Positions 1-53,577 of a DNA stretch of 53,577 nucleotides are shown here, piece by piece. Each line of letters opens with the position of its first letter. The first letter of the stretch is position 1. The stretch is from contig NZ_JAMTDV010000134.1 of NCBI RefSeq assembly GCF_023806565.1, positions 7,074 to 60,650 of the forward strand, given 5' to 3'. Under the pieces are notes generated by a model, which did not search any database, was not told the DNA's origin, and saw nothing but the letters and a program-made list of their open reading frames with translations. A program made the position numbers and the translations under genes. The DNA is from Accumulibacter sp. Lineage in GTDB: Bacteria > Pseudomonadota > Gammaproteobacteria > Burkholderiales > Rhodocyclaceae.

Positions 1-62
1 TCGGCTATCATCCCGCCGCCGCCCCGGCAAGCCGAAGATGAGCCGAAGATGAGCCACCCCTG

Positions 63-1418
63 ATGATCCGCAAATTGATTTCCCGCGTACTCGGACGCAA
101 GGTCCGCGACCCGCAGCGAGAGCCTGCCATCATCGCCGCCGCAGAGCATGGTCTGCAGCGCGAGCAGATCAGCCGCGCCTGCAGACGTACGGTCGAGGCG
201 CTGCAGGAGCATGGCTACCAGGCATACATCGTCGGCGGCGCGGTGCGCGACCTGCTCGCCGGGCTGACGCCGAAGGATTTCGACGTGGCCACCAGCGCGA
301 CGCCGGAACAGGTGCGCCACTGCTTCCGGCGCTCGCGCATCATCGGCCGCCGCTTCCAGATCGTGCATGTCAACATGGGGGCCGAAACGATCGAGGTGAC
401 GACCTTCCGCGGCCACCACGACGAAGGCAGCGGCAACCGGGCGCAAACCGACGAGCAGGGCCGCGTGCTGCGCGACAACGTCTTCGGCAGCCAGTCGGAG
501 GACGCAGCGCGCCGGGATTTCACGATCAACGCGCTGTACTACGATCCGACTTCCGAAACCATCGTCGATTACCATCACGGCGTCGCCGATCTGCGCCAGA
601 AGACCCTGCGCATGATCGGCGATCCGAAGACGCGCTACCGCGAGGATCCGGTGCGCATGCTGCGCGCCGTCCGCCTCGCCGCGAAGCTTGGCCTGGCGAT
701 CGACCCGGAGGCCAGGCGGCCGATCCGGGAAATGGGAGGCCTGATCGAAAACGTGCCGCCTTCACGCCTGCTCGACGAAATGCTCAAGCTGTTGACCTCC
801 GGCCACGCCGTGCGCTGCGTCACCCAGCTCCGCGAGGAGGGACTGCACCACGGGCTGTTGCCGCTGCTCGACGTGATCCTCGATCAGGCGCTCGGCGAAC
901 GCTTCGTCCTGCTGGCGCTGGAGAGCACGGACCGCAGGGTGCGCGAAGGCAAACCGATTTCTCCCGGCTTCCTTTTCGCCACACTGCTCTGGCACGAGGT
1001 GCTCGCCAAATGGGAACCGCTCAAGGCGCGCGGCGAGCCGGCGATCCCGGCACTGTTCGTGGCGATGGACGAAGTGCTCGAAGCGCAGGCGGAGAAGCTC
1101 GCGATCACCCGCCGGATCGCCGGCGACATCAAGGACATCTGGGCGCTGCAGCCGCGCTTCGAGCAGCGCACCGGCAAGCGCCCGTACGGCGTCCTGCAGC
1201 AGCCACGCTTTCGCGCCGGCTACGATTTCCTGCTGTTGCGGGTCGAGTCAGGGGAAGTCGAAGCGGCGGTCGGCGAGTGGTGGACCGGCTTTCTGCACGC
1301 GAGCGACGAGCATCGCGCCGCGATGCTGCTGCCGCCCGCGCCCGGCGAGGCAAAAAGGCGCCGCCGCCGGCGTCGCCCGGCGACCGGCAGTGACCAGGAT
1401 CGCGGCCTCGCCGAATGA
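63..1418 (+). CDS. pcnB: Poly(A) polymerase I (polynucleotide adenylyltransferase)
   Basis: This 451-residue protein would add 3' poly(A) tails to RNA and so promote decay by 3' exonucleases. The class II nucleotidyltransferase core is visible: GGAVRD at about residues 58-63, then the metal-binding pair in KDFDVAT at about 71-77. RRDFTINALYY and RYREDPVRMLRAVR, typical of the tRNA nucleotidyltransferase/poly(A) polymerase family, follow. The C-terminus ends in a very basic stretch (about eight Arg/Lys in a row after residue 430), as is usual for PcnB and not for CCA-adding enzymes. The ATG has only a weak ribosome-binding site. In many beta- and gammaproteobacteria pcnB is followed by folK and the pan genes, as here. 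Length and motifs agree with a functional enzyme. Confidence 0.95.
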   Translation: MIRKLISRVLGRKVRDPQREPAIIAAAEHGLQREQISRACRRTVEALQEHGYQAYIVGGAVRDLLAGLTPKDFDVATSATPEQVRHCFRRSRIIGRRFQIVHVNMGAETIEVTTFRGHHDEGSGNRAQTDEQGRVLRDNVFGSQSEDAARRDFTINALYYDPTSETIVDYHHGVADLRQKTLRMIGDPKTRYREDPVRMLRAVRLAAKLGLAIDPEARRPIREMGGLIENVPPSRLLDEMLKLLTSGHAVRCVTQLREEGLHHGLLPLLDVILDQALGERFVLLALESTDRRVREGKPISPGFLFATLLWHEVLAKWEPLKARGEPAIPALFVAMDEVLEAQAEKLAITRRIAGDIKDIWALQPRFEQRTGKRPYGVLQQPRFRAGYDFLLLRVESGEVEAAVGEWWTGFLHASDEHRAAMLLPPAPGEAKRRRRRRRPATGSDQDRGLAE

Positions 1419-1520
1419 CTCGCGGAGATTGGCCCTGCCGTCCTTGTCACGACTGTGGGGCGATGGGCAATACCGGATCGGGCAACGGCCGCCGGGCTGT
1501 GTCGGCAGAGGCACGAGCAG

Positions 1521-2033
1521 GTGGCGAGCCTGTCTGAAGCTCCGGCATCCGCACATCTGGCGTATGTCGCGCTGGGTGCCAATCTCGCCGATCCGGTGGC
1601 GCAGATTCGGGCGGCTGGTGCCGCGCTCGCCGAGCTGCCCGATTCGCGGCTGCTCCGCCTGTCGTCGCTGTATCGTACGGCACCGGTCGGCATCCGCGGC
1701 CAGCCCGACTTCATCAACGCCGTCGCCGCACTGGAGACCCGGCTGGACCCGGAACCGCTGCTCGACGCCCTGTTCGCGGTCGAGCGCCGCTTCGGTCGCC
1801 ATCGCGAGTTTCGCCATGCGCCGCGCACGCTCGACCTCGACCTGCTCCTCTACGACCAACGCGTGCTCGACAGCGAGCGGCTCAGCCTGCCGCACCCGCG
1901 CATGCACCTGCGTGCTTTCGTCATCGCTCCGCTGCTCGAGATTGCCCCGCTCTGCCGCATCCCGGGACGCGGTGTGGCGGCCGCCTGGCTGCCCGCGGTG
2001 AGCGGGCAAGCGATCGAAAAGCTCGGATCATAG
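1521..2033 (+). CDS. folK: 2-amino-4-hydroxy-6-hydroxymethyldihydropteridine pyrophosphokinase (HPPK)
   Basis: HPPK transfers pyrophosphate from ATP to 6-hydroxymethyl-7,8-dihydropterin in folate synthesis. The family signature is clear: YVALGANLADP near the N-terminus, SSLYRTAPVG, QPDFINAV, and the Mg/ATP signature APRTLDLDLLLY with its two aspartates. The longer open frame begins at 1455, but homology starts only with YVALGAN. I prefer the GTG at 1521, which follows an AGAGG-like site and gives 170 residues, the usual HPPK size. The gene lies about 100 bp after pcnB on the same strand and is probably co-transcribed. The start choice is inference; the family assignment is firm. Confidence 0.9.
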   Translation: MASLSEAPASAHLAYVALGANLADPVAQIRAAGAALAELPDSRLLRLSSLYRTAPVGIRGQPDFINAVAALETRLDPEPLLDALFAVERRFGRHREFRHAPRTLDLDLLLYDQRVLDSERLSLPHPRMHLRAFVIAPLLEIAPLCRIPGRGVAAAWLPAVSGQAIEKLGS

Positions 2034-2399
2034 CGAGCAGCGGGACCATGGCATCGACCAATGCACAAGCAAGCACGGGAGTGGGGATACGCGTTCTCTA
2101 CGATGCCGTTTCGTGCAGTTTTTTGTATCGGGAATACCTGCAAACCCGCCCATCGGCGAGTCGCTCTGTGTATCCTATTCGCCGTTCGACGGAGCCGCTT
2201 GCTGCCGGCGCAGCCGGGCCGGGCCGCCGCGCACCAGAAAGGGGAACGGGATGAACTTCGCCATTGGCGAAAAGCCTTGCAGCCGCACGCGGTGCGGCGG
2301 CGAACTCGCGGCCTGGCGGCCCATGGCCGCTGATCGCTGCGCCTGTTCGAACCTTGATCTCGTATCGTAACCAACCCCTAGACCGGGGAGAGTAAGCCC
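2034..2399 (+). other. Intergenic region upstream of panB with a small inverted repeat and a possible 39-codon ORF
   Basis: No recognisable protein gene occurs in this 366-bp stretch. It must carry the panB promoter unless panB is read from folK. Two details stand out: a perfect 7-bp inverted repeat, TTCGCCA-T-TGGCGAA, at 2257-2271, and a 39-codon open frame at 2251-2370 preceded by a purine-rich GGGGAACGGG. The frame has no recognised relatives and its start overlaps the inverted repeat, so I do not call it a gene. No convincing sigma70 promoter was picked out by eye. Confidence 0.4.
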
Positions 2400-4192
<1,793 letters not shown>

Positions 4193-4228
4193 GCGCTTCC
4201 CCAAACAACTCTAGACCGGTGAAAATCC

Positions 4229-4612
4229 ATGCAGAGAACCATGCTGAAGTCCAAGCTGCACCGCGTCAGCGCGACGCACGCCGAGCTTCACTACGAAGGG
4301 TCTTGTGCCATCGACGAGGACCTGCTCGACGCGGCAAACATCCGCGAATACGAACAGATCGACATCTGGAACGTGAATAACGGCGAGCGCTTCACGACCT
4401 ACGCGTTGCGCGCCGAGCGGGGGTCCGGCGTCATCTCGGTCAATGGTTCGGCCGCTCGCCGCGCGGCGCCGGGTGACATCCTGATCATCGCCAGCTTCGC
4501 TTCGTACACCGAAGTCGAGCTGGCCAAGTATTCGCCGCAACTCATCTATGTGGATACCCAGAACCGGATCGTTCGCATCGGTGGCCACATCCCGACTCAG
4601 GCCGCTGCCTGA
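4229..4612 (+). CDS. panD: Aspartate 1-decarboxylase proenzyme
   Basis: PanD decarboxylates L-aspartate to beta-alanine for pantothenate synthesis. The 127-residue proenzyme self-cleaves between Gly24 and Ser25 (in YEGSCAID) to form the pyruvoyl cofactor, and both residues are in the canonical place. Other conserved stretches are [46 protein letters not shown] and the C-terminal YVDTQNRIV. The N-terminus [13 protein letters not shown] aligns with known PanD starts, so the first ATG is kept. A strong promoter lies just upstream and an intrinsic terminator just downstream, so this is likely an independent transcription unit as well as the end of the pan cluster. Confidence 0.97.
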
Positions 4613-4636
4613 GAGCGTCGCTGCCGGCAACAGGAG

Positions 4637-4666
4637 AGCCGCGCTCCGGGGAGCGCGGCTTTTTTG
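4637..4666 (+). terminator. Rho-independent terminator after panD
   Basis: An 11-bp perfect stem (AGCCGCGCTCC paired with GGAGCGCGGCT) with a tight loop is followed directly by six T residues. It begins 24 bp after the panD stop, a textbook intrinsic terminator for the pan genes. Confidence 0.9.
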
Positions 4667-4828
4667 TGCGCGCAGCACGCTGCCTACCCCCGTGCGGCTG
4701 GAAATCCTGCCGCAAATGGATCACGGCGCGCGCGCACACTGCGAACCGCGCGCCGGTAAGAAATTGGACGCCGGATGACTCTCGCAAGGGGACCTGTCCT
4801 TGGCAACTGGCCGCAGGGTCCTGGCCGA

Positions 4829-6145
4829 TCAGGCGCTTTCGGGTGGTGGTAGCGGGGACTTGCGCGGACGGCGACTGCGACTGGCCGGCTTCTTCACCGG
4901 CTTGACCGCTTCCGCATCGTCGGTAGCGTCGGTGGCAAGTGCTTCGCCAGGTGCAACCCGATCGACGGCCACCGGCGCTGCGCCGACGACATCCACTGCT
5001 CGCGGCTCGTCCACCGCTGCTGCTGCCACCGCTTCCGGGGGCTCTGCCACCGCCTGTGGCGAGGTTTCCTCGATCGACGCTGGCCCGACGCCTGCCTCCC
5101 CGATCGGCTCGGTCACCGTTACCGCATCCTCCTCGGCCGCGCGCGCTCCCCTGGTCCGCTTGCCGCCTTTCTCGGCCGTCTTGCGCCGCCCCTCGCGTTT
5201 CGGACGTGGACCAGTTGCCGGCTCCCTGGCGTCGTCCCCAGCGACACCATCCAGCAACCCAGCCGGCTCCGGGACCGCTGCAACCTCGGCCACCACCTCG
5301 GCGGACACTTCGGCGCGATCGCCATCGCCGTTGCTACGGAACACGTAGGTGCCCGACTTCTCGTCGCGACCAATGTCGAGCAGTCCGCGCGCGCGCGCCT
5401 CCTCGAGCAGGTTGCCGAAAGCACGGAAGCCGTAGTAGGACTCGTTGAAATCCGGCTTGCGCCGCTTGATCGCCTCCTTGAGCATCGACGCCCAGATCTT
5501 GCCGCTGTCCCCACGTTCGTCGACCAGCGCGTCGAAAGTCGCCACCGCAAGCTCGATCGCCTTGCTGCGCCGCTCCTCGATTTCCTGTCGGCGCTGCGCA
5601 TCCTCCTCGGGCGAACGCCGGACCGCCGGCTGTGGCTCCTTCGAATCACGCCTTGCCGAGCGCTGCATTTCGCGCACCAGATCGTCGTAGAAGATGAATT
5701 CGTCGCAATTGCCGATCAACAGGTCCGAAGTCGATTGCTTGACGCCGACGCCGATCACGTACTTGGCGTTCTCGCGCAGCTTGGAAACCAGTGGCGAGAA
5801 ATCGGAATCCCCGCTGATGATGACGAAGGTATCGACATGCGACTTGGTGTAGCACAGGTCCAGCGCGTCGACCACCAGCCGGATATCCGCCGAATTCTTT
5901 CCCGTCTGCCGCACGTGTGGGATTTCGATCAGTTCGAAGCTGGCCTCGTGCATCGTGGACTTGAATCCCTTGTAGCGCTCCCAGTCACAGTAAGCCTTCT
6001 TGACGACGATGCTGCCCTTGAGCAACAGCCGTTCGAGCACCGGCTTGATGTCGAACTTGTCGTACTTTGCATCGCGAACGCCGAGCGCGACGTTCTCGAA
6101 GTCACAATAGAGCGCCATGATGGCGGTTTCGGGCGCGACGGCCAT
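4829..6145 (-). CDS. NYN-domain (LabA/DUF88-like) protein with C-terminal OST-HTH/LOTUS domain
   Basis: The 438-residue protein starts with a NYN (PIN-like) nuclease domain at about residues 9-160: ALYCDFENVALG, a conserved ADIRLVVDALDL, and VIISGDSDFSPLVSKLRE, with the acidic residues expected to bind metal. At about 195-275 lies an OST-HTH/LOTUS-type module ending in GLLDIGRDEKSGTYVFRS, presumed RNA-binding. The last 160 residues are low-complexity Ala/Glu/Pro/Val with Lys/Arg patches, likely disordered. NYN-LOTUS proteins are thought to be RNases or RNA-processing factors; the target is unknown. The ATG at 6145 has a good AAGGA site. It faces panD across the panD terminator and stands alone. 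Confidence 0.85.
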   Translation of the reverse strand: MAVAPETAIMALYCDFENVALGVRDAKYDKFDIKPVLERLLLKGSIVVKKAYCDWERYKGFKSTMHEASFELIEIPHVRQTGKNSADIRLVVDALDLCYTKSHVDTFVIISGDSDFSPLVSKLRENAKYVIGVGVKQSTSDLLIGNCDEFIFYDDLVREMQRSARRDSKEPQPAVRRSPEEDAQRRQEIEERRSKAIELAVATFDALVDERGDSGKIWASMLKEAIKRRKPDFNESYYGFRAFGNLLEEARARGLLDIGRDEKSGTYVFRSNGDGDRAEVSAEVVAEVAAVPEPAGLLDGVAGDDAREPATGPRPKREGRRKTAEKGGKRTRGARAAEEDAVTVTEPIGEAGVGPASIEETSPQAVAEPPEAVAAAAVDEPRAVDVVGAAPVAVDRVAPGEALATDATDDAEAVKPVKKPASRSRRPRKSPLPPPESA

Positions 6146-6521
6146 GATTTCCTTCTCTCAACAGATTGCGGGGTCACACTTGGGTGTGACGAATCGACCA
6201 CCCTGCGGCGCACGAAGCGCCGGCGGGCCATACGGGGAACGGTCGCCAAATCGACGTTCGGACGGAATGCCAAAGCGCCAGAGGGCGCAAGGCCCATGCT
6301 CGTGATGGTAAACAAATGCCGGCAGGAAGCAAGGAAAAGTCCACGCCGGCGGTCACGCACCAGCGCGTGGAAGCCTGCCATCGAGGCAACCCCGGAGTGC
6401 AAGCGAAGCGCCGCGACCATCGTGAAAACAGGGGAGAAGTTCCCCCGATCGCGCGCGGCGAGGCCGATGGCCGGCAGGATCGTGCGCACACGGCACGGCG
6501 AAACCGCTCGCCGTAAACGGA
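6146..6521. other. Intergenic region upstream of the NYN gene
   Basis: No gene is supported in this stretch between the NYN gene and the PEP-CTERM gene, both on the minus strand. It holds a perfect 7-bp inverted repeat, GTCACAC-TTGG-GTGTGAC, at 6173-6190, 28 bp upstream of the NYN start codon. The repeat could be an operator or a leader hairpin. Open frames here lack sensible starts and look like GC-rich shadows. Confidence 0.4.
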
Positions 6522-6545
6522 CGCAAGGGGCGGCTGCCCCTTGCG
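6522..6545 (-). terminator. Stem-loop after the PEP-CTERM gene (probable terminator)
   Basis: A perfect 10-bp stem (CGCAAGGGGC / GCCCCTTGCG) with a GGCT loop lies 31 bp beyond the stop codon of the minus-strand PEP-CTERM gene. The T-tract on the minus strand is weak, so termination may be inefficient or Rho-assisted. Confidence 0.55.
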
Positions 6546-6576
6546 GATGCTGCGTCAATCCTCGCTTAAGCGTGGA

Positions 6577-7836
6577 CTACGCACGCCGTCTGGCGAAAGC
6601 GGCGGAACCTGCGAGCGCGGCCAGCAGCAGCGCCAGCGAACCCGGTTCCGGGGTTTGCTGCGGAATCTCGGTACCGCTGAGGATCGGCAGCACCAGCGAC
6701 GTGGCCAATGGATTTCCCCAATAGTAATAGCCGGGGAAACTGCCGTCACCGGCCTGGTTGGCCACCAGCCACTGGTTATAGTCCTGCCACCAGTTGCAGT
6801 CTGCTCCCCGGTCATTGCCGCAATTGCCCGGGAGCAAGTTGGTAATCGCCGTGTTGTTGCCGAGACCAACGGTCAGTTCCAGGCCCTTGTACTCGGCCCA
6901 CATCGCATAGGGCTGGCCGAAGTTGCCGTTCCAGCCGAGTTGCCCCTCCTGCCAGTGATTGTTGAGGTAATTCAGCGCCTTTTGGACGGCCGGATCGCTG
7001 CTGCCCTTGCCCAGGAAGTTCAAGGCCACCAGCAGGCCACCGGTGTCGGCCTGGTCGCACGGCCCGACACCCGGCTGGTAGCACGCCGATCCATCGGCTG
7101 CCTGAGCGTTGGCCAGCCATACCGCCAAGTGATCCTTGACCGTCTGCGGCGTGGTGGCACCCAGGGTCTGGTTGTAGATCAGCGAAATGACCGCCCACTG
7201 CGTCGTCGAACTGTCCGAGTCGCCCGTGCCGGGAAAATAGCGCCATCCCCCGTCCCGGTTGCCGTTGATCGCGCTGCTTTGTCCGGCGGAGAAGGTATTG
7301 GTGATGCCTTGGGCAATCTGACCCCAGGTCATTCCCGCCAGCGGACCCGTGGTGGTGGCAACAGCACCGGCACCGCCGCCAAACCGGGTCGCGTACTCGG
7401 CAATCGCCGGTGCGATCAGGCCAGTTGTATACGTCGTCTCACCTGCACCGTACCAGTACACGCCGGTGCAGCTGCCGCCGCCCGGGCAGATGTTCGCGCC
7501 ATCATTCCTGGTGCTTACCGTCGTCGTGGTCGCCGTGCTCAGCAGGTATGCGATCGCGTTGTCCACCTGCGCCTTGTACGCCGCTACGTTACCCGCAGCG
7601 AGGTCGCCCCAGTGGCCTTGCTGCGTCATCATCGCGTAGGCTGCCGAACCCGTCGCGGCCTACTCGTAACCGCCATAGTTCCAGTACCCGCCCATTGTCT
7701 GGGTGCCGGACAGATAGCCGAGACCATTGTCGATTGCCGTTTGAATTTCACCGTCGGTAGCCGCCATGGCAGTGCCGGCGGAAAGGGTTGAAAATGCCAC
7801 GGCGATAAGGGCCGTGAGCCTCTTGACGCGTTTCAT
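6577..7836 (-). pseudogene. PEP-CTERM protein with prenyltransferase/squalene-cyclase-like repeats, interrupted by one in-frame TAG
   Basis: Read through, this gene encodes 419 codons before its final stop. It opens with ATG at 7836 (GAGGAG 9 nt upstream) and a signal peptide ending near AGTAMAATDG. It then has repeats like the alpha/alpha-barrel of prenyltransferases and squalene cyclases (GGYWNYGGYE; NGNRDGGWRYFPGTGDSD; then WAVISLIYNQ). It ends in a PEP-CTERM tail: PEPGSLALLLAALAGSAAF followed by ARRRA. Such tails are recognised by an exosortase. A TAG codon at 7662-7660, between GYE and AATGSAAYA, splits the frame about 59 residues in; everything on both sides stays in frame and looks well preserved. 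It may be a recent nonsense mutation, a sequencing error, or suppressed in vivo. The part after the stop has no signal peptide, so unsuppressed it could not reach the envelope. Substrate or role is unknown; exosortase substrates are often matrix or surface proteins. Confidence 0.8.
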
Positions 7837-7937
7837 GATGACTTGCTCCTCTGGAGGGTCGAAGTGGACGAAGCGGGAAACAACCGTCTGTTGGCCAGAT
7901 TTGTCATCGCACCAATTTGGTCATCCCACTACGCCAG

Positions 7938-7956
7938 AAGCATCAACCATGCCCAA
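7938..7956 (-). promoter_or_regulatory. Sigma54-like (-24/-12) promoter for the PEP-CTERM gene
   Basis: On the minus strand the sequence TTGGGCATGGTTGATGCTT has GG and GC dinucleotides exactly 10 bp apart, with CATG after the GG and ATGCT around the GC. This is close to the sigma54 consensus TGGCACG-N4-TTGCW. It would start transcription about 90 nt upstream of the ATG at 7836. Assigned by eye; the perfect spacing and the upstream boxes support it. Confidence 0.55.
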
Positions 7957-8047
7957 GAAGTGTGCATCGATAAAACCGCTGTTAATTCATGGGTATTCTA
8001 TTTATTCAAAGAATCATCGCCTTACAAATCAGAGGAAGACGATCAAT

Positions 8048-8066
8048 CTGTAAAAATTTCCGACAG
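8048..8066. promoter_or_regulatory. Proximal copy of a palindromic box upstream of the PEP-CTERM gene
   Basis: CTGTAAAAATTTCCGACAG has CTGT/ACAG ends and lies about 95 bp upstream of the sigma54-like -24 element, the usual distance for a bacterial enhancer-binding site. The PEP-CTERM/exosortase system is known to include a sigma54-dependent response regulator (PrsR, described as the PEP-CTERM-box response regulator). This box is a good candidate for its site, but I have not verified the published consensus. Confidence 0.5.
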
Positions 8067-8220
8067 TGATCGACAGATCCGGATGGCCAGATGCCCTTCC
8101 ACGATGGCACGAAACCCGGCTTTCCGACCCACCTGCGTCGCCGGTTCCTGGTTTCCGGACTCTGGACACTCGGCCCGCCGGCCGCAAGCCTGCCGAGCGG
8201 GTATTGAAGCCCGAGGCCAA

Positions 8221-8239
8221 CTGTAAAGAATTCCGACAC
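8221..8239. promoter_or_regulatory. Distal copy of the same box
   Basis: CTGTAAAGAATTCCGACAC matches the proximal copy at 16 of 19 positions. The copies are in the same orientation and 173 bp apart, close to a whole number of helical turns if 10.5 bp per turn is used (about 16.5). It lies just past the 3' end of the acetoacetyl-CoA synthetase gene. Between the two boxes nothing else is recognisable. Confidence 0.45.
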
Positions 8240-8286
8240 CGCTGCCGGATGGCTGGCGGCGCCTTGGGACAGGGAGTGTGTTTGCC

Positions 8287-10257
<1,971 letters not shown>

Positions 10258-10273
10258 TGACCTCCTCCAGACC

Positions 10274-10681
10274 TCAGAGCAGGAGGTCTGCCCGCAGTTT
10301 TTCGGGAATGGGCACCGACTTGCCGGTCGCCATGTCCATCCAGACGATCTTGGCATCGCCGGTGGCGAAGATTTCCTGCGCCCCCTGCAAGCGTACTTCG
10401 TAGTGTGTCGGGACGCTGCTGCGGCCCGGATGTCCGCAAAACATCGCGACCTCGACAGTCCCCGGGTAGTTCAGCGGGACGAGAAAGGTGCAGCTGGCGT
10501 TGATGATCACCGCTCCGGATTCGCGCGGAATCACGTCGTAGCCGCACTTTTCGAGAAATTCGACCCGCGCCTGCTCCATGTAGCGGAAATACACGGTGTT
10601 GTTGACATGCCCGTAGGCGTCCATGTCGCCCCAACGAATCGGGATCGTGGTGGTATGAACGAGTTTCCTGTGACTTTGCAT
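10274..10681 (-). CDS. Hotdog-fold acyl-CoA thioesterase (4HBT/YbgC-like)
   Basis: A 135-residue hotdog-fold protein with [20 protein letters not shown], which carries the catalytic Asp and the GHVNN motif of 4-hydroxybenzoyl-CoA thioesterase-like enzymes, followed by [14 protein letters not shown]. It would hydrolyse an acyl-CoA to free acid and CoA; the substrate cannot be read from sequence. I chose the ATG at 10681 ([13 protein letters not shown]) because AGGAAGG lies 5 nt upstream and homology begins there; a longer frame runs into the upstream intergenic region. Coupled closely to aacS, it may balance the acyl-CoA pool. Confidence 0.85.
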
Positions 10682-10740
10682 TCGCCTTCCTGACTGCGCT
10701 CGGCACGGGGGCCCCGAATCCGGGCCACGAAAAGGAGGAT

Positions 10741-10779
10741 CCCGCGCACCCGTGGCGCTCGCCTGCCCGGGTGCGCGGG
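10741..10779 (-). terminator. Stem-loop between the acyl-CoA dehydrogenase and thioesterase genes
   Basis: A perfect 12-bp stem (CCCGCGCACCCG / CGGGTGCGCGGG) with a 15-nt loop lies 11 bp past the acyl-CoA dehydrogenase stop. The minus strand then reads into ATCCTCCTTTTC, a modest T-rich tract. It probably separates the acyl-CoA dehydrogenase transcript from thioesterase-aacS. Confidence 0.6.
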
Positions 10780-10790
10780 GAGACGACCAC

Positions 10791-12584
10791 TCAGAACATC
10801 TCTTCCGCCAGCGCCAGCACGCCTTCGGCACCGTCGATGATGCTGCTCGCCAGACCGGCGGCCTGCGACAGCACGTGGTCGGCATAGAAACGGGCGGTGA
10901 CGACCTTGGCAGCGTAGAACGGATCGCTGTTACCGGCATCGATCTTCGCCTGTGCGATCAATGCGGCGCGCACCATCTGCCAGCCGCCGGCAACGATGCC
11001 GAGCAGGGTCAGGAAGGGGACCGCGCCGGACGACGCGGCGCGCACGTCGGCACCATAGTTGGCGACGATCCATTCGCCGGCGCTGGCCAGCGCATCGATC
11101 GCGACGCCAAACCGGCTGCGAATCGCTGCGAAATTTGCGCCATCCTGCCCGGCCAGGTCGGCGTCGAGCGCCCGCATCATGCCGATTACCGCCTGCAGCG
11201 TGGCGCCCCCCTCGCGCGCCATCTTGCGCCCGATCAGGTCGTTGGCCTGGATGCCGGTGGTGCCTTCGTAGATCGTCGAAATCTGCGCGTCGCGCAGGTG
11301 CTGTGCCGCTCCGGTCTCCTCGACATAGCCCATGCCGCCATGCACCTGCACCCCCATCGACGCCATGGTGACGCCGGATTCGGTGCTCCAGCCCTTGACC
11401 ACCGGGATCATCAGGTCGACGAAAGCCTGATTGCGCTTGCGCTCGCCCGCATCCGGGTGATGCACCGCGGCGTCGTGCGCCGCCGCCACGACGTAGGCCA
11501 GGGCGCGCGCGGCTTCGGCCCGTGACTTCATGGTCATCAGCATGCGCCGCACATCGGGATGCCGGATGATCGGCACCTTCGGCCCTCCGCGCACGCCGAT
11601 GTCGGTGCACTGGATGCGCTCGCGCGCGTAATCGCGCGCCCGCTGGTAAGACCTTTCGCAGGCGGCAACCCCTTCCAGACCGACACCGAAGCGCGCGGCA
11701 TTCATCATGATGAACATGTATTCGAGGCCCCGATTCTCCTCGCCGACCAGATGACCGATCGCGCCGCTGTGGTCGCCGAAGGCCATGATCGCCGTCGGGC
11801 TGGCGTGAATGCCCAGCTTGTGTTCGATCGATACGCAATAGGCGTCGTTACGGGCGCCCAGGCTGCCGTCGACATTGATCAGGAACTTTGGCACGACGAA
11901 CAGCGAAATGCCCTTCACTCCTTCGGGCGCCGTCGGCGTGCGCGCCAGCACGAGGTGGACGATGTTCTCGGCCATGTCGTGGTCGCCGTAGGTGATGAAG
12001 ATCTTCTGCCCGAAAATCTTGTAACTGCCATCGGCCTGTGGCTCGGCCCGGGTGCGCACCGCTGCCAGATCGGATCCGGCGTTCGGCTCGGTGAGATTCA
12101 TCGTCCCGGTCCACACGCCGCTCACCATTTTTTCGAGATAGGTCGCCTTCAACTCGTCCGAGCCGGTGAGAACGAGTGCCTCGATGGCACCCGCGGTGAG
12201 CAGTGGACACAGCGAAAAGGCGTGATTCGCCGATTTCCACATTTCGGCGACGGCGGCAGCGACCAGCTTCGGCAGGCCCTGGCCACCCCACTCGGGTTCA
12301 CAGGCAAGCGCCGTCCAGCCGCTGTCGGCGAACAGCTTGTAGGCGTCCTTGAAACCGGGTGGCATGGTCACTGCCTTGTCGCGCCACTGCGCCCCCTCCT
12401 GATCGCCCGGCCAGTTGAGCGGCGACAGGACTTCCTCGGCAAACTTGGCGGCCTCCTCGAGCACGGCGTCGACCAGGTCGCTGCTCGCTTCTTCGCAGCC
12501 CGGCAACTGCGCTACCTGCTCGAGTCCGGCGAGTTCGTGGATGACGAATTGCATGTCACGAACCGGGGCGACGTATTCACTCAT
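10791..12584 (-). CDS. Acyl-CoA dehydrogenase (DmdC-like, with extra C-terminal domain)
   Basis: This 597-residue FAD enzyme oxidises an acyl-CoA to the 2-enoyl-CoA and passes electrons to ETF. It has the conserved MNLTEPNAGSDLAAVRT flavin/substrate loop, QKIFITYGDHDM, a catalytic-base region around IYEGTTGIQANDLIGRKM, and HGGMGYVEETGAAQHLRD. The roughly 120-residue C-terminal extension and the N-terminal YVAPVRDMQFVIHEL are typical of the long acyl-CoA dehydrogenases related to 3-methylmercaptopropionyl-CoA dehydrogenase (DmdC). In this setting a fatty acyl-CoA substrate is more likely than the sulfur compound. Start ATG at 12584 with AAAGGAG. Its electron acceptor, EtfAB, is encoded nearby on the same strand. 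Confidence 0.92.
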   Translation of the reverse strand: MSEYVAPVRDMQFVIHELAGLEQVAQLPGCEEASSDLVDAVLEEAAKFAEEVLSPLNWPGDQEGAQWRDKAVTMPPGFKDAYKLFADSGWTALACEPEWGGQGLPKLVAAAVAEMWKSANHAFSLCPLLTAGAIEALVLTGSDELKATYLEKMVSGVWTGTMNLTEPNAGSDLAAVRTRAEPQADGSYKIFGQKIFITYGDHDMAENIVHLVLARTPTAPEGVKGISLFVVPKFLINVDGSLGARNDAYCVSIEHKLGIHASPTAIMAFGDHSGAIGHLVGEENRGLEYMFIMMNAARFGVGLEGVAACERSYQRARDYARERIQCTDIGVRGGPKVPIIRHPDVRRMLMTMKSRAEAARALAYVVAAAHDAAVHHPDAGERKRNQAFVDLMIPVVKGWSTESGVTMASMGVQVHGGMGYVEETGAAQHLRDAQISTIYEGTTGIQANDLIGRKMAREGGATLQAVIGMMRALDADLAGQDGANFAAIRSRFGVAIDALASAGEWIVANYGADVRAASSGAVPFLTLLGIVAGGWQMVRAALIAQAKIDAGNSDPFYAAKVVTARFYADHVLSQAAGLASSIIDGAEGVLALAEEMF

Positions 12585-12699
12585 GAGTCTTTCTCCTTTT
12601 AGGGCTGCGGTGTAACGGCTTGGCGACTTCGCGGGCCGCCACGGGGGTCAGGTGAGATCGGTACTTTTTCGACGACCGCGATCGATGCTCGCGGACCCG

Positions 12700-13365
12700 T
12701 CATTTTCTTCCAGCAAACGGAGTGCCCTCGGCGTCCGCCAAGAGGTCTGGCCGATAGACGGCGAACAGGGTGGTAAACATGCCGGACAACCACGCCTCGG
12801 AAAACCCGAGCAAGACAAAATACGGCAGATATTCGCCACGCAAATACTCGCCATCATAGACGTCGGCCAAGGACAACAACAGGCAGCAAGCGGCACCGAC
12901 GGCCATTACCGTCAGCGCCGAGGCGAAGAAGCCCTTGCAAAAAATGTAAACGAACAGATGATCGGGCAGCAATCGATCGACGAAGCGGTGCGCCGTCCGG
13001 CTGACCGCCACGCCGACCCCGGCCATCAGCAGGCCATTGACGGCAAAAACCTGCCAGCCGGCGGCACCGTTCAGAGTCACCCCGATCAGCACGAGAGAAA
13101 GGCCGAGAAAGGCCAGTTCCCATCCCACACACAGGGTCAGAACCGTGGCCCCGAGCAGATGCAGCGAAAGGCCGGGCTTGACGCCGGCCTGCAGCTGCCA
13201 GAGCAGGACCAAGGCAACGAGCATCGCCAGAAAGGCGTTCAGACGTGCGCTGTCGAGCAGCACCCGCCAGCGCGCCCGCCGTGCCGCCAGCGCGAGCAGG
13301 GCGGCGTACGGCAGCCACGCGAGCAAGGCCCAGTTCCCGTCGAGCAGGCCGTCCGGCAGGTTCAT
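12700..13365 (-). CDS. CbiM/NikM-like energy-coupling-factor permease family membrane protein
   Basis: A 221-residue, very hydrophobic protein with about six or seven membrane spans, beginning MNLPDGLLDGNW and containing LHLLGATVLTLCVG and FLGLSLVLIGVTL. These match the CbiM substrate-binding subunit of cobalt/nickel ECF transporters. In classical CbiM/NikM the second residue is His and helps bind the metal; here it is Asn, and no CbiN, CbiQ or ATPase gene is adjacent. Metal transport is therefore uncertain. It lies 27 bp after etfA on the same strand and may be read through from it. The start ATG at 13365 has only a weak ribosome site. Confidence 0.7.
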   Translation of the reverse strand: MNLPDGLLDGNWALLAWLPYAALLALAARRARWRVLLDSARLNAFLAMLVALVLLWQLQAGVKPGLSLHLLGATVLTLCVGWELAFLGLSLVLIGVTLNGAAGWQVFAVNGLLMAGVGVAVSRTAHRFVDRLLPDHLFVYIFCKGFFASALTVMAVGAACCLLLSLADVYDGEYLRGEYLPYFVLLGFSEAWLSGMFTTLFAVYRPDLLADAEGTPFAGRK

Positions 13366-13392
13366 GCGGCCCGTGCTGCGCGGCGACGCGGC

Positions 13393-14325
13393 TCAGGCGA
13401 GTGCTGCCTGCAGGGCCGGCAGGACCTCGAAGAGATCGCCGACCAGCCCGTAATCGGCAACCTGGAAGATCGGCGCGTCGGGATCCTTGTTGATCGCCAC
13501 GATCACCTTGCTGTCCTTCATTCCGGCGAGATGCTGGATGGCGCCCGAAATGCCGACCGCGATGTAGAGTTGCGGGGCAACGATCTTGCCTGTCTGACCA
13601 ACCTGGTAATCGTTGGGAGCGTAACCGGCATCGACCGCCGCGCGCGATGCACCCACGGCGGCACCGAGCCTGTCGGCGAGCGGTTCGAGCATCTGGTGGA
13701 AGTTGTCGCCGCTGCCCAGGCCGCGACCGCCCGAGACGATGACCTTGGCAGCCGTGAGCTCGGGACGCTCCGACTTGGTCAGGGCACGCCCGATCAGTTT
13801 GCTCTGGCCGAGGTCGGGACCGGCAGCCAGACTCTCGATGGGTGCGCTGCCCTCCTCGGCCGCCGCTTCGAAAGCCGTCGCGCGTACGGTGATCACCTTG
13901 ATCGAGTCCGAAGACTGAACGGTCGCCAGGACGTTGCCCGCGTAGATCGGGCGAACGAAAGTGTCACCGGAGACGACGCCGACGATCTCGGAAATCTGTG
14001 CCACGTCGAGCAGAGCGGCGACGCGTGGCATGACGTTCTTGCCAGCGGTGGTCGCGGCCGCGACCAGATGACCATAGGCGGCACCGTGCGCGACGATCAG
14101 CGCGGCCAGGTTCTCGGGGGATTGATCGGCATAGTGCGGAGCGTCGGCGAGCAGCACCTTGCCGACACCGCTGATCCGAGCCGCTGCCTCGGCGGCACCG
14201 GCACAGGCGCTGCCGGCGAGCAGCAGGTGAATGTCACCGCCAATCCTGCTGGCCGCGGTGACGGCATGGAGCGTGGCCGCCTTGATCGAGGTATTGTCGT
14301 GTTCTGCAATAACGAGAATGGCCAT
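13393..14325 (-). CDS. etfA: Electron transfer flavoprotein, alpha subunit
   Basis: The 310-residue EtfA/FixB subunit binds FAD and carries electrons from acyl-CoA dehydrogenases to the quinone pool through ETF dehydrogenase. The FAD-binding C-terminal domain is complete: [46 protein letters not shown] and [14 protein letters not shown]. The N-terminal half has [11 protein letters not shown]. It starts 2 nt after the etfB stop, so the two are translationally linked. A partner dehydrogenase is encoded downstream at 10791-12584. Confidence 0.96.
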
Positions 14326-14327
14326 GG

Positions 14328-15077
14328 TCAGATTACCTTTGCTTCAGTCTTGAGTTTGAGCACCAGATCGGCGGCATCCGCCACCTTGATTCCCGCCGAG
14401 CGCTTCGCCGGCTCCGCTACCTTCAGCGTTTTCAGGCGCGGTGCGACATCGACCCCCAAGGCATCCGGATTGGTCGTCTCGAGCGGCTTTCTCTTCGCCT
14501 TCATGATGTTCGGCAGCGTCGCGTAACGTGGCTCGTTGAGACGCAGGTCGGCGGTAAGGACCGCGGGCATCGCCACTTCGACCGTCTCCAGACCGCCGTC
14601 GATTTCGCGCGTGACCGTTGCCTGCGGTGCCGCGATGACGATCTTCGAGGCGAAGGTCGCCTGGGGCCAGTTCATCAGGCCGGCCAGCATCTGCCCGGTC
14701 TGATTGGCGTCGTCGTCGATCGCCTGCTTGCCGCAAATGACGATCTGTGGTTGTTCCTTGTCGCATACTGCCTTGAGCAGCTTCGCGACCGCCAGCGGCT
14801 GCAATTCGACGTCGGTCTGGATCAGGATGCCGCGGTCGGCACCGATCGCCATCGCCGTGCGCAAGGTTTCCTGGCAATTGGCCACTCCCGCCGAAACGGC
14901 GACCACTTCACTGGCGACACCGGTCTCCTTGAGACGTACCGCCTCTTCGATGGCAATCTCGTCGAAAGGATTCATCGACATCTTGACGTTGGCCAGATCA
15001 ACGTCGCTGGCGTCCGCCTTGATCCGCACCTTGACGTTGTAATCCACCACCCGTTTCACTGGAACGAGGATCTTCAA
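14328..15077 (-). CDS. etfB: Electron transfer flavoprotein, beta subunit (TTG start)
   Basis: The 249-residue EtfB/FixA partner of EtfA begins [18 protein letters not shown] and has the AMP-binding/signature region [17 protein letters not shown]. Its C-terminal part, [13 protein letters not shown], matches the recognition-loop region of ETF beta. The conserved N-terminus falls directly on a TTG codon at 15077, with AAAGGAG 8 nt upstream and no usable ATG nearby, so a rare UUG start is likely. Two tandem palindromes that probably bind the divergent TetR regulator lie 95-140 bp upstream. Confidence 0.95.
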
Positions 15078-15170
15078 TTTGCTCTCCTTTTATCACTACA
15101 TGATGATCGATGGTAAATGCGATCCACGCCGGCCGCGTTTGGCACTGCCAAGCTCTGGCCGGACAATGGA

Positions 15171-15218
15171 CCATACGGTATCGTATGGATAGCGTACGGT
15201 ACCGTATGGAACGGTACC
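15171..15218. promoter_or_regulatory. Tandem palindromic operators between etfB and the TetR gene
   Basis: CCATACGGTATCGTATGG (15171-15188) is a near-perfect palindrome. TACGGTACCGTA (15195-15206) is a perfect one, centred 21 bp away, i.e. two helical turns. A third partial element, ACGGTACC, follows at 15211-15218. The shared core is TACGGTAYCGTA. Their place in the divergent intergenic region suggests that the TetR protein represses both etfBA and itself. Confidence 0.75.
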
Positions 15219-15294
15219 TGTCAACTTGTCGACCGGGGCAGCGGTACGTGAACTGATAATATTGCCCTAGACGCGTGATTCAGGAAAGAAGCAG

Positions 15295-15876
15295 ATGCCA
15301 ACCAAGCTCAGAAGTACCCGCCCGCGTGCTGCCCTGGACCGCAGCGGGTGGATCGAAGCGGCAATCGAGATTCTTGCCGAACAGGGTGTGCAGGGAATGC
15401 GGATCGAGGTTCTGGCGAAAAACTTCGGCGTCACCAAGGGGAGTTTCTACTGGCATTTCAAGGACCGCCAGGATCTCTACGACGCCGTCCTCGAAACCTG
15501 GCGGGATGGCCGCCTGCGCGACATCCACAAGCAGACGCTGGCAACCCCCGGCAAGGAAGACGAGCAGCTTCTGCACCTGATCGACGTGTACGGCGCCACG
15601 CGCAACCGCAAAGGGATCTCGATCGAACTGGCGGTGCGCGAATGGGCGCGCCGCGACGCGCACGCCGCTGCCATCGTCGAGCAGGTCGACAGCGGTCGCC
15701 TGGAGTGCACCCGCAAGCTGTTCCTCGCGCGCGGGGTCGCCGACGACGAGGCCAAGAGCCGCAGCCTCCTCCTCTACGCCTACGTCTTCGGGCAGAGCCT
15801 GATGGCCTGCGAGAACTACGACGAGAAACTGAACGACCTGAAACGCTGGATCGCGGAACTGATCGTCAAACCATAG
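15295..15876 (+). CDS. TetR-family transcriptional regulator
   Basis: A 193-residue TetR protein. The N-terminal helix-turn-helix is plain at about residues 18-62: GWIEAAIEILAEQGVQGMRI, then FGVTKGSFYWHFKDRQDLYDA. The C-terminal ligand-binding half is not specific enough to name a ligand. The gene diverges from etfBA, with palindromic operators between them, so an acyl-CoA or similar metabolite is a sensible guess for the inducer. The ATG follows AGGAAAG. It converges on the HD-GYP gene, with a 36-bp gap. Confidence 0.88.
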   Translation: MPTKLRSTRPRAALDRSGWIEAAIEILAEQGVQGMRIEVLAKNFGVTKGSFYWHFKDRQDLYDAVLETWRDGRLRDIHKQTLATPGKEDEQLLHLIDVYGATRNRKGISIELAVREWARRDAHAAAIVEQVDSGRLECTRKLFLARGVADDEAKSRSLLLYAYVFGQSLMACENYDEKLNDLKRWIAELIVKP

Positions 15877-15912
15877 GCCTGCTGGGCGCCCAGGCGCGCA
15901 ACCCGTCTCCGG

Positions 15913-17139
15913 TCAGACCGCCATCGCTTCGGTAGCGGCCCGCCAACTGCCTTCCAGATCGTCACAGGCAAGCGCGACAACATCGCCATCGAGTACCCCC
16001 CGACGCACGGCGTCGCGCAGAAAGCGGGGAATTTCTTCGATGCGCTGGCGGCCGCGATACGGACGCTCCTGTGCCAGCGCCTGAAAGACGTCCGCCACGG
16101 CGACGATGCGAGCTTCCTGCGACAGGCGATCGCCGCTGTGCCGGAATGGGTAGCCGCGGCCGTTGAGCGCCTCGTGATGAAAGGCTGCCCACTGGGCAAC
16201 GCGCTCCAGTCCAGGGATATGGTGCAGGATCTGGTAGGTTTCAAAACTGTGCCGTTCCATCACCGAGAATTCGAGAGGCGTCAGACCGCCTGCTTTCTCC
16301 ACGATTTCGTCGGGCACGCAGAGTTTGCCGACATCGTGCATCAGGCCGGCGACCTCGACCTCGGCCAAGGCATCGGCGCTCAGCCCAACCATCTTCCCGA
16401 GATGACGTGCGAGCTGCGCCACGCCGAGCGAATGCGCGGCGGTGAAGTGGCTCTTGGCATCGACGATGCTCGAAATCAGTCGCGCAACGTGTCCAAACTG
16501 GGGAAAGTCGATGGTGATCCGCCAGTCATTCAGGCTCAGGTCGGCAAGATAGCTTTGCACATGCCGCGGGACGAGGGCAATCCAGAACGCTTCGCGGGTG
16601 GCGGCAGCGACGAACGCCTGTACGACTTCGGCGGATAGCTCGCCACCGGCCAGCTGGACGATCGACTCGACGATGCCGTCGCGGTGGAACAGCGGGTTTT
16701 CCAGCCCGCGCACCAGGAGCAGGGCGTCGACGCGATCGCCCAACTGGATCAGGTTCGCGTCTATGGCCCCGTCCTCGCGCAAGTGCGGCGGCAGGTCCAC
16801 CCACGGAGTGTGGTGATAGCGGATGGCCGGCGCAAGCAGCGACAGATGCGCAAAGGGCTGCAGCAGGCAGTACCCGGTTTCGCAATGCGCGTGCCGCTCG
16901 TCCCAGTCGGCTTCGCGCAGCAGGCGCCGATGCACCACCGTGGACGATACCCCCAGATCGTGGAGCAGACTTGCGCAAACCAGGCGATCCAGGTTGCGCT
17001 CCGGCAAGCCCAGCATCAACCCCGTCTCGCGGGCGATCATCGCGACCCGTTTGCCATGCTGGAAATCGTTGACCCCGACCAGGTCAAGCGCGTCCGACAG
17101 CGCCATGATGGCGCTCTTCAGGTCGATTCTCAGAGTCAT
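15913..17139 (-). CDS. HD-GYP-type phosphohydrolase with two HD domains
   Basis: A 408-residue protein with two HD-family domains. The first (about residues 15-200) has HGKRVAMIA, LLHDLGVSS and AIRYHHTPW. The second (about 215-400) has AHSLGVAQLA, LMHDVGKLCVPDEIVEKAG, MERHSFETYQIL, and HHEALNGRGYPF, which is the HHExxxGxGYP form of HD-GYP. HD-GYP domains usually hydrolyse cyclic di-GMP; no receiver or sensor domain is visible. I chose the ATG at 17139 (MTLRIDLKSAIM) because the longer frame runs through the phaC terminator and into phaC. The ribosome site is weak, so the start is uncertain. Confidence 0.82.
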   Translation of the reverse strand: MTLRIDLKSAIMALSDALDLVGVNDFQHGKRVAMIARETGLMLGLPERNLDRLVCASLLHDLGVSSTVVHRRLLREADWDERHAHCETGYCLLQPFAHLSLLAPAIRYHHTPWVDLPPHLREDGAIDANLIQLGDRVDALLLVRGLENPLFHRDGIVESIVQLAGGELSAEVVQAFVAAATREAFWIALVPRHVQSYLADLSLNDWRITIDFPQFGHVARLISSIVDAKSHFTAAHSLGVAQLARHLGKMVGLSADALAEVEVAGLMHDVGKLCVPDEIVEKAGGLTPLEFSVMERHSFETYQILHHIPGLERVAQWAAFHHEALNGRGYPFRHSGDRLSQEARIVAVADVFQALAQERPYRGRQRIEEIPRFLRDAVRRGVLDGDVVALACDDLEGSWRAATEAMAV

Positions 17140-17231
17140 CGATGGTGCCCGGCCACTACTGCGCGTTCGCGGGCCACTCCGCCGGCCGCGTCGCCAAGTG
17201 GTAACGCCGAGAAAGGAATTGACCAAATGGA

Positions 17232-17259
17232 AACGCCCTCCACCAGCGCGGAGGGCGTT
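17232..17259 (-). terminator. Stem-loop after phaC
   Basis: A perfect 10-bp stem (AACGCCCTCC / GGAGGGCGTT) with an 8-nt loop lies 44 bp downstream of the phaC stop on the minus strand. It is followed by TCCATTTGG, a weak T-tract. It is the likely end of the phaE-phaC transcript. Confidence 0.6.
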
Positions 17260-17302
17260 CCCGTGGCTTGCCCGCGCCAGCGGGTGCGGGCTGCGGCGGA
17301 AC

Positions 17303-18409
17303 TCAGGCGCCGCGCTCGCGCATCCAGCTGCCGACCTTCGGAGCCAGGACTTTCTGCGCCAGACCGCCGGTGTAGATGCCGATGTGGCCGGTGGCGATGG
17401 CAAACTCGGTGTAGTCCTTGCTGCCGACATGCTTGCCGAGAGCCACGGTGCATGGCGGCGGCACGATGTGGTCCTTTTCGGCGTAGATGTTGAGAATCGG
17501 CAGCACGAGATTCTTCAGGTCGACCTTGCGCCCACCGACCTCGAGCGTCCCCTTGACCAGCTTGTTGTCCTTCAGGAAATCGCGGACGAACTCCTTGAAC
17601 ATCTGGCCGACTGCATCGGGACCGCCGAACAGCCACTTCTCCATGCGCAGGAAGTTCTGCAGGGCCTCGCGGTCGTCGAGAATGTCGATCACGTCGGAGT
17701 ACTTGCCGTAGTTCAGGATGAATGGCGAAGCCATCATGAACGACTCGTTGAGTACGGTGGCCGGCACGTTGCCATGCACGGCGACCATCTTCTCGACATC
17801 GGCGTCGGCCCCCATGGTGAACATCAGTCCTTCATGCGGCTTGTGATTCGCCCGATACGCGTCGAAGTCGATCGGCGACACGGTTAGCACTAGGTGGCTG
17901 ATCTTGTCCGGATTGAGCGTCGCATAGGTGGTGGACATGGCCCCGCCCTGACAGATACCCAGCAGGGCGATCTTGTCGACACCGTGATGATGGCGAATGA
18001 AGTCGACCGTATCGTCAAAGTACCCGTTGAGGTAGTCGTCCATGTTCCGGTACTTGTCGACCAGACGCGGGTAGCCCCAGTTGTTGAGGTAGACGTCGAT
18101 GCCCTCGTTCAGCAGGTTTCTGACCAGCGAGCGGTCGGGCTGCAGGTCGGCCACCTCGTAACCGTTGATCAGCGGCGGGACGATCAGCAAGGGAGTCTTC
18201 ATGATCTTCGACCGCTCGACCAGCGGGTGATAATGGTACACCTCGATCCCGTCCTGCTCGAAGATCGTGTCCTTTGGCGTGCTGCCAATGTCGATGTCGT
18301 CGTCGGTGAGGTTGGTGAGGTTGCTGATGCCCTTGGCCAGCTTGGCATTGAGGGCTGCGGTTTCCGCCGCAAGATCGGCGGGAAGAATCTGGATGGGGAA
18401 AGAAAACAT
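17303..18409 (-). CDS. phaC: Class III poly(3-hydroxyalkanoate) synthase, catalytic subunit PhaC
   Basis: This 368-residue alpha/beta-hydrolase polymerises (R)-3-hydroxyacyl-CoA into PHA. The lipase-like box GICQGG places the nucleophile at Cys153. The remaining triad members are Asp313 in AEKDHIVPP and His342 in TGHIGIYTG, close to the positions known for class III PhaC. The short length, the fit to class III (class I and II enzymes are about 560-600 residues) and the adjacent phaE gene make the class assignment firm. The ATG at 18409 has AGGAGG 8 nt upstream; an in-frame GTG at 18418 is too close to that site. phaE ends 65 bp upstream. Confidence 0.95.
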   Translation of the reverse strand: MFSFPIQILPADLAAETAALNAKLAKGISNLTNLTDDDIDIGSTPKDTIFEQDGIEVYHYHPLVERSKIMKTPLLIVPPLINGYEVADLQPDRSLVRNLLNEGIDVYLNNWGYPRLVDKYRNMDDYLNGYFDDTVDFIRHHHGVDKIALLGICQGGAMSTTYATLNPDKISHLVLTVSPIDFDAYRANHKPHEGLMFTMGADADVEKMVAVHGNVPATVLNESFMMASPFILNYGKYSDVIDILDDREALQNFLRMEKWLFGGPDAVGQMFKEFVRDFLKDNKLVKGTLEVGGRKVDLKNLVLPILNIYAEKDHIVPPPCTVALGKHVGSKDYTEFAIATGHIGIYTGGLAQKVLAPKVGSWMRERGA

Positions 18410-18474
18410 CGTTGGCACCCTCCTAAAGGTCTATTGGCGTATCAGCCAGAGCAACAAGGTTCCGGCTTCTCGGC

Positions 18475-19548
18475 TCATTCGCTCTTGGCACGCGCGGCCG
18501 CAGTCTTGCGCGGCGCAGCGATCTTCGCGGCCGTCGGGGCGGCGGAAAGCATTTCCTTCCGGAGCGCTCGCACCTCTTTCTTGAGCTCGTGGATCACTTG
18601 ATAGGCCTCGTCCAGCTCGCTGCGAGTCGGCATGTCTAGACCGCGGAAAATGTCCTCGACAACGGCGCGCTGCGCCAGTTTGAACTGCTGTTGCGCCTTG
18701 GTGAAGGCGTTCTGCTTGTCGAGAAACTCCTGCGTGTTGAACGTCACCAGCAACGACTTGTCCGCCGTACGGAACCAGAGGCCCATCAGTTCACGAACCG
18801 CGGTGATCTTGTCGCCCTTGGCAGCGACCTTGCCGAGTTCCTCGACCGTTGCCTCGACCGCGCGGGCGAGTGCTTCGGCAAACGCGGTATGGAACGCGAG
18901 GCTGTTCTTGCGCAGATCGACCACTGCATCGACCATCCGCAACAGCTTGGCATTCTTTTCGCGCGACGCACCGAAGAGGGGGATCTGTCCCACGCCGGCC
19001 AGGGCACTCGCGTCGCTCTCCATCGAGAGCAAGCGATTCAGGCCGGCGGTACCGCCGAGCATTGCCTCGCCGACATGACCTGCCGACGCCGCCTGATACA
19101 GGAACGACAGCCAGGGACCGATGGCGTCGGGCAAATCCTTGCTCAAGGTCCCACTCAGGCTGCCGAGGTGAGACCCCAGGCCAAAACTGCGCTCGAGCAT
19201 GGCCGTCGATTCCTTTGCCCATTGTTCGGCAAAGCCCTTGAGATCTGGGCGCCAGTCCTTCTGTGCTTCAAGATTCGGCGCCACGACCTTCATCGACTTG
19301 AAGAAGAAGTCCATGACCCGGTTCATCGCGCTCTGGCTGCCGGTGATGCGATCCATCAGCATGCGCGCTGCTTCGTTCGTACCCTGGTTGGCGGCTTCGA
19401 CGCCTCGCTTCACGGCTTCGGCGGGATTTTCGCCGCCGCCCGGGAGATTCTGCAGCAGCGAGGACCAGTCGCCCCACATGCGCTTCTGCATATCAGCCCA
19501 GGCGTTGACGACACCGCCCATTTGCTCGTTCGGATTCTTGTTTTCCAC
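18475..19548 (-). CDS. phaE: Class III PHA synthase subunit PhaE (GTG start)
   Basis: PhaE is the non-catalytic partner required by class III PhaC. This 357-residue version has the family's aromatic N-terminus (NAWADMQKRMWGDWSSLLQN), a long helical middle, and the conserved C-terminal region MPTRSELDEAYQVIHELKKE followed by VRALRKEML. A short Ala/Lys-rich tail (KIAAPRKTAAARAKSE) could touch DNA or granules, by analogy with phasins; this is speculation. Translation starts at a GTG at 19548, 9 nt after GGAG. A stem-loop upstream separates it from the MaoC gene, so phaEC likely has its own promoter in 19549-19639. Confidence 0.92.
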   Translation of the reverse strand: MENKNPNEQMGGVVNAWADMQKRMWGDWSSLLQNLPGGGENPAEAVKRGVEAANQGTNEAARMLMDRITGSQSAMNRVMDFFFKSMKVVAPNLEAQKDWRPDLKGFAEQWAKESTAMLERSFGLGSHLGSLSGTLSKDLPDAIGPWLSFLYQAASAGHVGEAMLGGTAGLNRLLSMESDASALAGVGQIPLFGASREKNAKLLRMVDAVVDLRKNSLAFHTAFAEALARAVEATVEELGKVAAKGDKITAVRELMGLWFRTADKSLLVTFNTQEFLDKQNAFTKAQQQFKLAQRAVVEDIFRGLDMPTRSELDEAYQVIHELKKEVRALRKEMLSAAPTAAKIAAPRKTAAARAKSE

Positions 19549-19639
19549 TCGTGTGATCTCCTTTCAGTGTTTCGGACACGCCCACCGCCACGGCAGGCGG
19601 ATGCCCAGCGCTAGACTGAGTGCACTCTACAACCAAACT

Positions 19640-19661
19640 GCGGCCGTCTGACGACGGCCGC
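19640..19661 (-). terminator. Stem-loop between the MaoC gene and phaE
   Basis: A perfect 9-bp stem (GCGGCCGTC / GACGGCCGC) with a TGAC loop starts 30 bp past the MaoC stop codon on the minus strand. It is followed by AGTTTGGTTG, a weak T-rich stretch. It probably marks the end of the dehydrogenase-thiolase-hydratase transcript. Confidence 0.6.
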
Positions 19662-19690
19662 GATCCTGCAGTTTCACTGGCTGGGCGACA

Positions 19691-20110
19691 TCACCCCACG
19701 GCCACCACTGCATCCCCCTTGTGCTTCGCCTCCCCCTGCTCGTTGGCACAGGTCAACTCGAGGCGAACACATTTCTCTCCGTCCTGCTCCAGCTTTTCGA
19801 CCACCTTGGCGGTGCACACCAGGCGCTCGCCAATCTGCGTGATCGCGGTGAAACGCACGCCGAAACTGCGAATCGCTTCCTGCGGCACCCATTGCGTCAG
19901 CAAACGGCCGAGATAGGCCATGCCCAGCATGCCGTGCGCGAACACGTCGCCGATGCCGTTGGCGCGCACGTAGTCCTGGTCGAGGTGCAAGGGGTGGTGG
20001 TCGCCGGAACCCGTCGCGTACAGCGCCAGGGTCAGCCGCGACACCGGTTCCGTGGTGAACGACGGGAGCATGTCGCCGACGTTGAGTGCATCATAGTTCG
20101 GTTTCGTCAT
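19691..20110 (-). CDS. MaoC-like (R)-hydratase/dehydratase, catalytic-type hotdog subunit
   Basis: A 139-residue hotdog protein with the hydratase-2 motif: GDHHPLHLDQDYVRANGIGD, containing the Asp-x4-His pair of (R)-specific enoyl-CoA hydratases, and AHGMLGMAYLGRLLTQW. It would interconvert 2-enoyl-CoA and (R)-3-hydroxyacyl-CoA, the direct substrate for PHA synthase. It starts 10 bp after the adjacent gene at 20121-20561, which encodes a second hotdog protein without that motif. The pair resembles heterodimeric hydratases such as HadAB- or ChsH1/ChsH2-type enzymes, so both genes are probably needed for activity. Confidence 0.85.
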   Translation of the reverse strand: MTKPNYDALNVGDMLPSFTTEPVSRLTLALYATGSGDHHPLHLDQDYVRANGIGDVFAHGMLGMAYLGRLLTQWVPQEAIRSFGVRFTAITQIGERLVCTAKVVEKLEQDGEKCVRLELTCANEQGEAKHKGDAVVAVG

Positions 20111-20120
20111 CGACCTTCCC

Positions 20121-20561
20121 CTATGCCCGAATGACCATCACGGAGTGCACGTCGCACACCAGTTCGCCTTGCCGGCGCACCTTGACATCCTTGACGACGA
20201 ACTGCAAGGCACCGTTCCGCTTGTCGTAGATGTCGGTAATTTCCCCGTCGAAGTCGAGGGTATCCCCCGAATAGACCGGTTTGTGGTACACGAAGGACTG
20301 TTCGCCGTGCAGCATCTTCATCAGGTCACAACCCATGGTTTCGAGATAGTCGAAGGGGTGCTCCTTGTCCATGTCCATGCAGAAGAAGAAGGTCGGCGGT
20401 GCCAGCACGCCCGGCAGGCCAGCCTTCCTGGCGGCTTCCTCGTCGAAATAGATCGGGTTCGTTTCGCCCGTGGCCTTGGCGAACCACTTGAGTTGCCACG
20501 CCGTCAAGGTAACGGAATGTGGCGGCACTTTCATGCCGATGTGCTTCTTGTCAATCAACAT
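20121..20561 (-). CDS. FAS1-like/MaoC N-terminal-type hotdog protein, partner of the adjacent hydratase
   Basis: A 146-residue hotdog-fold protein (VPPHSVTLTAWQLKWFAKAT, then GETNPIYFDEEAARKAGLPG and VLAPPTFFFCMDM) of the kind often annotated as the N-terminal half of MaoC dehydratase. It lacks the Asp-x4-His catalytic pair and is expected to form the substrate-binding half with the protein encoded just downstream. I prefer the ATG at 20561, which follows GGGGAG, over the GTG at 20570 which overlaps that site. It lies in the middle of a run of beta-oxidation/PHA genes in the order dehydrogenase, thiolase, this gene, hydratase. Confidence 0.83.
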   Translation of the reverse strand: MLIDKKHIGMKVPPHSVTLTAWQLKWFAKATGETNPIYFDEEAARKAGLPGVLAPPTFFFCMDMDKEHPFDYLETMGCDLMKMLHGEQSFVYHKPVYSGDTLDFDGEITDIYDKRNGALQFVVKDVKVRRQGELVCDVHSVMVIRA

Positions 20562-20618
20562 CCGATTCACTCCCCACCCACCCCGGAGACCGGGGTGGAA
20601 TGCTCGTTGGCGACTTGA

Positions 20619-21800
20619 TCAGAGAATTTCGATGGCGATCGCGGTGGCTTCCCCGCCGCCGGCACAGAGACCGGCAATGCCACGCTTGAGGCCACGCGCC
20701 TTGAGCGCGTAGAGCAGCGTCACCAGAATCCGCGAACCGGTAGCACCGATTGGATGTCCCAGCGCGCAGGCACCGCCATTGACATTGACCTTGTCGCGCG
20801 GCAGCTTGAGGTCGCGCATCGACGCCATGGTGACGGCCGCGAAGGCTTCGTTGATCTCCCAGAGATCGACGTCAGTGGTTTGCCAGCCGACCTTCTTCAG
20901 GAGCTTTTCGAAAGCGAACACTGGCGCAGTGGTAAACCACGGGGGCTCGTGGGCAAAGGTGGCATGACCGACGATGCGGGCCAGCGGCGTGATGCCCGCA
21001 GTCCTCGCATCCGATTCGCGCATCAGCACGAATGCCGCGGCGCCATCGGAAATCGACGAAGAGTTGGCCGGCGTCACCGCGCCGTCCCTCTTGAAGGCCG
21101 GCTTCAGCTTGGAGATCTTGGAAACGTCGCACTTCATCGGCGTTTCGTCGGAGTCGCACACGACGTCACCCTTGCGCGTGCTGACCGTCACCGGCGCGAT
21201 TTCGTCCCTGAACACGCCGCTGGCAACCGCGTTTTGCGCCAGCGTCACCGACTCGGTGGCAAAGGCATCCATCTCGTCACGAGTGAAACCGTACTTGTCC
21301 ACGCAGAGCTCGGCGAAAGCGCCCATCGGCTTGCCCTGCTCGTAGGCATCCTCCAGACCATCGAGGAACATGTGGTCGTGCAGCACGCCATTTCCCAGAC
21401 GGTAACCCGAACGCGCGCTGGTCAGCACGTGCGGGGCATTGGTCATCGACTCCATGCCGCCGGCGACGGCGATATTCACCGAACCGGCCAGCAACTCGTC
21501 ATGCGCGATCATGACCGTTTTCTGGGCCGAGCTGCACATCTTGGTCAAGGTGGTGCAGGGTACCGACTTCGGCAGCCCCGCGCCCAGCACCGCCTGCCGG
21601 GCCGGCGCCTGACGTACGCCCGCCATCAGACAGCAGCCCATCAGGGCCTCGTCGATATCCTCGCCCTTGACTCCCGCCTGTTCGACGGCGGCCTTGATGG
21701 CAACGCTGGCGAGCTGCGGCGCCGTCATACCCGCAAACTGGCCCTGAAAGGCACCCACCGGGGTGCGTTTGGCACCGACGATCACTACTGATTCACTCAT
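20619..21800 (-). CDS. Acetyl-CoA acetyltransferase / beta-ketothiolase
   Basis: A 393-residue thiolase. The nucleophile Cys89 lies in TKMCSSAQKTVMIAHDEL, the HisGly motif in GACALGHPIGATGSRI, the NEAF motif in WEINEAFAAVTMAS, and the second active-site Cys in GLCAGGGEA. SISDGAAAFVL and GGMESMTNAPHVL are also standard. It may condense two acetyl-CoA for PHA synthesis or cleave 3-ketoacyl-CoA; sequence alone does not decide. The usual CGSG around the nucleophile is CSSA here, common in one subgroup. The ATG has GGAGAG nearby. It follows the 3-hydroxyacyl-CoA dehydrogenase gene by 68 bp on the same strand. Confidence 0.93.
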   Translation of the reverse strand: MSESVVIVGAKRTPVGAFQGQFAGMTAPQLASVAIKAAVEQAGVKGEDIDEALMGCCLMAGVRQAPARQAVLGAGLPKSVPCTTLTKMCSSAQKTVMIAHDELLAGSVNIAVAGGMESMTNAPHVLTSARSGYRLGNGVLHDHMFLDGLEDAYEQGKPMGAFAELCVDKYGFTRDEMDAFATESVTLAQNAVASGVFRDEIAPVTVSTRKGDVVCDSDETPMKCDVSKISKLKPAFKRDGAVTPANSSSISDGAAAFVLMRESDARTAGITPLARIVGHATFAHEPPWFTTAPVFAFEKLLKKVGWQTTDVDLWEINEAFAAVTMASMRDLKLPRDKVNVNGGACALGHPIGATGSRILVTLLYALKARGLKRGIAGLCAGGGEATAIAIEIL

Positions 21801-21868
21801 ACGACTCTCCTGTATTGCGACCTGATTTGACCGAAACGGTCACTGAGATGCTTGCGTACTGTCGGAAA

Positions 21869-22636
21869 TTACTTGGGCGCCATGCGGATCGAGCCGTCCA
21901 GACGAATCACTTCGCCATTCAGATAGCCGTTTTCGCAGATGTGTCTGACCAGGGCGGCGTATTCGGCCGGCTTGCCGAGACGCGAGGGGAACGGCACCAT
22001 CTTGCCGAGCGAGTCCTGAGCGGCCTGCGGCAGCCCCTTCAGCATCGGGGTCTCGAAGATGCCGGGAGCGATCGTGACGACGCGGATTCCATGCGCCGCC
22101 AGTTCGCGGGCCACCGGCAGCGTCAGGCCGATCACGCCGGCTTTCGACGAGGCGTAGGCGGCCTGACCGATCTGTCCGTCGTAACCCGCCACCGAAGCGG
22201 TATTGACGATCACGCCGCGCTCACCGCCCTCGTTCGGCTCGTTGCGGCTCATCGCCTCGGCCGCCAGACGAATCATGTTGAAGGTGCCGACCAGGTTGAT
22301 GTTGACCACGCGAGCAAAAGTCGCCAGGTCGTGCGGGCCGTCACGTCCCAGCACCTTCTTGGGTGGCGCGACGCCGGCGCAGTTCACCAGGCCGTGCAGC
22401 GCCCCGAATTCGCTGACCGCCAGATCGATGGCGGCACGCGCGCTCGCGTCGTCGGCCACATCGGTCTTGGCAAAGCGCGCATTGGCTCCCAGTTGCGCCG
22501 CCTGTGCTTCGCCGGCGGTCGCGTCGACATCGACGATCACCACCTTTCCACCCGCCGCGACCAGGCTGCTCGCCGTTTCCGCCCCAAGCCCGGAGCCTGC
22601 ACCCGTTACCACAAACACACTGCCATTGATTTGCAT
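21869..22636 (-). CDS. Short-chain 3-hydroxyacyl-CoA dehydrogenase (HSD17B10-like SDR)
   Basis: A 255-residue classical SDR. The NAD site is [12 protein letters not shown]; the catalytic set is Ser in [11 protein letters not shown] and Tyr-x3-Lys in [17 protein letters not shown] is also present. Overall similarity (with the [19 protein letters not shown] region and the C-terminal [16 protein letters not shown]) is to type II 3-hydroxyacyl-CoA dehydrogenases, which oxidise (S)-3-hydroxyacyl-CoA. An acetoacetyl-CoA reductase role is less likely but not excluded. The ATG at 22636 follows a GGGGG tract; the open frame continues upstream to 22960 but only through leader sequence. Two hairpins and a T7 tract sit immediately upstream. 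Confidence 0.88.
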
Positions 22637-22655
22637 ATAACCCCCAAAAAAATTC

Positions 22656-22715
22656 GCGACGTTCCACAACGTCGCTCTCCTGGGCTGCGCCAACGGCGGA
22701 AAACCGTTGCCGCAG
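22656..22715 (-). promoter_or_regulatory. Double stem-loop leader with a T7 tract (attenuator- or sRNA-terminator-like)
   Basis: On the minus strand a 12-bp stem with one mismatch and a 7-nt loop (22715-22685) is followed 9 nt later by a perfect 8-bp stem GCGACGTT-GTGG-AACGTCGC (22675-22656). Then comes GAA and seven Ts, then the GGGGG ribosome site and the ATG of the SDR gene. The second hairpin plus T-tract has the form of an intrinsic terminator only 20 nt from the start codon. No minus-strand gene lies upstream for it to terminate, so it is either a leader attenuator or the end of a small RNA. Confidence 0.55.
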
Positions 22716-23016
22716 CAAAAAGAACCATCGTCGTCCTGCCACAACCCTTCTGATGTTGCGCGCGCCGGCTGCGGCCTGGGCCGGCGTGCACCGAAAGACG
22801 GGCTCCACAAGCTCCATCGTGGCGCACTTGCTGTGGTTCCTGGCGGCGAGCAATCCTCGCATTGTCGATTGCAACCTGCCGTCGCGTCAAGCGTCAGCCA
22901 GGCGTATGGCAAGCGCCCGCAAGCAGTCCGGAAGACGACCCGGCGAGGCGAGACGCGCAAAGGGGGCCATGCCGCCTTTCCCGCCTATAATTCGCGGTTT
23001 TCTTGCGGGTACGACC
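22716..23016. other. Divergent intergenic region between the SDR gene and rdgC
   Basis: No protein gene is supported here. A TATAAT (22986-22991) in plus orientation, 25 bp before the rdgC ATG, is a good -10 box, though no matching -35 was found. On the minus strand this region must hold the promoter for the SDR/thiolase/hydratase genes or for a small RNA ending at the hairpin at 22656-22675. Confidence 0.4.
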
Positions 23017-23916
23017 ATGTGGTTCAGGAACCTTCAGCTCTACCGCCTCCCCGCGCAGTGGGCCGCCGATCCGACCCGGCTAGCGGAGCAACTCGCCAGG
23101 CTGCCCTTGCAGGGGTGCGCTGCGACCGATCCACGCAGCCTCGGCTGGGTGGCGCCACGGGACGATGATTCGCTCGTTCATTCTGTAAACCGGCAGTGGT
23201 TGCTCGCCCTCGGCGTTGAGGAAAAGCTCCTGCCTGCATCGATCGTCAAACGCTTCGCCAGTGACCGGGCCAAGGAAATCGAGGAGGCCGAAGGCCGCCG
23301 CGTCGGTCGCCGCGAGCTGCGCGAAATCCAGGAAGCGATGACACTCGAACTGCTGCCGCGCGCCTTCATCCGCCGCCGCACCAGCTTCAGCTGGATCGAC
23401 CCGGTCAACGGCTGGCTGGTCATCGACTCCGCGTCACCGGCCAAAGGCGAGGAGTTTCTCGAACACTTGCGCAAGTCGCTCGACGCGCTGCCCGCCAGGC
23501 TGCTCAAGGTGAATCGTTCGCCCGCGGCAGCGATGACCGCTTGGGTCGCGGGCGGCGAGGCACCTTCGGGCTTCACCCTCGACCAGGATCTGGAACTGCG
23601 TTCGAGCGAGAAGGCCAGTGTGCGCTACGTCAACCACTCGCTGGAAGGCGACGAGATCCGCCAGCACATCGCCGCCGGAAAGGTCGTCACCCGTCTGGCG
23701 ATGACCTGGAACGACCGCATTTCCTTTCTGCTCAACGATCAGTTGCAGATCAAGCGACTGGCTTTCCTCGACCTATTGCAGGAACAATCCGAGAACCAGA
23801 CAGAAAATGCCGACGAGCGCTTCGACATCGACTTCACGCTGATGACCGGCGAGGTGGCCCGGCTACTCGACGATCTCATTGCCGCCCTGGGCGGGGAAGC
23901 GCCGGCCACCACCTGA
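23017..23916 (+). CDS. rdgC: Recombination-associated protein RdgC
   Basis: RdgC is a ring-forming DNA-binding protein that limits RecA access to DNA. This 299-residue protein begins MWFRNLQLYRL and carries the family stretches SNRQWLLALGVEEK-like (here VNRQWLLALGVEEKLLPASI), LLPRAFIRRRTSF, and DQDLELRSSEKASVRYVNH. The ATG at 23017 is chosen because homology starts there; the frame is open far upstream. It is widespread in beta- and gammaproteobacteria. Divergent from the fatty-acid genes and convergent with the M23 peptidase gene (29 bp between stops). Confidence 0.95.
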   Translation: MWFRNLQLYRLPAQWAADPTRLAEQLARLPLQGCAATDPRSLGWVAPRDDDSLVHSVNRQWLLALGVEEKLLPASIVKRFASDRAKEIEEAEGRRVGRRELREIQEAMTLELLPRAFIRRRTSFSWIDPVNGWLVIDSASPAKGEEFLEHLRKSLDALPARLLKVNRSPAAAMTAWVAGGEAPSGFTLDQDLELRSSEKASVRYVNHSLEGDEIRQHIAAGKVVTRLAMTWNDRISFLLNDQLQIKRLAFLDLLQEQSENQTENADERFDIDFTLMTGEVARLLDDLIAALGGEAPATT

Positions 23917-23945
23917 GCCGGCGGCGCGCTCGCCAGTGCAAACGA

Positions 23946-24851
23946 TCAGCGGCGCCGAACCGGTGGCGCTTCGCCCACCGCCTGCGGCATGCGGTCGGCC
24001 GCCGCATAGTCGGCAGTGAGCAATTGCCGGTAGCGGGCGGCGAAAATCCGCGGCGGTGTACCGACGTAGAAACGAAGCGGTAGCGAGACCCTGGCGAAGC
24101 CATCGTTCGCGCGCACCAACTGGTGCACGACGAAGTGCAGGTGTGCTCCCGAGGTATAGCCGGTCGCTCCGGAATAGCCGATGAGGGCACCCGCCTGCAC
24201 CTGCTGCCCCGGGCTGACGCGAACACCGGCAAACGCCAGATGGCCGTAGGTGGCGATCGTTTCGTCCGCCTGCAGAATGCTCACGTAATTCGCCTTGGCG
24301 AGCAGCGCGGGGTCGCTGCCGCCGAGCCGATACGAGGATTCCGTTTCGATCACCAGGCCGGCGCGCCCGGCGACGATCGGCGTGTTCTCCGGCATCCGGA
24401 AGTCGACGGCGTAGCGGCTTTCCTCACCGTGATGGGTGGTGACCGGTCCACCGGCAGCCTGGCTGACAACGAAGCTGCGACCGTTTTCGAAGGGCAGGCG
24501 ATAGAGCGCCCGCGGATCGGGAACGGCAAGTATGCTGCCAAGGCGATAGGTCGATTGTGTCGTGAAGCGATGGCCACGCCCGGGATCGAGCGGATGAACC
24601 TGCAGCAGGAACATTTCACTGTACGGTCGAACCACCGCATAGACTGGCAGCGCCTGCGCGCTGCCGACATTGTCCGCAGCGGCCAGCGTCAGTCGCACCG
24701 AAACCGGCGCCGGCCCCGAGTTGCGGGCAAGCACGCGATGACCTGCTGCGCTTGGCTCGGTCGTTACCGCGAAGGGATAGGTCGCGCCGGCGGCAGCCGA
24801 GGCCGCCAGCACACAGGCAAGCAGCAGCCCGAGGACGAAAGAGGAACGCAT
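23946..24851 (-). CDS. Secreted M23 (LytM-type) metallopeptidase
   Basis: A 301-residue protein with a signal peptide (SSFVLGLLLACVLAASAAAG), an N-terminal beta-rich domain, and an M23 domain at about residues 135-260. Zinc-ligand motifs are visible: HHGEESRYAVDF (His and Asp) and GAHLHFVVH (HxH). YTSGAHLHF and YSGATG are typical of M23. It would cut peptide cross-links in peptidoglycan, in the periplasm or outside. Both metal motifs look intact, so it is probably an active enzyme, not an EnvC-type activator. Confidence 0.88.
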   Translation of the reverse strand: MRSSFVLGLLLACVLAASAAAGATYPFAVTTEPSAAGHRVLARNSGPAPVSVRLTLAAADNVGSAQALPVYAVVRPYSEMFLLQVHPLDPGRGHRFTTQSTYRLGSILAVPDPRALYRLPFENGRSFVVSQAAGGPVTTHHGEESRYAVDFRMPENTPIVAGRAGLVIETESSYRLGGSDPALLAKANYVSILQADETIATYGHLAFAGVRVSPGQQVQAGALIGYSGATGYTSGAHLHFVVHQLVRANDGFARVSLPLRFYVGTPPRIFAARYRQLLTADYAAADRMPQAVGEAPPVRRR

Positions 24852-24934
24852 GGCATACGGGGCGGCGACGCGCGATTTGCGCCGTTCCCTACTCTACGGG
24901 CTCGGTCGCCCGCAGTCCATGCACCTGCGGCGAG

Positions 24935-25312
24935 CTAGCGTGCCGGAACCAGCTGCCAGCCTTCGGGACAATAACCGATGTTCGGATAGTACTGCCCTGC
25001 CGATCGGCAGTAATTCCAGTAGGTGCTGGGCGGCGCCACATAAACCGGCTGCGGCGGCGCGACGTATACCGGACGTGGCGGGTAATAGGTGGCCGCAGCG
25101 ACTGCCGCCGCGATGCCCCCCAGCACGACCGCCGGTGCGACCCAGCCGTAGCCGTGGTAATGCCCATGCGGTCCGGCGTGATACTGCGCACGCGGTGGGT
25201 AGTCGCGGTACGCGTAACCGCCGTGAAATTCCCCGCGATCGGCCAGTGCCGGCAGGGGAGCCGCGAGCACGACGGCGAGCGCGATGCAAAGAGAGGTCGA
25301 GGTCGTTTTCAT
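24935..25312 (-). CDS. Small exported protein of unknown function (Tyr/Pro/His-rich)
   Basis: A 125-residue protein not assigned to a named family. It starts with a clear signal peptide (STSLCIALAVVLAAPLPALA). A His/Tyr/Pro/Gly-rich stretch follows (HAGPHGHYHGYG), then a short hydrophobic Gly/Ala segment (VVLGGIAAAVAAATYY), a Pro-rich repeat (PPRPVYVAPPQPVYVAPP), and a C-terminal part with two Cys (YCRS and GYCPEGWQL) that may pair. It looks like an envelope-associated protein. Start ATG at 25312 with a weak ribosome site; the frame is open further upstream but without the signal peptide. Confidence 0.65.
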   Translation of the reverse strand: MKTTSTSLCIALAVVLAAPLPALADRGEFHGGYAYRDYPPRAQYHAGPHGHYHGYGWVAPAVVLGGIAAAVAAATYYPPRPVYVAPPQPVYVAPPSTYWNYCRSAGQYYPNIGYCPEGWQLVPAR

Positions 25313-25465
25313 GAGCCAAATAACGCCTGCCGCACGCAGGCGATGACGTTTCGCCGGCGACGATTTGTGAGCGTTTGTGACCGTGGCGCCAGCCTCGCAA
25401 GGCGGCCAGACCGGCCAAGACGAGTCAGGCGCGAGGGCGCGGAACAGTCCATAATGGAAGCAGCA

Positions 25466-25792
25466 ATGGAACCTTCTCCGACCACCTCGATTCCCGACCG
25501 GGCATTGGTGCTCGCGGTGCTGCGACGCATCAGTGAGCAGCGGCCGCTGCTGATGCTGCCCGAGGAACTCGATGGCTACGGCGCGCGCTGGCTGCTCGAT
25601 GGTCAGCAGGTGCTGCCGCCGATCGCCAAGTACCTGATGAGGATGGGATTCGTCGCCGAACGCGGCGCCACCGAACTCGGCGCGATCAGATTCCTGCTGA
25701 CCGAATCCGGCAGCCGGTTTCGGGAAAATGGCCTGCTCTGGTGGAAGGGACTCGGACTCCTGCAACGCCTGCAAGTCCGCGTATTCGGTTGA
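25466..25792 (+). CDS. Hypothetical protein
   Basis: I do not recognise this 108-residue protein. Its first 70 residues are helical and hydrophobic in pattern (LVLAVLRRISEQRPLLMLPE, then WLLDGQQVLPPIAKYLMRMG), and could form a winged-helix-like unit, but there is no firm evidence. GGAAG lies 5 nt before the ATG at 25466; an in-frame ATG at 25454 is the alternative. It stands alone, pointing towards the efflux operon's last gene. Confidence 0.45.
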   Translation: MEPSPTTSIPDRALVLAVLRRISEQRPLLMLPEELDGYGARWLLDGQQVLPPIAKYLMRMGFVAERGATELGAIRFLLTESGSRFRENGLLWWKGLGLLQRLQVRVFG

Positions 25793-25936
25793 CCCCGGGG
25801 AACGATCCGGAGCAAGCGCAAGGGGAAGCTTGGTAGCCGCCGATTGATTTCCGCGACTGCTACCGGTCGACGAGTGAGCATCCGATCCGACCTTGGCAGT
25901 GACCCCGACCGCCAGGCACGACGCGGCCGCAATGGC

Positions 25937-27334
25937 TCAGTCGCCACGACCGGCGCCACCGCCCCCGAAGCGACCGCCAAGGCCGACGAGCAGGGCGAAG
26001 AATCCCCGCCGGGCAGCCCACCAGACGATCGCGGCGATCGATCCGCCACCCGCGCTTGCCTGCACGATTCGTGTGTGCAAATCCTCGCCAAGAAGCGCCT
26101 GGATCAGCAGCAGCACGGCAAACGGCAGCATCAGCAGCAGCGCGGCAGCCATGAACCACAATGACCAGTTCCTGACCGCTGCGGGTTCTCCGACGAGCCC
26201 CGACCGTCGCCGCTTTTCGAAACTGTCCAGCAGGAGGCCGATGGCGATCAGTACGGTGAACACTACAGACGCACCGACCGCAAGACGCGCCGGATCGGCG
26301 TCGATCGACGACAGGGCAGCATAGCTGAGCGCGAGCATGAATGCGAAGTGAAGCAGGCTGCGCAGCGCCAGCAGCAAGGGTCGTGTTGCCCCCGGGAAAA
26401 GAAACGCTGCCAGCCCGATGGCCAGCAACAGCGCAAACAGGGGCGCCGGCCACAGCTGTTCGACTTCAGCCGCTGCCAGGCCGATGCCTACGAAAAGTGT
26501 GAGGATGAGGAAGAAGAGGACGACCGCGCAAAGGTTGCCGACCGCCCTCGCCCAGCGCAGAACCGGTTGCGAAATGGCGATTTCGCGACCGTTGAGACGC
26601 CACAGCAAAGGCAGCGGCAGGGAAATGGCAGCGGCAAGGGCGGCGGCGATTTGCGTTCCCCACAGCGCCCAGGCGGCAGTTCCATACATCGCCGCCAGAA
26701 TCGGCGCACTGAGCAGCGCGCCCCAGGCTCCCAGGAACAGCGGGAAGATGGCCAGCGGCGAAAACACCACGAGCACGAACGGCAACTTCCACTCGGGATG
26801 CGCGTCGAGCGGATTCGTTCTCGGCTTCGTCGCCGGCGCTGGCTCGGGAAGCGTCGCTTCGATCCGCTCGAGGACCCCGCGGAGCGCTTGCGCGACGCGC
26901 CTTTCGGCGAGATCGGGAAACACTTCGTCGATCCAGCGCGCGGCAAGCGCATCCGGGATCACCCCCTCGAGCCCGTAAGCGACTTCGATGCGCAGCGCGT
27001 TCCTGGCCGGGACCACCAGAATCAGGACGCCGTCGTCACTGCCCCTGCGTCCCAGCTGCCATGCCTCGGCGACGCGCAGGGCGTACTGGGGCAGCGTCTC
27101 CTCGCCGGTGCCGGCGGCGATCAGCACGCCGACCTGAGCCTTTCCCGATGCCGCGATTGCCTGCAGCCGCGAGTCGATCTCTTCGTGTTCGTCGGTCGTC
27201 AGCAGATTCGTCTGATCGACGAGCAGGGATGTGGCGCGCGGCGGCGGAGCCGGAGTGGCCGCCAGCGCCGCCGTACAGGAAAGCAGCAGCCAGGCGAGAG
27301 AGGTGACGAGAAGAGAGCGCAGCGGACGCCTCAC
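25937..27334 (-). CDS. TPM-domain (YgcG/TPM_phosphatase-like) membrane protein
   Basis: A 465-residue protein. After a signal peptide (about residues 5-27), residues about 40-165 form a TPM domain (VDQTNLLTTDEHEEIDSRLQ; AWQLGRRGSDDGVLILVVPA; then IEVAYGLEGVIPD). The rest is a membrane region with eight or so hydrophobic spans, ending in a Gly-rich tail (GLGGRFGGGGAGRGD). TPM proteins have been linked to phosphatase activity and photosystem repair in plants; bacterial roles are unclear. The start is a GTG at 27334 after GGGAGGGG. Its GTGA overlaps the stop of the RND gene upstream, so translation is coupled to the pump. Confidence 0.78.
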   Translation of the reverse strand: MRRPLRSLLVTSLAWLLLSCTAALAATPAPPPRATSLLVDQTNLLTTDEHEEIDSRLQAIAASGKAQVGVLIAAGTGEETLPQYALRVAEAWQLGRRGSDDGVLILVVPARNALRIEVAYGLEGVIPDALAARWIDEVFPDLAERRVAQALRGVLERIEATLPEPAPATKPRTNPLDAHPEWKLPFVLVVFSPLAIFPLFLGAWGALLSAPILAAMYGTAAWALWGTQIAAALAAAISLPLPLLWRLNGREIAISQPVLRWARAVGNLCAVVLFFLILTLFVGIGLAAAEVEQLWPAPLFALLLAIGLAAFLFPGATRPLLLALRSLLHFAFMLALSYAALSSIDADPARLAVGASVVFTVLIAIGLLLDSFEKRRRSGLVGEPAAVRNWSLWFMAAALLLMLPFAVLLLIQALLGEDLHTRIVQASAGGGSIAAIVWWAARRGFFALLVGLGGRFGGGGAGRGD

Positions 27335-30300
27335 GAATCCCCTCCCGCCCGCCGGGAGCCGGAGCCGATGCGCTCGCCGAGGCGGCAGAGCAGGATGTAG
27401 AACACCGAAACGAAGGGAATCGCGAGAATGGTCGAGGCGAGCATGCCGCCGAAAACGACAGTGCCGAGCGCCTGCTGGCTCGCCGCGCCGGCGCCGCGCG
27501 CGGTGAGCAGCGGCACCACGCCAAGCAGGAAAGCGACCGAAGTCATGAGGATCGGGCGAAATCTGCGCCGCGTTGCCTCGATCGCCGCGTCGGCCGGAGT
27601 CATCCCCGCGACCGTCAGCGCGCGCGCGAACTCGACGATGAGAATGGCGTTCTTGGCGGCAAGGGCGGTCATCAGCACAAGGCCGATCTGCGTGTACATA
27701 TCGACCGGAAAGCGCCGCACGAGCAGCGCGAGGACGATTCCGACGAGTGCCATCGGCACGGTCAGGATCACCGCCGCGGGGTCGATCCAGCTTTCGTACT
27801 GCGCTGCGAGCACCAGGAAGACCAGGGTGATGGCCAGCGCGAACAGAAAGTACGACTGCCTGCCCATCAGTTGCTCCTGATAGGCGAGTCCCGTCCATTC
27901 GTAGGCCATTCCCGCCGGCAGCGCGCTCGAGGCGAAGCCGTGCATCCGCTCCAGCGCCTCGCCCGAGCTGTATCTTGGCAGCGGGATGCCGATCAGCGCC
28001 GCTGCCGGATACAGGTTGTAGCGATAGATCAGCTCGGATCCGAGCGTCGGGTGCAGATCGAGCAGCGCCCCGAGCGGTACCATCTGCCCATCGCGATTGG
28101 CCACTGCAAGACTGCGGATGTCCGACAGGCGTCGGCGATACTCCCCGTCGGCCTGCATGCGCACCTGGAAACTCTGATCGAAGCGGTTGAACTGGTTCAC
28201 GTAGGTCGAGCCGAGGTAGGTCTGCACCGTGTGGAACAGATCGTCGATGGTGACTCCGAGCGTTCTCGCCATGGTCCGGTCGACATCGAGGTAGAGTTGC
28301 GGACTGTTCGCGTCGAAGGTGGTGAAGCCGAGCCGGAGGAAACCGGGCTCTTCGCTGGCCCGTGCCAGCAGATCGTTGGTCGCCGCCTGCAACGGGCGGG
28401 CACCGAGGCCGCCGCGATCCTCGATCATCATCTGGAAGCCGAAGGCGATTCCCAGGCCCGGAATGGGCGACGGCGGCAGAACGCCGAACGTCGCCTGCGG
28501 CAGCGAGCGGAACTTCTGCTGCAGGTCGCCGATGAGCTGCAATTGCGAAAACCCGGGCGGGCGCCTGGCCCAGTCGTCGAAGACGACGAAAGTCGTGACC
28601 GCGTTGGCGAGCTTGGCCGAATCGAGCGCCGAATAGCCGCCGATGGTTACCCAGCCCTTGACTCCGGCGGCCCCCCCGAGAACGGCATCGATTCGCTCGG
28701 CAAGCTCGCGCACGCGCGGCTGCGCGGCGCCGGGAGGAAGGCGGGCGGTGACGACGCAGTAGCCCTGGTCCTCGAGCGGCATCAATGCCGTCGGATAGAC
28801 CGCGAAAACGGCAGCAGCGCTGCCGACGACGGCAACAAAGACGCAGGCCATGCGACGCGGCCGTTGCGCGATCCAGCTCACCAACGCAAGGTAACGACCT
28901 TCCAGCGCCGCGTAGGCGCGGTTGAAGCCGCGGTAGAAGCGGTTGACGCGCTGCTCCGCCGGCCGCGGCCTGAGGTACAGCGCACACTGCGCCGGCTTCA
29001 GCGTCAGCGCATTGAGCGCGCTGAGGATCGCCGTCGCGGCGATGACCAGTGCGAACTGGCGAAACATCTGGCCGGTGATTCCCGGCAGGAACGACGCCGG
29101 CAGAAACACCGCCGTCAGCACCAGCGTGACGCCGAGGATCGGCCCGCTCAGCTCGCCCATCGCCCGCACCGCCGCCTCCTTGGGCGACAGACCCTGCTCC
29201 AGGTAGCGCGAGGTGTTCTCGACGATCACGATGGCGTCGTCCACGACGATGCCGATCGACAGGATCAGCGCGAACAGCGTCATCAGGTTGACCGTGAAGC
29301 CGAGCGCCGCCATCGCCGCAAAGGCGCCGACGATGGTCACCGGTACCGTCGTCGCCGGCACCAGCATCGCACGCGCGTCCTGCAGAAACAGCAGGATCAC
29401 GATCAGTACCAGCACCCCGGCCTCGAACAGCGTCTCGTAGACGGCGCCGATCGACTGATCGATGAAAACGGTCGTGTCGTAGAGGGAATCGTGTTCGAGG
29501 CCGGGCGGAAAGAGCCTGCTCATTTCCGCCATGCGTGCGCGCACCTCGCTCGCCACCTGCAGCGCGTTGGCGCCGGGCAGCGCGAAGACCGCCACGTGCG
29601 CCGCCTTCCTGCCATTCAGCCGGGAGAAGACCGAGAACGCCTGCTGCCCCAGTTCGACGCGGGCAACGTCCTTCAGGCGCACCAGCGAAGCGCTCTGCAT
29701 CGGCTGCGCGGCGGCCGAGCCTGACGGGCTGCGATTCGACGGCGGCTCGCTCCTGAGGATGATGTCCGCGAACTGCGCGACGTCCGACAGCCGCCCGAGC
29801 GCGTTGACCGTGAACTGGAAGATCTGGTCCGCCGCCGTCGGCGCGCCGCCGATCTGCCCGGCCACCACCTGCGCGTTCTGACTTTCGATCGCTTTCTGCA
29901 CCTGCGTGGTGGTCAGTCCGAAGGCCCGCATCTTCCCCGGATCGAGCCAGACGCGCAGGCTATAGGGCGCACCACCGAAGATTTGCACCTGGCCGACGCC
30001 CGGCAGCCGGGCGAGCGGGCTGACCAGATGGATCAGCGCGTAGTTGTTCAGGAAGGTTTCGTCGAAGCGATCGTCCGCCGAGTAGAGACTTTCGATGAGC
30101 AGAATGTTGGTGCTCACCTTGCGCACGTTCACTCCCTGCGCCCGCACCGCCTGCGGCAGTTGCGGCACGGCGCTGTTTACCGCGTTCTGCACCAGCGCGA
30201 GCGAGGTGTCGAGGTCGGTGCCGATGGTGAAGGTCACGGTCAGCGTGTAGCTGCCGTCGCTGCCGCTGGTCGATTGCAGGTAGATCGAATTTTCCAGACC

Positions 30301-30510
30301 GTTGATCGCCTGCTCGAGCGGAATGCCGATCGTGCTTGCCACCGTTTCCGCATTGGCGCCGGCGTAGTTGGTTGACACCTGGATCGTCGGCGGCACGATC
30401 TGGGGATACTGGGCGACCGGCAGGCCGTACAGGCAGACCGCCCCGAGCAGCAGCGTGACGATGGCGATGACGTTGGCCAGAATGGGCCGGTCGATGAAGA
30501 ATCGGGACAT
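27331..30510 (-). CDS. RND efflux permease, HAE1 family (second permease)
   Basis: A 1059-residue inner-membrane drug/proton antiporter, like AcrB/MexB, that takes substrates from the periplasm and inner membrane. It begins MSRFFIDRPILANVIAIVTL, the HAE1 N-terminus. The proton-relay pair is in IGIVVDDAIVIVEN on TM4, and the partner lysine in LAAKNAILIVEFA on TM10. It lies 30 bp after a paralogous permease in the same operon. A 436-bp tract (28997-29432) is identical to the paralogue, while the flanks differ. The ATG at 30510 has no clear ribosome site, so coupling to the upstream gene is likely. Substrates cannot be inferred. Confidence 0.93.
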   Translation of the reverse strand: MSRFFIDRPILANVIAIVTLLLGAVCLYGLPVAQYPQIVPPTIQVSTNYAGANAETVASTIGIPLEQAINGLENSIYLQSTSGSDGSYTLTVTFTIGTDLDTSLALVQNAVNSAVPQLPQAVRAQGVNVRKVSTNILLIESLYSADDRFDETFLNNYALIHLVSPLARLPGVGQVQIFGGAPYSLRVWLDPGKMRAFGLTTTQVQKAIESQNAQVVAGQIGGAPTAADQIFQFTVNALGRLSDVAQFADIILRSEPPSNRSPSGSAAAQPMQSASLVRLKDVARVELGQQAFSVFSRLNGRKAAHVAVFALPGANALQVASEVRARMAEMSRLFPPGLEHDSLYDTTVFIDQSIGAVYETLFEAGVLVLIVILLFLQDARAMLVPATTVPVTIVGAFAAMAALGFTVNLMTLFALILSIGIVVDDAIVIVENTSRYLEQGLSPKEAAVRAMGELSGPILGVTLVLTAVFLPASFLPGITGQMFRQFALVIAATAILSALNALTLKPAQCALYLRPRPAEQRVNRFYRGFNRAYAALEGRYLALVSWIAQRPRRMACVFVAVVGSAAAVFAVYPTALMPLEDQGYCVVTARLPPGAAQPRVRELAERIDAVLGGAAGVKGWVTIGGYSALDSAKLANAVTTFVVFDDWARRPPGFSQLQLIGDLQQKFRSLPQATFGVLPPSPIPGLGIAFGFQMMIEDRGGLGARPLQAATNDLLARASEEPGFLRLGFTTFDANSPQLYLDVDRTMARTLGVTIDDLFHTVQTYLGSTYVNQFNRFDQSFQVRMQADGEYRRRLSDIRSLAVANRDGQMVPLGALLDLHPTLGSELIYRYNLYPAAALIGIPLPRYSSGEALERMHGFASSALPAGMAYEWTGLAYQEQLMGRQSYFLFALAITLVFLVLAAQYESWIDPAAVILTVPMALVGIVLALLVRRFPVDMYTQIGLVLMTALAAKNAILIVEFARALTVAGMTPADAAIEATRRRFRPILMTSVAFLLGVVPLLTARGAGAASQQALGTVVFGGMLASTILAIPFVSVFYILLCRLGERIGSGSRRAGGDS
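28997..29432. repeat. 436-bp exact direct repeat, copy in the second RND permease gene
   Basis: This segment is identical, as far as I can read base by base, to 32228-32663 (offset 3231 bp). It encodes the TM4-TM6 region, including the proton-relay Asp-Asp. It begins at TTCAGCGTCAGCGC and ends at CCTCGAACAGCG; the neighbouring bases diverge at once on both sides. Confidence 0.9.
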
Positions 30511-30540
30511 GATCGGGGAGTGCGTTCGCCGACCGCTCGC

Positions 30541-33500
30541 CTAGCCCGCGTCGGCAATCCGCGTCGGCGCGTCTTCACCCGTCGCGCCCTTGCCCGCCTT
30601 GCGGCGCTCGGCAAGAGTTTCGAGGACGACATAGAAGCCGGGAACGAAGGGAACGGCGAGCAAGGTCGAGGCGAGCATGCCGCCGAAGACGACGGTGCCG
30701 AGTGCCTGCTGGCTGGCCGCGCCGGCGCCGGTGGCGGTGAGCAGGGGCACGACACCGAGGATGAACGCCAGCGAGGTCATGACGATCGGCCGGAAACGGC
30801 GGCGTGCCGCCTCGACCGCCGCGTCCACCACCGGCATGCCTTCGGCGCGAAGCTGCTTGGCAAACTCGACGATCAGGATGGCGTTCTTCGCCGCCAGTGC
30901 GATCATCAGGACGAGACCGATCTGCGTGTAAAGATCGACCGGAAAGCCGCGCACGAGCAGGGCGACGACCACCCCCGCCAGCGCCATCGGCACGGTCAGG
31001 ATCACTGCCGCCGGATCGCTCCAGCTTTCGTATTGTCCCGCCAGCACCAGGAAGACCAGCGCCAGCGACAGCGCGAAGATCAGATACGCCTGATTGCCGA
31101 TCAGCTTCTCCTGGTAGGCCAGGCCCGTCCAGTCGTAGCCGACGCCCGGCGGCAGATGGGCGACGGCCACTCGCTGCATGGCGGCGAGCGCCTCGCCCGA
31201 GCTGAAGCCGGGTACGGCGCTGCCGACCAGCGACGCGGCGGGATAGAGGTTGTAACGGCTGATCAGCTCCGAACCGAGCATGCGACGAACCTTGACCAGC
31301 GTGCCGAGCGGCAGCATCTGTCCGCTGCGGTTGGCAACGTAGAGGCCGGCGATGTCCGACAGCCGCCGCCGCTGCTCCGCCTCGCCCTGCATGCGCACCT
31401 GGAAGCCCTGATTGAACTTGTTGAACTGGTTCACGTAGGTCGAGCCGAGATAGGTCTGCAGGGTCTGAAATACATCGTCGATCGTCACCCCCAGCGACTC
31501 GACCATGGTCCGGTCGATTTCCAGGTAGAGCTGCGGACTGTCGGCGCTGAACGTCGTCGTCACGCCGCGCAGTTCGCCCTGTGCCTGCGCCTGCACGACC
31601 ACCTGCCGCACCACCTCCTGCAGGGGTCGCAGGCCCAGGCTGGAACGATCCTCGATGACCATCTCGAAACCGCCCGCCTGCCCCAGCCCCGGGATCGGCG
31701 GCGGGATGAGGACGGCAAATTCCGCCTTGGGGATGGCGGCGAACCGTTCGCGCAGCATGGCCACCAGCTTCGCCTGCGAGAAGCCGGCGGGGCGCCTGTC
31801 CCAGTCCTCGTACATCACGTATTCGGTGACGACGTTGGCAAGCGTCGCCGAGTCGAGCGCCGAGTAGCCGCCGCTGGTCACCCAGCCCTTGACGCCCTCG
31901 GTGGTCCGCAGCACGGCGTCGATCTCCGCTGCCAGCTCGCGCACGCGCGGCTGCGCCGCTCCCGGCGGCAGGCGGGCGACGACGATGCAGTACCCCTGAT
32001 CCTCGACCGGCAGAAACGCCGTCGGCTGCCGCACGAAGCTCACTGCTGCCAGGCCGACGATCGCCAGAAAGAGCCCCAGCATGCCGCGCGGATGCGTCGT
32101 CGTCCACCGCACGGCGCCGACGTAGCGCTGCTCGATGGCGGCGTACACCCGGTTGAAACCGCGATACAGGCGGTTCGCCCGGCGCTCGCCTGCCGGTGCC
32201 CGCAAATAGAGCGCGCATTGCGCGGGGTTCAGCGTCAGCGCATTGAGCGCGCTGAGGATCGCCGTCGCGGCGATGACCAGTGCGAACTGGCGAAACATCT
32301 GGCCGGTGATTCCCGGCAGGAACGACGCCGGCAGAAACACCGCCGTCAGCACCAGCGTGACGCCGAGGATCGGCCCGCTCAGCTCGCCCATCGCCCGCAC
32401 CGCCGCCTCCTTGGGCGACAGACCCTGCTCCAGGTAGCGCGAGGTGTTCTCGACGATCACGATGGCGTCGTCCACGACGATGCCGATCGACAGGATCAGC
32501 GCGAACAGCGTCATCAGGTTGACCGTGAAGCCGAGCGCCGCCATCGCCGCAAAGGCGCCGACGATGGTCACCGGTACCGTCGTCGCCGGCACCAGCATCG
32601 CACGCGCGTCCTGCAGAAACAGCAGGATCACGATCAGTACCAGCACCCCGGCCTCGAACAGCGCCAGATAGACGCCATGGATCGAATCGCCGATGAACGC
32701 CGAGCTGTCGAGCAGCGCCGTGTATTGGAGACCCGGAGGAAATTGCTCGCGCAGTTGCGCCATCGAGCGGCGCACCTCGTCCGCCACCCTGAGAGCGTTC
32801 GCCCCGGGCAGCGTGAAGACGTTGATCTGCGCCGCTTTCCTTCCGCTCAAGCCGGAAAAGGTGGCGAAGGTCTGCTGGCTCAGTTCGACCCGCGCCACGT
32901 CCCGGAGCCGGACGATCGCCGCCGTCTCGCCGACCGGCGTCGGTGCCTTGACTTGCGCACCCTGCGTCGCTGGCGGCCTGCTCTTGACGATGATGTTCTC
33001 GAACTGGGCGACGTCGGAGAGTCGGCCGAGCGTCAGCACCGTGAACTGGAAGAGCTGATCGGACGGCACCGGCGCCGCGCCGAGTTGCCCACCGGCAACC
33101 TGGACGTTCTGGTTCTGGATCGCTTTCTGCACGTCGAGAACGGTGAGGCCGTAGGACTGGAGCCTTGCCGGATCGAGCCAGATGCGCATGCTGTACGGCC
33201 CGGCGCCGAGGATCTGCACCTGCCCGACGCCGGGCAGGCGGGCCAGCGGACTCTGCAGGTGGATGATCGCGTAATTGCTGAGGAAGGTCTCGTCGAAACG
33301 GTCGTCTTCGGAGTACAGGCTGCCGATCAGGAGAACGTTGGTGCTCACCTTCTGCACGCTCACCCCCTGCGTCTGCACCTCCTGCGGCAACTGTGAAAGC
33401 GCGCTGTTGACCGCATTCTGCACCAGCGCAACAGCCGTGTTCAGGTTGCTGCCGACGGCGAAGGTCAGGGTCAGCGTGTAATTGCCGTCGCTGCCGCTGG

Positions 33501-33741
33501 TCGATTGCATGGCGATCGAATTCTCGACGCCATTGACCGCCTGTTCGATCGGTATGCCGACGGTGCTCGCCACCACTTCGGCGCTGGCGCCGGGATAGCT
33601 GGTCGTCACCTGGATCGTTGGCGGAACGATCTGCGGATACTGCGCCACCGGCAGGGTGAACAGGCAGACCAGCCCGAGTACGGTAGTGACGATCGCGATG
33701 ACGTTGGCGAGAATCGGCCGTTCGACGAAGAAGCGGGACAT
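30541..33741 (-). CDS. RND efflux permease, HAE1 family (first permease)
   Basis: A 1066-residue paralogue of the next gene with the same architecture: MSRFFVERPILANVIAIVTT at the N-terminus, IGIVVDDAIVIVEN in TM4 and LAAKNAILIVEFA in TM10. Two permeases beside one fusion protein and one outer-membrane factor recall MdtABC, in which MdtB and MdtC form a mixed trimer; whether these two mix is not known. It ends 30 bp before the second permease and starts 17 bp after the fusion-protein stop, with GAGG as ribosome site. The antisense strand is open for more than 900 codons, a GC-rich shadow. Confidence 0.93.
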   Translation of the reverse strand: MSRFFVERPILANVIAIVTTVLGLVCLFTLPVAQYPQIVPPTIQVTTSYPGASAEVVASTVGIPIEQAVNGVENSIAMQSTSGSDGNYTLTLTFAVGSNLNTAVALVQNAVNSALSQLPQEVQTQGVSVQKVSTNVLLIGSLYSEDDRFDETFLSNYAIIHLQSPLARLPGVGQVQILGAGPYSMRIWLDPARLQSYGLTVLDVQKAIQNQNVQVAGGQLGAAPVPSDQLFQFTVLTLGRLSDVAQFENIIVKSRPPATQGAQVKAPTPVGETAAIVRLRDVARVELSQQTFATFSGLSGRKAAQINVFTLPGANALRVADEVRRSMAQLREQFPPGLQYTALLDSSAFIGDSIHGVYLALFEAGVLVLIVILLFLQDARAMLVPATTVPVTIVGAFAAMAALGFTVNLMTLFALILSIGIVVDDAIVIVENTSRYLEQGLSPKEAAVRAMGELSGPILGVTLVLTAVFLPASFLPGITGQMFRQFALVIAATAILSALNALTLNPAQCALYLRAPAGERRANRLYRGFNRVYAAIEQRYVGAVRWTTTHPRGMLGLFLAIVGLAAVSFVRQPTAFLPVEDQGYCIVVARLPPGAAQPRVRELAAEIDAVLRTTEGVKGWVTSGGYSALDSATLANVVTEYVMYEDWDRRPAGFSQAKLVAMLRERFAAIPKAEFAVLIPPPIPGLGQAGGFEMVIEDRSSLGLRPLQEVVRQVVVQAQAQGELRGVTTTFSADSPQLYLEIDRTMVESLGVTIDDVFQTLQTYLGSTYVNQFNKFNQGFQVRMQGEAEQRRRLSDIAGLYVANRSGQMLPLGTLVKVRRMLGSELISRYNLYPAASLVGSAVPGFSSGEALAAMQRVAVAHLPPGVGYDWTGLAYQEKLIGNQAYLIFALSLALVFLVLAGQYESWSDPAAVILTVPMALAGVVVALLVRGFPVDLYTQIGLVLMIALAAKNAILIVEFAKQLRAEGMPVVDAAVEAARRRFRPIVMTSLAFILGVVPLLTATGAGAASQQALGTVVFGGMLASTLLAVPFVPGFYVVLETLAERRKAGKGATGEDAPTRIADAG
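32228..32663. repeat. 436-bp exact direct repeat, copy in the first RND permease gene
   Basis: Partner of 28997-29432. The encoded residues are identical across the tract (from LVLIVILLFLQDARAML to ATAILSALNALTL). Immediately outside, the paralogues differ (KPAQ versus NPAQ at one edge; FEAG followed by different upstream residues at the other). The direct orientation would also allow deletion by homologous recombination, which would fuse the two permeases in frame. Confidence 0.9.
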
Positions 33742-33758
33742 GCCGGCCTCGTGGCGAT

Positions 33759-34943
33759 TCAGCTGCCGGCTTTGTCCGGCGCCGCGGGCGCAACGCCCGC
33801 GACCGGCTGCGGATTCACTTCCCGCCCGGGAACGGCCTGCAGGAGACCTTCGACGATCACCGCATCGTCGGCCTGCAGGCCCTCGCTGATCACCAGGCGG
33901 TCGCCGACCTGCAGGCCGGTCTTCACGCCACGGCGCTCGACGATGTTCTTCGCGTTGACCACCAGCACGTACTCGCCCTGCTGGTCGAAGCGTACAGCGT
34001 CGCCCGGGACCAGCAGCGCATCGGTCCTGGCGAGCGCGGAAATCCGCACGCGCGCGAAAAGGCCGGGGAGCACTGCCGCGTCGCGGTTCGGAAAGATGGC
34101 GCGCACCTGCAGGGTGCCGGTAGTCGGGGTGATGCCGATCGAAGCGAAGTCGAGATGGCCCTGGTGCGGATAGCCGTCTTCGCTGAGCATGCCGAAAGTC
34201 GCCGGCACGCCGCCGCCGGTGATCGTGCCCCGGGGCAGCGCCTTGTGCCGCTCGAGCAGACGCAGCAGCTCGCGCTGGTCGATCGTGAAATAGACGTAGA
34301 TCGGGTCGATCTGGTTGATTTCGGCGAGAGCCGATGGCTGCCCGATACCGCCGACGAGATTGCCCGGATCGATCAGGTGGCGGCCGATGCGTCCGCTGAT
34401 CGGGGCCCGGACCAGCGTGTAGCCCAGATTGAGTTGCGCCAGCTCGACCTGTGCCTGCGCCGCGATCAGCCGGGCCGCGGCCTGTTCCTTCTCGGTCCGC
34501 CAGTGATCGACCTGTGTCTCGGTCGCTGCGTCTTCCTTGACCAGTCCCGCATACCGCCGCAGTTCGGTGCTCGCGTGCCAGAGCGCGGCTTTCTGCACCG
34601 CCACCTGCGCCTGCGCCTGCCGGAGCTGCGCCTGGTACTGAGCCTGCTGGATGGTAAACAGCAGATCACCCTTCCTGACCTGCTGACCATCGGTGAAGTG
34701 AACCTTTTCGAGATAGCCCTCGACGCGCGCCACCACCGAAACCGTCTGGGTGGCTGCCGTGTTGCCGGTGAAGTCGAGGTAGTTGGCAACGCTCTCGGCA
34801 AGCGGCCTTGTGACGGTGACCACCGGCGGCGGCGCTACGGCCGCCTCCTTCGCCTGTCTGCAGCCAGGAAACGCCAGGGTCGCCATCACCGCGACAAGCG
34901 CAGCGAACAGCGTACTGCCGCGACACGAAGTCGATCGCTTCAT
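33759..34943 (-). CDS. RND efflux periplasmic adaptor (membrane-fusion protein)
   Basis: A 394-residue adaptor that links the RND permeases to the outer-membrane channel. A signal/lipobox-like region ends in LAFPGC, so it may be lipid-anchored, though the -3 residue is not the usual Leu. Then come the lipoyl half-motifs (VSVVARVEGYLEKVHFTDGQ; LGYTLVRAPISGRIG), a coiled-coil hairpin at about 95-170, and beta-barrel/MP domains. I prefer the ATG at 34943, preceded by GAGAAGGGGGAA, over the one at 34967. It starts 37 bp after the outer-membrane factor stop and ends 17 bp before the first permease. Confidence 0.92.
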   Translation of the reverse strand: MKRSTSCRGSTLFAALVAVMATLAFPGCRQAKEAAVAPPPVVTVTRPLAESVANYLDFTGNTAATQTVSVVARVEGYLEKVHFTDGQQVRKGDLLFTIQQAQYQAQLRQAQAQVAVQKAALWHASTELRRYAGLVKEDAATETQVDHWRTEKEQAAARLIAAQAQVELAQLNLGYTLVRAPISGRIGRHLIDPGNLVGGIGQPSALAEINQIDPIYVYFTIDQRELLRLLERHKALPRGTITGGGVPATFGMLSEDGYPHQGHLDFASIGITPTTGTLQVRAIFPNRDAAVLPGLFARVRISALARTDALLVPGDAVRFDQQGEYVLVVNAKNIVERRGVKTGLQVGDRLVISEGLQADDAVIVEGLLQAVPGREVNPQPVAGVAPAAPDKAGS

Positions 34944-34980
34944 TTCCCCCTTCTCCCTGCGCTTCATCGAGCGTACCCGC

Positions 34981-36609
34981 TCACCACTCGGGTGACCGGA
35001 GCAGCGGCCGCACGTCGTCCGGCGCTGGCAGATCGGCCGGTTGCGACACCGCATCGGGCGCCAGCAGCGTGCCCCAGTCGGTCCGCTTCGCCATTTCCGC
35101 GCGTGTCGCCGCCGGCACCAGATCCCGGCCGCGCCGCACTTCCCAGCCGCCCCCCAGCGCCCGATATGCCTTGATCAGGCCGAGCGGAATGTTGCCCTGC
35201 GCGATCGCCAGACTGTTCTGCGCCTTGTAGAGGTTCTCCTCGGCATTCAGCACGGTGGTGAAGTCCGCCGTGCCCTCCTTGTACTGCAGCAGGGCGATAT
35301 CGAGCGCACCGATTGCCGCCCGGACGCTTCTCTGCAAAAAGACCGCCTCGTCGCGCGACTGACCGAATTCGCTGATTCCGTTCTCGACTTCCTGTTGCGC
35401 CTTCAACACCGTGTTCTGGTAGTCGACCAGCGACGCCTGGAAGCGCGCGTCCTGCGCCCGCACATTGTTGGTGATCTGACCGTAGTTGAGGACGTTCCAC
35501 TGCACTGCAGGGCCGGCCGCGATCGTCAGGCTGCCGGCGCCCAGGCTGTGCTGGCCGATGCTGGAACTCACCGTGCCGATCGTGCCGAGCAGCGAGAAAG
35601 CGGGAAAGAGATCCCCCTTGGCCAGCCCGATCTGCGCCGACTGCGCTGCCGCCCGGAGTTCCGCCTTGCGCACGTCGGGGCGACGGCGCAAGAGATCGGC
35701 GGGAATGCCCACGGCCAGCGTTTCGGGAGCCACGGGAATGCCCGATGCGCCGGCGAGCAGACGGTCGAGCGGCGCAGGCGGCATGCCGAGCAGCACGCAA
35801 AGCGCGTCGGTCGCGCGCCGGCGTTCGATGTTGAGCTGCGGAATTGCCGCTTCGGTCGCACCGAGCACGTTCTCCGCCTGATACACGTCACGCTTGCTGA
35901 CCACCCCTCCGCGGAAGCGCGCGCTGGCAATCGCCAGGGCCTGCCGCTGGCGGACGACGTTCTCGCGCGCAATTGCGAGTTGCTGGTCGAGGGTGCGGAT
36001 CCTGACGTAGGTACTCGCCACGTCGCCGGTCAGCGTGACCAGTACGTCGTCATAGGCCGCGACCGACGCCAGGAAGGCGCTGCCCGCCGACTCGATCCCG
36101 CGCCGGATTTTTCCCCATAGGTCGAGTTCCCATCCCACCTGCGCGCCGAAGGCCGCCTGCCAGAACGTGTTGTCGACGACCGCGTAGGGCAGCGAGGTCG
36201 GTAGCCGGTTGTAGCTCGCCGACGCGTTCAGTTGCTGCTGCTGCGGATAGAACTCACCGATGGCGACGCCCAGTTGCGCGCGCGCCTCGAGCACGCGGAT
36301 GCCGGCTGCCAGCAGCGAGAGGTTCTGCTCGTAGGCGAGTTCGATCAGCCGCGAGAGGACCGGATCGTTGAGCGCCGACCACCATTCGCGATCGGGCTCG
36401 CGGCCCGAATCGACCTTCGCCGTGCCGTCCTCGATCCAGCTTTCGGCGAGCTGCACTGGCGGACGCTGGTAATCCGGACCGAGCATGCAGCCGGATGCCA
36501 GCAGCGTCGAGACACAGGCCAACCAAACCCGATCCCGCAGGCGAGCGGCACTCGCGCCACGCCGCGGAGCATCGCCTGCGGATTGCGCTGCGCTTCGACC
36601 GATCGCCAT
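34981..36609 (-). CDS. Outer-membrane efflux lipoprotein (OprM/NodT family)
   Basis: A 542-residue TolC-like channel protein. A signal peptide with lipobox LLASGC puts the lipidated Cys at residue 41, followed by MLGPDYQRPPV, the usual NodT start. Two OEP repeats are seen, with the family stretches WQAAFGAQVGWELDLWGKIR, IPADLLRRRPDVRKAE, and FPAFSLLGTIG. It supplies the outer-membrane exit for the adaptor and permeases encoded downstream. The operon places it first among the pump genes, right after an unknown periplasmic protein (16-bp gap). Confidence 0.93.
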   Translation of the reverse strand: MAIGRSAAQSAGDAPRRGASAARLRDRVWLACVSTLLASGCMLGPDYQRPPVQLAESWIEDGTAKVDSGREPDREWWSALNDPVLSRLIELAYEQNLSLLAAGIRVLEARAQLGVAIGEFYPQQQQLNASASYNRLPTSLPYAVVDNTFWQAAFGAQVGWELDLWGKIRRGIESAGSAFLASVAAYDDVLVTLTGDVASTYVRIRTLDQQLAIARENVVRQRQALAIASARFRGGVVSKRDVYQAENVLGATEAAIPQLNIERRRATDALCVLLGMPPAPLDRLLAGASGIPVAPETLAVGIPADLLRRRPDVRKAELRAAAQSAQIGLAKGDLFPAFSLLGTIGTVSSSIGQHSLGAGSLTIAAGPAVQWNVLNYGQITNNVRAQDARFQASLVDYQNTVLKAQQEVENGISEFGQSRDEAVFLQRSVRAAIGALDIALLQYKEGTADFTTVLNAEENLYKAQNSLAIAQGNIPLGLIKAYRALGGGWEVRRGRDLVPAATRAEMAKRTDWGTLLAPDAVSQPADLPAPDDVRPLLRSPEW

Positions 36610-36625
36610 GCGCCGGCGACCTGCC

Positions 36626-37753
36626 CTACTTCCCGCCGCTCGCCGGAAACGTCTCGGCGATCATCTGCAGCGCCAGCGCGCCGTCCTGCGTGACCACATC
36701 AGCATAATTGTCTCCGGCCACCACCTCGAAATCACCGGATGCCATCACCGAGTGCGCCGAAGCGACCGCTCCGGCAGCGATGTTGACCAGGCCGCCCAGA
36801 CCACCCTGCAACAGCCCGCCTGCCGCCCGCGATGCCCCTCCGGCCGCCCGCTTGGCCGTCTGCCCGGAACTCGCCTCGACCGGATTGGCCGCATCCGCCA
36901 GGCGATGTGGCAGCACCACCGAGTTCGCCAGCGCATAGGTCTTGAACAGGCCGCCGGGCTGGAAGACCTGCACGAAGGTGCCGCCCGGGCTCAGCATGTT
37001 CTGCGGCTTGCTGTCGATGTCCGGATTGAACCAGCCGGATTCCTCGAAACGCGCAAAATTCAACTTCATGCGCAAGTGGATCACGTTCGCCTGCAGGGTA
37101 TCCGCGGCGCGCGGGCCCGGCCCCATGCCGGCGCCGTAGCGCGAAAACACGTCCGGTGGCGTATCCTTCGCCGTAACGATCACGCTCGCGTTCTCGACTT
37201 CCTTTTCGGTCGGCGTGATGACGAGGTCGATCGCCGTTCCGCGCTCGTGGTGCACCGGGGGCTGGTTGGCCTTCTGCAGCGCTTCCTTGTAATCCGTCTG
37301 CGCGAGCACACTGGTCGGCAGCACTTCGTAACCCCGCGCCTGCAGGATCGTGACGAACGCATCGTGCAGCCTGTCGGTCACCGCCTGCATCTGCGCGTCG
37401 CTCACGCCCTTCAGCGTGTAGGTGACGTCCGTCGTCGATGCCAGACCCGCGCCCGCTCCCTGGCCCCGATTGATCGCCTGCTGCTCGGTCGCGAATTCCA
37501 CCTGGAAGCCAGCCACCACGACCTTCCGGAGACCGTTGGCCGGTGGTTCGGGGGCCGGCGAAAACGCACCGGGTCGTGTGAAAGCGTCCTTGTACACCGC
37601 GGCCTTGTCCGAAGTGTCGGTCAGTTCGACCCGCTTCGGACCACCGTCCACCAGCTTGCTGAGCAGACCGGCCCGGGCATGTGGCGGATGTGCCAGCAGC
37701 ACTGCCGTAGCCAAGGCAATGAACGAAATTCCGATCCGTCGCGTGTTGCTCAC
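36626..37753 (-). CDS. Exported protein of unknown function, first gene of the efflux operon (GTG start)
   Basis: A 375-residue protein that I do not recognise. It has a signal peptide (FIALATAVLLAHPPHARA), then a mixed alpha/beta region with ATEQQAINRGQGAGAGLA, SDAQMQAVTDRLHDAFVTIL and VHHERGTAIDLVITPTEKEV, and a C-terminal half with a Gly/Ala-rich segment (GGLLQGGLGGLVNIAAGAVA). It has no lipobox and is probably periplasmic. Translation starts at GTG 37753, close to an AAGGGGGG site. It ends 16 bp before the outer-membrane factor gene, so it is co-transcribed with the pump and may serve it, or sense its substrate; that is inference. Confidence 0.72.
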   Translation of the reverse strand: MSNTRRIGISFIALATAVLLAHPPHARAGLLSKLVDGGPKRVELTDTSDKAAVYKDAFTRPGAFSPAPEPPANGLRKVVVAGFQVEFATEQQAINRGQGAGAGLASTTDVTYTLKGVSDAQMQAVTDRLHDAFVTILQARGYEVLPTSVLAQTDYKEALQKANQPPVHHERGTAIDLVITPTEKEVENASVIVTAKDTPPDVFSRYGAGMGPGPRAADTLQANVIHLRMKLNFARFEESGWFNPDIDSKPQNMLSPGGTFVQVFQPGGLFKTYALANSVVLPHRLADAANPVEASSGQTAKRAAGGASRAAGGLLQGGLGGLVNIAAGAVASAHSVMASGDFEVVAGDNYADVVTQDGALALQMIAETFPASGGK

Positions 37754-37790
37754 CTTTCCCCCCTTTGGAAATCATGTCGAAGACCGAGAG

Positions 37791-37819
37791 GATAAATCAC
37801 TGAGACGAACAACGCTCAA
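37791..37819 (-). promoter_or_regulatory. Candidate promoter of the efflux operon
   Basis: On the minus strand TTGAGC (-35, four of six) and TTTATC (-10, three of six) are separated by exactly 17 bp. This is about 40 bp upstream of the GTG start of the first operon gene. The match is moderate, but it is the best in the short region available. Confidence 0.4.
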
Positions 37820-38095
37820 CTACGTGCCCTCGTCCTTCCTGTGGCAAGACTGCTCCGATAGCCGTCGCGGCGGCGAGACGATCAGCGCGAACCACGGTGA
37901 AGAAGAGTTCTGCCGTGAATACTGTCGCCGTGAGCGTTCCACGAATTGCGGCAAATGAATTGCACTGATCGCCGCATGGATCAGCCTTTGCCGAGACCTG
38001 GCAAGTCCGGAAGAATTGTTCAGAACGCCGGCAATGAAACTTGCCGCGGTGACCGTCGATGAATCGCAAATCGATCGGACACCGTTCAGCTTCCG
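37820..38095. other. Intergenic region between efflux operon and decayed genes
   Basis: No gene is supported. Local base composition is less GC-rich than the flanks. It probably holds upstream regulatory sequence for the efflux operon; no regulator gene is adjacent. Confidence 0.35.
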
Positions 38096-38692
38096 GTGGT
38101 GCGGGTGGAGAGCATCGATCCGGCCGGTTTCAGCGCATCACGGGTAGCGCCGGACTGCTGCTTCGGCGACGCGCCCGACATCATCGACGTCGACAATATG
38201 ACGCCCGCAGCCGGCGGCAACGAGTTCATCGGCGCCGTGCGCGGTCATGCCGGTATTTCGAAGTGCCGGCGATCACGATCACTGCCAGCGACCAGAGGGG
38301 AAGTCGGCTACGCGGCGCTCGATGCAGGCGCCACCGACTCCCGGACCAAACCGGTCGACAAGCGGGAAGTCGTCGCCCCCATCCGCAAGATGACCCCGTT
38401 GCGCCACGGCCAGAAGCCGCTCGCCGGCCGTGCTGCCCTCCTCGCCGAGGAAGGCACAGCCGCGTCCGAAACCACCGTCGAACGGGAGCACGAGACCATT
38501 TTCCGACTCGCCAAGGCTGCCGGGTAGCGCCAGTGAGACACTGGTGGTCATATCCTGCGCATGGCCCATTTTTGCCGACTCACTGGTGAACAGTTCGGCC
38601 TGAGCGCGGGCAATCGGTCCATGCTGCTCAAAGCCGAGCTTCCCGTCCCTGGTGTTGCTCGTATTCCGTGCGGACTCCAGGCTCTTGCGAAG
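38096..38692 (+). pseudogene. Remnant of a response regulator with HD domain
   Basis: Pieces of a receiver domain and the following HD region are legible but broken. DAPDIIDVDNMTPAAGGNEF corresponds to the receiver phosphoacceptor region. The reading then shifts frame near 38250 (FEVPAITITASDQR is in the other frame) and back near 38298 (ALDAGATDSRTKPVDKRE, the conserved TKP lysine). ETIFRLAKAAG is followed by a TAG (38525) and a TGA (38534), after which TGGHILRMAHFCRLTGEQ resumes the HD-domain entry. The HD motif itself is lost (ELPVPGVARIP). Two frameshifts, two stops and a lost active site mean it cannot work. Confidence 0.75.
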
Positions 38693-38701
38693 AGCACGAA
38701 G

Positions 38702-38983
38702 CTCGATGAAATGCTTCCCGTCCTGCTGCACAAGGAGGTCGAGACGACGCTACTCGACGTTCCCGATGCCATTCTCAATCTCAAGAAACGGGCCGGACAG
38801 ACCCAGGGGCTCGGCCCGATCTCGGAACACCCGGATCTGGCCGCCGCTTTTCCGAAGGACGCGGCGGAACCGCGCAAGGCCTTCGACGAGTATCTGGTCA
38901 GGATCAAGGCGGACGGAACTTGCGACCGGCTCGTCGACGAGTATTGCCCCGGTATTCGCCGATGCTTCCCCGAATTCTTCGTC
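38702..38983 (+). pseudogene. Fragment of a family 3 extracellular solute-binding (sensor) domain
   Basis: In the same frame as the HD remnant, the sequence changes abruptly to residues like the C-terminal end of a family 3 solute-binding domain: ETTLLDVPDAILNLKKRAGQ, LGPISEHPDLAAAFPKD, YLVRIKADGTCDRLVDEYCP, then GIRRCFPEFF. Such domains occur in sensor kinases. The N-terminal part is missing, so this looks like an internal deletion that joined two unrelated genes of a former two-component locus. Confidence 0.6.
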
Positions 38984-39037
38984 GGCGAAAGGTGCGTCCG
39001 GCGGGCACCGGAACGCGTCCAGACGTCACCACCAATC

Positions 39038-39388
39038 ATGTCCCGTCGCTGGGTGTTGCGCTGACTGCTGCTCCTGGCAATGGGCTTCACTGCCTACACG
39101 ATTGTCGTGCGCTGGCACCTCTGCGGTCCCGATGCAGCGCTCCACGAGCGGAACGACGAAAGGCTCTTGGCGGAGTCGCGCGATCGCGCGACGGCCATCG
39201 GCGATTGCTTCCTAGGGCGGCGAAATCAGGCGGTCGAACTGGCCGAGAGGCATGACATCGACGGCTTTCTCCTCACCCGGGATCTCGGCATGTCCAAGCA
39301 GTATGGACTGTTCGCCAGTATCCGTTCCAGTGATCAGAACTTTGTTCTTGAACGGGAACACCGGACAATGCGGGACATGGCCCTGTAA
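39038..39388 (+). pseudogene. 5' remnant of a membrane sensor kinase gene
   Basis: ATG at 39038 opens MSRRWVLR, then an in-frame TGA (39062) stands where a Trp would fit, and the frame continues LLLLAMGFTAYTIVVRWHL (a membrane span), RDRATAIGDCFLGRRNQAVE and LGMSKQYGLFASI, as in the periplasmic sensor part of some histidine kinases. The frame ends at 39388 without any kinase domain. Interrupted and truncated, it is a remnant. Confidence 0.6.
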
Positions 39389-39528
39389 AGCGAAGTCGCG
39401 TATTTCGTCGGTCTGATCCTGAGGTCATTGATCGCCGTGATGGAGCCACCGATCGGAAAAAGGGCCGGCGAACTCGCGTTCGCCGGAACGAGTGCCGAAC
39501 TGGGTCACGATCGCCGCGTCATGGCCAG

Positions 39529-40056
39529 CTACATTGGGCTGGTAGTCGGCGCTGACGCGCGCCAAGTGGCTGAAGAAGGCGCCAGCTGCGGCGTCAAGTC
39601 CGCCCAGCCTTCCTCTTCCGATGGGGAAGAGCATTCGGCTCGCCACGGGTCGCCGTCTGCCAACTCACACAGATCGAGTTGCCAGCGGCTCATCGCCCGC
39701 GAAACGAGAACGGCCTCACCGCCATTGAGACACTGGTCGGCGGCAACGATGTCGAGGATCGCTCGCAGTGTCTGCTTTTGCAGCGCAGGCGAACGCACGT
39801 CGGAGAGCAGACCGTCGATGGCTTCGCTGTCGAGTTCGATCTGGCCAACGTTCGGCGCACGTGCCGTGAGCAGCACGTCGTCGCAGAATTCGTGCAACAC
39901 CCGATCGAATGTGTCGTCGCCAATTTGCAGCCGCTCGAGAATCTCGTTCCGTTCGAGGGTTCGCAGTTCGCTGTTGTCCAGTCCACCGTCTGCAAGCAAG
40001 GCGAGGGAGACAACCCGAGCAACGGCTTCAACGCTGTCCGAGGGGTAGTGACGCAT
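39529..40056 (-). CDS. TerB-like (tellurite resistance/COG4103-type) protein
   Basis: A 175-residue protein with an alpha-helical TerB-like domain at about residues 5-140: VARVVSLALLADGGLDNSEL, HEFCDDVLLTA, and ILDIVAADQCLNGGEAVLVS. The acidic D-G-x-L-D repeats resemble TerB's metal-binding loops. The last 35 residues have no similarity and may be altered by a frameshift near the degenerate flank. ATG at 40056 with AGGAG. Function is not known; TerB proteins are tied to stress or phage-related membrane complexes, but no other ter gene is here. Confidence 0.75.
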   Translation of the reverse strand: MRHYPSDSVEAVARVVSLALLADGGLDNSELRTLERNEILERLQIGDDTFDRVLHEFCDDVLLTARAPNVGQIELDSEAIDGLLSDVRSPALQKQTLRAILDIVAADQCLNGGEAVLVSRAMSRWQLDLCELADGDPWRAECSSPSEEEGWADLTPQLAPSSATWRASAPTTSPM

Positions 40057-40130
40057 GGGATTCTCCTGTTCGGTTGGGTCATCAGATGTCGGCCTTCCAG
40101 CGCGACGCCGCTATTGTCTCGGCGGCACTG

Positions 40131-40155
40131 AATAATGTCTAATGAGAAATAATGT
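40131..40155. repeat. AATAATGT direct repeat in the TerB-LysR divergent region
   Basis: AATAATGT occurs at 40131-40138 and 40148-40155, 17 bp apart, in a 50-bp AT-rich stretch immediately upstream of the LysR-type gene. It could be a regulator-binding site for the LysR protein or for the divergent TerB gene. Evidence is positional only. Confidence 0.4.
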
Positions 40156-40181
40156 TCGATACTATTTGCTATAGCTTATAA

Positions 40182-41129
40182 ATGCCGCGACGCCGCCTGA
40201 CTTTTCGCCAGATCGAAGCTTTTGCCGCGGTCGCCGCACACCGGAGCTTCACGAAAGCGGCGGCAGCGCTGCACCTGACGCAGCCGGCGGTCTCGCTGCA
40301 GATCAAGCAGATCGTCGACACGCTGGGACTGCCGCTCTTCGTGCAGGAAGGCCGCGAGCTGACACTGACGGACGCCGGCGAAGAAATGCTGAAGACCGTA
40401 CGCCAACTCGACGACGTCTGGAATCGCTTCGAGTCGGCGATCGCCGACCTCAAGGGCTTGCAGCGCGGCCGTCTGCGATTGGCGCTGGTGACCACCGCGA
40501 GGCACTTCCTGCCGCGCATGCTCGGCGCCTTCTGCCAGCGCTTCCCGGCGATCGACGTCGAGATGGAAATTGGCGACCGAGACCGCATCGTTTCGCGCCT
40601 GCGCAGCAACCTCGACGACCTGTACATCATGATCTATCCGCCGGAGGACGTCGATGTCGTCAGCCACCCTTTTCTTGACAACGAGATCGTCATCGTCGCC
40701 GCCGCTGGTCATTGGGCCTCTGGCCGCCCGGTGGAGCTCGCGGCGTTGGCGCAAGAGCGGTTCATCCTGCGCGAATCGGGTTCCGGCTCCCGGCGCACAC
40801 TCGACACCCATCTGGCGCAGATGGGTCTGAAGCTCGACGTCAAGCTGACGGTCAATAGCAACGAAGCAATCTGCGACCTCGTCGCCAGCGGCATGGGCCT
40901 GACGGTCGTGTCGCGCTTCGCCTTGCCGCCCGACCCGGCCGCTGCCGGCCTCTGCCTGCTCGACGTCGCCGGTTTCCCGCTGCGCCGGCCGTGGCGGGTC
41001 GTACATCTGAGAAGCAAGATCCTCTCCCTGCCGGCACAGGCATTTGTCGACTACCTGCTACACGGGAGGCAGGCGGACGCACCGCTTGCAGCTGCCGACG
41101 GATTCCGAGCGGAAACCAACAGTCCCTGA
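40182..41129 (+). CDS. LysR-family regulator, CbbR-like
   Basis: A 315-residue LysR-type regulator. The N-terminal helix-turn-helix is clear: LTFRQIEAFAAVAAHRSFTK, then AAAALHLTQPAVSLQIKQI. The effector domain (DLVASGMGLTVVSRFALPPD) is of the CbbR type, which in autotrophs controls RuBisCO genes; no cbb genes are in the window, so the target is open. The ATG at 40182 is preceded only by AT-rich sequence (CTATAGCTTATAA) and no ribosome site, so the mRNA may be leaderless. Divergent from the TerB-like gene. Confidence 0.88.
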   Translation: MPRRRLTFRQIEAFAAVAAHRSFTKAAAALHLTQPAVSLQIKQIVDTLGLPLFVQEGRELTLTDAGEEMLKTVRQLDDVWNRFESAIADLKGLQRGRLRLALVTTARHFLPRMLGAFCQRFPAIDVEMEIGDRDRIVSRLRSNLDDLYIMIYPPEDVDVVSHPFLDNEIVIVAAAGHWASGRPVELAALAQERFILRESGSGSRRTLDTHLAQMGLKLDVKLTVNSNEAICDLVASGMGLTVVSRFALPPDPAAAGLCLLDVAGFPLRRPWRVVHLRSKILSLPAQAFVDYLLHGRQADAPLAAADGFRAETNSP

Positions 41130-41709
41130 CCAGCGGATCGGAACCGCCGCCGACTCAGGCGTGTGCCCACCCACGCAAACGCGGACCCGACCGAAGTGCC
41201 CGCGGAAATCGTGGCCGCCTGGGCCGCTGGCTAGCAAATCAGCGAACAGCGGCCAATCCGCGTTCATCGTTCTTCGACACCAACTCCCCCGCGGCGTCAT
41301 CCGCCAACCGGAAGAAGTGGCCACGCTCCAGTATCCATCGACATTTGTCCATCGACAATTGCATAGCTCGGAAGGAAGCTGATTCCTCCACCGGCTTACC
41401 TGGTCTCCCTCCGGGTCTGAGCTCGCGCCGCTGCCCGGTGATCCTTTCGACACTGTCGAGGAAGCGCGATCCGCCGAGCAGCGGCCCCTGGTTCAGCGCC
41501 ATTCGGAGATCCGCGATCGGCCCCGTACCGTGCCTTGTCCGTAGCCCCGAGTCCGAGACGGGATCAGCGCGCATTGAAGGACACCGGTAGCGTAGAGCCG
41601 GCATGTCGCGTTGCCTCAGTGGTGCCGCTTCGAACGAGATCCGATCGCTGCACCCGGAAAGCACTCCCGGTCCGTTGATTGACGGGAAGCATTCCGCCCC
41701 AGCCGCACC
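41130..41709. other. Gene-poor stretch with transposase debris
   Basis: Apart from the short RAYT fragment listed separately, nothing coding is recognised in this 580-bp stretch between the LysR gene and the AraC remnant. Confidence 0.4.
41386..41517 (-). pseudogene. C-terminal fragment of a REP-associated tyrosine transposase (RAYT)
   Basis: About 44 residues, ADLRMALNQGPLLGGSRFLD then SVERITGQRRELRPGGRPGK, match the C-terminal tail common to Y1_Tnp/RAYT transposases. The HUH catalytic part is absent. Fragment only. Confidence 0.55.
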
Positions 41710-42090
41710 CTACCCCGCCTTTTGTTCCCGCCGCCACGCCGCCGGAGGCTTGCCGGTCAGGCGCTTGAAGGCACGCGAAAAGGCAGCTTCGGAATCGTAG
41801 CCGGTTTCCTGAGCGATGGTCGCGACGGTGGCGTTGCTCTCGCGCAGCGGGTCGGCGCCCAGTTGCATGCGCCAGTTGCTCAGGTAATGCATCGGCGGCA
41901 TGCCGACAGTTCGACGAAGCGTGCGTGCAGCGCCGAGCGCGACAGGCCAACCTCGCGACCAAGGTCGTCCGCGGTCCATGGCTCAGCCGGCCGCTCGTGC
42001 AGGCGAGCGATCGCGCGGCCCACGTAACGGTCGCGTAACGCGGCCAGCCAGCCGCTGCCACCCTCCTCGGGCAGCGACTCCAGATGGCGG
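41710..42090 (-). pseudogene. AraC-family regulator remnant (frameshifted, 5'-truncated)
   Basis: The double helix-turn-helix is readable in two frames. The first, GWLAALRDRYVGRAIARLHE and EVGLSRSALHARFVEL, then shifts: the frame must change by one base near 41907 to continue GMPPMHYLSNWRMQLG, ATIAQETGYDSEAAFSRAFK, and RLTGKPPAAWRREQKAG. A one-base deletion (CTGGTCGGC to CTGTCGGC) explains it. The N-terminal cupin-type half is missing: at about 42085 the sequence turns into a DUF3455 fragment on the opposite strand. Confidence 0.75.
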
Positions 42091-42284
42091 CGGGCTCGAT
42101 TCCCTGGTTGCGGCTCGCCACGCACGACAGCGGTCCGCCGGGACGCTTCTCCGCCGTCACCCGCATCCAACGCGTGAACACCGCGGGAGGTACCGCGCCC
42201 GCATCAGGTTGCGACCCAGGCAACACCGGCGCCACCGCCCGCGTGCCCTACAGTGCCGACTACTACCTCTATGCGCGGCACTGA
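42084..42284 (+). pseudogene. C-terminal fragment of a DUF3455-family protein
   Basis: GSIPWLRLATHDSGPPGRFS, AVTRIQRVNTAGGTAPASGC and RVPYSADYYLYARH are the conserved end of DUF3455 proteins (WLLL..., QRVNT.GG.AP..GC, YSADYYFY). Only about 65 residues remain; the N-terminal two-thirds is missing and replaced by AraC sequence in antisense. No function is known for the family. Confidence 0.65.
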
Positions 42285-42326
42285 GCCGCGCGTCAGTCAT
42301 CTCCCTCATTCCCGAACGGACTTCCC

Positions 42327-43454
42327 ATGTTCAACCGCACACGCACTTGCCATTCGCTCGCGAGCCTGCTCGTCGCCGCCACGGCGCCTTTAGCTGGCGC
42401 TGACGTGATCACTGACTGGAACACCCGTGCCAACGAATTCATCGTGGAGGCGAAAATGGGCACGCCGCCTGCGGTGCGCCTGATGGCCATGGTGCAGACC
42501 GCCGTGGATGAATCGGTGGGCGAGATCACCCGCGTCTCGACGACCGGAGTGAAGGCCGGCGAACCGTTGCCCAACGCCGACGCCGCCGTGGCCGCCGCCC
42601 GCGACGCCGGCATCGCCATCGGCGAACGGCCCGCCGCGGCGGTGCTTGCCGCGCGCGCCACCGACGGCGCCGCCGCACCGGAATCGTATCGCCCGCACAC
42701 CACACCCGGCGCCTACGTGCCGACAGTGATTCCCGCCGTGCCCCAGTGGGCCTCGCGCAAGGCCTGGCTGATCGACAGCCCGGCGCGCTTCCGTCCCGGG
42801 CCGCCCCCAGCCACCTACAGCGACTTGTGGGCGCGCGACTTCAACGAGGTCAAGACTCTGGGCGGACGCAACAGCACGGCGCGCAGCGCCGAGCAGACCG
42901 AGATCGCGCGCTTCTGGGAGTTGTCGCTGCCGGCGATCTATCATCGACTGCTGCGCTCGGTGGCCGACGTACCGGGGCGAGACCTAACCACCAATGCGCG
43001 CCTCTACGCGGTGGTCGCGCAGGCGATGGACGATGCGCTGATCAGTGTCATGGACGCCAAGTACCACTACAACTTCTGGCGCCCAATCACCGCCGGGCGC
43101 AACGGCGATATCGACGGCCACGACGGCACCGAACGCGACCCGGCCTGGAGGCCGCTGATCGACACACCGTCACATCCCGAGTACGCATGCGCCCACTGCA
43201 TCCTCGCCGCCGCCGTTGGCACGATGCTGAAGGAGCAGTTGGACGTCTTGCCCGGCGTGGTACTGTCTACCTCCAGCCCCACTGCCAGAGACACCACGCG
43301 GCGTTGGCACAGCGTCGAGGACCCGATGCGGGAAGTGGCCAATGCCCGCATCTACGATGGCGTGCATTATCGCAACTCCACCGAGAGGGGCCTGGACATG
43401 GGCCGGCGTATCGGCGAGCCGGCGGCGGCACGGTTGCAGCAAGCGGCCGAGTGA
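42327..43454 (+). CDS. Vanadium haloperoxidase-like PAP2-superfamily protein (secreted)
   Basis: A 375-residue protein with a signal peptide (LASLLVAATAPLAGA). The vanadate/phosphate site motifs are present: KYHYNFWRPITAG (Lys, Arg), TPSHPEYACAHCILAA (the PSxPxxH-type motif), and DGVHYRNSTERG (His, Arg). It belongs to the haloperoxidase-related phosphatases, active in the periplasm. Relatives, as I recall them, carry about 35-40 more residues between VAAA and GIAIGE (about 42597); here these are joined directly, suggesting an in-frame deletion. Whether it is active is uncertain. No convincing ribosome site. Confidence 0.75.
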   Translation: MFNRTRTCHSLASLLVAATAPLAGADVITDWNTRANEFIVEAKMGTPPAVRLMAMVQTAVDESVGEITRVSTTGVKAGEPLPNADAAVAAARDAGIAIGERPAAAVLAARATDGAAAPESYRPHTTPGAYVPTVIPAVPQWASRKAWLIDSPARFRPGPPPATYSDLWARDFNEVKTLGGRNSTARSAEQTEIARFWELSLPAIYHRLLRSVADVPGRDLTTNARLYAVVAQAMDDALISVMDAKYHYNFWRPITAGRNGDIDGHDGTERDPAWRPLIDTPSHPEYACAHCILAAAVGTMLKEQLDVLPGVVLSTSSPTARDTTRRWHSVEDPMREVANARIYDGVHYRNSTERGLDMGRRIGEPAAARLQQAAE

Positions 43455-43671
43455 CACACGAGCGCGCGCCGCCCCTGTCCCCGTCAAGAACAAAGTCGTG
43501 ACGCGCGAAACCCTGGAAGGCGATTGTGGGGTTGTCGGCGCCGGTGGTATGGCGTTCGCGGATACGCCGCTCACCGGTACCGAAGCCCGCATGATCTTCG
43601 AAGCGCTGCGGCGGGACGACTTGCTCATCACGTGGCCCAAACCTCGGCGAAACTCGAACCCGGGTTAGTCC

Positions 43672-44085
43672 GGGGAACGGTGGCAGGCGCTTCCCGACCA
43701 ACTCACCCTGCGCCAACCCAAGGTCACGTTCACCGCGCCGGGGATGCGTTCCGAATCCCTTTATCGGGTCACGCGATGGATGCACGCGTCGCGCCTACAC
43801 CGCGGCGGATTTCGCGGACCCCTACCGCCAGCGATGGGATGTCGACCGGTCTTTCCACGACATCAAGACGACGATGGGCAGGAATGAGTTGTGCCGCCGA
43901 TCGGCGGAAATGGTCGAGGCGGGCGACGTGGCAGAGCAGGCGCCACACCGCTTGTGTTTCAAGGGCACCATTCAGGATTTGCGTGAGGGAGAATCTCCGC
44001 TCGGCCAAACCACGAGCCCGGCGAACAGCGCCGTCCGCTGACGAAACGAAAAGATCGTACGCTCGCTCCGCCTCACCGAGCGCCG
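43672..44085 (+). pseudogene. IS4-family transposase remnant
   Basis: The C-terminal half of a DDE transposase, broken by frameshifts. ERWQALPDQLTLRQPKVTFT and APGMRSESLYRVT are in one frame; from about 43785 the match moves to another: RAYTAADFADPYRQRWDVDR, SFHDIKTTMGRNELCRRSAE, and RLCFKGTIQDLRE. The usual catalytic Glu of RWxVE appears as Asp. The N-terminal half is missing and no inverted repeats were found. The 200 bp before it (43455-43671) hold nothing I recognise. Confidence 0.7.
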
Positions 44086-44657
44086 CTAGCCGACCATGGA
44101 TACAGGCGCGGAATCAGAACGGTCAGAGTGCTTGCAATCACCACCGCCAGAGCAGAGCCCGCGATAAACAGCGTCCATGAGCCCGGCTTCAAGGCGCCCA
44201 AGGCGATGATCAGTGTGAGCGCAGGTAGATCGAGGAAATGCGTGAATGAGGGGACGAGCTTTCCGCGTTCGTGCTCGAGCTCGGGCGTGAATCGCCCCTC
44301 GGCAAGGGCGCGCTGAGTCATTCGGCGCAGCCGCATGAAGTAAAGCCGCGTGATCGTGTTGCCCTCGATGAACTCGGCGAGGAACAGGACGACCATGCCG
44401 GCCAGCCAAGGGATGTCGAGGAAGGCCCAGCCGCCGTAAAAATTGGTGATCATCCATACACCGGAGGCAAGAAGCAGCAAAGCCCCCGGCACGACCAGGC
44501 CGTCGTAGCAGACGGCGATGTTGCGCACCGCTTCGGCAAAAGGGAGCAGTTCCCGTAATTGTCGCGAACGGAGATCGGCCATCCAGACGGCCACCAGACC
44601 GGCCCCCATCAGAATGGCTCCCAGGAGGTGGAGGAATTTGAGCAGGTTATAGATCAA
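44073..44657 (-). CDS. DUF2269-family integral membrane protein
   Basis: A 194-residue protein with four or five membrane spans (YNLLKFLHLLGAILMGAGLV, GALLLLASGVWMITNFYG, WLAGMVVLFLAEFI, and a C-terminal pair). LLKFLHLLGAILMGAG and the GVWM region resemble DUF2269, whose function is unknown. It overlaps the very end of the IS4 remnant. Start ATG at 44657 without a strong ribosome site. Upstream (44658-44918) there is only a partial 9-bp hairpin (44768-44794) and no gene. Confidence 0.7.
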   Translation of the reverse strand: MIYNLLKFLHLLGAILMGAGLVAVWMADLRSRQLRELLPFAEAVRNIAVCYDGLVVPGALLLLASGVWMITNFYGGWAFLDIPWLAGMVVLFLAEFIEGNTITRLYFMRLRRMTQRALAEGRFTPELEHERGKLVPSFTHFLDLPALTLIIALGALKPGSWTLFIAGSALAVVIASTLTVLIPRLYPWSASGAR

Positions 44658-44918
44658 GTCGACTACTCGGTCCGTGCATGCGTTCGCAAGCAGAGCCGGC
44701 CGCGGGTTGTGGGCTGAGGCGCAGCGTTCCGGCCATACGCGGACCGTGGCGTACGTTCAGTCCCATCAGGGTCAGGTTTCATGAGCCTGGCCCTATTGCC
44801 CTCGGGAAATCTGCTGCCCAAGCTGTTGGGAGGAAAAGTGTGCAACGCTCACCCGCAGCGGCCCGATCCGGCCTGCCTTGGCGTGTCGGTTGGGCGCCGA
44901 TGCGCCGCGTCACTGTCT

Positions 44919-45569
44919 TCACTGCCGGGTAAGCACGACGTGGGTGGCAAGCGGCGACGCCACGTGTTTGGTACAGGCGTAGCCCAAGGCGGGAAGGTCT
45001 ATCCCGTCGAACAGTCGCTCGCCGGAACCGAGCAGGACTGGTGAAATGGCGATGTGCATCTCATCGATGAGGCGCTGGCGAACATACTGCTGGATGACGT
45101 TCACTCCGCCACCCACACGGACGTCCTTTCCTCCGGCGGCTTCGCGGGCTCGGGCGAGCGCGACGGCAATGCCGTCCGTCACGAAGTGGAAGGTCGTTCC
45201 GCCTTCCATCACCAGCGGTGCACGTGCATGGTTGGTCAGCACGAAGACGGGGACGTGATACACCGGGTTCTCCCCCCACCAACCCCGCCAGTTCTCGTCC
45301 GGCCAAGGCCCACGAACGGGACCGAACATGTTTCTGCCGAGGATCCACGCGCCGATGTTCCTGAAACCCCGAGCCGCAAATTCCTCATCGACTCCTTCCG
45401 TCGTTCCACCCTCGTTGCCAAGCACCGCTTTCTGGAACGTCCGCGTGGAAAAAGCCCAACCGTGAAGAGCCGTGCCGCCCACGCCGAGCGGGTTGCTGAT
45501 GTCCTGGTCGGGACCGGCGCCGAAGCCGTCCAGTGAAATCGTGAAACTCTCTACACGAAGCTTCGACAT
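44919..45569 (-). CDS. RibD C-terminal/dihydrofolate-reductase-like protein
   Basis: A 216-residue protein of the RibD_C/DHFR-like family: VESFTISLDGFGAGPDQDIS at the N-terminus, AWILGRNMFGPVRGPW, HHVPVFVLTNHAR-like (here YHVPVFVLTNHARAPLVMEG), the nucleotide site VGGGVNVIQQY, and LIDEMHIAISPVLLGSGERL. Members are putative NADPH-dependent reductases without proven substrates. Start ATG 45569. A truncated second copy of its first 45 or so codons plus upstream sequence lies at 48571-48790. Confidence 0.85.
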   Translation of the reverse strand: MSKLRVESFTISLDGFGAGPDQDISNPLGVGGTALHGWAFSTRTFQKAVLGNEGGTTEGVDEEFAARGFRNIGAWILGRNMFGPVRGPWPDENWRGWWGENPVYHVPVFVLTNHARAPLVMEGGTTFHFVTDGIAVALARAREAAGGKDVRVGGGVNVIQQYVRQRLIDEMHIAISPVLLGSGERLFDGIDLPALGYACTKHVASPLATHVVLTRQ

Positions 45570-45689
45570 GATGTCTCCCGGGGGTACGTAATCAGAAGTC
45601 GTGCCAGGGGCGCCTGACGTCTGGCAGGAACGGCGACGGACAGTCAGCGGAGCGGGCTGTCGAACGTCGTTTCGATGGAAGGGTTGGCC

Positions 45690-46385
45690 TCACTCTGCGA
45701 GCGCCTCTTCCGCGGCCGCACGTGCATGAATCGCCGTGGTGTCAAACAGCGGAACGTCGCCATCCCGTTGACCGACCAACAGCGAGATCTCCGTACAACC
45801 CAGAATGATCGCCTGCGCGCCTTGCGACGCCAAGCTTGCCATGACCCTTTGGAACACGCTGCGGGATTCCGCCAAGACCATGCCCAGACACAGCTCTTCG
45901 TAGATGATGCGATGAACCGAATTGCGGTCTTCAGCGCCCGGGACGATCACGTGAAGCCCATGGCGCTTGCTCAGACGCTCCCGGTAGAAGGGCTGTTCCA
46001 TGGTGAACCGAGTGCCAAGGAGCCCGACCGTGGAGTGACCGGCCTGCTTGATTTCGGTGGCAGTCGGATCGGCAATGTGCAAGAGCGGAATGCCGACGGC
46101 CGCTTCAATGGCAGGCGCCACCTTGTGCATGGTATTGGTGCACAGGACCAGGAAGTCTGAACCCGCCGCCGCGAGCGAACGAGCGGCGTTGGCCAACACT
46201 TCGCCCGCCGTCCGCCAATCTCCCGCATGCTGCAGGCGTTCGATTTCATGGAAGTCGACGCTGTACAGGATGATCCTGGCTGAGTGCAGACCGCCCAATC
46301 GGGCCTTGATCGTCTCGTTGATCTGACGGTAGTAAGGGATCGTCGACTCCCAGCTCATGCCGCCAATGAGGCCAATGGTCTTCAT
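45690..46385 (-). CDS. Aspartate/glutamate racemase family protein
   Basis: A 231-residue PLP-independent racemase of the YgeA type. It begins KTIGLIGGMSWESTIPYYRQ, and the two catalytic Cys are present in LVLCTNTMHKVA and IILGCTEISLL. LLGTRFTMEQPFYRERL is also characteristic. It would interconvert L- and D-aspartate or glutamate or related amino acids. The ATG at 46385 matches family starts; a purine-rich GGGGAG abuts it. Single gene, minus strand. Confidence 0.9.
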   Translation of the reverse strand: MKTIGLIGGMSWESTIPYYRQINETIKARLGGLHSARIILYSVDFHEIERLQHAGDWRTAGEVLANAARSLAAAGSDFLVLCTNTMHKVAPAIEAAVGIPLLHIADPTATEIKQAGHSTVGLLGTRFTMEQPFYRERLSKRHGLHVIVPGAEDRNSVHRIIYEELCLGMVLAESRSVFQRVMASLASQGAQAIILGCTEISLLVGQRDGDVPLFDTTAIHARAAAEEALAE

Positions 46386-46753
46386 GCTCCCCGCGTCCCG
46401 ATCAGTGACAATGCTGCCCAACGTCCGAGTCTACCCGCTGTCAGCGGCAGCCGCAGCTTGTCGGCGGATGGCTACGGGTCCAGGCTCAAGTATCCATCAA
46501 CAATTGCCCGGCCGGAGAGAAAATCGACGTTTGCCAGGATTATGGACTTCCCGGCGCATTTTGCTTTAGCCGTGCAAGCGCACCGCGGGGATGCGTAGCC
46601 GTTCGCGATGCACCCCTCCATGGCCAGCATCGGACGCCGTCCGATCTGCCTTATCATGCGTGATTTTGGCCCCTGAGGCGCGCTCGCTGGAGTGCCGCGG
46701 GCCGAAGGGCACCGCCAATCCGGGCAGGGTTGGCACCCCACGGAGGGGAATCG
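46386..46753. other. Intergenic region upstream of the MltF-like gene
   Basis: No gene is supported in these 368 bp. It presumably holds the divergent promoters of the racemase and transglycosylase genes. Small palindromes such as CGGAC-GCC-GTCCG (46627-46639) are present but too short to interpret. Confidence 0.35.
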
Positions 46754-48241
46754 ATGTTGCAGCGGTTCGTTACGGTCATCCTCGTGGCAAGTCTCGCCGC
46801 GCTTGGGGCTTCCGGCCACGCCCAGGCGGCGAAAAGCGTCGATTCGTCCATTCCGCCGGCAGAGCTGCGGCGACTGGAAATCCGGAACAAGCCGTGGACG
46901 GGCGACTTCGACCAGATGCTCACGCGGCGGATCATTCGCGTCTACGCGCCGTACAGCCGCACGCAATACTTCGTCGACGGCGGCCGTGAGCGCGGCACCG
47001 AAGCCGAGCTCGTCCGTGACTTGGAGCGCTGGATCAACCACAAGTACGCGAAACAGCTCGGCAAGCGCCCACTCACCGTTTACGTCGGCGCCGTGACGCG
47101 CGATCGGCTGCTCCCGGATGTGCGTGCGGGACTCGCCGACATCGCGGTCGGCAACCTGACCGTGACCGAGGATCGGCTGAAGCTCGTCGACTTCGTCGCG
47201 CCCGACGAGAAGCTCGTCAACACCGAGATTCTCGTCACCGGTCCGGCCTCGCCCGCGGTCGCGACCCTCGAAGACCTCTCGGGCAAGACCGTGCAGGTCC
47301 GCAAGGCATCCAGCTATTACGCGAGCCTGATGGCGCTGAATGAGCGCCTCGCCAGAGCCCGGAAGGCAGCCGTCAGGATCGTCTTCGTTCCCGAAGCGCT
47401 CGAGGACGAGGACATGCTCGAGATGTTGAACGCGGGCCTGCTGCAGGCAATGGTCGTCGACGATTACAAGGCGAAGCTGTGGTCGCAGGTGCTGCCCGGC
47501 ATCAAGGTGCACGAGGAGATCGTACTGCGGCCGCCGACCAGAAAGGGTTGGGCGATTCGCAAGGACAGCCCGAAGCTCAGGGCGGTAGTGGAGGAGTTCT
47601 ACGCGAGCTGGGCCAAGAAGGCAGGCGTCATCCCGCACCGGCAACTCGAGTACATGAAATCGATCCAGGCACTCCACAACGCGGCCGGCAGCGCAGACGC
47701 GAAGCGCTTCGAACAGACGATTGCACTGTTCGAGAAATACGGTGGCCAGTACCGCTTCGATCCGCTGATGCTCGCGGCCCAGGGCTACCAGGAGTCGGCG
47801 CTCGATCAGAGCAGGCGCGGCCCGACCGGTGCGATTGGCGTGATGCAGGTGATGCCGGCTACCGGGGACGCCCTGAAGGTGGGGGACATCAGGGTCATCG
47901 ACGCGAACATCCATGCCGGCGCAAAGTACATGGATCAGCTCATGACCAAGTACTTCAAAGACGCGCATTTCGACGAGCAGGACCGCTCCCTGTTCGCGTT
48001 CGCGGCCTACAACGCGGGGCCGGGAAACATCGCGCGGATGCGCACCGAAGCGCAGAAGCGCGGACTCGATCCCGACCAATGGTTCAACAACGTCGAGGTG
48101 GTCACGGCGGAGAAGATCGGCATCGAGACGACGACGTATGTCCGCAACATCTTCAAGTACTACGTTTCCTACAAACTGACGCAGGAGGCGCGCTCCTCTG
48201 CGCAGACGGCCAAAGAGCAGGTGGCCCCCGCGAAGCGGTGA
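46754..48241 (+). CDS. MltF-like membrane-bound lytic murein transglycosylase
   Basis: A 495-residue protein. After a signal peptide (ILVASLAALGASGHAQA), residues about 45-280 form a family 3 solute-binding-like domain (RLLPDVRAGLADIAVGNLTV, TEDRLKLVDFVAP). Residues about 325-460 form an SLT lytic transglycosylase domain (MLAAQGYQESALDQSRRGPT, with the catalytic Glu, GAIGVMQVMP, and FAFAAYNAGPGN). This is the MltF layout. It would cleave the MurNAc-GlcNAc bond to 1,6-anhydro products. The ATG at 46754 has GGAGGGG. Intact and isolated among remnants. Confidence 0.92.
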   Translation: MLQRFVTVILVASLAALGASGHAQAAKSVDSSIPPAELRRLEIRNKPWTGDFDQMLTRRIIRVYAPYSRTQYFVDGGRERGTEAELVRDLERWINHKYAKQLGKRPLTVYVGAVTRDRLLPDVRAGLADIAVGNLTVTEDRLKLVDFVAPDEKLVNTEILVTGPASPAVATLEDLSGKTVQVRKASSYYASLMALNERLARARKAAVRIVFVPEALEDEDMLEMLNAGLLQAMVVDDYKAKLWSQVLPGIKVHEEIVLRPPTRKGWAIRKDSPKLRAVVEEFYASWAKKAGVIPHRQLEYMKSIQALHNAAGSADAKRFEQTIALFEKYGGQYRFDPLMLAAQGYQESALDQSRRGPTGAIGVMQVMPATGDALKVGDIRVIDANIHAGAKYMDQLMTKYFKDAHFDEQDRSLFAFAAYNAGPGNIARMRTEAQKRGLDPDQWFNNVEVVTAEKIGIETTTYVRNIFKYYVSYKLTQEARSSAQTAKEQVAPAKR

Positions 48242-48289
48242 GGCTGACCCGCGTACCAGATTTCCAGCCAAGCAAACTGCTGCCGTGAC

Positions 48290-48570
48290 CCCTCATTTCG
48301 TGTTTCTCCGGCAACGAGGCCGGAGGCCGATACCCATGGGCGAATCGCGGTCGCAAGTTGTTATGGAACTGTCGCCAGCTCCCCAGGACAGCTCCGGTCT
48401 CTCGCAGGTCCCGGAAGCACTCGTGGCTTCAAGCATTCGTCGTGCAGCTTGCCGTTGAAACTCTCCGCGAATCCGTAGTGCCAGCGTCAGCCTCCCCGTC
48501 AGGCGGACCCTTCGGAAGTGGAAATCCTGGATTGCTGCTGGCGGAACTCGACGGGCATCAGCTTGGGCCT
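48290..48570 (-). pseudogene. IS3-family transposase (OrfB) remnants
   Basis: Short, out-of-frame pieces of IS3-type integrase ends. GFAESFNGKLHDECLKPR (minus, 48474-48421) is the core ESFNGKLRDECL motif. After a frame change, CFRDLRETGAVLGSWRQFHN and RFAHGYRPPASLPEK correspond to the W..YN..RPHS.LGY.PP end. Between 48476 and 48570, MPVEFRQQQSRISTSEGSA resembles the end of another IS3 OrfB. So at least one, perhaps two nested insertion sequences have decayed here. Confidence 0.65.
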
Positions 48571-48724
48571 TGCCAATCACCGCTTTCGGAAACGTCCGCG
48601 TGGAAGATACCCAGCCGTGAAGCGACGTGCCGCCCACGCCGAGCGGGTTGTTGATGTCCTGGTTGGGACCGGCACCGAAACCGTCCGGTGAAATCGTGAA
48701 ACTCGCTACACGTAGTGTCGACAC
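48571..48724 (-). pseudogene. Truncated duplicate of the RibD/DHFR-like gene
   Basis: The first 45 or so codons (VASFTISPDGFGAGPNQDIN, NPLGVGGTSLHGW) repeat the start of the gene at 44919-45569 with scattered substitutions, and the homology continues about 50 bp upstream of the start. It breaks off at TTGGCAA, where IS3 debris begins. The start codon is GTG, where the intact copy has ATG. Not functional. Confidence 0.8.
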
Positions 48725-48877
48725 GATGTCTCCCGGGAGTGCGTAATGAGCCGTGCCAGGGACGCCTGACGTCGAGATAAGCCGACCGCTGCAGCGTAGA
48801 GGAAGCGGGTGGGCTCAAGCGTCTTCGTGGGCCACGCTGCAAAATGAATTCGCAGCCTGGACCGTTGCTCTTTTCAA

Positions 48878-49459
48878 TCAGAAGCTTGGCCAGTCGTCCA
48901 GGCTGTCGATTTCTTTCCAGGCACGAACGCACGCACTGGTCGCGTCAAGGCCAACAAATATGGCTGCCTCAGCCCAACGTCGGCGAAGGAGACCAACCAG
49001 TTGCTTGCCTTCTTGGTTGATCCACTTTCTCATTTCGCTCGGTACGTCGGCCTTCTGATCGGCGTTGATGCGCGTCAACATCGTGGACTTGCCAAGATTC
49101 CCGCTACCTAGGTTATACGTCCACGAGATCAAAGCAGCCGCCTCGCATTCCAGGAGAGGAACTTTGACGCGCAGTTTTACGTCGCGGGCTGCGCCCTCCA
49201 TGTCGCGACGAAGCAGTTGCTCGGCAGCGGCTTCAGTAATCGGCGGAGTCGACGGACTGACCGGCTTTCCCTTTGCATCAACGATCGTTCCGTAACCGAT
49301 CGTCCAGGTTCCACCAGGCAATGATCCGTTGTCGTCATACGGCGCACTGAAAAAGCCTTCAATACGCTTGACAACTGCAGTTGCGGCTGTCGGAACACAA
49401 CCGTTCCAAAGCGGACTTGCTGTGTTGATGGGTTTCGCTGTTTTCTTCGCCGTTGCCAT
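48878..49459 (-). CDS. GH24 phage-type lysozyme
   Basis: A 193-residue glycoside hydrolase family 24 protein. The catalytic E...D...T pattern of T4-type lysozymes is visible: VVKRIEGFFSAPYDDNGSLP followed by GTWTIGYGT. AALISWTYNLGSGNLGKSTM and the C-terminal LVGLLRRRWAEAAIFVG are typical. It would cleave peptidoglycan. No signal peptide is present, and no holin, spanin or other phage gene is nearby, so it is a lone gene of phage origin. I chose the ATG at 49459 because GGAG lies 6 nt upstream. Confidence 0.85.
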   Translation of the reverse strand: MATAKKTAKPINTASPLWNGCVPTAATAVVKRIEGFFSAPYDDNGSLPGGTWTIGYGTIVDAKGKPVSPSTPPITEAAAEQLLRRDMEGAARDVKLRVKVPLLECEAAALISWTYNLGSGNLGKSTMLTRINADQKADVPSEMRKWINQEGKQLVGLLRRRWAEAAIFVGLDATSACVRAWKEIDSLDDWPSF

Positions 49460-49611
49460 AGACATCTCCAGTGAAGTTGAATTTGAACCACCCCAAGTGA
49501 CGGAAATCCTCGTCGGCACTCTTTCGGGCCACACCGATTTGCTCGCCCGGGCGGAAGATGTCCTCGGTGCAACCTGCACGTTGCCGGCGATGGGATCAGC
49601 CATCGCAGCAT

Positions 49612-50040
49612 ATCAATTTTTCGGAAGCCGAGTTCGCGGCGAATAAGCAGCCGACGCGACGCAAGTGCCTTCCTGCCGACTTGGAACGGGTTCTCCCCTG
49701 GCAGGAAGTTCTCGAACTGATCGAAACGCACTACCTGAAAGCGAAGCGCAACCGGCCGTTGATCGGAATGGAGCGGATGCCGCGGGTGAATCGGGTGCAC
49801 CTGGGGTACAGGCATTCGGACGTACGGGTGGATGACGCGATCGCTGACAGCCAGGCATTGCGGTGTCTTGTCCGGATCGCCCCGGTCGCGGCAAGCGGTG
49901 CCGGATGCCACCGCGCAGTTGCAGTTTCGTCACGTGCTGGAAGAGAACGAACCGGCGACGAAGCAACTGCTCGAGGCGATCCGGACGCAACTGCCGGCGA
50001 AGGGACTGATGATGCGCGAGGGAACGATCGCCGACGCGGC
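49612..50040 (+). pseudogene. IS5-family transposase remnant
   Basis: The N-terminal half of an IS5 transposase: NFSEAEFAANKQPTRRKCLP, ADLERVLPWQEVLELIETHY, AKRNRPLIGMERMPRV, and DDAIADSQALRCLVRIAP. The frame then shifts near 49890 to AVPDATAQLQFRHVLEENEP and LLEAIRTQLPAKGLMMREGT. It stops before the DDE catalytic part, which is absent. Clear remnant. Confidence 0.75.
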
Positions 50041-50045
50041 GCGCA

Positions 50046-50119
50046 GAGTTCGGGGCCATTTCCCACATTGGCGCCTGAGATGCAATCACGCGAGAAATGA
50101 CCGCTCCTGCTGACCCCTC
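50046..50119. repeat. Dispersed repeat, copy 1
   Basis: Related to 50806-50872 in the same orientation. Shared blocks are GAGTTCGGGG, CATTGGC, TCACGCG and GACCCCTCC, with small insertions between them. It directly follows the IS5 remnant and may be a shared end of an insertion element. Confidence 0.45.
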
Positions 50120-50157
50120 CTGCCACGGACGACGGCCCGCATGGCTCCACGGCTGCG

Positions 50158-50730
50158 TCAATGCGCATGGCGGAAGACGTGACTTGCGGCGCGCAGCGCC
50201 CTGCCACCTTCCAGAGCCTTCAACACCTCGGCCTTGGTCAAGCCGGGCGCAAGTTCGCCCGGCTCAAGCGTCGTCGCGATCAACGTCATCACGTAGTGCT
50301 GCGGCGCGTTGCCGCGAGGCGGGCAGGGGCCGAACCAGCCGAGCAGAGCTGGGGTGCTTTTGCCGGCGACGAAACGGTCTCCCTGAGGCGCGCTGCTCGA
50401 CTCGCCTTCTGCGAACGAGGAGACGTTCGTGGGAATGCCATGCACGACCATATGAGAAACGCCGAGCCCGATGCGACCGGCCTGGTCGTCAATGAAGATG
50501 ACGAAGCTGCGCGTCCTCTCCGGCGCGTTGCTCCACTGGACCGGCGGTGAAACGTCGTCGCCGAGGCAGTTCGGGTTGGTCTTCAGGTTGCCGGCACTCC
50601 TTTGCGGCAGTATCGCGTTGTCCGCCATTCCGGTCCAACCCACGCGAAAGGCACCTGCAGGCACGGCGTGCTCCTGCGTGGCTCAAGCGGCAAGCAGGGC
50701 GAGGGAAAGCGCGGCGGCAAGCGTCTTCAC
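50158..50730 (-). pseudogene. YbhB/YbcL (PEBP)-family protein, signal peptide cut off by an in-frame TGA
   Basis: The 3' part encodes a phosphatidylethanolamine-binding-protein-like domain (NCLGDDVSPPVQWSNAPERT, FVIFIDDQAGR, HYVMTLIATTLE). Upstream in the same frame, a GTG at 50730 begins KTLAAALSLALLAA, an evident signal peptide, but a TGA (50685-50683) ends it at codon 16. The frame then resumes with a second GTG at 50664, which has its own AGGAG 6 nt upstream. So either the gene is inactivated, or a cytoplasmic form is made from the second start. The function of these proteins is largely unknown. Confidence 0.75.
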
Positions 50731-50805
50731 GGTCCGAAAGTCCTCTCTCCGTTGCCGTTCGGGGTCCGGAGTTCGGAGTCGATTCTCGTGGAATTCGGGG
50801 TCACG

Positions 50806-50872
50806 GAGTTCGGGGCAAGTTCTCCCATTGGCACATCCTATGCGATCACGCGGGAACCGACCCCTCCGGCGG
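50806..50872. repeat. Dispersed repeat, copy 2
   Basis: Partner of 50046-50119, lying between the PEBP gene start and the end of the FAD monooxygenase gene. The two copies bracket the PEBP gene. Just upstream, GGAGTTCGG-like words recur several times (50768-50814). Confidence 0.45.
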
Positions 50873-50945
50873 GTGTTCAGCCGCAAGGCGTTGTTCGGCG
50901 GCGCCGCGCTCATTGCGCCTGGGATGCAACACGGCTCAAGCCCGA

Positions 50946-52181
50946 TCAGCGATCGGGGGCGGCAGCGTTGCCGTAGAAGTACAGCCGCTCGCCCGACAGC
51001 GTCTGCCTGGTCCAGGCCTCGAAGTCGTTGGCCGTCATGGTGCCCCAGTCCGGCGTGTGCTCGACCAAGTCGCGTCCGAGGCGACGCCCCAGCTGAACCA
51101 GCGACAGGCCGGCCGCCGCGCGCTCGGCGTCGTAGGCAGCTAGCAGATCGGGCCACTCCCTGTGCTCCTGCCCGAGGCGAGCCAGGCATAACGCGTCCTG
51201 GATCGCCTTGGTGGCGCCGCTGCCGGTATGCGGCCGCGTCACCGTACCGGCATCGCCGATCAGCATCACCCGGCCGTGCACGTAGCAGTCTATGAGATCG
51301 TCGTAGATCGGCTGGATCGACACCTCTTCGAGCTGGCTCATTCGGATCACGGCCTCGTAGTCCGGGGGAAAACCTGAGGTCAGCAACGCGTCGAGGTGCC
51401 TGTAGAGTGCATGCGTCACCCCACCGGGCGGAATCGAGGTTGGCTCGGAGAAGTCCAGCCCTGGGGGCTGCGGGGCGTAAATGCCCCAGTTCACTCGACG
51501 GTCTCCGGGGTCGGTGCGGTCGTCGAAGTTGGGGATCAAATAGACGATGCCGTGACCGCCATCGAGGCAGATGTAGTGCCAAGCGTCGGCCCGGGTTCCA
51601 CGGTCGACCGCTGCCCGATTCTCGAGCCGGGCCTCGGGGTAGTTCCCCCGCCACAGGATATACCCCGCATACTCCGCTCTCGCGTCGGGCATGATCTGCT
51701 GCCGAATCATCGACCGGTACCCGTCGGCACCGACCAGCAGGTCGAAGAGCTGCGAGGTGCCGTGGTCCAACACCGCCGTCACTCCCTTGGCGTCCTGGCT
51801 GAATCCGAGGAGCGTCACGCCGTCGTGGTACCGGGCGTCAGCCACGCCGGCGCGCAGCTGCCGCCACAAGACACCCCAGTTGTTGTGCGCGGCGGGTGCG
51901 GGCTGAGTCCAGAGCAATCGACCGGACGAGGTGCCGTCGGCCAGGATCCACCAGCGGTGGCTCACCCGGCAGTGCGGGTAGCCGGCGGGAAGGTACCCGG
52001 CGTCGATCAGTTCGTCCCGCAAGGTGATCGGTATGGCGATTCCGGATCCCCGATCGCGCAGAACGCCCCTGGAGCGCTCAAACACCTGCACATCGCATCC
52101 CAGTCGTTCGAGGGCGATGGCGGTCGCACATCCGGCGATGCTGCCCCCAATGATCCCAACGCGGCTCCCACGAACCAGCAT
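50946..52181 (-). CDS. FAD-dependent monooxygenase (2,6-dihydroxypyridine hydroxylase-like)
   Basis: A 411-residue group A flavin monooxygenase. The FAD Rossmann motif is near the N-terminus (VGIIGGSIAGCATAIALERL), and the second FAD motif is GRVMLIGDAGTVTRPHTGSG. LLVGADGYRSMIRQQ matches the DG motif. NWGVLWRQLRAGV and WRGNYPEARL suggest the 2,6-dihydroxypyridine 3-monooxygenase subgroup; the true substrate is unknown. ATG at 52181 with AAGGGA upstream. A 16-bp perfect palindrome lies 87 bp upstream. It sits alone with no pathway partners. Confidence 0.85.
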   Translation of the reverse strand: MLVRGSRVGIIGGSIAGCATAIALERLGCDVQVFERSRGVLRDRGSGIAIPITLRDELIDAGYLPAGYPHCRVSHRWWILADGTSSGRLLWTQPAPAAHNNWGVLWRQLRAGVADARYHDGVTLLGFSQDAKGVTAVLDHGTSQLFDLLVGADGYRSMIRQQIMPDARAEYAGYILWRGNYPEARLENRAAVDRGTRADAWHYICLDGGHGIVYLIPNFDDRTDPGDRRVNWGIYAPQPPGLDFSEPTSIPPGGVTHALYRHLDALLTSGFPPDYEAVIRMSQLEEVSIQPIYDDLIDCYVHGRVMLIGDAGTVTRPHTGSGATKAIQDALCLARLGQEHREWPDLLAAYDAERAAAGLSLVQLGRRLGRDLVEHTPDWGTMTANDFEAWTRQTLSGERLYFYGNAAAPDR

Positions 52182-52489
52182 CGACGATCCCTTACTCTCC
52201 TTGTGTGGTCAGTCGCTTCATGATCTTCCTCCCTTCACAGTACTCTCGGCTGTGCTGACTGCACGCCCGGCGTCATGACGCCGAACGTTCCACTTGAGGG
52301 GACGGGCAAGATTGGCGCGCAGTGCCGCCCGGGAACGCTCCCCTCGAAGTTCTTGTCGGGGAAACGCTGATTCCATCGGATCACGATATTCTGGCCTCCA
52401 TACAATCAATGACTTGTGTGTCCCGGCACACCGGACGGACGAATTGTTCAGCGATTCCCTGGAACAATGTAAGTCCTGAAGCCCACCCC
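52182..52489. other. Intergenic region upstream of the monooxygenase gene
   Basis: No gene is recognised in these 308 bp. It contains the 16-bp palindrome at 52268-52283 and probably the monooxygenase promoter. Confidence 0.4.
52268..52283. promoter_or_regulatory. 16-bp perfect palindrome upstream of the monooxygenase gene
   Basis: CGGCGTCATGACGCCG is fully self-complementary with no spacer. A palindrome of this length and position, 87 bp upstream of a start codon in a gene-free region, suits a dimeric repressor operator, though no regulator gene is adjacent. Confidence 0.45.
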
Positions 52490-52873
52490 TTACTTGGGTT
52501 CGAACAGAATCAATTTGCAATCGGTGTTGCCGACATTCTCCAGCCAGTGCGATGGTGCCTGTGCACGCACACGAGCATTGCCAGCCTTGGTAATAAGGTC
52601 TGCAGTCTTCCCGTCCGGCGTGTGCACTCGCATATTGCAGTCGGTCAGGTTATAGGCGGCCACCGGGGTTCCGTGTGAATGCCATTTGTCGCGCTGACCG
52701 GGTTTCCAGGTTACAGAGATAACCCGATATTTCTCGTCTTCCGCGATTACCGAGTAAACGTCAGGGGACGCGACAAATGACCGAGCGACATCTTCCGCCC
52801 AAGTAGCCGGAGGCAGCGCAAACATTCCTACCGCAGCGACCGTTAGCAGTGCTGCGAACTTGCTTTCTCGCAT
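52490..52873 (-). CDS. Secreted small cupin-like protein
   Basis: A 127-residue protein with a signal peptide (SKFAALLTVAAVGMFALPPA followed by TWAED) and a single-domain cupin barrel. WHSHGTPVAAYNLTDC gives two His in the place of the first cupin motif, and the end HWLENVGNTDCKLILFEPK matches the second half. Possible metal binding; function unknown. The ATG at 52873 has GGGAGGG upstream. Confidence 0.75.
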   Translation of the reverse strand: MRESKFAALLTVAAVGMFALPPATWAEDVARSFVASPDVYSVIAEDEKYRVISVTWKPGQRDKWHSHGTPVAAYNLTDCNMRVHTPDGKTADLITKAGNARVRAQAPSHWLENVGNTDCKLILFEPK

Positions 52874-53114
52874 GGTGCCCTCCCTTCGTGAAATAGGTGG
52901 TGACTTCTGCCTGCACACCGGCGGCGGAAGTGCGCCTCCACATACGCCGAATGTCCTGACTGCCGCCGTGTCCACTGGCGACGTCTAACGCCTGAATGAA
53001 TCCGCGCAGCGAAATGGCGTCGACTTGAATGGATTGTCGGACGAAGCCGCTGCGCGGCGGATCTGCTGGCGACGTGCTCCCATAACTATGGGACCTTCCG
53101 TCAACCGGCGGGTT

Positions 53115-53321
53115 CTCCCCCTGCGGATCAAGGATCCGGATTTCGATCACGACACGATCATCGTGCGGGAGGGCAAGGGCTCCAAGGATCGGGCACTGAT
53201 GTTGCCCGCGAGCGTGGCGCCTGACCTGCGTGAACAACTGGCGCGTGCCCGGGCATGGTGGCCGAAAAATCAGGCCGAAGGCCGCAACGGCGCTGCGCTT
53301 CCCGATGCCCTGGAGCGGAAG
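53115..53321 (+). pseudogene. Fragment of an integron-type tyrosine recombinase
   Basis: About 69 residues match the middle of IntI-type integrases: [58 protein letters not shown] and [11 protein letters not shown], the last typical of chromosomal integron integrases. The N-terminal domain and the C-terminal His-Arg-Tyr catalytic part are absent. No attC-like array was seen nearby. Confidence 0.7.
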
Positions 53322-53334
53322 TCCTGTTCAGGGT

Positions 53335-53577
53335 CAGTTCTCTCCGCATGGCATCACTCTGCACACGATGCGCCCGACCGTCGCCAGGTGCACCCCAGAA
53401 TACTCGGCGATCTCCCAGTAGCAATGGGCGCCGCCCGGCTCTGCATGCGCTGCACGAACGCCTCGTCGCCAAGGTAGATCTGCTGGCGCAACCCTTCCCA
53501 GATGCGCTGTCCGATGCCTTCGGAGACAAAGGCCCGATAGCGGCGACGTGCTTCTTCCCGAACCGGTGCGAAGAGAC
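53335..53577 (-). pseudogene. Partial RAYT/Y1-type transposase with DnaA-C-like tail, running off the window
   Basis: On the minus strand [40 protein letters not shown] and SRAAPIATG are RAYT-like. After a frame shift near 53415, [18 protein letters not shown] matches the DnaA-domain-IV-like helix-turn-helix that ends some RAYTs. The N-terminal HUH part is beyond the window. Frameshifted at its end; probably inactive. Confidence 0.6.

Follow-up and report, generated by a model that had tools for sequence, protein, structure and literature searches.

How can two neighbouring paralogs diverge along most of their length and still share a long segment without a single base difference? The question is raised by two tandem RND permease genes in a 53,577-nucleotide stretch of DNA (the window) from Candidatus Accumulibacter, a wastewater bacterium. 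The upstream gene (B) and the downstream gene (A) are 72% identical in DNA and 66% identical in protein outside one tract of 436 bp. Within it, as the first-pass annotation had noticed, positions 28997-29432 and 32228-32663 match base for base, and the match cannot be extended by one base at either end. The copies lie in register, each beginning at the second base of codon 360 and ending at the second base of codon 505, and their edges are sharp, with nucleotide identities of 64% and 67% in the flanking 100 codons on each side. Synonymous identity is 1.00 inside (all 139 comparable codons) and 0.62 outside (62% of 582 codons). When aligned codons were permuted (300 trials), the longest identical run was at most 55 bp. 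One other exact direct repeat of at least 30 bp occurs in the window (30 bp, again between A and B), and exact inverted repeats of that length are absent from it.

Table 1. Features of the permease locus, in positions of the window
Feature	Positions	Strand	Basis
RND permease A, HAE-1 type, 1059 aa	27331..30510	-	ORF; TIGR00915 1050 bits, cut-off 940
RND permease B, HAE-1 type, 1066 aa	30541..33741	-	ORF; TIGR00915 1074 bits, cut-off 940
Periplasmic adaptor (membrane fusion protein, MFP), same operon as A/B	33759..35054	-	TIGR01730 264 bits, cut-off 94.9
Outer-membrane factor (OMF, NodT type), same operon as A/B	34981..36609	-	TIGR01845 309 bits, cut-off 210
Converted tract, copy in A, codons 360-505 (end codons partial), AcrB 344-489, TM2-TM6	28997..29432	-	Exact identity with 32228-32663; AcrB mapping
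Converted tract, copy in B	32228..32663	-	Exact identity with 28997-29432
Relay aspartate codons of A (AcrB D407/D408; codons 424-425)	29236..29241	-	AcrB alignment; bases checked; within tract
Relay aspartate codons of B	32467..32472	-	Same register as A; bases checked; within tract

Both permeases exceed the curated cut-off of the HAE-1 RND permease model TIGR00915 and fall just under that of the narrower model NF000282 (1188 bits for A and 1200 for B; cut-off 1250). Each retains all five relay residues checked (D407, D408, K940, R971 and T978 in AcrB numbering), with the D407/D408 pair within the tract and K940, R971 and T978 beyond it. The earlier description of the tract as including the relay aspartates stands, whereas its assignment to TM4-TM6 was too narrow: by the helix limits of AcrB, the tract spans most of TM2 plus TM3-TM6. 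The gene order OMF-MFP-B-A recurs at loci of 10 relatives. Tandem A/B pairs occur in other Accumulibacter and other Burkholderiales MAGs, in a Methylococcaceae MAG and in the order of a Binataceae MAG (Binatota); the named records that bear the pair are MAGs. With two candidates scored per genome, so that misses are possible, no further pairs were found among 399 genomes of the host's order, 43 of 301 genomes in the order of G446 had a match (one listed for each), and 18 of 297 in the phylum of G437 did, with an adjacent pair in G437 only. The family of G442 gave matches in 3 of 74 genomes, and all 1485 matches in plasmid records are below 60% identity.

The tract and the rest of the gene support conflicting trees. 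Likelihood tests used 12 pairs, namely nine pairs that also served for quartets (host, G015, G442, G437, G438, G439, G441, G452 and G455) plus G025, G003 and G013; IQ-TREE supports were taken from unrooted trees. Outside the tract, a split supported at 100/100 sets all A sequences apart, which gives two clades, A and B. This split is absent from the nucleotide tree of the tract, in which A and B group together in G442, G441, G455, G439+G441 and the host (SH-aLRT 92.5-100, bootstrap 92-100); the amino-acid tract tree does not recover the Accumulibacter clade or the G441 pair. AU tests reject the A-versus-B split for the tract (lnL difference 270.6, p 6e-7) and genome-wise grouping for the rest of the gene (lnL difference 1098, p 4e-19). 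Among 14 windows along the gene, lineage-wise grouping is favoured only at codons 361-505 and 433-577, the sign being opposite to that of the tract in the other 12. The grouping persists without the host and G440 (lnL difference 159), on amino acids (82.9, p 0.002) and on codon positions 1+2 (110.2). Amino-acid quartets group A and B by lineage in 33 of 36 cases at codons 361-505 (AcrB 344-489) and in 0-11 of 36 in windows sharing at most one codon with that segment (none for windows 1-145 and 37-181; 10 for 901-1045), where the 36 quartets reuse nine genomes and are non-independent. Eight of them include the host, and without these the segment count is 25 of 28. Excluded from the quartets were G440, whose A and B are each other's closest relatives in the rest of the gene as well, G446, G448 and G435, which have a partial gene, and G025, G003 and G013, which G015 represents. 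Gene conversion is recognized by an identical, sharp-edged segment, synonymous sites included, in diverged paralogs and by a topology conflict between tract and rest of gene; the locus has both.

It is scarcely credible that no conversion took place and that the segment is merely the most constrained part of the gene, or that codon usage common within a genome produces the similarity. The segment is intrinsically conserved, with a mean amino-acid identity of 0.85-0.89 between pairs of different genomes compared to 0.60-0.70 in the rest, and third codon positions group by genome across many windows of the gene; in view of codon usage, topology was not judged from them. However, constraint cannot bring same-genome copies closer together than orthologs, and the persistence of lineage grouping in amino acids and at codon positions 1+2 rules out strong constraint alone, provided that the alignment is correct. 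Constraint on the protein combined with saturated synonymous sites, raised in the first-pass annotation as a counter-explanation, agrees with the conservation but leaves the host's synonymous identity and the topology switch unexplained.

Tracts in individual relatives extend the pattern. Of 16 pairs, seven carry a synonymous tract at the floor of the permutation test (p 0.0005), and each of these tracts overlaps codons 361-505. The other nine lie above it: G438 (p 0.011, in the segment), G003 (0.014, elsewhere, at codons 128-165), G013 (0.061), G435 (0.074), and G025, G015, G452, G442 and G437 (at least 0.15). Partly diverged tracts in G439, G441 and G455 have nucleotide identities of 0.91-0.94 and synonymous identities of 0.80-0.82 versus 0.57-0.61 outside. 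Across pairs, A and B proteins are 56-74% identical outside the homogenised ~145 of 1060 codons. The topology switch, together with synonymous tracts in other pairs, indicates concerted evolution that recurs and is confined to this segment, driven by gene conversion, as judged from sequence comparison. The recent conversion proposed at first is strongly supported, and the pattern recurs in the same segment of other lineages.

Draft assemblies call for a further consideration, namely that one copy was collapsed or gap-filled from the other and that the host's exact tract is unreal. The host assembly is a draft of 139 contigs, the single-contig relative G015 lacks a long exact tract, and the contigs of G024, G446 and G448 stop within the TM2-TM6 segment. 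Such an artefact is nevertheless very unlikely: collapse presupposes near-identity, and without conversion two genes with 72% DNA identity outside the tract would fall short of that; collapse also explains neither the partly diverged tracts in G439, G441 and G455 nor the topology switch without the host and G440. Exactness of the longest tracts could have been sharpened by assemblers because the named records are MAGs. The contig ends of G446 were considered as a sign of a long repeat and set aside, since the shared end is just 54 nt. Deletion or fusion of pump genes through the repeat, another early suggestion, was not seen; the sole rearranged locus found (G023) fuses the N-terminal part of the adaptor with the C-terminal half of A at a point beyond the tract.

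We consider it likely that A and B derive from an old tandem duplication and that TM2-TM6 has been overwritten repeatedly by homology-targeted ectopic gene conversion. Intragenomic copying would have spared this segment the divergence of the rest, and a recent event in the host would account for 436 exactly identical bp. TM2-TM6 would act as an island of high DNA homology, due to conserved membrane helices, amid strongly diverged stretches. RecA-type strand exchange may start in this island and halt at its heterologous edges, and each conversion would renew the homology needed for the next one. Conversions into the porter or docking domains presumably either cannot form or are purged by selection because the pumps differ functionally there. 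Homology targeting would be the simplest cause of the conversion site because, when A of one lineage is compared with B of another, TM2-TM6 is the block of highest homology: over 72 comparisons, nucleotide identity is 0.81 at codons 361-420 and 0.80 at 421-480, compared to 0.63 at 301-360 and 0.64 at 541-600. Homology alone may not suffice, since codons 61-120 (identity 0.766; mean longest exact run 19.4 nt versus 18.2 at 361-420) and 901-960 (0.772) are nearly as homologous, yet genome-wise quartets there number 0 and 10 of 36, respectively. In a conversion the donor copy would keep its type while the recipient changes; here, diagnostic sites are 14 A-like, 4 B-like and 3 other in the host's A, and 13, 5 and 3, respectively, in its B. 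The host tract groups with relatives' A with supports of 56.8/63 in nucleotides and 87.6/91 in amino acids, and AU p values for host+A, host+B and A+B of relatives are 0.67, 0.15 and 0.48.

Selection might also have a part. A and B could assemble into a mixed trimer, or vie for a single adaptor and channel, and cells whose N-terminal membrane half with the relay aspartates is the same in both subunits would be favoured; conversion there would then be positively selected. We regard this as doubtful. The segment bears D407/D408 and the five relay residues are kept in both proteins, lineage grouping is limited to the segment though other blocks come near its homology, and single adaptor and channel genes lie beside both permeases. 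On the other hand, three relay residues fall outside the tract, homology targeting already predicts its location, and MdtBC-type pairs lack such grouping (0 of 45 quartets), even though E. coli MdtBC is reported to be a B2C heterotrimer (PMC7015380, PMC4462101). That control covered 13 adjacent pairs from a larger set of matches, in which some of the others are adjacent pairs with a partial gene, plus E. coli. It lends no support to the initial idea that conversion keeps mixed-trimer pumps matched, nor does it refute a mixed trimer, because both MdtBC subunits are more diverged. There is a small chance that selection keeps TM2-TM6, including its aspartate pair, matched as an energy-coupling module between the subunits of a putative mixed A/B trimer while the porter domains specialize; if so, concerted evolution would act on one functional module of a transporter and be maintained across distant bacterial lineages.

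Comparison with known systems helps to place the pair. Like MdtABC/MuxABC, it has two adjacent permease genes with one adaptor gene, and both permeases carry relay residues. Unlike them, its operon adds an outer-membrane factor gene, its proteins belong by score to a different subfamily (MdtB/MdtC equivalog models give 407/409 bits for A and 434/449 for B, against cut-offs of 1584/1774), and MdtB and MdtC lack lineage grouping in the segment. On the same branch, HAE-1 operons with a single permease (L043, L046 and L049) share the OMF-MFP-permease order and 67.5-70% identity to A but lack an adjoining second permease and, hence, a neighbouring conversion partner. In Helicobacter pylori, intragenomic recombination keeps the outer-membrane paralogs babA and babB alike in part and divergent elsewhere, and in outline this is likewise segmental gene conversion between paralogous membrane-protein genes; those are adhesins subject to antigenic variation, whereas A and B are proton-coupled transporters that share part of the membrane core in distant lineages. 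Ectopic gene conversion in bacterial rRNA operons and Mycobacterium tuberculosis repeats is also homology-driven copying between repeats, but those repeats are generally near-identical over their full length, while A and B are homogenised over a limited segment. In a search of open-licence papers, none of the matches listed reported gene conversion for RND pumps in its title or the beginning of its abstract. The term gene conversion occurs only in the reference list of PMC12766714, on Accumulibacter, only for insertion elements in PMC517821, and nowhere in PMC7015380.

Paralogs usually diverge or stay alike; A and B do both simultaneously, with a sharp border between the two. The same module is affected in Accumulibacter (Pseudomonadota) and in the order of the Binataceae MAG (Binatota). 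A and B can be mistaken for each other in trees and gene annotation that rely on the conserved RND core, and assemblies may break at the TM2-TM6 segment. The A/B pair is a natural system for asking whether homology, selection or both sustain recombination at one site.

Permeases A and B are of the HAE-1 RND type, both exceeding the TIGR00915 cut-off, and are preceded by adaptor and NodT-type outer-membrane factor genes. They share a tract that is identical over exactly 436 bp; its sharp ends were confirmed, with a mismatch at the very next base in either direction. When aligned A/B codons were shuffled, the longest identical run was at most 55 bp in 300 trials. Within the tract every one of the 139 comparable codons matches, compared to 62% of the 582 shared residues outside it, where protein identity is 66%. 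The tract aligns with E. coli AcrB residues 344–489, covering most of TM2 plus TM3–TM6. It is wider than the TM4–TM6 span named in the first-pass annotation, although the D407/D408 pair (AcrB numbering) does lie within it. The other relay residues, K940, R971 and T978, fall outside the tract; both proteins retain the full set of five.

Coordinates of features in the window and of synonymous segments at the permutation floor
Feature	Position	Strand	Detail
Permease A	27331–30510	-	1059 aa
Permease B	30541–33741	-	1066 aa
Tract copy in A	28997–29432	-	in register, codons 360–505 (end codons in part)
Tract copy in B	32228–32663	-	in register, codons 360–505 (end codons in part)
PHA synthase subunit E (PF09712)	18475–19548	-	
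Thiolase	20619–21800	-	
Short-chain dehydrogenase	21869–22960	-	
RdgC, recombination-associated protein (PF04381)	22753–23916	+	~3.4 kb past pump operon 3' end
Floor segment, source genome	codons 361–504		p 0.0005
Floor segment, G440	codons 350–565		p 0.0005; 627 bp exact
Floor segment, G446	codons 395–522		p 0.0005
Floor segment, G455	codons 377–453		p 0.0005
Floor segment, G439	codons 418–475		p 0.0005
Floor segment, G441	codons 371–409		p 0.0005
Floor segment, G448	codons 461–497		p 0.0005

Phylogenies of the tract and of the remaining gene disagree. Outside the tract, A and B of all pairs separate across lineages (genome G440 excepted), while tract copies mostly cluster by genome or lineage. 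With 12 pairs, the split by paralog has 100/100 support outside the tract and is missing inside. In the tract this split is rejected (log-likelihood difference 270.6, p 6e-7); in the rest of the gene it is genome-wise grouping that is rejected (difference 1098, p 4e-19). The tract difference is still 159 without the source genome and G440, and 82.9 (p 0.002) on amino acids alone. Among 14 sliding windows of 145 codons, only two prefer lineage-wise grouping: codons 361–505 (+270.6, or +110.2 when only codon positions 1 and 2 are used) and 433–577 (+74.8, or +11.4 with those positions, p 0.33). In the remaining 12 the paralog split is preferred, by 2.3 to 94.7, and in five of these (145–289, 289–433, 505–649, 865–1009, 900–1044) the lineage arrangement is unrejected at 5% on all positions. 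Amino-acid quartets, each comprising A and B from two genomes, group genome-wise for 33/36 genome pairs in the tract (25/28 without the source genome) and for 0–11/36 in windows overlapping it by at most one codon. All three exceptions (G437–G452, G438–G452, G439–G441) pair genomes of the Binataceae order, and in two cases the genomes are sisters. The proposal of recent gene conversion is strongly supported, by codon identity and by the rejected paralog split. At diagnostic sites the balance (14 to 4) would favour A as the donor, and the source tract groups with relatives' A genes (87.6/91 in the amino-acid tree, 56.8/63 in the nucleotide tree); an AU test of its three placements (p 0.67, 0.15, 0.48) separates none. 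A separate conversion in the Accumulibacter relatives after the split is thus one possibility.

The same segment is affected in genomes of other lineages. A synonymous scan of 16 A/B pairs (2000 shuffles, permutation floor p 0.0005) gave floor segments in seven, all overlapping codons 361–505, although G446 and G448 were scored on partial genes from separate contigs, which partly forces segment position. Weaker segments occur in G438 (codons 353–370, p 0.011) and, elsewhere in the gene, in G003 (128–165, p 0.014). Second segments occur in G440 (241–290, p 0.001) and, at p 0.046, in the source genome (74–97), and G013 has one at 128–179, also p 0.046. The best segment of the remaining scanned pairs was never below 0.05. 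In G440 (L126, L052), besides the 627-bp exact tract, the sister relationship of A and B extends beyond the tract, the pattern that re-duplication of the pair or wider conversion would leave. The G015 pair, from the sole single-contig assembly among five complete Accumulibacter pairs, has no long exact tract; its tract quartets are genome-wise in 8/8. Strong amino-acid constraint has been considered as a full account. Mean segment identity in cross-genome pairs is 0.85–0.89 where the rest is 0.60–0.70, and conservation accounts for some of the close match between paralogs; it leaves the topology switch and synonymous identity unexplained. The initial finding is true, and larger than first noted.

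It had also been suggested that identity may be kept for a mixed trimer. E. coli MdtBC, likewise encoded by tandem RND permease genes, is reported as a B2C heterotrimer (PMC7015380, PMC4462101). Control pairs numbered 14 (E. coli, the source genome's C65 pair and 12 chosen others), of which ten are MdtBC class by identity to E. coli. None of the 14 has a synonymous segment at p 0.01 (lowest 0.019, codons 947–962). Tract quartets are genome-wise in 20/91 across all 14 (other windows span 0–40) and in 0/45 for the MdtBC class, in contrast to 33/36 for A/B. By this comparison, an MdtBC-type mixed trimer shows no such homogenisation, and the control lends the suggestion no support. Control subunits are more diverged (segment amino-acid identity 0.53–0.68), so MdtBC-type pairs may lack the homology that homogenisation needs. 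The source genome's second tandem pair (L135, G000:C65:9100–15700) is MdtBC-like (65% identity to MdtB, 61% to MdtC) and showed no significant synonymous segment in the scan.

The A/B pair is matched in 7/28 genus genomes, source genome included (E 1e-60 or better): both genes in five, in pieces in G024 and rearranged in G023. The best 80 matches (76 loci) of a protein search of named genomes include tandem pairs in MAGs from a second Burkholderiales family (G435/L042, G442/L054), in a MAG of the Methylococcaceae (G446/L065 and L063) and in MAGs from the order of a Candidatus Binataceae MAG (G437–G441, G448); a later search of that order added G452 and G455. All named records bearing the pair are MAGs. 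Gene order at 20 loci is OMF-MFP-B-A in ten and OMF-MFP-permease with a single permease in four (L043, L046, L049, L056); five are cut off and one is rearranged (G023). The single permeases of L043, L046 and L049 (OMF-MFP-A) cluster with A genes outside the tract; a lone A-type permease may thus be able to function with one adaptor and one channel. In G023:C101 (L037:6313–8586), the adaptor N-terminal part is in-frame with the C-terminal half of A, and B is absent, as is the first half of A; this fusion, whose junction falls outside the converted segment, could reflect either a true deletion or a misassembly. In G024, another Accumulibacter assembly, the A contig (C136, L038) starts partway through the segment, at codon 458; the contig with B (C126, L039) stops at codon 77. 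The source assembly has 139 contigs (3.7 Mb). Its RdgC gene near the pump operon is probably a coincidence, and the PHA synthase, thiolase and dehydrogenase genes possibly form a polyhydroxyalkanoate group, in keeping with an Accumulibacter host.

Gene conversion is a known process; no account of its recurrence in one transporter module across distant lineages was found in the literature searched. Cross-lineage A/B nucleotide identity is highest in TM2–TM6 (0.81 at codons 361–420, 0.80 at 421–480), falls to 0.70 at codons 481–540, and the peak is flanked by troughs of 0.63 and 0.64; homology-dependent strand exchange at TM2–TM6 would fit this pattern. Codons 61–120 (0.766) and 901–960 (0.772) are close in identity, yet lineage grouping there is slight; selection may therefore also act, either against conversion elsewhere or in favour of conversion in TM2–TM6. 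These comparisons indicate recurrent gene conversion confined to a single membrane module in this tandem RND pair.
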